Positions 1 through 36,837 of a stretch of 36,837 bases of DNA are shown piece after piece. Each line of letters begins with the position of its first letter. The first letter of the stretch is position 1. The notes beneath the pieces were generated by a model, which worked only from the letters and a program-made list of their open reading frames with translations, was not told the DNA's origin and searched no databases. This DNA is from a bacterium (GTDB taxonomy: Bacteria > JAJVIF01 > JAPKYR01): the NCBI GenBank assembly GCA_026394215.1, contig JAPKYR010000197.1, forward strand, positions 1-36,837, in the 5' to 3' direction. The position numbers and the translations under genes were made by a program.

Positions 1-1
1 G

Positions 2-445
2 GAAGTGATACGCCGGATTCTCATCGGCACTTTTGTGCTCTCAAGGGGATATTACGAGTCGTATTATCTCAGGGCGCAGAAGGTCAGGGCGAAAGTTCGC
101 GCCGAACTCGATCAGTTATGGAAGGACGTCGACGTAATAATCAATCCGACAACCCCGACGCCGCCGTTCAAGCTTGGATCGGCGATGAATGATCCGATGG
201 ATATGTACAAGGCCGACCGGTTTGTCCTGCTCCAGTCCATGGCGGGAGTGCCGGGAATATCGATCAATGGCGGCTGGACCGATCTTGACGACGATCTTAC
301 GGCAAAAATTGAAAAATCGAGGCAGAAAAATTGCTTCGGAAAACCTGCGACCGCGCTTCCGATCGGGTTACATATAACAGCTCCGCCATTCGCAGAATCG
401 CGGCTGTTCCGCGCGGCCAGGGCTTTCGAAAGGGAGCACGTCTAG
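2..445 (+). CDS. gatA: Amidase, glutamyl/aspartyl-tRNA amidotransferase subunit A, C-terminal part (5' end outside window)
   Basis: Translation contains RGYYESYYLRAQKVR...DVIINPTTPTPPFKLG...AGVPGISINGG...LPIGLHI, typical of the amidase-signature C-terminus; gatB follows directly. Confidence 0.9.
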   Translation, partial: EVIRRILIGTFVLSRGYYESYYLRAQKVRAKVRAELDQLWKDVDVIINPTTPTPPFKLGSAMNDPMDMYKADRFVLLQSMAGVPGISINGGWTDLDDDLTAKIEKSRQKNCFGKPATALPIGLHITAPPFAESRLFRAARAFEREHV

Positions 446-535
446 GATTTTCAAGACCCGCGAAAAAATGACAGGAAACGTACCATGCGTAACGATTTAT
501 TGAGTAGTAAAATAAATATTTAAGATGAATCAGCT

Positions 536-2002
536 ATGAGTACCGAGTATATACCGACAATTGGAATCGAGGTTCATGCCCAGCTTGAAACGAAGGCCAA
601 GATGTTCTGCCCTTGTTCAACGCATTACGGGGATCAGCCGAATTCCCATGTCTGTCCGGTGTGCATGGGTATGCCCGGAAGCCTTCCGAGGGTTAACCGT
701 CAGGCGGTGATTCTCGGTCTTATAGCTGCCCGCGCAATGAGATGCACCATACCTCAGACGGCTCAGTTCTCAAGAAAACATTATTTCTATCCCGATCTTC
801 CCAAGGGTTATCAGATCACGATGTATCAGTACCCGATCGGGACCGATGGAGTTTTTGAGCTTCTGAACGAGCAAGATAAAATCGATGCGGGAATTGAAAT
901 CGAGCGCGTTCATCTTGAGGAAGACAGCGGCAAATTGATTCATGACGCTCAGCATGGAAGCCTGATCGACTTCAATCGCGCCGGAATTCCGCTTCTGGAA
1001 ATTGTCACCAAACCGGTATTGAAGTCGTCGCGCGATACTGTGCGATATCTGAAAGAGCTGAAGCGTACTTTAAGGTTTCTCGGAATATCCGACGTCAATA
1101 TGGAAGAGGGAAGTTTCAGGTGCGAGGTGAATATTTCCGTACATCTGTCCGATACCGAGGAATTCGGGACGAAGGTTGAAGTTAAGAATCTGAACAGTTT
1201 CCGGGCGGTTGAGCGGAGCATAGATTATGAGATCAAGCGCCAGATTGGAGACCTGAAAAAAGGTATTCCGATTCAGCATGAAACGCGCGGCTGGGATGAA
1301 AAGGAAGAAAAAACCGTTCATCAGCGTTACAAGGAAGGCGCGGCAGATTATCGCTATTTCCCGGAACCTGATTTACCCGACCTGTTAATCGACGGAGAAG
1401 TACTTGACGAGTCTGCGTTCGACCTTGAGGACATTCCGGTCAGGCGCGTACGTGCATTGATCGGACGATTCGGAGTATCATCGTATGGCGCCGACCTTCT
1501 GATGTCCGGTACAGGTTCCCCGGAGGATAATCCGTACTTTATCGCGGACTTTTTTGTGGAAGCGGTCCATACTCACGGCGCGCAGGGTACTCAAACCGCG
1601 AATCTGATGATTGGGCCGATATTCGAATACCTGAAAAAAACCCGAAAGTCTCTGGATCAGACCGAGCTTACGCCTAAGAAACTCGCGCAGGTTGTTAAGA
1701 TGGTTGCGAAAGATGAACTTTCAAGCGCGAGCGCCAGGATGGTAATCGATGTAATCCTTGAGTGGGGCGGGGGGGTCATGGATGTTGTGAAGCGCGAGGG
1801 TTTGAGCGAGGTTACGGATGAGGATGAATTAACCAAACTGGTGAAACAGGTAATAGAGGAAAATCAACAGGTGGTGGAGCAGATTCGGAAAGGAAAAGTT
1901 AACGCGATCGGCGCGCTGGTCGGGGTTGCGATGAAAAAAAGCGGTGGGCAGGCGAATCCTAAACTGGTCAATGAAAAGTTTCAGGAATTGTTGCTGAAGT
2001 AA
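536..2002 (+). CDS. gatB: Aspartyl/glutamyl-tRNA(Asn/Gln) amidotransferase subunit B
   Basis: IGIEVHAQLETKAKMFCPC..., CPVCMGMPGSLPRVN, SFRCEVNISV, KVEVKNLNSFRAVERSIDYEI and a C-terminal GatB/YqeY region; adjacent to gatA. Confidence 0.97.
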   Translation: MSTEYIPTIGIEVHAQLETKAKMFCPCSTHYGDQPNSHVCPVCMGMPGSLPRVNRQAVILGLIAARAMRCTIPQTAQFSRKHYFYPDLPKGYQITMYQYPIGTDGVFELLNEQDKIDAGIEIERVHLEEDSGKLIHDAQHGSLIDFNRAGIPLLEIVTKPVLKSSRDTVRYLKELKRTLRFLGISDVNMEEGSFRCEVNISVHLSDTEEFGTKVEVKNLNSFRAVERSIDYEIKRQIGDLKKGIPIQHETRGWDEKEEKTVHQRYKEGAADYRYFPEPDLPDLLIDGEVLDESAFDLEDIPVRRVRALIGRFGVSSYGADLLMSGTGSPEDNPYFIADFFVEAVHTHGAQGTQTANLMIGPIFEYLKKTRKSLDQTELTPKKLAQVVKMVAKDELSSASARMVIDVILEWGGGVMDVVKREGLSEVTDEDELTKLVKQVIEENQQVVEQIRKGKVNAIGALVGVAMKKSGGQANPKLVNEKFQELLLK

Positions 2003-2031
2003 AATCCGTACGGATTGGAGCGGGCAAGAAC

Positions 2032-2721
2032 ATGGCTGAGTATGGACATTTAAAGCGCGTACCCATGGTGACAGTGAAACGGTTAAGCCGATACCTGAGA
2101 GCGCTTGAAAAGTTTCAGGAAAAGGGATTCGAGACCGTATCAAGCGAGGAGCTTGCGGGCGAACTTAACGTGAAACCGTCGCAGCTTCGCAAGGACCTTG
2201 CTTATTTCGGCGAGTTCGGTACGCGCGGAATGGGATACAGTATTCCGAAGCTGGCCGAGGAGCTCAGGCGAATTCTCGGGCTTCATCGCCAGTGGGCAAT
2301 CGCGATAATCGGCGTTGGAAATCTTGGAACGGCCTTATTGAGATACAAGGGTTTGAATGAGAAGGGATTCAGGATTGCGGCTCTTCTGGATGACGACCCG
2401 GAAAAAGTGGGAAGCTCCCGGTCGGGAGTTCACATATTTCACATAGACGATCTTCCTAATCTTGTTAAGGAGAAAAATATTCAGATCGCGATTCTCACAG
2501 TCCCCGCTCCGGCGGCAAGGGCGGTGGCCGATCTTGCGGTGAAATCCGGGATCAAGGCGATTCTGAATTTCGCGCCGGTCAGCATAAAAGCCCCGCCGGA
2601 TATAGCGGTAATGCATGTGGATATTTCGAGCGAATTAAAGATACTCTCCCACCATCTTGCCGAGTTGGATCTATCCGGAGAGACAGTCGGTTATCCCATT
2701 GTTGAGGATAATGGAGAATAG
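2032..2721 (+). CDS. rex: Redox-sensing transcriptional repressor Rex
   Basis: Winged-helix N-terminus (VTVKRLSRYLRALEKFQEKGFETVSSEELAGELNVKPSQLRKDLAYFGEFGTRGMGY) followed by Rossmann GVGNLGTALLRY and NFAPVSI. Confidence 0.95.
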   Translation: MAEYGHLKRVPMVTVKRLSRYLRALEKFQEKGFETVSSEELAGELNVKPSQLRKDLAYFGEFGTRGMGYSIPKLAEELRRILGLHRQWAIAIIGVGNLGTALLRYKGLNEKGFRIAALLDDDPEKVGSSRSGVHIFHIDDLPNLVKEKNIQIAILTVPAPAARAVADLAVKSGIKAILNFAPVSIKAPPDIAVMHVDISSELKILSHHLAELDLSGETVGYPIVEDNGE

Positions 2722-2766
2722 CTTTAAAGAATAAAATACTGAACCGTGCACCATCAAAGCATTTTT

Positions 2767-2845
2767 AGCAAATCCCGGATAGCAGCTACCCTCCGCTAAC
2801 GCTCCGGGATAGCTGCTACCGGGATTTGGCTACCGGGATTTGCCA
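2767..2845. repeat. Intergenic palindrome with tandem 3' arm (AAATCCCGG-A-TAGCAGCTA ... TAGCTGCTACCGGGATTT GGCTACCGGGATTTGCC)
   Basis: Arm 2770-2788 is complementary to 2810-2827 with one bulged base. GCTACCGGGATTT is present twice in tandem (2815-2827 and 2829-2841). Confidence 0.8.
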
Positions 2846-2929
2846 ATGATGATACACTCAGAATGCGCTTAATAAATAATAAATGCCCGAATCAAAGAGG
2901 AAATAAAGACCTGAATACAGGTCACGGTT

Positions 2930-4504
2930 ATGGAAAATGATAAATTAACCGACGGCAACAAAGATGAAGGTAATCCGGATGAAAGTTACGGTCTGATAGA
3001 CCTTTTTCTTCAGGCGTTGATAGAGATCCCGAGACTGATGCGATCGCTGAAATTCGCGATCTGGGTGATTGTCATCCTCGCTATTTTCACCCTTATAGGG
3101 ACGATTCTTCCGCAACTGCATTTGTCGAACGATCCCATTGAATTCGGGCGCATATATGCGAATCTGTTCCATGTGGATGCGTCCGACGGCGTGAACAGCT
3201 TCAAGGAATTCCTGTACAACACCTTCATAGTCAGGCTTGAGTTGTACGATATTTTCGAGAGCGGGCTTTATTTCACGCTTATGGCGGTTCTGGCGATATC
3301 GTCTTTATTATGCGCATGGGACCGGTTTTTCGTCAGCCGAAGGCTGTTGAAACTGATCAGGCCGAAAATCGGCAGCGACAGCATAATGAAGATGAAGCAT
3401 TCTGGGAGCGGGTCTGTCGCTGGTGAAATCGAACCTGTAAGCGCGATGGTCAGGAAGGCAGTCGGAAAACGAGGATTCCAGATCTTCGATGAAGTTGGAG
3501 AAGACGGCACAACGTGGTTTTTCGTACGCAAGAATTCATTTTTCCATATCGTATCGGTAATTTTTCACGCGTCGCTCGCGCTGATCCTTGTCGGCGGGAT
3601 TATCGGCGACAACAGGATCGCGGGATATGATGGCGTGATGGCACTCCAGGAAGGGGAGATGCGGAGTATCGCGAATGAAAAACACCTGGAGGAACTCGCT
3701 TCCCAAAATAATACCCGGTACGAACCCCAGTCCAACGCGTCAATCGTGCTGGTCGAGTACTGGAACGTCTACCGTGAACGCGATTTTCCCGGGATCGATC
3801 CCGAAACCGGATTCCCTGTAGATTATCACGGCATGCCGTCGGACTATATGAGCCACCTCCAGATTGTAAAACCCGACCCAGATGGCAACAGCCAGGTTTT
3901 AATGGATAAGACGATAGAGGTCAACCGTCCCCTTCGATACATGGGTGTTTCATATTTCCAGTCATCGGTTAATGCGAAGCTTAGTTTTTCGGTCTACGGA
4001 GAGGATCAGCGAAGGACGCAATTGGAAACATACATGGATCAGCCTATGGAGATTCCACAGCTTGGGATTGTTGTTACAGTCACATCTGCTGATTTTGTTG
4101 GCGGCGTATATGAATCAAACGACGGAACGCAAACGGATCTTCCATTCACGGTCAGGCTGGTTGATTATGGCAGCTCCGAAATGGGTGGTCCGATTCTCGT
4201 TGGCTATGTATCGGAGGGAATGCCAATAACCGTGGGGGGAGTCGAAATATCCCTCGATTCCGTCACTGAGTACACGATCCTTCAATATGTCCATGACCCC
4301 GGGTTAATATTCGCATATATTGGCGGGTTATTGCTGATAATCGGGCTTACAGTCGCCCTGTATTTCCCATACCGGATGGGGAGGATAAGCCTTGTCCCTT
4401 CAGGCAAAGGCGTGAAATATGCTGTCGGAGGGAACTGGTCGGGATTTCCGGAAATAATCGGCGCGATTCTTAAAAGCTCTGAAACAATGGAAACAAAAAA
4501 GTAA
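2930..4504 (+). CDS. ResB-like cytochrome c biogenesis protein
   Basis: Multiple TM segments, SLKFAIWVIVILAIFTLIGTILPQ start, large periplasmic region with NRPLRYMGVSYFQSS, and C-terminal TM (DPGLIFAYIGGLLLIIGLTVALYFPYR). Confidence 0.88.
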   Translation: MENDKLTDGNKDEGNPDESYGLIDLFLQALIEIPRLMRSLKFAIWVIVILAIFTLIGTILPQLHLSNDPIEFGRIYANLFHVDASDGVNSFKEFLYNTFIVRLELYDIFESGLYFTLMAVLAISSLLCAWDRFFVSRRLLKLIRPKIGSDSIMKMKHSGSGSVAGEIEPVSAMVRKAVGKRGFQIFDEVGEDGTTWFFVRKNSFFHIVSVIFHASLALILVGGIIGDNRIAGYDGVMALQEGEMRSIANEKHLEELASQNNTRYEPQSNASIVLVEYWNVYRERDFPGIDPETGFPVDYHGMPSDYMSHLQIVKPDPDGNSQVLMDKTIEVNRPLRYMGVSYFQSSVNAKLSFSVYGEDQRRTQLETYMDQPMEIPQLGIVVTVTSADFVGGVYESNDGTQTDLPFTVRLVDYGSSEMGGPILVGYVSEGMPITVGGVEISLDSVTEYTILQYVHDPGLIFAYIGGLLLIIGLTVALYFPYRMGRISLVPSGKGVKYAVGGNWSGFPEIIGAILKSSETMETKK

Positions 4505-4575
4505 AAGAGGTAAAAATTTTCCGGATGGAAATTAAAAATGGCTTGAATCAGCCTATTCGTAAAGCATTATTGTGT

Positions 4576-4581
4576 TATAAT
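4576..4581 (+). promoter_or_regulatory. Candidate -10 element (TGTTATAAT) upstream of the polyprenyl synthase gene
   Basis: TATAAT about 20 nt upstream of ATG 4603; the same GTGTTATAAT string occurs upstream of the zinc-ribbon gene at 10653. No strong -35. Confidence 0.4.
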
Positions 4582-4602
4582 CCGAATTTGAGTATTTAAT
4601 CT

Positions 4603-5658
4603 ATGGATGCATCATTGAAACCGGACATCATGGAGTCTAAAGATACTGTCCCGAACCGTTCTTTGAAGGAAGAAGAAAAGAGCCAGTATTATTTTACGCA
4701 TGATTCCCTGGTCGGGGAGATGCTCCAGCATGTGGAAAACCTGCTAAGCGAGACAGTGCGTTCCGACAACCCGATGATGGATTCCATCGGGCGGCATATG
4801 CTGTTCGGTTACGCGAAACGTCTCCGTCCGATTTTCATTCTTCTAAGCCAGAAATTATTTGTCGATGAACTGCTTCCCGGTACTATCGATTGCGCGGCGG
4901 CTGCCGAATTGATCCATAGCGCAAGCCTGTTCCATGACGATGTTATAGACGGTTCGGGGACGCGGAAAGGTAAAAAGTCCGCGAATTCAGTCTGGGGAAA
5001 TAAAAGCGCAGTGATAATGGGCGACCATTTCTTCGTTCTTGCTTACACGTTAATTTCGCGCCAGAAGGATATCAGGATCATCGACTTTTTCGTGGATTTA
5101 TGTAGGAATTTGTCTGAAGGGCTGATGCAGGAAATCACCTATACCGGGGACTTGCAGGTTTCCGAGCGGACACACCTCGAAATCATCAAATTGAAAACGG
5201 CAAGCTTCTTTCAATTCGCCATGAGAATCGGGGGTTACCTTGCCGGGGCCGAATCGACCTACAGGGAAAAGCTCGAGGGATTCGGTTTGAATTTCGGGCT
5301 TGCATTCCAGTTATCGGACGATCTTCTCGATCTTTTTGCGGATCCCGGGGCAACCGGAAAACCCCGTGGATCGGATATCAGGGGCAGGATTTATACAATC
5401 CCGGTTATCCATGCGCTGGCATCGAACACAAAGTTCACCGAAAAATACCTGCCGGTACTCGAACAGGGTGATATCTCAACCGGCGCAATCGACGAAATAT
5501 CCAATTTTTTAAAATCGAACGGCTCATTAATATACGCTCAGTCGCTGGTCAAAAAGCATGCGGATATCGCCTACGGGTATCTTGAGCAACTTCCGGATTG
5601 CCAGGCGGCATTGAGTTTCAGAAGCATGCTCGACAACATCGTATCCCGCGAATTTTAA
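4603..5658 (+). CDS. Polyprenyl (isoprenyl) diphosphate synthase
   Basis: First Asp-rich motif in SASLFHDDVIDGSGTRKGKKSANSVWGNKSAVIMGDHFF; second in LAFQLSDDLLDLFADP; KTASFFQFA. Confidence 0.95.
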   Translation: MDASLKPDIMESKDTVPNRSLKEEEKSQYYFTHDSLVGEMLQHVENLLSETVRSDNPMMDSIGRHMLFGYAKRLRPIFILLSQKLFVDELLPGTIDCAAAAELIHSASLFHDDVIDGSGTRKGKKSANSVWGNKSAVIMGDHFFVLAYTLISRQKDIRIIDFFVDLCRNLSEGLMQEITYTGDLQVSERTHLEIIKLKTASFFQFAMRIGGYLAGAESTYREKLEGFGLNFGLAFQLSDDLLDLFADPGATGKPRGSDIRGRIYTIPVIHALASNTKFTEKYLPVLEQGDISTGAIDEISNFLKSNGSLIYAQSLVKKHADIAYGYLEQLPDCQAALSFRSMLDNIVSREF

Positions 5659-5667
5659 ACTGGTTCG

Positions 5668-5817
5668 CTACTCCATTTTGAAGCCGGTTGGCATATGCCA
5701 GAACCTCGGGCATATCTGCACGACAAAATCCTCCGATTTATAAATAGGGAAACAGATCGCCGCATTCTGAGGATCTCTTTGTGTACCGTCCTTATCATGT
5801 TCCGGAGCGGGTGACAT
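5668..5817 (-). CDS. Possible 49-aa small ORF (MSPAPEHDKDGTQRDPQNAAICFPIYKSEDFVVQICPRFWHMPTGFKME)
   Basis: Uninterrupted minus-strand ATG-TAG ORF starting about 22 nt after the stop of the 5840..6562 gene; below the length cutoff of the supplied ORF track. No clear RBS. Confidence 0.3.
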   Translation of the reverse strand: MSPAPEHDKDGTQRDPQNAAICFPIYKSEDFVVQICPRFWHMPTGFKME

Positions 5818-5839
5818 TGTATGGACAATCTACCAGAAA

Positions 5840-6562
5840 TTAGTCCGAAATGCGGTATTTTTGCCTTGAATTTAGAATTCCAAATATGATAAAAATTATC
5901 CCAACCAGCGCGTAAGAAAGAGCATGGATCGTTATCGGATCCACGACTAGCGCGCTAATAACTATGAGAATTCCCGGAATGATCAGCGATTGTGAAGACG
6001 GATGCCTGCTACCCGCCGAAATCAAACCGCACAGGAAAATAATCGTGGGGGTGAGGGTCACACCGAACGACGTCGGAAAGCCATAAGTGAAAAGCGATTG
6101 AATTGTACTGCCGGGATACGGAACGAACGGGCTCCATATAGCCGCGAACGCTACTGCAAGCCCGAACCATTGCCTGAAATTCGGCTTTGATGCGGTCCAT
6201 GATTCGGGGCTGAAATGGTCGAACCCGATTAGTTTTTTGTAATAGTCAAAGATCAAAAATCCTATCGCTCCGGCACTGATGATTATCCCTGCCAGCCCCG
6301 ACCTTACCAGGAAAGCTTTCATGTTCAGCATTGGGTCTTCGGATACCCAGCCATATAGAAATGAAATTAATGCCGGAATGACCATCATCGCAAAAAAATA
6401 GATGACGAATATCCATCGAAGGTATCGCCATGCGCGATCCTGATGCCACCATAGCGATAAAAATGCGAACAGGCCGAGTAGTTCAAGAAACAGGCCGATA
6501 TATGCTGCCCTCTCAATCTGCCATGCTATATAGAAGGAAATTTCTTTGCTATTTTCAATCAT
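5840..6562 (-). CDS. Hypothetical multi-pass membrane protein
   Basis: 240 aa with about 6-7 hydrophobic segments; no recognised family. Confidence 0.75.
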   Translation of the reverse strand: MIENSKEISFYIAWQIERAAYIGLFLELLGLFAFLSLWWHQDRAWRYLRWIFVIYFFAMMVIPALISFLYGWVSEDPMLNMKAFLVRSGLAGIIISAGAIGFLIFDYYKKLIGFDHFSPESWTASKPNFRQWFGLAVAFAAIWSPFVPYPGSTIQSLFTYGFPTSFGVTLTPTIIFLCGLISAGSRHPSSQSLIIPGILIVISALVVDPITIHALSYALVGIIFIIFGILNSRQKYRISD

Positions 6563-6644
6563 TATTTATTCAGCATTGCTAATAGCTCTTTAGCGGAATG
6601 ATAGGCTATGGTACCATAATGTTTTCGGAGGGTAAAAATTAAAA

Positions 6645-7697
6645 ATGAAAATCCTTATCGAGCTTTACGATCATCGTTACGAGCTCTGGAATTATCCCGA
6701 ATGGGCTCTGGGCGAGACAAAGGCTCTGGCCTACGACGCCGAAGTCGTGAATGTCGCGAGCGATGAACAACTCAGGGAGCATCTTCCGGACTCCGATGTT
6801 TTTTTCGGGTGGTCGCTTTCCGAGGAAAATTTCGCCCTTGCGAAAAACCTGAAGTGGGTTCATTCAGCGTCCGGCGATATTATCGGACAGCTTTTCCCGT
6901 CGTTCCTGGAAAGCAACGTACGGCTGACCATGTCGAGGGGCACCCGTGCCGCCGCGATCGCCGAACATGCCCTGGGGATGATGCTGTACTTCGCAAGACA
7001 GTTCCATATCTGCGTTCGAAACCAGATGCGCGCACACTGGGCAAGGGGCACCGCATGGGATCATTTCCCGGACTTCAAGGAACTGGTCGGATCCACGCTT
7101 GGAATCATCGGGCTTGGAAGGATCGGGCGCGAGCTTGCTAAACGCGGCCATGCGCTTGGTATGGAAGTTATTGCAACAACCCGTCGCGACCCCAATAACA
7201 AGCCGGATTATATAAATTACCTTGGATCGCCCGAAGATCTCCCATTGCTTCTGGAGGAAAGCGACTTCCTCGTGTGCTGTATACCCGAAACCGGCGATTC
7301 GGACCCAATCATGGGATACGAACAGTTTTCAAAGATGAAAAAGGCATCATATTTTTTCAATGTTGGCCGTGGAAGCGCTGTCAATGAGGACGAGCTGGTC
7401 GAAGCGCTTATGGATCACAAGCTCGCGGGCGCCGGGCTTGATGCATTCCAGCATGAACCGCTTCCGGATGAAAGCTACCTGTGGCGCCTCGAGGGTACCC
7501 TGATCACGCCAAGGATTGCGGGGATCGGGCCTCATTTCTGGGCAAGGACCCATGAAAATTGGTTGAATAACCTTCGTCACTATCTCGCGAATGAACCCCT
7601 CCAGGATGAGATCGACAAGGTGGAATGGAAGCAGAGGATCGCCGCCGGCAGTGGGAAAGGAAATGCAAGCGGTATCAGCGACCATGTAGCAACGTGA
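6645..7697 (+). CDS. D-isomer-specific 2-hydroxyacid dehydrogenase family protein
   Basis: LGIIGLGRIGRELAKRGHALGMEVIATTRR (NAD-binding), FFNVGRGSAVNEDELVEAL, GLDAFQHEPLP; the usual TPH motif reads TPR. Confidence 0.93.
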   Translation: MKILIELYDHRYELWNYPEWALGETKALAYDAEVVNVASDEQLREHLPDSDVFFGWSLSEENFALAKNLKWVHSASGDIIGQLFPSFLESNVRLTMSRGTRAAAIAEHALGMMLYFARQFHICVRNQMRAHWARGTAWDHFPDFKELVGSTLGIIGLGRIGRELAKRGHALGMEVIATTRRDPNNKPDYINYLGSPEDLPLLLEESDFLVCCIPETGDSDPIMGYEQFSKMKKASYFFNVGRGSAVNEDELVEALMDHKLAGAGLDAFQHEPLPDESYLWRLEGTLITPRIAGIGPHFWARTHENWLNNLRHYLANEPLQDEIDKVEWKQRIAAGSGKGNASGISDHVAT

Positions 7698-7733
7698 AAG
7701 CCAATTGACATAAAATTAAATATACACTTACTG

Positions 7734-7764
7734 ACCGTCCTGAGAGAAAAAGGACGGTTTTTTC
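7734..7764 (+). terminator. Rho-independent terminator after the dehydrogenase gene
   Basis: ACCGTCC ... GGACGGT stem followed by TTTTTT. Confidence 0.85.
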
Positions 7765-8225
7765 TGGTGCAGTTTGCGCCGTCAGGTTTTTTGAAATGGT
7801 GCAAAATGCACCTATTAACTTCTCTAAATTAAGTAATAAACAACTTGCTTAATTATTGAAGGTAGCGAGATGCAAGTATTAATCAATGGTTGAAGGTATT
7901 GTACAATGAAACTGGCAGGATTTACCATCAGGGTTGATTTGGCATGGTTTTTGAGTACTTAATATTGTTAAAACATATCGCCATCGATTTAATTTTGAGA
8001 TAAAGGGGTTAGGCGGATCGGAAAATAGTAAATTTAGGCCTATATCTCCTACGTCCGTTCCGGCTGTGGTCTTCCCCGATTCGCAGCCGGATTTTTCGAA
8101 AACCTTTCTAATTACATATATGATCCTCCTTAGCACCTTTTCCCGCTAACGCCCACCACCCCCTGGTGGGCTATCCTTTTCAGGCGCTTGCTAAAGCCCT
8201 CCATTAAGCAATAAAATGGCTCCCT

Positions 8226-9161
8226 GTGTTTATAGAATACAGGCCGGATTTGCTCCCGGAACTTACCGCGGTTTTCACCCGATTCGCTGGCCATACGAGA
8301 GGTTTGGATGGGTTCGGGGAACTGTCTCACTGGGAAGCCGTGTTTGCGCTTCCCGATATCGACCCCCGTCGGGATATTCTGATTATTGCAAAGGATACCC
8401 GGAATTCAGAAAAAGAAATACAGGGGTTTGCATGGCTCTATACGAAATCCGCACCGGATTTTGTGTACCTCCGTGGTCCATATGTCGACCCGGACGTTTC
8501 CGATCTGGAGATGATATTAAAAACAGTCATCGACAGGTCCATCCTGCGGGCAGGAGAATCAGGTTCGGGTTATATTGAAGGCAGATCGCTATTTCCGTCC
8601 TGGGAATCTGCATATATTAAATCCGGATTCACCAGGATGGAAGCTTACCAGCGTTGCCGCTTGTTTCCACTCATTGGCGCGATTCCTGTTTCTGAGATTC
8701 CACCCGGGAGAGAGATTCGGAAGTGGGGCGATTTCAGAGACATTTCAATACTCATGGAGCTTTTTACATCCGCTTTCAAGGATCACTGGGATTATCAGCC
8801 GCCCAAAAAGGAGGAGTGGGAGGAAATTATTCAGGGGAAATTATTCGATCCCGCGATACTCCTTACGGCGTTCGAGGGAAAGAAAGCGGTCGGTTATATT
8901 TTCGGCCAGGCGATGCCCGATTATTCAAATCATGCGGTACGGATGGCCTACCTGGTTTCTATAGGGGTTCACCCGGATCATCAGGGTGCGGGATGGGGCA
9001 GGGCGCTTCTGACCCGCTGGCTGAGGGGAGTATATGAAAGCGGAGCGCGAGCGGTGGAGCTTGATGTCGACGCGGAAAATACAGGGGCATTGGCGTTGTA
9101 CAAGAGCCTTGGGTTACGCTTTATAAGGCAGGAGGATGTGTACAGAAAGTATTTTCATTAA
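8226..9161 (+). CDS. GNAT-family N-acetyltransferase, probably two GNAT repeats (GTG start)
   Basis: C-terminal half has VSIGVHPDHQGAGWGRALLTRWL and VELDVDAENTGALALYKSLGLRFIRQEDVYRKYF; the N-terminal half looks like a degenerate GNAT. Confidence 0.85.
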   Translation: MFIEYRPDLLPELTAVFTRFAGHTRGLDGFGELSHWEAVFALPDIDPRRDILIIAKDTRNSEKEIQGFAWLYTKSAPDFVYLRGPYVDPDVSDLEMILKTVIDRSILRAGESGSGYIEGRSLFPSWESAYIKSGFTRMEAYQRCRLFPLIGAIPVSEIPPGREIRKWGDFRDISILMELFTSAFKDHWDYQPPKKEEWEEIIQGKLFDPAILLTAFEGKKAVGYIFGQAMPDYSNHAVRMAYLVSIGVHPDHQGAGWGRALLTRWLRGVYESGARAVELDVDAENTGALALYKSLGLRFIRQEDVYRKYFH

Positions 9162-9235
9162 GTTTTCAGGCAAGGTGGAAACGGGATAAACGGTTTGCAT
9201 TGATAGCTATAGCTTGTTATTATCTTTTTTTCAAT

Positions 9236-9289
9236 ACCTCACCCCCGTTCCCCCTCTCCACGATGTGGAGAGGGGGCAGGGGGTGAGGT
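9236..9289. repeat. CCTCACCCCC/GGGGGTGAGG palindrome, copy 1
   Basis: acctcacccccgttccccctctccacgatgtggagagggggcagggggtgaggt; near-perfect inverted repeat, with a second copy at 30806-30860. Confidence 0.9.
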
Positions 9290-9320
9290 CAGCCAATATC
9301 AATCGAACAGGAGACATTGA

Positions 9321-9968
9321 ATGAAATTCTTTATTGATACGGCGAATGTCGATGAAATCAGGACGGCGGCGTCATGGGGGGTTCTCGATGGAGTCACGAC
9401 GAATCCCAGCCTGATAGCGAAGGAAAAACGCGATTACAAAGAGACGGTAAGGGAAATTTGTAAAATTACCCCGGGTCCTGTAAGCGCCGAGGTTCTTGCT
9501 ACGGACTATGAGGGAATTGTGAGAGAAGCGCGGGAATGGGCTTCCGTTGCCGGGAATGTTGTTGTGAAGGTACCGTTGACGCCCGACGGAATCAAGGCAG
9601 TAAAGACACTCTCAGGCGAGGAAATAAAAACCAATGTTACTTTGATTTTCAGTGTCACACAGGCGGTTCTCGCGGCAAAAGCCGGAGCGACATTTGTCAG
9701 TCCTTTTGTAGGGCGAATAGACGATATAGGCGGCGACGGGATGTACCTTGTCGAGGAAATACTTAACGCATACGCGAATTACGGCTACGAGACCGAGGTA
9801 ATTGTCGCGAGCGTGAGAAACGTCCGCCATGTGATCGAGTCGCTCGAAATGGGAGCGGATATCGCGACAATTCCATTTAATGTACTTAAGCAACTTTTCA
9901 ATCACCCGCTGACGGATATCGGAATTGAAAGGTTCCTCTCGGATTACCGAAAAGCGATGGGGGGTTAG
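9321..9968 (+). CDS. tal: Transaldolase / fructose-6-phosphate aldolase-like protein (short TAL)
   Basis: [84 protein letters not shown]. Confidence 0.97.
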
Positions 9969-10019
9969 GAAAACTGGAGCAGGCACGAATTTTGCCATCG
10001 AAGGTTATCGAAGTTTAAT

Positions 10020-10559
10020 ATGGACCCATTTGAGAAGCCGGAAAAAGGGATCACAAGATTCACAATGTACAGGGATCTGCTTGAGCTTCCGCACGATTAT
10101 CCGCTGCCGTTCGGGTACCGTGTTGAGCCGTGGTTTCCCCCGTTGATGCCTGCGTTCGCGGCAGCGCTGGCAGTTTCATTTTCCGACTCTCCCGATATTC
10201 CGGTTTATTCCGATCTCGTTTCGAAAGATGGTTGCCTTCTCATGCTGAATGAGATTGTCAATGCCGCAGGATTCCTGTCGGGCGTTTCATGGCTCGTATT
10301 TTTCGGACGTGAGCCGTGCGGGCTGATGGTGTGTTCGAGTTCACCCGCCGGGCCTGAGGGGATCGTAAATTTAATCGGAATCGCGCCGCGACATCGCAGG
10401 ATGGCGATAGGCCAGCGTGTCCTGATCAAGGCGTTGTGGGCGATGAGGGATCGCAAGTTACCCCGCGTACATCTTAAAGTGAACAGGGATTGCCGCGGCG
10501 CGGTAATATTTTTCCGTTCACAGGGGTTTCAGGTCAGCGAATCGAAAGAGTATTTTTAG
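10020..10559 (+). CDS. GNAT-family N-acetyltransferase
   Basis: LIGIAPRHRRMAIGQRVLIKALWAMRDRKLPRVHLKVNRDCRGAVIFFRSQGFQV. Confidence 0.8.
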   Translation: MDPFEKPEKGITRFTMYRDLLELPHDYPLPFGYRVEPWFPPLMPAFAAALAVSFSDSPDIPVYSDLVSKDGCLLMLNEIVNAAGFLSGVSWLVFFGREPCGLMVCSSSPAGPEGIVNLIGIAPRHRRMAIGQRVLIKALWAMRDRKLPRVHLKVNRDCRGAVIFFRSQGFQVSESKEYF

Positions 10560-10601
10560 GGAAATTCGGATTCCAAAATGTCGATAATTACCCATATATC
10601 G

Positions 10602-10610
10602 TGTTATAAT
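10602..10610 (+). promoter_or_regulatory. Candidate extended -10 (TGTTATAAT)
   Basis: Lies inside the longest ORF version (10578), supporting the GTG start at 10653. Confidence 0.4.
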
Positions 10611-10652
10611 TCAAATCAGAAGGACCTACGAAGTAGTTGGAGAAGTGATTCT

Positions 10653-10976
10653 GTGAACTTATTCGGACGTAAGAACGATAGGAAGAAGCCGGGGAAAAAA
10701 CTCCGCTACAAGACTCCCGTATGCAGTAAATGCGAGAAAATAATCGAGCCCATGGATATGTCCCTCGGCAGCGTTGTCGAGGATATGGGCGCGTTTTTCT
10801 ACTCAGGGAGCGAGGGCCATTTATTCGAGCCATTGTTCGAAGGGGTAATCTGTCCAAGATGCAGGACAATGATGTGCTCGGACTGCCAGTCCGAGTTATA
10901 CGACGCTCTGGAATGTCCCAAATGCGGCGGGTTGTTCAAGCAGATTATGGAACACAGGCTGCAGAAGATTGAGTAG
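10653..10976 (+). CDS. Small zinc-ribbon protein with four CxxC motifs
   Basis: CSKC, CPRC, CSDC and CPKC in about 107 aa; GTG start chosen because a -10-like box overlaps the longer ORF start. Confidence 0.7.
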   Translation: MNLFGRKNDRKKPGKKLRYKTPVCSKCEKIIEPMDMSLGSVVEDMGAFFYSGSEGHLFEPLFEGVICPRCRTMMCSDCQSELYDALECPKCGGLFKQIMEHRLQKIE

Positions 10977-11035
10977 TGGACTATTTTATATTGACCGTAA
11001 CCTCTCAGTTAAATGACAATATAATAAACAAAGGC

Positions 11036-11119
11036 TGGTGGCGCCTACAAACCTTCGCACCCCCGGCAGCCATGAGTAATTGGCGATTATCATGGTGTTC
11101 CGGTTTGTAGGAGCCACCA
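11036..11119. repeat. Palindromic/MITE-like element (TGGTGGCGCCTACAAACC ... GGTTTGTAGGAGCCACCA)
   Basis: 18-bp terminal inverted repeats with one mismatch; related termini at 31333-31482. Confidence 0.75.
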
Positions 11120-11187
11120 CCCTCCTCTCACTTGAAAATCCTGCTTTATGGCTGAAGCGTTGCGTTTGTTTTAAGAAAAATGGAAGG

Positions 11188-11625
11188 TTATTCGGCATCT
11201 CTCGCGTCGAGATAGCCGCACGATTTTGTTCCGGAATTCATCTGGCATTCGTCGGGATTGTATGTCCCGCATTGCAGACAAACTGATTTTGCGATCGGTA
11301 CAAGTTTTACTATGGCTGAGGACAGGTCGTGCATCTGCTTGTTAAGATTTAAAGCGTTCTCAGCGCCGAAATCTTCGAGAATCCTGGTTATTTCCTGCAT
11401 TTTCAAACTGTCATATTTATCGACCATTTTTTTCCCGGAGGGGGTCAGATGCAGATGGGCAATCCGCCTGTCCTGCGGATCCTCGCGACGCTTCAAAAGC
11501 CCTAGCCGGACCAGTTTATCGATAGTTTTAGTCGCGGCAGGATAGCTGACCTTCATATACTGCGCAATATCCCCGACAGTTTCGCCCGGTCGGACATCCA
11601 ATATCCTCAGCAAGTTCATATGCAC
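11188..11625 (-). CDS. MarR-family winged-helix regulator with Cys-rich C-terminal tail; N-terminus uncertain
   Basis: GDIAQYMKVSYPAATKTIDKLVRLGLLKRREDPQDRRIAHLHLTPSGKKMVDKY is the MarR wHTH; tail reads CLQCGTYNPDECQMNSGTKSCGYL. Confidence 0.85.
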   Translation of the reverse strand: MHMNLLRILDVRPGETVGDIAQYMKVSYPAATKTIDKLVRLGLLKRREDPQDRRIAHLHLTPSGKKMVDKYDSLKMQEITRILEDFGAENALNLNKQMHDLSSAIVKLVPIAKSVCLQCGTYNPDECQMNSGTKSCGYLDARDAE

Positions 11626-11726
11626 ATAGCTAAGGGGTTTTTCAGTGGCTTCTTCGATAAACCGGCGCTCAATGTAATGGCGCGTAAAAGGTAATGCTGA
11701 AAAAACCTGAATTTCTTAAACACCAT

Positions 11727-11805
11727 GCAGGACAGGCTTTCCAGTCTGTCGCTGCCTGCCATTATTCATCATGGTTTCAATGACAGGCTGGAAAGCCTGC
11801 CCTGC
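11727..11805. repeat. Long inverted repeat (GCAGGACAGGCTTTCCAGTCTGTC ... GACAGGCTGGAAAGCCTGCCCTGC)
   Basis: 24-bp arms (11727-11750 / 11782-11805) with two mismatches. Confidence 0.8.
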
Positions 11806-11858
11806 GAACCGCGTTCTTTTTCGCCACTACCTTTACAGCGTATCTGCACGAGCCATGT

Positions 11859-11890
11859 TAAAAAAAGCCCCCGATTATCACCGGGGGCTG
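11859..11890 (-). terminator. Rho-independent terminator of the PKD gene
   Basis: AGCCCCCG/CGGGGGCT hairpin; on the minus strand followed by TTTTTT; lies just past the stop at 11912. Confidence 0.8.
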
Positions 11891-11911
11891 TTTAATTTCA
11901 ATTAATAACCC

Positions 11912-14900
11912 TTATTCATAATAATCCGCGAACCAGAAGCCGAGAGCATCCTGGCCAGGACACATTAGATCGCGATCGCTGATATTGGCAGCCGGGTTGA
12001 TGGTCATCGATGGCCATACTGTGCCGCCGTAATAAGCGGTGTCGATCAGGCTCATGGTCTTATCGTACTTATGAATTTCAGCAGTGGTGGTTGATGTTCT
12101 ACCGTAAATAATGATATGGCAATCTTCATTAGGGCTGACATGGTCGATCTCGATATCGCCGTAGATCGCATAACCGTAAGCTGAACTGGACTCATAGTCC
12201 AGGTTGGTGAACAGGGATCCGACAGTCACCACGTTTGCAAGAGTGGCGATATTGAATCCCTGAACTCGTCCGAGACCATCAGGACCGGCATCGAAGATGT
12301 ACAGTAGCTGATCCGTGATGTCGATTGCGATATCGAAGATATCGTACTCGTTTCCGGTATAAGTATTTATGTCGTAGTGTACCCAGTTGTTGTAATAGGA
12401 CGGAGCGCCGACGTAATTTCCATGCCAGATGTTAACATTGGCGGTATCGCTGGTTTTTGCGACAATCCAGAGGTCGCCGTTGGAGTTGAAGTCGGCAGCC
12501 ATTATCTTGGCAGACGCACCAATATTGTAAGTGTAGAGCACCGGGTTACCGGCAAGCATTGTTGCATCGACCAGGCGAATTGTGCCAGGCTCATCTGACG
12601 TTACTACGGCTACATAGCTATCCAATGGGCTGGCATCAAGTGAAGTCACGATAACGGTACCAGTTTCCGGGCCGCCGGTCTTGACGGTGTAGATATTGTC
12701 ATCGATCGGGTTGTTGCTGTCCGCATTGGGATTGAATCGTGTCAGGCTGTGATAGCCGCCCTGTACGATTCCGTGACCTTTGAATACGCCGGCTTCGAAG
12801 TAAGCGATATCGGCGCGAGGCACAATTGAGAATGCAATATTGGAGTAACCTGCGACAAGACTACGGGTCGATGCCGGATCGAAAATATTAAACATGTGGA
12901 TGCCCTGGGCGCATCCGGTCAGAGTGACCGTAATATGGATAGGCGTGGCGTAGACAATGTTGCCTTCATTGTCAGTGGCTCTCAGCAGGACATCGTACTC
13001 ACCAGGAGCATCATAGGAAATTGCCATAGTAGTGCCGGTATGGTCGACAGTGAATGTGAGACCATCCCAGTCGGCATCCCAGTCAAGTGTCAGTCCGGCA
13101 AGGCCGCAGTCGCCATCCGTTGAAGATGAGCCGTCAAAGTTGAACGTATCATCGGTAGTACCCTCGGTTTTATCGACTGTCGAGACAGCAGTCGGGGTCG
13201 TGTCGGTGACAGTAACCGAAAGTGAAGTAGTACCAACTTCTCCATCATCGTCGGTAACCATGAATCCAACCGTGTAGTTGTCAGGTGTATTGAATGTATG
13301 GAATACATCGGTGCCTGACTCATCGTAAGTACCGTCATTGTTCCAGTCCCATTCATAACTGACAATCAAGCCTCCGTCAGGATCGTACGAGCCATCGTCC
13401 ATAAATTCGATTGACATGCATTCGGTCGGGTTTGTAGTTGAAGGAATAAATGTAGCCTTGGCAATTGGAGGTACTGTTCCGACGTGGATTGTGTCGAGAG
13501 TGTACGTGTCTTGAGCGCCTTCATCGTCAGTTACTCTGAGTTTTGGAGCGTAGTCGCCTGGTGCTGAATAGGAATAACTGACTATATCGCCGGACAGGTC
13601 GTATGTGCCGTCGCCATCAACATCCCACTCGTAATCTGCGATGTAATTGCCATCGCAGTCGTTATCCGTCGATCCTGTTCCATCAAATTCTACGGATTCG
13701 CCGATAATTACATCGTACTTATCAGCCACGCCATAGGCTGTCGGATCGTTCTGTCCGACAGTGATCATCGAGAGATCGACTTCATCGGTGTTTCCTTCGT
13801 TATCGGTAACACGGCAGGAAGGAATCCTGTTTCCCATACCATCGTAGCTGTACTTGACTTTGCTGTCGTCCACGATCCATGTGCCGTCACCTTCGAAATC
13901 CCACTCATAGAGAGCAATGCCGCCGTTTCCGCAGAGTCCGTCGTATGATTCGGAAGCGTCGAAGTTTACTTCCTCACAGACATTGACGGCAGTTTTGTCG
14001 ACGGTCGCAACCGCTGTCGGGGCAGTATCCGCGATTTCAACATCGAATGAAACCGTGTCGGTGCTGCCTTCATTATCGGTGACCATCAGACTGCCGTTAA
14101 CAGTTTCCGGATCGTTATATTCCCAACTCGGGGACGGTCCCGTGGTTTCGTATGTGCCGTCGCCGTCAAGATCCCAGTCGTAGCTGACGATAAAATCGCC
14201 GCTGCAGTCCTGATCGTAAGAACCCGTTCCGTCGAACTCGACGGTATCGCATTCATCTACGTAGTAGACCGTCTGGTCCGGAACAGCGACCGGGTCGAGA
14301 TCGACAACGGTGACTGTATTGTTCACAGTATCGGTTAGGCCATTTGTATCTGTGACACGAAGAGTGATGCTATGGTCGCCGACAGTATCGTAGGTCCAGA
14401 CTGTGTCAGACGTTGTACCGAAATAATCGTAAGTTCCGTCGTTGTCGAAATCCCAGTCATAATTTGAGATGGGGGAGTCGCCAGCGGTTGAACATGATGC
14501 ATCGAGGAAGAACTGCTCGCAAACGATCGGGTCGTCCGCCGGAGTAATGAAGCATGCGGTTGGACCGGTCAGATCGGAGATATGTACATCGACTGTATCC
14601 TGGGCTGTGCCGTCTTCATCGTCCTGGACTTCAAGTGTGACAGTGTAATCGCCGGCATAGTCGAAAGCGAATTCGACATTGATGTCGTAAGCGTCCCACG
14701 TGCCGTCGTCATTGAAATCCCATCGATACTCAACGATTTCCATGTTGTCGCAGTCATTATCGTGAGAGTTGGAGCCGTCGAAGAAAATGGACTCGCCGAT
14801 CTTCGCGTTGGTCTTGTCGGCAGTAGCGACTGCAGTCGGCAGTACATTGCTGACCGTGATCGACGGAAGATCGACTTCATCGGTGTTGCCTTTGTTATCC

Positions 14901-17900
14901 GTAACGCGGCATGAAGGAATCCTGTTTCCAACGTCATCGTAGCTGTAACCTGGGGTAGAAGAATCGACAACCCAATTGCCGTCGCCTTCGAAATCCCACT
15001 CATAGAGAGCAATGCCGCCGTTTCCGCAGAGTCCGTCGTATGATTCGGAAGCGTCGAAATTAACATCTCCGCAAACATCGATTTCGGTAATATCGACTGT
15101 TGCTACAGCGGTCGGCGTCGTATCGCTGACTTCAACCGTGAACGCGGTTGAATCCGTACTGCCTTCATTATCAGTGACCATCAGACTGCCGTTAACAGTA
15201 TCCGGATCGTTATATTCCCAACTCGGGGTCGGTCCCGTGGTTTCGTATGTGCCGTTGCCGTCAAGATCCCAGTCGTAGCTGACGATAAAATCGCCGCTGC
15301 AGTCCTGGTCGTACGAACCGGTGCCGTCGAAGTTGGCAGTACCGCATTCACCCACGTAGTAGACCGTCTGGTCCGGAACAGCGACAGGGTCGAGATCGAC
15401 AACTGTAACTGTCCCTATCGCATCATCGGAGTAACCATTTGAATCCGTAACCTGAAGCCATATGTCATGGTCGCCTGTTTCGCTAAAGGTCCATGATGCA
15501 ATCGGGCTTGCGCTGGAGTAATCGGCAGTGCCGTCTCCATCGAAATCCCAATCATAGTTCACGATTGGGGCATCGCCCTCGGTGGAGCATGAGGCGTCGA
15601 GGGTAAATTCAGCGCAAACTACCGGATCGGGTACCGGACCTTCGAAACATGCGGTCGGGCCGGTTATGGAAGTAACATTAATTTCCATAGAATCGGTGTC
15701 AATTCCGCCTTCATCATCAGTAACCCTTAATTGCGGGTAGTAAGTTCCAAAAACCGAGTAGGAGTGTGTTGTGTTCGGACCGGCATCGACCCAGTACATA
15801 CCGTCACCCTGGAAGTTCCACTCATACATTGAGATTTCAGCGCCATCGCAGTCATTGTCGAGTGAGCCGGAGCCGTCGAAATTAATGACTTCATCAACCT
15901 GGACGTCAGTCTTATCGGCAGCGATAACCGCTGTCGGAAGGACGTTATTGACCGTTATCGTCGGGAGATCGACTTCATCGGTGTTGCCTTCGCCATCGGT
16001 TACCCGGCAGGAAGGAGTGAAATTCCCGACATATTCAAAGCTGTAGCTGGGGGTAGAAGAATCGACAACCCAGTTGCCGTCGCCTTCGAAATCCCACTCA
16101 TAGAGAGCAATGCCGCCGTTTCCGCAAAGGCCGTCGTACGAGCCGGAAGCACTGAAATCGACTGAATCGCAGACGTCGATTTCGGTAGCATCGACGATTG
16201 CAACGGCGGTCGGCATCGTATCGCTGACTTCGATTGAAAAACCGGTGGTAGCAGTGCTGCCTTCATTATCGGTAACCATAAGGTCGCCGTCGACAATTCC
16301 GGGAGTATTGTACTCATAGCTTGGATTCGGGCCGGTGGACTCGTATGTGCCGTCGCCGTTAAGGTCCCAGTCGTAGGAGATGATAATGTCGCCGTCGCAG
16401 TCCTGATCGTAAGAACCCGTTCCGTCGAACTCGACGGTATCGCATTCATCCACGTAGTAGACCGTCTGGTCCGGAACAGCAACAGGGTCGAGGTCTCCGA
16501 TTGAAACCTGGCCAATGTAAGTATCGGTGAGTCCGTTTGTATCGGTTACGCGAAGGGTAATATCAATGTCGCCGATATCGAAGAAGGACCAGACGGAATC
16601 GGGCGATGTGCCGTTGAAATCGTAAGTCCCGTCACCGTCGAAATCCCAGTCGTACTGAGAGATCGGGGCGTCGCCTGCAGTCGAGCATGATCCATCGAAG
16701 AAGACCTGTTCGCAGACGATGGGATATTCGGTTACCACGGTAAAGCATGCGGTCGGGCCGGTAGTGTCGGAAACATGAATATCGACCTGGTCCTGAGCCG
16801 TTCCGCCTTCATCGTCCTCAACCTCGAGAGTGACAGTGTAATCGCCGGCGGTAGAATAGTAGTGATCAACGGTTTCGCCGTTCGATTCAAAAACTTCGTC
16901 TCCATCGAGATCCCATCGGTAATCAACAATTTCCATATTATCGCAGTCGTTATCATGCGACATGGAGCCGTCGAACTCGACGGTTTCTCCAACCTTGACG
17001 TCGGTTTTATTTACGTCGATAACTGCGGTCGGAAGTACGTTATTGACGGTAATCTCGAGTGGGGTATCAAGAGTGTCGGTCTGTCCGTCGGTGCAAGTAA
17101 CTCTGCACTGTATTTGATGAGAATCAATAGTATCGAATGAATGAACAGCATCCGGGGTTGTAGTAAATTCATCGTAGGTGCCGTCATTATCCCAGTCCCA
17201 TGCATATTCGGAAATATTGCAATCACCGGTAGAGCAGGAGGCATCGAAGAACACCATCTCGCAGACATCCGGATCTCCGCCGCCGTACACGCTCCATGTA
17301 GCGCAGGCATGCGGGGGTTCCGATGGCTCATTGACCGCGATTTCGAGGGCGTTATCAAGCATAACGGTATCGCCCTCATCGTCCGTTACCTGAAGCTGGA
17401 CGTAATAGGTACCGGGGTCAGTGTAAGAATGGGTAACATTTTCTCCCGATGCATCGGCGTTGAAAGTGCCGATGTAATCGAAATCCCACTCGAATCCGGC
17501 GATGCTTTCGCCGTCGCAGTCATTGTCGTGCGAATCGGTACCTGAGAAATGGACGTCCTGTCCGACTTCCACTTCGTACAGATCGGCGGTCGCGACAGCG
17601 GTCGGGAGTGCATTTACCCAGGATACGGTATCTTCAAATTCACCGGTCAGCCCGGTCGAATCGGTAACGACAAGCCTTACGCAGAAATCCCCGACTTGAG
17701 TGTAGGGGAAGACTGCTATCGGGCTGTCGCTTGTGAACTCGATCGTGCCGTCGCAATTGATATCCCATTCGTATGAAACGATATCTCCATCGGGATCGGT
17801 GGAGCAGGAGGCGTCAAACGTGATGTCCTGGCATGGAATAGCGATATCGGGTTCGTATGTATAACATGCGGTGGGTTCCTGAGGAGCGGCATTAATTGTA

Positions 17901-19195
17901 ATTTCAAGCCGTTCATCCGTGGGGAGACCCAGCGTGTCGGAGAGGAGCGCATCGTTGGTAACCCTGAGGTCTACCATATACACTCCCGGGGTATCAAATG
18001 AGTGAGCGATTGTCGGGGCATCATAGACTTCGAAAATTCCATCGCCGTCGAAATCCCACTCATACAGAACAATTGAGCCGCCGTTCGGGTCATATGATCC
18101 GGTGCCGTCGAAAGTAATGTCTTCACCTGTGTAGGCTTCATATTTTGAAGCTGTTCCGACAGCGACAGGCGGTACTGGTGGCGGAATTACATTAACCTCA
18201 ATGAGAGCGTCGCCGGGGTCATCGGTAAGGTCGTCTTTGGCGCCTTCATTGTCGGTTACCGTAAGGTTGATGTATTTTGTCCCGGTAGTGCTATAGGTGA
18301 AATCAGCCGATGTACCGGTATAGTCAGTGATTCCATCTTCGTTAACGTCCCATTCATAGTTGTCAATGGTCCCGCCGTCGGGATCGTATGAACCGTTGTC
18401 CTGGACATGAACGGTTTCACCCACGATGACGGTTGGGGTAGTTGTGACACCCTTGGCAACCGGATCATAGTAAACAAGTCCGCCGACTTTGAAGCTTCCC
18501 GCAAGGTCATCGAAGATTATGATTGATAGCCACCCACCGAAAATCGGGTAACCAACGATGATTTTGGTGAAGTACTTTCCATCGGCAAGGGTTCCAGGAA
18601 TCGACCAGTCGCCGTTCAGGGTAATTCCTGAGTACGGAATCTGGAAATTGTACCATGTGTCCATAGCATCGGGAGCCAGTGGATGGCTATGCTGGTCGAC
18701 TTGAGTAGCCGAAGCGCACAGCTTCTTCAAAGTCACTGGCAAATTACTGGCTAAATTGACCTCGTAGATCATAAGATCGCCAGGCTCATATGTCGGGAAG
18801 CCGGTGCTGTCAAGGTCAGCGTTCGTATACTTCACGTTGCACTTGATCAGATTAAGCCAGGTAAGGTTGAAGCCCATCTGCGACTGGCGTTCACTTTCAG
18901 CCCTCTCCAGAGCTTTTAATTTCGGGGCCATGTAATCGATTCTGAAGTCCCAGCCTTCGCTGGTATCAACGATTGTTCCCCAGGCAAGTAATTCATTGTT
19001 TTCATCGGAAGTGTAATAGAAATTTCCGAGGATTCTACCGGTTACCGTTTCCTGGTTAGTGCCAGGGTCGGTATTTATCCCGGGGTTGGGATTCTGGTCG
19101 ACTGGAGGTGTAGTAGGACTACTACCCCCACCGGAACAACCAATTAGCATTAGGATAATCGCGATGACAAGAATTCGCGTGACATGCTGAAGCAT
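11912..19195 (-). CDS. Giant (2427 aa) multi-PKD-domain lipoprotein with C-terminal non-PKD (probably beta-propeller) domain
   Basis: Lipobox LMLIGCSGGGSS; about 20 tandem PKD-type units (PTAVATADK...V.FDGSGS.D.DC...YEWDFDGDGTYD...HSY..PG.Y.V.L.VTDDEG); C-terminus lacks PKD motifs. Confidence 0.93.
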   Translation of the reverse strand: MLQHVTRILVIAIILMLIGCSGGGSSPTTPPVDQNPNPGINTDPGTNQETVTGRILGNFYYTSDENNELLAWGTIVDTSEGWDFRIDYMAPKLKALERAESERQSQMGFNLTWLNLIKCNVKYTNADLDSTGFPTYEPGDLMIYEVNLASNLPVTLKKLCASATQVDQHSHPLAPDAMDTWYNFQIPYSGITLNGDWSIPGTLADGKYFTKIIVGYPIFGGWLSIIIFDDLAGSFKVGGLVYYDPVAKGVTTTPTVIVGETVHVQDNGSYDPDGGTIDNYEWDVNEDGITDYTGTSADFTYSTTGTKYINLTVTDNEGAKDDLTDDPGDALIEVNVIPPPVPPVAVGTASKYEAYTGEDITFDGTGSYDPNGGSIVLYEWDFDGDGIFEVYDAPTIAHSFDTPGVYMVDLRVTNDALLSDTLGLPTDERLEITINAAPQEPTACYTYEPDIAIPCQDITFDASCSTDPDGDIVSYEWDINCDGTIEFTSDSPIAVFPYTQVGDFCVRLVVTDSTGLTGEFEDTVSWVNALPTAVATADLYEVEVGQDVHFSGTDSHDNDCDGESIAGFEWDFDYIGTFNADASGENVTHSYTDPGTYYVQLQVTDDEGDTVMLDNALEIAVNEPSEPPHACATWSVYGGGDPDVCEMVFFDASCSTGDCNISEYAWDWDNDGTYDEFTTTPDAVHSFDTIDSHQIQCRVTCTDGQTDTLDTPLEITVNNVLPTAVIDVNKTDVKVGETVEFDGSMSHDNDCDNMEIVDYRWDLDGDEVFESNGETVDHYYSTAGDYTVTLEVEDDEGGTAQDQVDIHVSDTTGPTACFTVVTEYPIVCEQVFFDGSCSTAGDAPISQYDWDFDGDGTYDFNGTSPDSVWSFFDIGDIDITLRVTDTNGLTDTYIGQVSIGDLDPVAVPDQTVYYVDECDTVEFDGTGSYDQDCDGDIIISYDWDLNGDGTYESTGPNPSYEYNTPGIVDGDLMVTDNEGSTATTGFSIEVSDTMPTAVAIVDATEIDVCDSVDFSASGSYDGLCGNGGIALYEWDFEGDGNWVVDSSTPSYSFEYVGNFTPSCRVTDGEGNTDEVDLPTITVNNVLPTAVIAADKTDVQVDEVINFDGSGSLDNDCDGAEISMYEWNFQGDGMYWVDAGPNTTHSYSVFGTYYPQLRVTDDEGGIDTDSMEINVTSITGPTACFEGPVPDPVVCAEFTLDASCSTEGDAPIVNYDWDFDGDGTADYSSASPIASWTFSETGDHDIWLQVTDSNGYSDDAIGTVTVVDLDPVAVPDQTVYYVGECGTANFDGTGSYDQDCSGDFIVSYDWDLDGNGTYETTGPTPSWEYNDPDTVNGSLMVTDNEGSTDSTAFTVEVSDTTPTAVATVDITEIDVCGDVNFDASESYDGLCGNGGIALYEWDFEGDGNWVVDSSTPGYSYDDVGNRIPSCRVTDNKGNTDEVDLPSITVSNVLPTAVATADKTNAKIGESIFFDGSNSHDNDCDNMEIVEYRWDFNDDGTWDAYDINVEFAFDYAGDYTVTLEVQDDEDGTAQDTVDVHISDLTGPTACFITPADDPIVCEQFFLDASCSTAGDSPISNYDWDFDNDGTYDYFGTTSDTVWTYDTVGDHSITLRVTDTNGLTDTVNNTVTVVDLDPVAVPDQTVYYVDECDTVEFDGTGSYDQDCSGDFIVSYDWDLDGDGTYETTGPSPSWEYNDPETVNGSLMVTDNEGSTDTVSFDVEIADTAPTAVATVDKTAVNVCEEVNFDASESYDGLCGNGGIALYEWDFEGDGTWIVDDSKVKYSYDGMGNRIPSCRVTDNEGNTDEVDLSMITVGQNDPTAYGVADKYDVIIGESVEFDGTGSTDNDCDGNYIADYEWDVDGDGTYDLSGDIVSYSYSAPGDYAPKLRVTDDEGAQDTYTLDTIHVGTVPPIAKATFIPSTTNPTECMSIEFMDDGSYDPDGGLIVSYEWDWNNDGTYDESGTDVFHTFNTPDNYTVGFMVTDDDGEVGTTSLSVTVTDTTPTAVSTVDKTEGTTDDTFNFDGSSSTDGDCGLAGLTLDWDADWDGLTFTVDHTGTTMAISYDAPGEYDVLLRATDNEGNIVYATPIHITVTLTGCAQGIHMFNIFDPASTRSLVAGYSNIAFSIVPRADIAYFEAGVFKGHGIVQGGYHSLTRFNPNADSNNPIDDNIYTVKTGGPETGTVIVTSLDASPLDSYVAVVTSDEPGTIRLVDATMLAGNPVLYTYNIGASAKIMAADFNSNGDLWIVAKTSDTANVNIWHGNYVGAPSYYNNWVHYDINTYTGNEYDIFDIAIDITDQLLYIFDAGPDGLGRVQGFNIATLANVVTVGSLFTNLDYESSSAYGYAIYGDIEIDHVSPNEDCHIIIYGRTSTTTAEIHKYDKTMSLIDTAYYGGTVWPSMTINPAANISDRDLMCPGQDALGFWFADYYE
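13465..16753 (-). repeat. Higher-order tandem repeat inside the PKD gene: three copies of about 1096 bp, each four PKD domains
   Basis: CATGCGGT(C/T)GG(G/A)CCGGT recurs at about 14553, 15649 and 16746; GTAGTAGACCGTCTGGTCCGG recurs at 14261, 15356 and 16454. Confidence 0.85.
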
Positions 19196-19445
19196 TGTTA
19201 AACCTCCACGGGAGTATATTTCTGTGAGTTGATATCGGAATTCAGTAAAATTTTACCAGCGGGACGTGAACTGGTCACGAAAGGTTATCAATATAGAAAT
19301 ACGTAGTCAAGCAAAATCAAAAATCGATAAGAAAGAATACGCTATTCCTGATTTTCGGACGCCTTGACTTTTTATATCAATTCTTATCTTAATTATAATA
19401 TTTTATATTAACCCTTGCTTATCCCCAAATCCTCCGGCAGCCGGT

Positions 19446-19949
19446 TTAGTTATCTGTCCCTGGGGTAAAAATGCCCCTGCTTTCGGTAGTCCCGGTATTT
19501 TCCGTATCCGATGACAACATGCTCAGGTACCTTGCCAGGAAATCCAGGTCCTCGTCGCTCAGGTTCTGGGCCGGCATATTGGAATCGGGTTTAACCGACT
19601 GGGGATTACGTATCCAGGCAGCCAATTGCTGGTAGGTAAATCGATCCCCGATATCAGTAAGAGCTGGTCCGATGTCCCCGCCCTGGTCATCGCCGATCCG
19701 GTGGCAATTGGTGCAACCGGAATTTAACCAGACCTTTAAACCCTTCTGGATGTCCGTTATGGAAACTTGCTGTTCCATATCTCCCTGCTGTCCGGAATCG
19801 AGAGTGGCATCAGCACCCTGATTCGCATCCTGATCCCCATTGACGCCCTGACTGCTATCCGACCCGGAAGTCTGTCCGCCCGCACATGAGATCAGGATGA
19901 ACATAGTAATGGAAATCAATAAAAGCAGGATTATTCGTGTTGCTTTCAT
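19446..19949 (-). CDS. Lipoprotein c-type cytochrome (single heme)
   Basis: Lipobox FILISCAGG, heme motif SGCTNCHRIG, IGPALTDIGDRF, candidate Met ligand in DSNMPAQNLSDEDLDFLARYL. Confidence 0.93.
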   Translation of the reverse strand: MKATRIILLLLISITMFILISCAGGQTSGSDSSQGVNGDQDANQGADATLDSGQQGDMEQQVSITDIQKGLKVWLNSGCTNCHRIGDDQGGDIGPALTDIGDRFTYQQLAAWIRNPQSVKPDSNMPAQNLSDEDLDFLARYLSMLSSDTENTGTTESRGIFTPGTDN

Positions 19950-20103
19950 ATCATCCTCTCCTTGTAATCATTATGAATATACATTTTCCAGTGTTATAAA
20001 ACCAGTTATTAGATCAAATATCCGGTGGATTAATAATTTTTCCAATCGAAAACACGATAATATATCAGTAGACAGGCGAAGTAAGTCTGGATGGTGGAAC
20101 AAT

Positions 20104-21180
20104 ATGCCTGAATTAAGCATGGAAGTTAAGGAAGTCAAGGACATAGTCTGTTATGCGCTGGGATCGTTTGCGAGGCCTTTCGACAGTACAGAGCTGATTC
20201 GCAAAATCATCGACAGCCTTCGCACGACCACAGGAAGCATGCGCGGCGACCTTCTGATTTACCAGTCCGACATGGACATCCTGTTCTTTTCGGAAACCTC
20301 ATCGAGCGACTCCGGATCCAAGAAGCAAGCTAAAATCAACATTGCCGACAGCCAGAGATCCGCTGCAGTTAAGGCCTTGAAAAGCGGGTACACTGTACTG
20401 GTCGACGATGTGACGGAATCGGGGCTTCAGAGCCTGTCGCCGGGATCGAAAACGCTTCTTGCAGTGCCGGTTATTTACTCCGATTGCATCCATGGCGTCC
20501 TTAATCTTGAGCATAACGATGTCAGCGCATACGATACCGGGACCGTCACATGGATCGAGGTCACATGTTCCATACTCGCATCGCTTCTTGAGCACAGTTA
20601 CCAGTCGGAACGGATTTTCCGGTTGAACCAGAGGCTGATCGACTCAATGACCGGAAATCTTGCGGATAATGATCCCCAGTACCGCGCGCATGCCGAACGT
20701 GTATCGAGCATGGCGGTCGCAATCGCTCAAAAACTTGGCCTTTCAAGAAAACTTGTGGAGGCAGTGCAGGAATCCGGATATCTGCACGATATCGGCAAGG
20801 CCGGAGTCAGCCAGAATATTCTCGTGAAGCCCGGCAATCTCACTGCCGATGAATTCCAGGAAATTAAAAAGCACCCGATTCTTGGCAGATTTATGCTGAA
20901 ACCGCTTGGATTTCAGACGGAAGTTATCGAGGGGGTCGTCAGCCATCATGAGCGATGGGATGGCAAAGGTTATCCAAGAGGACTCAGAGGAGACCAGATA
21001 CCAATCACCGGCAGGATTCTTGCCGTCGCGGAAGCTTTCGACGTTATGACAAGCGAACAGCCGTACAGGGAGAAGATGACGAGGGAAGAGGCGTTAAAGG
21101 ATATCCAGAACCAGGCCGGAATGCAGTTCGACCCGTCGGTCGTCGAAGCGCTGGTGAAACTTGATCTTAAAAATATGTAG
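20104..21180 (+). CDS. GAF-like sensor plus HD-GYP domain phosphodiesterase
   Basis: RAHAERVSSMAVAIAQKLG, YLHDIGKAGV, VSHHERWDGKGYPRGLRGDQIPITGRILAVAEAFDVMTSEQPYR; GAF-like N-terminal region. ATG 20104 preferred over 19897. Confidence 0.93.
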   Translation: MPELSMEVKEVKDIVCYALGSFARPFDSTELIRKIIDSLRTTTGSMRGDLLIYQSDMDILFFSETSSSDSGSKKQAKINIADSQRSAAVKALKSGYTVLVDDVTESGLQSLSPGSKTLLAVPVIYSDCIHGVLNLEHNDVSAYDTGTVTWIEVTCSILASLLEHSYQSERIFRLNQRLIDSMTGNLADNDPQYRAHAERVSSMAVAIAQKLGLSRKLVEAVQESGYLHDIGKAGVSQNILVKPGNLTADEFQEIKKHPILGRFMLKPLGFQTEVIEGVVSHHERWDGKGYPRGLRGDQIPITGRILAVAEAFDVMTSEQPYREKMTREEALKDIQNQAGMQFDPSVVEALVKLDLKNM

Positions 21181-21224
21181 GGAAAGCCTGAACCCAAACC
21201 CACTTGACCCAATAATGGATTATT

Positions 21225-23402
21225 CTAATACGGCTCTATGCTGCTGAGAGCGGCGAAGTGTGCCTGTCCTGTGACGGTCCACGTGTCTTCGTCGAAATTC
21301 TGAATCCCCAGCTCGTCGAAATTTGCCACGACGGCATAAGCGACGCTCGCTCCGTCATCAAGAATCCATTGATAAATCATACAACCGCCATTGATATCCG
21401 GGCTCCCGACCTTTGATTTATACCTGAGAACCACGCATTCCGCATTCGTGATTCCCTCGAATGGAACTGTAACCCTTCCTTCGCCCCATCCTTCCCAGTC
21501 GATTGAAAGGCTGTACGGGGCAATTCCCACGGAATAACTCCCTTGAGAGAAAATCCAGAACGGTAAATCCATAAACATCGGCGGTAAGAAATTATATGTG
21601 CCAAGGTAGGAATCCTGGTACATTCCGACCCATACAAGGCGATCAGGGTCGATATCGTATCGCTGTGCAAAATAAGTGCTGCCGGTAATGCCGTTATATG
21701 TACCGAAGCCTTTGAAGAAGAAAAAATACTGGTCTGTGATATCGGCTGCCCATGACTGGACATCGGGATTATCCGGGGAAATGCACGCGAGGTTATTACC
21801 GGTGTCGGTAAGCGGAAGCCCTGTAAAATCCCATGGACCGTTTGTATCGGATAAATCAACGGAAGCGGATGCCGCCGAAGGGGTAAGGTCCGCCCCGATG
21901 AGGTTATACCTGGTATCGAGAACCTTGAAATCCGAGTCCTCCTGCATTGTGATCCCGGCATGAACCTGGGTTCCTTTGACCAGAGTCGATGTCAGGTCGC
22001 AGGAGTCGGTGACCTGAATTCCGACCTGCCAGAATCCGACATACGGGAAACTGGTGTTAGCGTAATCGCCGATGGCGTCATCGTACGCCCCGTCGCCGTC
22101 AAGATCCCATTCTATCGTCAGGCTGCAGCTACCGCCGTCGGGATCGTAAGATTCAGAAATTAGCGATATTTCCTGTCCGGTAATAAGGTGTTCGGGGAGG
22201 TCGAAAACCGCGACCGGCGCGGTCGCGCAGCATGGATAGGCTGTCTGTGTAATTTGGATATCAATAAACGTGTAAGTTGTGTAGTCCCAGGGATAAGAGA
22301 CCTGCGTTGGATCAGTTACACCAATAAGAGCCCGATAAGTACCCTCCGGCGCCCCGGTCTCGTTCGTGACCGGGATTATGTAAGTGGTGATCGGGGGATT
22401 TTCGCTTGTCGATTGATGGAATTTTTTTCCTGTCCAAAGATCGGGGCACTCGATCCACGCTTCGCCGACCTCCCCCTGCCAGTCCCCTGAAGCGACAAGT
22501 ATGTTCGTGTGCGATCCGACAGGATTTCCCAGGATGCCTGGCTGGTTAGCAATCACCCAGAACGGCTCAGGTTTGTTAGCTTCCGGGGGAAAGTCATGCT
22601 GCGGGTCAAGAGGCGGATCGACAGTCGGCGGAGCCCAGCAGCAGTCGACCGCATAGCCGAGAATGAATGTGCTTGTCGGAAGCTTTATTGTCCATGTACG
22701 CGTTACCGACTGGCCCGGGAAGGTCATGTATCTGCTTCCGTCGTTGTAATAATCCATGTATGGATTGAGGGTACTGTCGGGATAAATCAGGGAAGCCATT
22801 TTTCCCTGTGTATATGTTAAAAATGGCGGTCCCGATCCGGGCGGAAAATCGAGTGGATTGAAAATAGTCGTATACCCATCGGGATTCAGCGCGTACCCCC
22901 CTGTTCCTTCAGGATCCTGCGATTCAAGTCCCGATGCAGGCCAGATTTTCGTGCCGCGGAACATCATGATAAGCCGCATGTCGAATACTGTGAATGTGTT
23001 GTCGCCGGGAACCGGATGGGTGATCTGGAGATCAAGATCCCAGGTATTATCGGGATTATGCTTAACCGATGATATTTTGAAGCAGTCTGAACATGGCGCG
23101 CCGTCCTCAAGAAATTGACGGAGATTCAGATGCAGCGACGGTAACCGTGCCGGGATAATCTCGAACGAACCGGCTTCGGTATCGGCATAAATCTGTCCCG
23201 ATCCGATAAAGGAATGCGGATTGAAGCCAGGTGCCTCGGCAGCATCGTTGCAAGTTTGATAATTACCGCTTAAGTCCGGGGCAGTAACAGTTTCGGAGGT
23301 TGGGTGATCACTGGCGGACGAACAACTAAATATGAAAAAGCAGAATATTACTACCCTTAATGCCTGAAGGCGCCATTTTCTAAGCATATGAATAACTCCC
23401 AT
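21225..23402 (-). CDS. PKD-domain-containing lipoprotein
   Basis: Signal/lipobox FFIFSCSS; PKD-like unit (APVAVFDLPEHLITGQEISLISESYDPDGGSCSLTIEWDLDGDGAYDDA...VQVTDSC). Confidence 0.8.
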   Translation of the reverse strand: MGVIHMLRKWRLQALRVVIFCFFIFSCSSASDHPTSETVTAPDLSGNYQTCNDAAEAPGFNPHSFIGSGQIYADTEAGSFEIIPARLPSLHLNLRQFLEDGAPCSDCFKISSVKHNPDNTWDLDLQITHPVPGDNTFTVFDMRLIMMFRGTKIWPASGLESQDPEGTGGYALNPDGYTTIFNPLDFPPGSGPPFLTYTQGKMASLIYPDSTLNPYMDYYNDGSRYMTFPGQSVTRTWTIKLPTSTFILGYAVDCCWAPPTVDPPLDPQHDFPPEANKPEPFWVIANQPGILGNPVGSHTNILVASGDWQGEVGEAWIECPDLWTGKKFHQSTSENPPITTYIIPVTNETGAPEGTYRALIGVTDPTQVSYPWDYTTYTFIDIQITQTAYPCCATAPVAVFDLPEHLITGQEISLISESYDPDGGSCSLTIEWDLDGDGAYDDAIGDYANTSFPYVGFWQVGIQVTDSCDLTSTLVKGTQVHAGITMQEDSDFKVLDTRYNLIGADLTPSAASASVDLSDTNGPWDFTGLPLTDTGNNLACISPDNPDVQSWAADITDQYFFFFKGFGTYNGITGSTYFAQRYDIDPDRLVWVGMYQDSYLGTYNFLPPMFMDLPFWIFSQGSYSVGIAPYSLSIDWEGWGEGRVTVPFEGITNAECVVLRYKSKVGSPDINGGCMIYQWILDDGASVAYAVVANFDELGIQNFDEDTWTVTGQAHFAALSSIEPY

Positions 23403-23548
23403 ACCTCTTAGATGCTTTCAAAATAGCACAAATTCAAAATTTAGCAACATTATATAATATGAATCTGACAGCAAGTTGTGAATATATCATCCGCTGCCAG
23501 GAATCTTACTGACTCCTGAAAGTCACCGTTTATCTTGCGATAATCTAT

Positions 23549-23576
23549 TTGCATTCAACTGAATTTCTGGTATAAT
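23549..23576 (+). promoter_or_regulatory. Candidate sigma70-type promoter for the amidohydrolase gene
   Basis: TTGCAT (23549-23554), 16-nt spacer, TATAAT (23571-23576) with TGG just upstream. Confidence 0.5.
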
Positions 23577-23616
23577 AGTTTCCATTGTCAACTATCTTAA
23601 CTCCAGGAGGTTCGCC

Positions 23617-24798
23617 GTGTACCATTTCAAAGGCGGAACCGTTTATCTCGAAGATGGATTCAAATCGAATGTGGATGTAATCACAAAAGGCGGCAGAATC
23701 CATAGTGTGGGAGTAAATCTTACAACTCCGAAGGATGCAAAAATTGTAAAACTTCAGCGCGACCAATTTCTCGCGCCGGGACTTATCGACGCCCACTGCC
23801 ATCTCGGATTATTCGAGGACGGGGTCGGGGTTATCGGGAACCAGGGGAACGAGTACGGCGATTTCAACTCCGCGTATGTCCGCGCGATGGACGCGGTTTT
23901 CCCGAAAGACATGGCCTTCGAGGATGCACGTCGCGGCGGCGTGATAGCTGTCGGCGCTTTTCCGGGGTCGGCGAATCTTTTCGGCGGAGTATGCTCGGTA
24001 ATTAAATGCTACGGCGAAACGCTCGAGGAGATGCTGATCGACGGGTACCACGGGATGAAAATGGCGCTCGGGGAAAATCCATTCAGGGTTGGACAGTCGC
24101 TAAGTAAACCACCTTATACCCGTATGGCAAACGCGGGATTAATAAGGAAAACCCTCATCGAGGTCCAGAATTACATCGAGAAACGCGACAACGCAAAAAA
24201 AACCGATACAAAGCCGGGTGGAAAGAAGAAAGCCGAGAAGAAACAATTTGATCGCGAGCTTGGCAAGGAACATATCGCGATGATGCTTGAGGGGAAGTAT
24301 CCGTCGAGGTGGCACGTACACCGTCGCGACGATATCGAAACCGCGATCCGTATTTCGGAGGAATTCAAATTCAAACTTGTTCTGGAGCATTGCACGGAAG
24401 GGTGGCTGATCCCGGAATTTATCGCGAAACGCGGCCTGACTGCGGTCATCGGCCCGATGGATACGGCACGGGTTAAGTATGAGCTTAAAAATCGCGATGA
24501 GCGCGCACCGTATGTGCTTAACAAGGCTGGAGTGAATGTCTGTCTGATGACGGACCATCCGGTCATGCCGATCCATAACCTGAGATTATGCGGGTCGATG
24601 AGTGTCCGAGGCGGATGTACCGATGACGAAGCTATGAAAATGATGACAAGCAATCCCGCGAAGCTTCTGAATATCGACAAGGATTACGGGTCGATAAAGA
24701 AGGGAAAGCTCGCGTGCATGGCGATTTACTCCGGGCATCCGCTCGATATGAGATCGAAAGTGGAGCATGTCTGGATCGAGGGCGAGCAGTATTGCTGA
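23617..24798 (+). CDS. Amidohydrolase family protein (imidazolonepropionase-like)
   Basis: FLAPGLIDAHCHLGLFEDG (HxH), FKLVLEHCTEGW, LMTDHPVMPIHNLR, MMTSNPAKLLNIDKDYGSIKKGKLACMAIYSGHPLD. Confidence 0.9.
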   Translation: MYHFKGGTVYLEDGFKSNVDVITKGGRIHSVGVNLTTPKDAKIVKLQRDQFLAPGLIDAHCHLGLFEDGVGVIGNQGNEYGDFNSAYVRAMDAVFPKDMAFEDARRGGVIAVGAFPGSANLFGGVCSVIKCYGETLEEMLIDGYHGMKMALGENPFRVGQSLSKPPYTRMANAGLIRKTLIEVQNYIEKRDNAKKTDTKPGGKKKAEKKQFDRELGKEHIAMMLEGKYPSRWHVHRRDDIETAIRISEEFKFKLVLEHCTEGWLIPEFIAKRGLTAVIGPMDTARVKYELKNRDERAPYVLNKAGVNVCLMTDHPVMPIHNLRLCGSMSVRGGCTDDEAMKMMTSNPAKLLNIDKDYGSIKKGKLACMAIYSGHPLDMRSKVEHVWIEGEQYC

Positions 24799-25456
24799 CT
24801 GAGCCCAATTCCACAAGAAAATTTTGAATAATCAGATTTTGTTTATCGGAACCGTGGCATGCGACTCCGGCGCATGGATATGGGAGGTTTATGTGGAAGT
24901 GGTTGTTGTGGCGCTGGTAGTGCCAGTCGAGGACTGTCGGGAAATATTTCTTTAAGTACGTATCCCTGATATGTTCAAGTACGGCTCTCACTTCGGGATC
25001 GTTATGGTCTTCGACAATGTAGGTACTCCCGTCGGCATACTGAAAACCCGAGATATCAATGCCAAGGCCGGACGCATGGGAAGATCTTACATTTGTCCCT
25101 TCGATATTCCTGTCGTTATAAATCCCGATATGTTCTATTCCGACTATCCCCTCCGCGTACATCTCCTCGCACATTGCCGCGAGAGTCCGGACTAAATCGG
25201 AACTCGCCCACGGGCCGTCATGAGGGGTAAGGAATTTTTTCGCTCTGTTTCCTTCATAGTAATAAAAGGTAACCCCGGCGAGACTTGTCGGGCAATGGAC
25301 CATTCCATGAGGGCCAACGCCTTCGATTGGCGGGAGGTGCCATTCGGGATTCGGGGCTGGGATTTCGGGCGGGGCGTACAGCGCGTTGATATCGTCCATG
25401 GTGATGTTAATATAGGTGTTCTCTATTTCAAGACCTGGCGACTGCGCCCTTATCAT
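24632..25456 (-). CDS. Extensin-like / peptidoglycan-hydrolase-type domain protein with apparently aberrant C-terminus
   Basis: SSHASGLGIDISGFQYADGS...FPTVLDWHYQRHNNHFHINLP resembles the extensin-like C-terminal domain; after HINLPY the frame reads through a palindromic repeat and 167 nt of antisense to the amidohydrolase. Confidence 0.75.
   Translation of the reverse strand: MIRAQSPGLEIENTYINITMDDINALYAPPEIPAPNPEWHLPPIEGVGPHGMVHCPTSLAGVTFYYYEGNRAKKFLTPHDGPWASSDLVRTLAAMCEEMYAEGIVGIEHIGIYNDRNIEGTNVRSSHASGLGIDISGFQYADGSTYIVEDHNDPEVRAVLEHIRDTYLKKYFPTVLDWHYQRHNNHFHINLPYPCAGVACHGSDKQNLIIQNFLVELGSVSNTARPRSRHAPLSISYRADARSKSPCTRAFPSLSTRNPCRYSEASRDCLSSFS
24854..24876. repeat. Solitary arm of the GTGGCATGCGACTCCGGCGCATG repeat family
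   Basis: 23-bp identity to 34748-34770. Confidence 0.9.
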
Positions 25457-26049
25457 CCAGTTAAAAGCTGGTCCGGGTCCATGCTGCGTTCAGGCGGATC
25501 GTTCGATGTGAACCAGAAGCTGTGTTCGGAAGAATCGGTTGTATCGATTCCAAGCTGGAATATTGCTACGGGATTCTCCGGAACATAATCGGATCGTGGA
25601 GGGTTGATTCCGGAATGAATGATAATCAGGAATTTTCCGCGATATTCATGATCGGCAAGGTCGACCATCACCCATCCCTGATGGCCTTCAAGGCTTCGCC
25701 ATTGGACCTGAGTTTTCTGCCACAACACTCCGAACTGATCGATTATGGAAATTACGAGCGTAGGATCTGCGTCAGGCATAAGCCTCAAGTCATCAATGAA
25801 TATTGAAATCGAATCGACTGTGTAAGGGGCATACGGAGGCGTGAACTCGACCGCGTAGCCCATCCATGAGCTTAATCCATCGCCAGTGGGCTCTCCTTCG
25901 CCGTAAAAACAATCTTCGTCGATTCGTACAGGGAATGCGAATATCCTGGAAGGCATCGTGAACCACATGACCACGATTGTGAATGAGAATAGAAGTGTAA
26001 AAATCTTTCCTGATCGAAACATAATATGTAAAGAGGTCAAAAATTTCAA
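25453..26049 (-). CDS. Hypothetical exported protein, translationally coupled to the extensin-like gene
   Basis: N-terminal hydrophobic signal (KIFTLLFSFTIVVMWF); stop/start overlap ATGA at 25453-25456. Confidence 0.7.
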   Translation of the reverse strand: MKFLTSLHIMFRSGKIFTLLFSFTIVVMWFTMPSRIFAFPVRIDEDCFYGEGEPTGDGLSSWMGYAVEFTPPYAPYTVDSISIFIDDLRLMPDADPTLVISIIDQFGVLWQKTQVQWRSLEGHQGWVMVDLADHEYRGKFLIIIHSGINPPRSDYVPENPVAIFQLGIDTTDSSEHSFWFTSNDPPERSMDPDQLLTG

Positions 26050-26082
26050 ACCTGAGTCGATTCAACCATGGCAGGCCGGACT

Positions 26083-26203
26083 GGTAATTATACCGTAATG
26101 GTAATAATACCGGAAAATACCGTTTGAATATCCAGTTGGCCGGTTTCATGGTTACCCTGGCGGTAACTTCTTACACATACCGTATCCTTATGGTATCCTT
26201 ATG
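26083..26203. promoter_or_regulatory. Cluster of operator-like GGTA/TACC dyads and an 11-bp tandem direct repeat
   Basis: GGTAATTATACC (26083), GGTAATAATACC (26100), GGTTACC-N5-GGTAAC (26150-26167), GTATCCTTATG x2 (26182-26192, 26193-26203). Confidence 0.45.
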
Positions 26204-26253
26204 TCAATAATTACAGAATAAAAATAAAATTTCATTTTCAGGATAGCAAAACC

Positions 26254-26463
26254 ATGGACAGCCAATACCTGAACCGCGTTGTCACAGTAAGACTCATAAC
26301 CGGTGAAACACTGCCGGACGGAGTACTGTTCTGGGGAAGTTCGGCGATGGGGGAGGATATCCTCTGGTTCGGAATCCCAAAGTCCGACGAGGTCCATAAA
26401 ACCGAAGTTGAGTTCCACATACCAAGGTCGTCGATCGCATATGTCAGACTTGATGGCGATTGA
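26254..26463 (+). CDS. Small 69-aa hypothetical protein, possibly Sm-like fold
   Basis: MDSQYLNRVVTVRLITGETLPDGVLFWGSSAMGEDILWFGIPKSDEVHKTEVEFHIPRSSIAYVRLDGD; start of a plus-strand cluster. Confidence 0.6.
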   Translation: MDSQYLNRVVTVRLITGETLPDGVLFWGSSAMGEDILWFGIPKSDEVHKTEVEFHIPRSSIAYVRLDGD

Positions 26464-26493
26464 TGCGATATTAATTAATCAGAGAGGCAACCT

Positions 26494-26694
26494 ATGCGTG
26501 AGCGCGTAAAAATAATCCTGATTTTGATTCTGATCGCCGCAGGAATATCAGTTCTTATATCCGGGTGCGGTCCGAAACCACCGTTAAATTATCAGCAGTT
26601 GCAGATCCAGGACTCATCGGAATCGGAGGGCTACGATATCTATTTGTATATTGCGGTAGAAAGGGGTCTCGACGCCGTAAAAGTTGAGGGATAA
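26494..26694 (+). CDS. Small lipoprotein (66 aa)
   Basis: Hydrophobic signal with lipobox LISGC; RBS-like agagaggc upstream. Confidence 0.55.
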   Translation: MRERVKIILILILIAAGISVLISGCGPKPPLNYQQLQIQDSSESEGYDIYLYIAVERGLDAVKVEG

Positions 26695-26711
26695 TATCGG
26701 GTCTTTGACCG

Positions 26712-28895
26712 TTGACAGGGCGAATGGAATCGATGAGATCCAGGTCGGTGCGCGATAAAATTTTCCACTCGTATCCTATGAGCCTTATCATGAAAAATCG
26801 GGAAATGCCATGCCGCCCAGGTCGGGCGGGTTTCGTTATTCTCTGCATAGCGATCCTTTTTCTGATGCTGCCTTCGCATGCAGGGAGCCAGTCGCTCACG
26901 CTCGAAGAATGGCTCGATCTCGGGTGGGGTTACTACAACGCGGGAAATATTGATGATGCATTCAATACATTCCTCGGAATGGTTGAAAATTTTCCCGACT
27001 CCGCCGAGGCGCATCTGGCCCTTGGGGAGATGTATCTTGAGAAAGGAATCGTGGATCACAGCAGAAGCGAAATCCTCACAAGCCTGAATCTCGACGATGA
27101 ATCGGAAATTGCGGCGAGGGCGCATTATCTGTACGCGACCAGTATACGCGAGGAAGATCCGTGGAATGCGCTTCTGCACCTGGATCGCGCGTACCATCTC
27201 GGAAGCAGTCAGGAACTCCAGTTTGAAATCGCCAAGCAGCATCGGTTCTGCATTTTAATAATCCAGATGCCGGAGCGCGCAGAAAGCGGGCTGGTCGTAT
27301 TGCATTATGCTTCGTACCTGATTAGTCAGGAGGAAGCGGATAATCTAGCAAATCAGGCGGAAGGGGCATTGTTCCTTGCCGAAACATACTGCTATTTCGA
27401 CGTCATAAAACCGCTTCACATTTTTCTGTACCCATCGGCAGACGCTGTCCGCGCGGAAGTTATGTATCCTGAAAATGACTGGGACCCAAAGCATCGCGAG
27501 TATCATATTCCTTTCAGCGCGAATATCGATTTCCTGACCCCATTGAGTAACCAGGTTATTTACGACCTTCAGCAATCGATGAACCGCCATGCTGGCGCGC
27601 CGTGGGTAAATGAGGGCCTCCCGGTTGCGATTTCAGAAAAAATTGAGTGGGTTAATCCTGAATTACCGGAGGGCGTCGATAGCTCGGAGGTGCAGGGAGC
27701 GATTTATATCGGATGCGATGACGCTGTCAGGGCGTTGGTCTCAGGGAATTCATTTGTCGATCTGAAATATATTATCCAAAAGGATTACAACCCATATATG
27801 GATTGGTCGGTCAGGCTCGCGGAGTTGGGGAGCTTTCTGAACTGGGTGCGAAGGACTTACGAACGTCAGAAATTCCAGGAGTTGATTACCCAGCCCAATG
27901 TCGAGATCATACTGGGCGCCGACCTCGAAACAATCCGGCAGGACTGGATCACGGAGTTAACGACCGAGCCGAATCTGATATCCGATCCCGAACTCGCGCA
28001 GGTGTTTGTGCAGGGGCTTCCGTTGTCGCCATTGTCGGGCGATCCGGAACTTCCATTGAATGTCCTTAAGGAAGGGCTCAGGCTGTATTTGTCGGGGGAA
28101 AAAGTTACGGGTTTGTGGGAAATCCAAAGGGCGGTCGATCTCGATCCGGGGCTTGCAATCGGCTATTACACGCTCGGCTGGATCGCATGTGTCGAGAAAA
28201 ACTGGAGCGAAGCCGAACAACAGCTCGGCCTTGCCCTGTTGTTGTTCGATACACCCGAGGAAGTGGCATGGTGTCATTCGCTTCTGGTCCCGATTTATCT
28301 TAACCAGCGGCAGTGGGGACGCGCTGAGGCAAGTTGCCGGCAGATTGCATTGTACGGGACATCCCAGGAAGCTGTCGGCTGGGCTACGAATACGCTTCCG
28401 AGGATCGAGCATATCATCGGGCTTCAACCCCCGGAAAAACTCGATGAGAGCGCGCAGGAATTCAGCCTTATGACATCGCTGCTTGAACAGGTCGATAATG
28501 ATTTAAATGGAGTTTCGGGGGATTCTGCACCGACAGGTCCGAATGCCGAGGCAATTAGAAAATATGTAAGCGACATGATGGACGGTGAGCATGCGGAAAA
28601 ACTTGTGAATTTCTATAGTGAGATACTTGCCCAGTATCCAACGGCAATTTTCCGGCATGAAGTCGTAAGTGTCGGGACAATCGGGACCGCTGTTTATGCG
28701 GAAGTGCTTGTCCACGCCGATTTTCCTGCGGTAGCGACGAGTCTGCCGCCCGCATTTCAGGCGTTGAAGCGGGATGGATATCTTCTGATGTTCCAGGCTA
28801 TTCCTTTTGAAGCGGGCTGGAAATTTCTCGACTGGGAGGACGCATGGTTTCCGGATACTGTAGTTTCGTATTCCGTGCATGAACCGGTACAATAA
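26712..28895 (+). CDS. Exported TPR-repeat protein with degenerate peptidase-MA-like region (start uncertain)
   Basis: TPR-like segments (YYNAGNIDDAFNTFLGMVENFPDSAEAHLALGEMYLEKG...), APWVNEGLPVAIS resembling the gluzincin NEGLA segment; signal sequence around GFVILCIAILFLMLPSHAGS. Confidence 0.75.
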   Translation: MTGRMESMRSRSVRDKIFHSYPMSLIMKNREMPCRPGRAGFVILCIAILFLMLPSHAGSQSLTLEEWLDLGWGYYNAGNIDDAFNTFLGMVENFPDSAEAHLALGEMYLEKGIVDHSRSEILTSLNLDDESEIAARAHYLYATSIREEDPWNALLHLDRAYHLGSSQELQFEIAKQHRFCILIIQMPERAESGLVVLHYASYLISQEEADNLANQAEGALFLAETYCYFDVIKPLHIFLYPSADAVRAEVMYPENDWDPKHREYHIPFSANIDFLTPLSNQVIYDLQQSMNRHAGAPWVNEGLPVAISEKIEWVNPELPEGVDSSEVQGAIYIGCDDAVRALVSGNSFVDLKYIIQKDYNPYMDWSVRLAELGSFLNWVRRTYERQKFQELITQPNVEIILGADLETIRQDWITELTTEPNLISDPELAQVFVQGLPLSPLSGDPELPLNVLKEGLRLYLSGEKVTGLWEIQRAVDLDPGLAIGYYTLGWIACVEKNWSEAEQQLGLALLLFDTPEEVAWCHSLLVPIYLNQRQWGRAEASCRQIALYGTSQEAVGWATNTLPRIEHIIGLQPPEKLDESAQEFSLMTSLLEQVDNDLNGVSGDSAPTGPNAEAIRKYVSDMMDGEHAEKLVNFYSEILAQYPTAIFRHEVVSVGTIGTAVYAEVLVHADFPAVATSLPPAFQALKRDGYLLMFQAIPFEAGWKFLDWEDAWFPDTVVSYSVHEPVQ

Positions 28896-29054
28896 GATAT
28901 TGAATATTTTAAATATATTCATGAATAATAAGAAAATTCAACCTGAAAGAGATTTCTTCAGGCGGTTGATTAAGTCCGATGTGTATTCGCACACTCCGAG
29001 CCGTTGATATTATACCAGTAGATTGCTACGATTCTTCCCCTGGGTAAAATACTC

Positions 29055-29789
29055 GTGAGAACAGCAATTGTATCTGACATACATTCGAACCACGCGGCGC
29101 TCCAATCGGTGCTGGCCAGAATAGATAACCTTCGTTGCGACCGGATAATAAGCACCGGCGATGTAATTGGCTACGCTGCACATCCGAATGAGGTCCTTGA
29201 CCTTATTCGAGACCTCTCGACTGTCACGATCAGGGGCAATCACGATCTGGCGCTTCTGGACCCGGTGGAGGCTGAAACCTTCAATGAGTTCGCGCGCGAG
29301 GCTCTTTTCTGGACCCGAAGCGTGCTGACCCAGGAAAATCTCAATTTTCTAAGGTCTCTTCGCGATCAGGAGCAGATCGACGATATCATCCTCGCGCATG
29401 GAAGCCTTCTCGATCCCGATGAGTATATTTACTCGCCGTTCCAGGCCGCGAGGTCGCGTGAGATCGCGCCATGCAGAATTACCGTGGTCGGGCATACGCA
29501 CTATCCGGAAGTCTACCGCTTCGAGCCGTCGACCGGGCTATGCAGGGATATTCTAGTATCGGAAGGGGAAGTCAAACTTGAGGAAGGATACCGGTATTTA
29601 ATCAATGCGGGGAGTGTGGGGCAGCCTCGCGATGGGGACTGGCGCGCGGGATTCGCGGTTTACGACACTGAAGGAAGCGGTAGCGTTGAGCTTCACAGGC
29701 TGGATTACGACGTGCATCGTACAATGGACCGGATAATGGAGGTTGGTTTGCCATCGATGCTGTCGGAGCGCCTTCTTGAGGGAAGATAA
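29055..29789 (+). CDS. Metallophosphoesterase family protein
   Basis: VSDIHSNHAALQSVL, STGDVIGYAAHPNEV, TIRGNHDLALL, LAHGSL, VVGHTHYPEVYRF, INAGSVGQPRDGDWRAGF. Confidence 0.95.
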   Translation: MRTAIVSDIHSNHAALQSVLARIDNLRCDRIISTGDVIGYAAHPNEVLDLIRDLSTVTIRGNHDLALLDPVEAETFNEFAREALFWTRSVLTQENLNFLRSLRDQEQIDDIILAHGSLLDPDEYIYSPFQAARSREIAPCRITVVGHTHYPEVYRFEPSTGLCRDILVSEGEVKLEEGYRYLINAGSVGQPRDGDWRAGFAVYDTEGSGSVELHRLDYDVHRTMDRIMEVGLPSMLSERLLEGR

Positions 29790-29899
29790 TTTTTACACTG
29801 CATCTATCAAGATAATTCTGATTTCCTCCCAAAACATCCCTGCAATATGCATCAAAAATCATTATAATATCCAGAACCATATTTTGGTACCGTATAACA

Positions 29900-30742
29900 T
29901 TGGTTGTAATTACAGGAAAAAGAGGAAAGTACGAAGTTCTCGGTCAGCTTGGAAAAGGCGGCCAGGCGACTGTTTACAAGGCGCAGGATCCGGATCAGCC
30001 CGGAAAACTGTACGCATTGAAAGTTGTCCATATCAGGGGTTGGGAGGATGAGAGTGTTTTCGCGGATGAGGCGTACCAGCGATTCCACTGGGAATACCTT
30101 CTTACAACCAAGCTTCGCCACCCACAGATATCGACCGCGAGCGATTACGGCATCGACAAGGAAAATAAAGTCGTTTTCATGGCAAGGCCATACATCGAAG
30201 GTAATACGCTCACGGAGCTTATTAACATCCGCGGGGCTTTTCCACTGGAGGATGGAAACCGGATAATCCTTTCGCTTGCCGGGGTGCTGGAGTATATCCA
30301 TTCGATGGATATCATCCACTGCGACCTGAAACCGTCCAACGTTTTCATGGAACTTGGCGACCCGATCCTGATCGACTTCGGCCTTGTCGCGGGGAAGGAT
30401 TCGCCGAAATATTTCGTCGGAGGCACGTCGGGAACGATGGCGTATCTTGCGCCCGAGGTCCTCGATCAGAGTACCAAGGAAATGTACCGCTATTCGCCGA
30501 CAAGGGACTGGTGGGGGCTTGGATGTATCGCGTTCGATATTTTCTCGGGCAGAAGGCTTTTTAAAAATACCGAATCGAATGTTTTGAGAAGGGATATCGA
30601 TGGCGGTCTTGCCCGGTTGACGGTTGAAAATGTGCTCGATGGCCATCCGGCAAAATACCTTGTCAATGCCTTGCTTCAGAGAGACCCGACAAAGCGCGTT
30701 GCATCGAGAAAGGTAATTCAGAAAATTATCACCGCACAGTGA
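29900..30742 (+). CDS. Serine/threonine protein kinase, catalytic domain only
   Basis: LGKGGQATVYKA, YALKVV, IIHCDLKPSNVF, LIDFGLV, GTMAYLAPEVL, DWWGLGCIAFDIFSGRRLF. Confidence 0.95.
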   Translation: MVVITGKRGKYEVLGQLGKGGQATVYKAQDPDQPGKLYALKVVHIRGWEDESVFADEAYQRFHWEYLLTTKLRHPQISTASDYGIDKENKVVFMARPYIEGNTLTELINIRGAFPLEDGNRIILSLAGVLEYIHSMDIIHCDLKPSNVFMELGDPILIDFGLVAGKDSPKYFVGGTSGTMAYLAPEVLDQSTKEMYRYSPTRDWWGLGCIAFDIFSGRRLFKNTESNVLRRDIDGGLARLTVENVLDGHPAKYLVNALLQRDPTKRVASRKVIQKIITAQ

Positions 30743-30805
30743 TATCCAGTAGTTAGTGCAACTTATTTTCACTCGCTTTCGTCCTGCCATTAGGAAAATA
30801 AAAAC

Positions 30806-30860
30806 ACCTCACCCCCTTACCCCCTCTCCAAAATTTGGAGAGGGGGCCAGGGGGTGAGGT
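30806..30860. repeat. CCTCACCCCC/GGGGGTGAGG palindrome, copy 2
   Basis: acctcacccccttaccccctctccaaaatttggagagggggccagggggtgaggt; matches copy at 9236-9289. Confidence 0.9.
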
Positions 30861-30873
30861 ACGGGAGGATGCG

Positions 30874-31275
30874 ATGTTTAGACTGAAATTCACAATTCTC
30901 TTACTTGTACTCGCGATGTTGCCCTGCGTTTCATCGTGCAAAAAACAACGCACGCCTGAAGAGCAGCAGGTGATTGAAAATCTTCGGCCATTCTGGACCA
31001 GGCTCGAAGATTACAAGCGGGATAATATGAGCTATCCGGCCAGTTGGGACGACTTCATTCGATATGCCAATCTCGGGACGCCGCAAAATCCTTACACCGG
31101 CCAGCCGATGGTCGCGCTTGAGTCCGCCGAAGTCGATCCGGAAAAATCTCCCGGCAATATTTACTACATGAAAGTGGTGCAGGACGATGTGGTGATTAAC
31201 TGCCAGGTGATTATTTTCGGAAGCCGCGGCGAGATCACACGTTACTCCCATGCGGGCCCATTCGCGGAAAAGTAA
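30874..31275 (+). CDS. Lipoprotein with pseudopilin (GspG)-like C-terminal region
   Basis: Signal LLLVLAMLPCVSSCKK; NMSYPASWDDFIRYANLGTPQNPYTGQPM resembles GspG-type motifs. Start moved to ATG 30874 behind GGGAGG. Confidence 0.65.
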   Translation: MFRLKFTILLLVLAMLPCVSSCKKQRTPEEQQVIENLRPFWTRLEDYKRDNMSYPASWDDFIRYANLGTPQNPYTGQPMVALESAEVDPEKSPGNIYYMKVVQDDVVINCQVIIFGSRGEITRYSHAGPFAEK

Positions 31276-31332
31276 AAAGATTCAGGACTTTGGTTTACCT
31301 TAATACTATAGTGAAGTAGCTGACTCTGGACT

Positions 31333-31482
31333 GTGGCGCCTCCACGCGAGCGAAGCGAGCTTGGAGGTGAATGACAATAGTTGTCATTATAGAAACACCT
31401 CCAAACATCCGCCTTCGCACGGACCATTTGTAGAAGCTTGCTGGAATATTGCAGTGCTACGGCGGATGTGTGGAGGCGCCAC
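31333..31482. repeat. About 150-bp MITE-like element with 13-bp inverted termini GTGGCGCCTCCAC
   Basis: Termini 31333-31345 and 31470-31482; internal inverted repeats (TGGAGGTG..CACCTCCA; AATGACAA..TTGTCATT; ACATCCGCC..GGCGGATGT). Confidence 0.8.
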
Positions 31483-31586
31483 CGGTCTATAAAATAAAGG
31501 TTTTTACCTGAATTAATTACATTGTTTTTCCAGGAACGATTTCATATAATAACTTTATAAATTCAATCCTGAGAGGTGGTCGTACA

Positions 31587-33059
31587 ATGGCTATAATTAT
31601 TCAAAAATTTATTTTGACAGTATTGCTGGTAAGCCTTATCACAGGTTCCTCAGGGAGTGGCGATCTTATCTGGGTTAAGAGTGCAGGGGGCACATCTGGC
31701 TTTATTATGTGTAATGGGATCACAGCACTTTCGGACAATTCGACAGTTGTGACAGGGGCATTTTTGGGATCGGTCACATTTGGATCAGGGGAACCAAACC
31801 AGACTACCTTGGTTCCAACCGGATATGAGGACATCTTCATTGCGCGTTACAACCCAGACGGTAAACTCGCATGGGCGAAGCACTCAGGAGGAGCAGATGA
31901 ATATAGCACGGTACAAGGTAATGGAATCACGACGCTTTCGGACAATTCGACAGTAGTGACAGGGCATTTTACTAGTTCAACTACGTTCGGACAGGATGAA
32001 CTGAACCAGACAGTCCTGATTTCCTCCGGAGGTGACGATTTCTTCATCGCGCGTTACAACCAAGATGGTTCACTCGCCTGGGCAAAAAGCGCTGAAGGTG
32101 CATCTGGTATTGATTACGGCCTTAGAATCACGACACTTTCGGACAATTCGATAGTTGTGACAGGAGTGTTTTATGGATCTGCAACATTCGGGCTGGGTGA
32201 GCCGAACCATACAAACCTGACTTCCGCTGGTTATACGGATATTTTCATCGCGCTTTACAATCCGGACGGTACACTTGAATGGGTGAAGCGCGCTGGAGGA
32301 GCAGATTATGAAGCTAGCAATGGAATCACGACACTTTCGGATAATTCGACTGTCGTAACAGGAGTGTATTATGACTCGATTACGTTCGGACCGGGCGAGC
32401 CGAACCAGGTAACTCTAGCATCTGCTGGAGAATCGGATTTCTTCATCGCGCGTTACAACCCCGATGGCACACTCGCCTGGGCGAAAAGCGCCGGAGGAGC
32501 ATCTTTTGATCAGGGCAAGGGAATCACGACATCTTCGGACAATTCGACAGTCGTAACAGGAGCGTTTTATGACTCGATTACGTTCGGACCGGGCGAGCCG
32601 AACCAGGTAACCTTAAATTCAGCTGGAGAATCGGATTTCTTCATCGCGTGTTACAACCCGGATGGCACACTCACTTGGGCGAAAAGCGCCGGAGGAGTAT
32701 CTATTGATGTGGGTTCTGGAATCACGACACTTTCGGACAATTCGACAGTCATGACAGGATGGTTTAGCAAATCCGCTACATTCGGATCGGGCGAGGCGAA
32801 CGAAATAGTCCTGAATTCCACTGGTTTTATGGATATATTCATCGCGCATTACAACCCGGACGGAACACTCGCCTGGGCGAAACGCACCGGAGGAACAAAT
32901 ATTGGTACTGGTTCTGGAATTACGGCACTTTCGGACAATTCGACAGTCGTGATAGGGAGGTTTCAAGGATCGGCCACATTCGGGCCGGGCGAAGCCAACG
33001 AGACAGTCCTGAACTCCGCTGGTCTAACCGATCTCTTCATCGCGCGATTTAATCCTTAA
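31587..33059 (+). CDS. Exported seven-bladed beta-propeller protein (SBBP-like repeats)
   Basis: Seven repeats of about 66 aa: GITTLSDNSTVVTG.F.GSATFG.GEPN...L.SAG..D.FIARYNPDGTLAWAKSAGG; N-terminal signal. Confidence 0.88.
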   Translation: MAIIIQKFILTVLLVSLITGSSGSGDLIWVKSAGGTSGFIMCNGITALSDNSTVVTGAFLGSVTFGSGEPNQTTLVPTGYEDIFIARYNPDGKLAWAKHSGGADEYSTVQGNGITTLSDNSTVVTGHFTSSTTFGQDELNQTVLISSGGDDFFIARYNQDGSLAWAKSAEGASGIDYGLRITTLSDNSIVVTGVFYGSATFGLGEPNHTNLTSAGYTDIFIALYNPDGTLEWVKRAGGADYEASNGITTLSDNSTVVTGVYYDSITFGPGEPNQVTLASAGESDFFIARYNPDGTLAWAKSAGGASFDQGKGITTSSDNSTVVTGAFYDSITFGPGEPNQVTLNSAGESDFFIACYNPDGTLTWAKSAGGVSIDVGSGITTLSDNSTVMTGWFSKSATFGSGEANEIVLNSTGFMDIFIAHYNPDGTLAWAKRTGGTNIGTGSGITALSDNSTVVIGRFQGSATFGPGEANETVLNSAGLTDLFIARFNP

Positions 33060-33138
33060 GATTTCCCCCTTTTTGAGTTACAATCCCCTCATTCCCAATG
33101 TTATCTGACTAACCAGATATCGGGACAGGAGAATCGCG

Positions 33139-34020
33139 ATGAGAAATTTTAAATTGTTTATTCTTGTATCAATCATGTTACTTCCAGCGTTTTTACCTTT
33201 CAGTAGCGCTTTGGCGAAGGAAGGATTCGGAAGTAATAACAATGACAACAGGGATCGCGGCGACTGGCAATTCCGACAGGAGACAGTATCCACAAACGGC
33301 GAAGTCCAGGGCGATGTCTTCACAATCGACGTGCCGGAGGGATGGGATTTCGATTCTGAAATCGACTGGCTCGATGAGGAGCTTCCGATGTTCACCGTCT
33401 ATTTCGTGATGAACGATCAGGATGGCACAAGCCTTCTTGGAGTCCTCCCGATGACCAACTATGTCTGGTTCACCGATCCATGGCTTGAGAGTCAGATGCC
33501 GGAAGGTTATCAGTATTCAGGCAGCACGACTGTGCTTGAGCCAAGGGATCCGAGCGACTATCTCGAAGAATTGCTGATTCCGTACCTTGAGGATATCTAC
33601 AGGGATCAGGCGAGAATAAGGAATTTCGAAATTGTCGATGTTGAGGATCGTGATGATCTTGCCGACCTTTATGTCCGGATGATGGGCGTGGAAGCATTCG
33701 CGGAATACTATGATTGCAGCGCCGCGGTAGCCCATGTGGAGTATAACGAGGACGGCATCGATGTTGAAGAACAGATCAGCGCGATTATCGGCGTACATTC
33801 AGAGGATATGATCGGCCTGACTTCATGGACTTTGGAGAACGTGGTCAACTGGACCGTGCTCTTGTCGGTTGTCGAAAAAGCGCCTGTCGGACAGCTCGAT
33901 GAAATGGATGGCGTTTACGTGGACATCCTCAGCTCGATGGAATGGAATCAGGATTTCATGGATGATTACTGGGCTGAGCACGACGAAGCATGGCAGGCTC
34001 TTCAGGATCAACAGGATTAA
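33139..34020 (+). CDS. Hypothetical secreted acidic protein
   Basis: Signal peptide MRNFKLFILVSIMLLPAFLPFSSALA; no recognised domain. Confidence 0.8.
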   Translation: MRNFKLFILVSIMLLPAFLPFSSALAKEGFGSNNNDNRDRGDWQFRQETVSTNGEVQGDVFTIDVPEGWDFDSEIDWLDEELPMFTVYFVMNDQDGTSLLGVLPMTNYVWFTDPWLESQMPEGYQYSGSTTVLEPRDPSDYLEELLIPYLEDIYRDQARIRNFEIVDVEDRDDLADLYVRMMGVEAFAEYYDCSAAVAHVEYNEDGIDVEEQISAIIGVHSEDMIGLTSWTLENVVNWTVLLSVVEKAPVGQLDEMDGVYVDILSSMEWNQDFMDDYWAEHDEAWQALQDQQD

Positions 34021-34032
34021 GAGTGACGAGAT

Positions 34033-34653
34033 TTATTTACTTCTTAAAAAATCGGAGATTGTCCTTAATAGCCACTCTAACCCGCCGAGTTGCGCCACGA
34101 TATAAATAATAAATAATATCCAGGTAATATTCGCGGTGAAAATACTCTGCCTGACCATTTTTTCCTGATGGGCGAATCCCGGCAGCGGATATTTTTCCCT
34201 TAATGATCCAAGCTCGGTCGCGTAGGGAATTCTTATCTCCCGCGATAAATTCAGCGGCTCATTGTAGTTCGCCTTTTCCCCGCCGACTTCCTTCAGCAGA
34301 CGATATGAAATTCCAATCAGTTTCCTTGCGAATTCGATTTCTGAATTCAGTAGAAGCATTTCCACAGGATTTACCGGGGTGGTTATCTCCATGAGGATGA
34401 CATAAAAATCGGTGATCCTGTTAAATGCCCTGCCTATATTGATTTTTCGTTTTGTCTTTTGATTCTCTGCCGCGAGGTCGAACTCAAGATCCCTCGCTCG
34501 GTCATGAAGCTCGCTCACCGCTGGGGCAATGACTTTCAGAGGCTCCTTCTCGGTGGCATCCGGACCCGCGATCTGATCGAGGTATTTGAAGATCGCGTCA
34601 AGATCGGGATTCGGATTTCCGGTTGCTGATATGATTGTCTCGAGAGCGACCAT
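34033..34653 (-). CDS. Hypothetical protein with C-terminal TM segment (tail-anchor-like)
   Basis: Helical soluble part followed by TANITWILFIIYIVAQLGGLEWLLRTI. Confidence 0.7.
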   Translation of the reverse strand: MVALETIISATGNPNPDLDAIFKYLDQIAGPDATEKEPLKVIAPAVSELHDRARDLEFDLAAENQKTKRKINIGRAFNRITDFYVILMEITTPVNPVEMLLLNSEIEFARKLIGISYRLLKEVGGEKANYNEPLNLSREIRIPYATELGSLREKYPLPGFAHQEKMVRQSIFTANITWILFIIYIVAQLGGLEWLLRTISDFLRSK

Positions 34654-34747
34654 AGCTGTTTCTTACACGTAGTTTAATATTACCACGAAGCGATATTCCC
34701 GGTTAATTCCGATTCCACTTAGAAGAATATTATTGCACAGAGTAGCC

Positions 34748-34812
34748 GTGGCATGCGACTCCGGCGCATGGAATACTTGTCTGGCTGTTCATGCGCCGGA
34801 GTCGCATGCCAC
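34748..34812. repeat. Perfect 23-bp inverted repeat GTGGCATGCGACTCCGGCGCATG / CATGCGCCGGAGTCGCATGCCAC
   Basis: Arms 34748-34770 and 34790-34812, 19-nt loop. Confidence 0.95.
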
Positions 34813-34869
34813 AGTTCAGATCAACAAATTCTGGACAATATTAATTTTCCTGGTGGATTTGGTCTAACT

Positions 34870-35060
34870 CCTTGACTGGTTCATCCGGGAAGTATACACT
34901 CCAGCCGACGCCCCGTGGTGTGGGGAAGTGGATTAATCCCGCTGCCCCCGCAACTGTATCGGGTGACGCCTTTCAGATTAAGCCACTGGTTCGAAAGAAT
35001 CGGGAAGGCATGAAAGGCGGACGACCCCGTAGCCAGGATACCCGCACAAATGAGGGCTCT
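34870..35060 (+). promoter_or_regulatory. Cobalamin (AdoCbl-type) riboswitch
   Basis: GGGAAGTGGATTAATCCCGCTGCCCCCGCAACTGTA ... AAGCCACTG ... CGGGAAGGC ... GACGACCCCGTAGCCAGGATACCCGC matches the conserved core and B12 box; boundaries approximate. Confidence 0.95.
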
Positions 35061-35119
35061 GCCGTACACGCTTTCGGTGGGAAGGCGACGCGGAACTACA
35101 GAAAATAGTTTCCTCGCGC

Positions 35120-35144
35120 CCGTCCTTCACCGGACGGATTTTTT
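35120..35144 (+). terminator. Intrinsic terminator of the riboswitch expression platform
   Basis: CCGTCC-TTCACC-GGACGG followed by ATTTTTTATTT; lies between the aptamer and ATG 35183. Confidence 0.85.
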
Positions 35145-35182
35145 ATTTATTAAATAATAAAAATCAAAAGTCGAGGTGCTTC

Positions 35183-36583
35183 ATGCGTATCCACACATTT
35201 TTACTCTCAGTATTATTTATTTCAGTATTGGCCGTTGCCGCCGGATGTTCGGGATCGAACCCGATTCTCCCGGCCAATGGCAATGACCCGAAAACTCAGG
35301 TCGAATTCAGTTCGCGAATGCTTGCAAGGTTCGATTCCGAATCGGGTATTGTATGGTTCAGCGCGCCATCGGGCACATTGAAACCAAACTCCGCGGTGGT
35401 AATCACATTTCCGGGACAACAGGAGATACATCTTGCGTCGAACGGCGATGGAAGCTTCCTGTATCGATTCGCGGGCAATGAAAATTCGTTTTTCGATGTT
35501 GAATGGTACGAATTTTCCGGCATCCCTCATGCGGATGAAATTCATGTGACTGACCCGCTTGATGATTTATCACCGCATATCGGCGAAACAGGGCTTTACT
35601 GCAATCGGCTTTACGATGAAGGGAATTATGTATGGGTTGTGAATTCCGGCGACGATGAACTCGCTCCATATGATCCGAATAGTCTGGAAAAATTGGATTT
35701 TCCGGTACTAACTCCCGCTCAATCGAATCCGTGGGATGCGGAATTTTATACACCTTCCAGCGGACTTATTACAACTCTTTTCAACGGTGTATTCTGGTTC
35801 GATAACTCGACCGGATTGGTCGAAAATATAGATTCAAATGGGCATCGCGATTTCGCAAGTCCGAATGGGGTAACTATTACCGGGTCTGATGGATGGGTTA
35901 CAAATACGAATCCTCTCGGTTATTTTCCGACGTCCCATGGTCCCGGCTGGGTGAGCGACATCGAATTGAACACAAAAAAAGTGATCTGGGAACTCGATAC
36001 CCCGTGGCTGAATCCGCAATATATTATAAATGATGGAAATTATATTTATATTTCATGTACCGGAACAGTCGATTTCACTCCGCCGGATTATCTTGCGACG
36101 GCGATGACAGACGGGGGAGTAATGGTCCTTGATCCCGGATCGCATGAAGTTATCAAATCGTTCGATCTTGGTCTTTGCGCGCCCGGAGTTATGGCTCTTA
36201 GTCCGGATAGCAAATACCTCTATATCGGAAGCGGAGTCGCGGCTTTGATTTTCAGAATTGATCTTGAGAAAGGAGAAATTCTGAATGGTTTGTCGAATCC
36301 GATTGTAATCTCAGATTATCCGGGCTCGTATATTCCCTTCCTGACAGTCGATGAAAATGGATTGATGGCGACGGCGAGTTTCAACGATGATGTCATCCGG
36401 TTTGTTGATTCATATACCGGGCAGCTTGATCCATATCCATTTTTTAAACCGATAGAGCTTCATCCGGATAACCCAGATTCCCTCTGGGGTCCGCAGGATG
36501 CGGTCTTCACAAAAAAGAACGGCCAGTCGGGTCTTCTGTTTATAACTACCGTGGACAGCGCGTTTCACTGGTTGGAAATATAA
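35183..36583 (+). CDS. YncE-like beta-propeller lipoprotein, predicted cobalamin-responsive (BtuG-like candidate)
   Basis: Lipobox AVAAGCSGS; propeller-like segments YVWVVNSGDDELAPYDPNSLEKLDFPVL, SPDSKYLYIGSGVAALIFRIDLEKGEIL, MATASFNDDVIRFVDSYTGQL; directly downstream of the B12 riboswitch. Confidence 0.85.
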   Translation: MRIHTFLLSVLFISVLAVAAGCSGSNPILPANGNDPKTQVEFSSRMLARFDSESGIVWFSAPSGTLKPNSAVVITFPGQQEIHLASNGDGSFLYRFAGNENSFFDVEWYEFSGIPHADEIHVTDPLDDLSPHIGETGLYCNRLYDEGNYVWVVNSGDDELAPYDPNSLEKLDFPVLTPAQSNPWDAEFYTPSSGLITTLFNGVFWFDNSTGLVENIDSNGHRDFASPNGVTITGSDGWVTNTNPLGYFPTSHGPGWVSDIELNTKKVIWELDTPWLNPQYIINDGNYIYISCTGTVDFTPPDYLATAMTDGGVMVLDPGSHEVIKSFDLGLCAPGVMALSPDSKYLYIGSGVAALIFRIDLEKGEILNGLSNPIVISDYPGSYIPFLTVDENGLMATASFNDDVIRFVDSYTGQLDPYPFFKPIELHPDNPDSLWGPQDAVFTKKNGQSGLLFITTVDSAFHWLEI

Positions 36584-36781
36584 AAAGTAGCTCGGGCATC
36601 CATTGCCCGGGATTATCGGCTTTGATCAACGAATGACGATCCGGATTGTATAGAACCGGTGTGAAGCAGGACGGCGTCCTGTTTGGCGTCGGCACCATGC
36701 AAGTTGAGATTAGTTTAATAAAAAGGGATTACCAGCGAATTAAATTATAATATTTAATTTCTCTGACAATCCCATAAAATA

Positions 36782-36837
36782 CTAATCAGTAACGTCGTAA
36801 ACTATCCTGAAACCAGCTACCCAACCATCAGTGTTTA
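36782..36837 (-). CDS. 3' end of a minus-strand CDS running off the window (…NTDGWVAGFRIVYDVTD*); possibly formylglycine-generating-enzyme/SUMF1-type C-terminus
   Basis: Open minus-strand frame to the window edge; GFRIVYDV resembles GFRxVRD at the end of FGE-sulfatase domains. Only about 17 codons visible. Confidence 0.3.
   Translation of the reverse strand, partial: NTDGWVAGFRIVYDVTD

Follow-up and report, generated by a model that had tools for sequence, protein, structure and literature searches.

Why would a vitamin B12 riboswitch stand ahead of one lipoprotein gene, with no receptor or transporter gene beside it? The question is raised by the 3' end of the window, the whole stretch of 36,837 nucleotides analysed here, which is an entire contig. 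We consider it likely that the locus, taken as a whole, encodes a riboswitch-controlled lipoprotein that captures B12 and passes it on to a receptor. The elements of the locus are:

34840..35063, + strand: cobalamin riboswitch aptamer RF00174 (cmscan, 72.6 bits, E=3.2e-16; 5' edge loosely aligned)
35069..35087, + strand: hairpin CGCUUUC-GGUGG-GAAGGCG, competing with the antiterminator (strand folding; identical in the same-genus copy, G001)
35076..35131, + strand: antiterminator, a long hairpin (duplex -27.2 kcal/mol, partial-transcript fold; arm limits approximate)
35120..35137, with a T-rich run to 35147, + strand: intrinsic terminator CCGTCC-TTCACC-GGACGG (folding; conserved in G001)
35183..36583, + strand: lipoprotein gene, 466 aa, BtuG-like beta-propeller, P0001 (open reading frame, homologues, riboswitch linkage)
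35183..35248, + strand: signal peptide with lipobox and predicted lipidated Cys22, sequence MRIHTFLLSVLFISVLAVAAGC
35315..35548, + strand: N-terminal Ig-like beta-sandwich domain, about residues 45-122 (AlphaFold2 strands at 47-121)
35549..36580, + strand: beta-propeller domain, about residues 123-466 (AlphaFold2 pTM 0.76; Foldseek matches to PDB propellers)

The B12 aptamer named in a preliminary description of this DNA was confirmed by the Rfam scan: the match covers the whole RF00174 model (1-189 of 189), has a gathering threshold of 31.5 bits to exceed, and is the only match at that threshold in the whole window. A search of the host genome (3.45 Mb in 321 contigs) found no other cobalamin riboswitch. 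A promoter-like site at 34872-34900 was discarded because it overlaps the aptamer and promoter-like sites are rarer here than in shuffled sequences. Between aptamer and gene lies an expression platform of a terminator and a competing antiterminator, conserved in G001, the one same-genus genome available. The segment GGTGGGAAGGCGACGCGGAACTA, upstream of the terminator, pairs with TAGTTTCCTCGCGCCCGTCCTTCACC in the computed duplex of -27.2 kcal/mol; the latter segment takes in the terminator loop and 5' half, so that the 3' arm of the antiterminator overlaps both. Alternatively, GGTGGGAAGGCGACGCGGAACTA folds as the local hairpin at 35069-35087, which is probably the switching hairpin and may act as a kissing loop. 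The G001 leader is 85% identical to that of the window over the aligned bases, and its antiterminator and terminator arms are all unchanged, with substitutions in the platform confined to the loop, which supports a transcriptional off-switch. That B12 is the off signal is our inference from how riboswitches of this class are known to behave. G001 has a second riboswitch locus, headed by a different leader (L026:15700-16050), in which a small hairpin, ACGGGCCACGGACCCGT, follows the riboswitch. Because this hairpin adjoins a ribosome-binding-like AAGGAG, translational control is suggested there, unlike the terminator before the window gene.

The frame at 35183-36583 is the next open frame after the aptamer on the same strand, with no gene in between, as had been described; the interval holds the terminator. 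Its lipobox, LAVAAGC, predicts a lipidated N-terminus as in BtuG. Past Cys22 the protein reads CSGSNPIL, and no Bacteroidota lipoprotein export signal, the charged motif of the BtuG kind (PMC6143338), was found there. Upstream of the riboswitch lies an opposite-strand gene (34033-34653), and only 254 bases of the contig follow the stop codon; that the gene has no partner downstream is thus shown by G001, not by the window. That genome carries the ortholog directly behind its own cobalamin riboswitch, in two contig fragments with 50% and 67% identity to the window protein, and the following gene, glycosyltransferase-like, is convergent. The riboswitch in G001 therefore serves a single gene, and the window riboswitch most likely does the same. 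The word "lone" in the preliminary description holds for this transcription unit; it does not hold for the organism, which has a TonB-dependent receptor, a paralogous propeller and BtuF/D/C. Two other proteins of the window may be recorded: one of 490 aa near the gene (31587-33059), which has DUF5122 propeller repeats and no riboswitch of its own, and one of 2427 aa (11912-19195), in which some 18 PKD domains were recognised and which is probably a large surface protein.

The proposed propeller was only marginally visible to Pfam (SGL, 20.2 bits, under the 26.3 cut-off), and P0001 gave no Pfam match to DUF5074 (PF16819), a family that falls below threshold in L028 and L030 and above the cut-off in L093. 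AlphaFold2 modelling of the whole protein with four relatives gave an Ig-like N-terminus, which the preliminary description had missed, with the rest of the chain all-beta (mean pLDDT 63, pTM 0.63). Residues 121-466 alone reached pTM 0.76 and mean pLDDT 67, with N-terminal blades of low confidence, and this model matched seven-bladed PDB propellers in Foldseek with TM up to ~0.77. The Ig-like domain also occurs in the G019, G309 and Ww346 homologues (alignment A6). In the structural comparison with BtuG, a full-length Foldseek search placed 8okv (BtuG3 with cyanocobalamin) and 8bmz (BtuG2 with adenosylcobalamin) within the top 30, but WD40, YncE and designed propellers ranked level with or above them. 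The fold is thus that of a propeller and not specifically of BtuG, and the fold search does not, in our view, prove that the protein is BtuG. At pI 4.1 the mature protein is strongly acidic, and the binding face of BtuG2 is negatively charged (PMC10404256); by analogy, the low pI is compatible with a BtuG2-like binding face, for which it is weak evidence.

Whether the homologues also stand behind riboswitches was asked of 392 sampled genomes, of which 27 contained matches to the window protein at E≤1e-3. Cobalamin riboswitches were then located in the matching genomes, and a match was called linked when it lay on the same strand at most 7 kb downstream of one. With the window and the G001 ortholog left out, and with places that are partly non-independent, 11/13 places at E<1e-6 were linked (0.016 expected for random positions), as were 15/20 at E<1e-4 (0.026 expected); among the weak matches between 1e-4 and 1e-3 the count was 2/7. 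A linked member was present in 11 of the 13 families examined. Only position counts here, since 311 of the 392 genomes have a cobalamin riboswitch and mere co-presence is uninformative. The two exceptions below 1e-6 are G301 and G094. The former looks like a contig break, because its receptor is split over two contig ends: one contig ends with riboswitch and receptor start, another with receptor fragment and propeller. G094, the best distant homologue by E-value, comes from a genome in which no cobalamin riboswitch was found, and the same is true of G145 (E=2.3e-6). The association of homologues with B12 riboswitches expected by the preliminary description was thus observed, in the G001 ortholog as well. 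Other searches yielded less: a single-protein search of genome contigs (genome_contigs) gave no matches, a 4-row alignment recovered only four loci, and an 11-row alignment was too diverged to yield patterns.

The order riboswitch - TonB receptor - propeller was found in nine relatives (G012, G032, G077, G183, G185, G196, G221, G321 and G322). In G019 the riboswitch is followed by BtuD, BtuF, BtuC, receptor and propeller, and G309 has the same order, with BtuD not seen. In G019 a single frame of 1007 aa (L029:8341-11364) matches BtuC as well as a TonB-dependent receptor; it is possibly a fusion or a frame running through two genes. The second G001 locus reads riboswitch - large lipoprotein - receptor - propeller. 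For both receptors tested (n=2) the best NCBIfam model was TonB-B12. A Planctomycetales record (L108) has receptor and propeller in succession, and a search of this fragment yielded no riboswitch. Riboswitch - propeller units lacking a receptor were seen in the window, G001, G003 and G284, where an acyl-CoA dehydrogenase comes next; such units recur in several unrelated lineages. G108, cut off by its contig end, and a more distant propeller in G037 (contig C20) may be further cases. Besides the propellers, a lipoprotein domain of the LIC_13355 family (NF033170), or one closely related to it, turns up repeatedly in several lineages at loci with cobalamin riboswitches (L039:10523-12628, L026:13688-15748, L036:6896-9217, L096:6502-8793, L093:336-2240), once fused to a propeller, and possibly represents a further family of B12-capture lipoproteins. 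G002 and G003, two genomes of the same class, have more cobalamin riboswitches; what follows these is a large lipoprotein or a propeller, with no receptor (L034:6375-8942, L035:5598-8021, L037:7894-11638); the proteins include one of 855 aa with SBBP repeats, one of 807 aa with a C-terminal propeller, and two of 630 and 621 aa.

The preliminary description saw no TonB receptor, BtuF or BtuCD, which is correct within the window but not for the genome: the search it proposed located a receptor on contig C120 and BtuF/D/C on contig C29. The receptor is the only TonB-dependent one in the host genome, and TonB-B12 ranks third among several TonB families in its NCBIfam matches. It is preceded by a large lipoprotein and followed by a propeller lipoprotein paralogous to the window gene. 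Contig C120 breaks off at the point at which the riboswitch stands in G001, and the two share a short piece of leader. The genome also encodes one BtuC-like permease, one BtuF-like binding protein adjoining an ATPase, and, on contig C60, a MetH with pterin-binding, homocysteine methyltransferase and B12-binding domains. No CobB/CobQ-type amidotransferase was found in the host genome, which is ~93% complete; the best match to PF07685 is by sequence a PdxT-like glutaminase and was rejected as evidence of B12 synthesis. The simplest reading is that the host is a B12 scavenger, absence being no proof at ~93% completeness.

These parts can be joined into one mechanism. At low B12 the empty aptamer would allow the antiterminator to form, transcription would read through past the terminator, and the one lipoprotein would be made. 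With plentiful B12, the competing hairpin next to the bound aptamer would break the antiterminator and the terminator would stop transcription. The lipoprotein would be exported and lipid-anchored in the outer membrane, where, by analogy with BtuG, it may bind corrinoids on one face of the propeller and hand them to the single BtuB-like TonB-dependent receptor of the organism; BtuF/CD would then take them up to supply MetH and further B12 enzymes. The chief alternative is a generic lipoprotein of the YVTN/YncE or lactonase type that does not itself bind corrinoids and has another role under B12 shortage, either an envelope function or a B12-independent substitute. Cobalamin riboswitches can also control B12-independent isozymes, and the weak SGL and QH-beta/YncE-type matches, together with a fold match that is unspecific for BtuG, would suit such a protein. 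We nevertheless hold it to be unlikely: of 13 strong homologues, 11 stand in loci headed by a riboswitch, for the most part together with receptors or BtuCDF, and it is the weak generic matches that are mostly unlinked.

Where the captured corrinoid goes is a separate matter. Capture followed by hand-over has a sub-case differing in that last step, and our confidence in the two overlaps: the protein may bind corrinoids without serving as a receptor lid, as a free B12 sponge on the surface or on vesicles, made in excess of the receptor. This idea is modelled on a proposal for free XusB, excess XusB being thought vesicle-bound (PMC13142918), and BtuJ proteins have been found on vesicles (PMC13398666). 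It would account for a separate riboswitch unit away from a receptor locus that has its own propeller, and for the separate lineage of the window gene. A maximum likelihood analysis placed the window gene together with its G001 ortholog on a separate branch (100/99), and the receptor-linked propellers from these genomes fell elsewhere in the tree, whose deep branching was poorly supported; a recent duplication of the receptor-linked paralogue (G000) is therefore unlikely and was set aside. In most relatives, however, the homologue adjoins a receptor, and for the window protein we find the excess-binder reading rather doubtful. The broader proposition, that a self-standing, B12-repressed corrinoid-capture propeller unpaired with BtuB outside Bacteroidota is such a free sponge, is offered as a tentative possibility. 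Least probable of all appears a periplasmic relay, in which the lipoprotein would carry corrinoids from the receptor to BtuF and not be a surface protein. The absence of a Bacteroidota-type export signal after Cys22 and the operon shared by the G019/G309 homologue with BtuF/C would fit it, but the BtuG analogy and the receptor-adjacent order of most loci argue against it. The preferred reading thus remains capture and hand-over to the receptor.

As a candidate, the B12-repressed capture propeller of the preliminary description gains strongly from the positions of its homologues, which are linked to riboswitches, BtuB-like receptors and BtuCDF, but this support does not reach as far as membership in BtuG proper. 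Most probably, the window protein is a stand-alone, diverged form of the B12-catching BtuG proteins known from gut Bacteroides. The term warranted for this candidate B12-binding protein is "BtuG-like", not "BtuG", because P0001 alone shows no match to BtuG, DUF5074 or the Bacteroidota export signal and its fold is unspecific. Roughly a dozen bacterial families have BtuG-like propellers behind cobalamin riboswitches; records from at least two of these families are labelled Planctomycetota, and in some cases the riboswitch controls a propeller unit that has no receptor. Should these proteins bind B12, its capture with the help of lipoproteins would be a wider strategy of outer-membrane bacteria and not a gut speciality, and the riboswitch would offer an easy way of finding others.

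BtuG1/2/3 of B. thetaiotaomicron (PMC6143338, PMC10404256) are likewise propeller lipoproteins under cobalamin-riboswitch control. Wexler et al. (2018; PMC6143338) found BtuG homologues only in Bacteroidetes. Homologues of the window gene adjoin a BtuB-like receptor, and the family profile covers BtuG structures almost end to end. A profile of nine of the propellers matched BtuG structures at ~1e-9 to 5e-11. With 23 members, the profile matched BtuG1 (8blw) at 5.8e-24, BtuG3 (8p97) at 6e-18 in one nearly full-length stretch from residue 1, lipobox included, and BtuG2 (8bmx, 3dsm) at ~1e-15 (8bmx, 1.5e-15), with entries identified as in PMC10404256. An archaeal propeller, the S-layer YVTN protein 1l0q, outscored BtuG, so that part of this signal comes from the common repeat. 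The window protein differs in having diverged too far for single-sequence search (no BtuG match for P0001 at E≤1), in its extra Ig-like N-terminal domain and in lacking the Bacteroidota export signal; its gene has a single-gene riboswitch unit of its own. As to a place beside btuB, the window gene has the riboswitch but not the receptor, whereas the G001 paralogue and most distant homologues have such a place.

E. coli YncE and the archaeal S-layer YVTN propellers are alike in fold and YVTN-type repeats, but we know of no link between them and cobalamin riboswitches or B12 uptake genes. XusB is another propeller lipoprotein, seven-bladed and serving as lid and carrier for a TonB-dependent receptor, but it belongs to DUF4374, handles iron siderophores and has no reported cobalamin riboswitch (PMC13142918); no XusB entry was among the matches listed for the 23-member profile. 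A literature search, with subscription papers mostly outside its reach, found no paper on stand-alone riboswitch-controlled propellers. BtuJ/DUF4465 and BtuH are accessory B12-capture lipoproteins in riboswitch loci (PMC13398666, PMC8941943) but differ in fold, DUF4465 being a jelly roll, and the window gene has no such domain. The BtuJ family, an unrelated B12-binding DUF4465 family of eight clades, often has PF16819 propellers as neighbours (PMC13398666, 2026), and that report foreshadows the present result.
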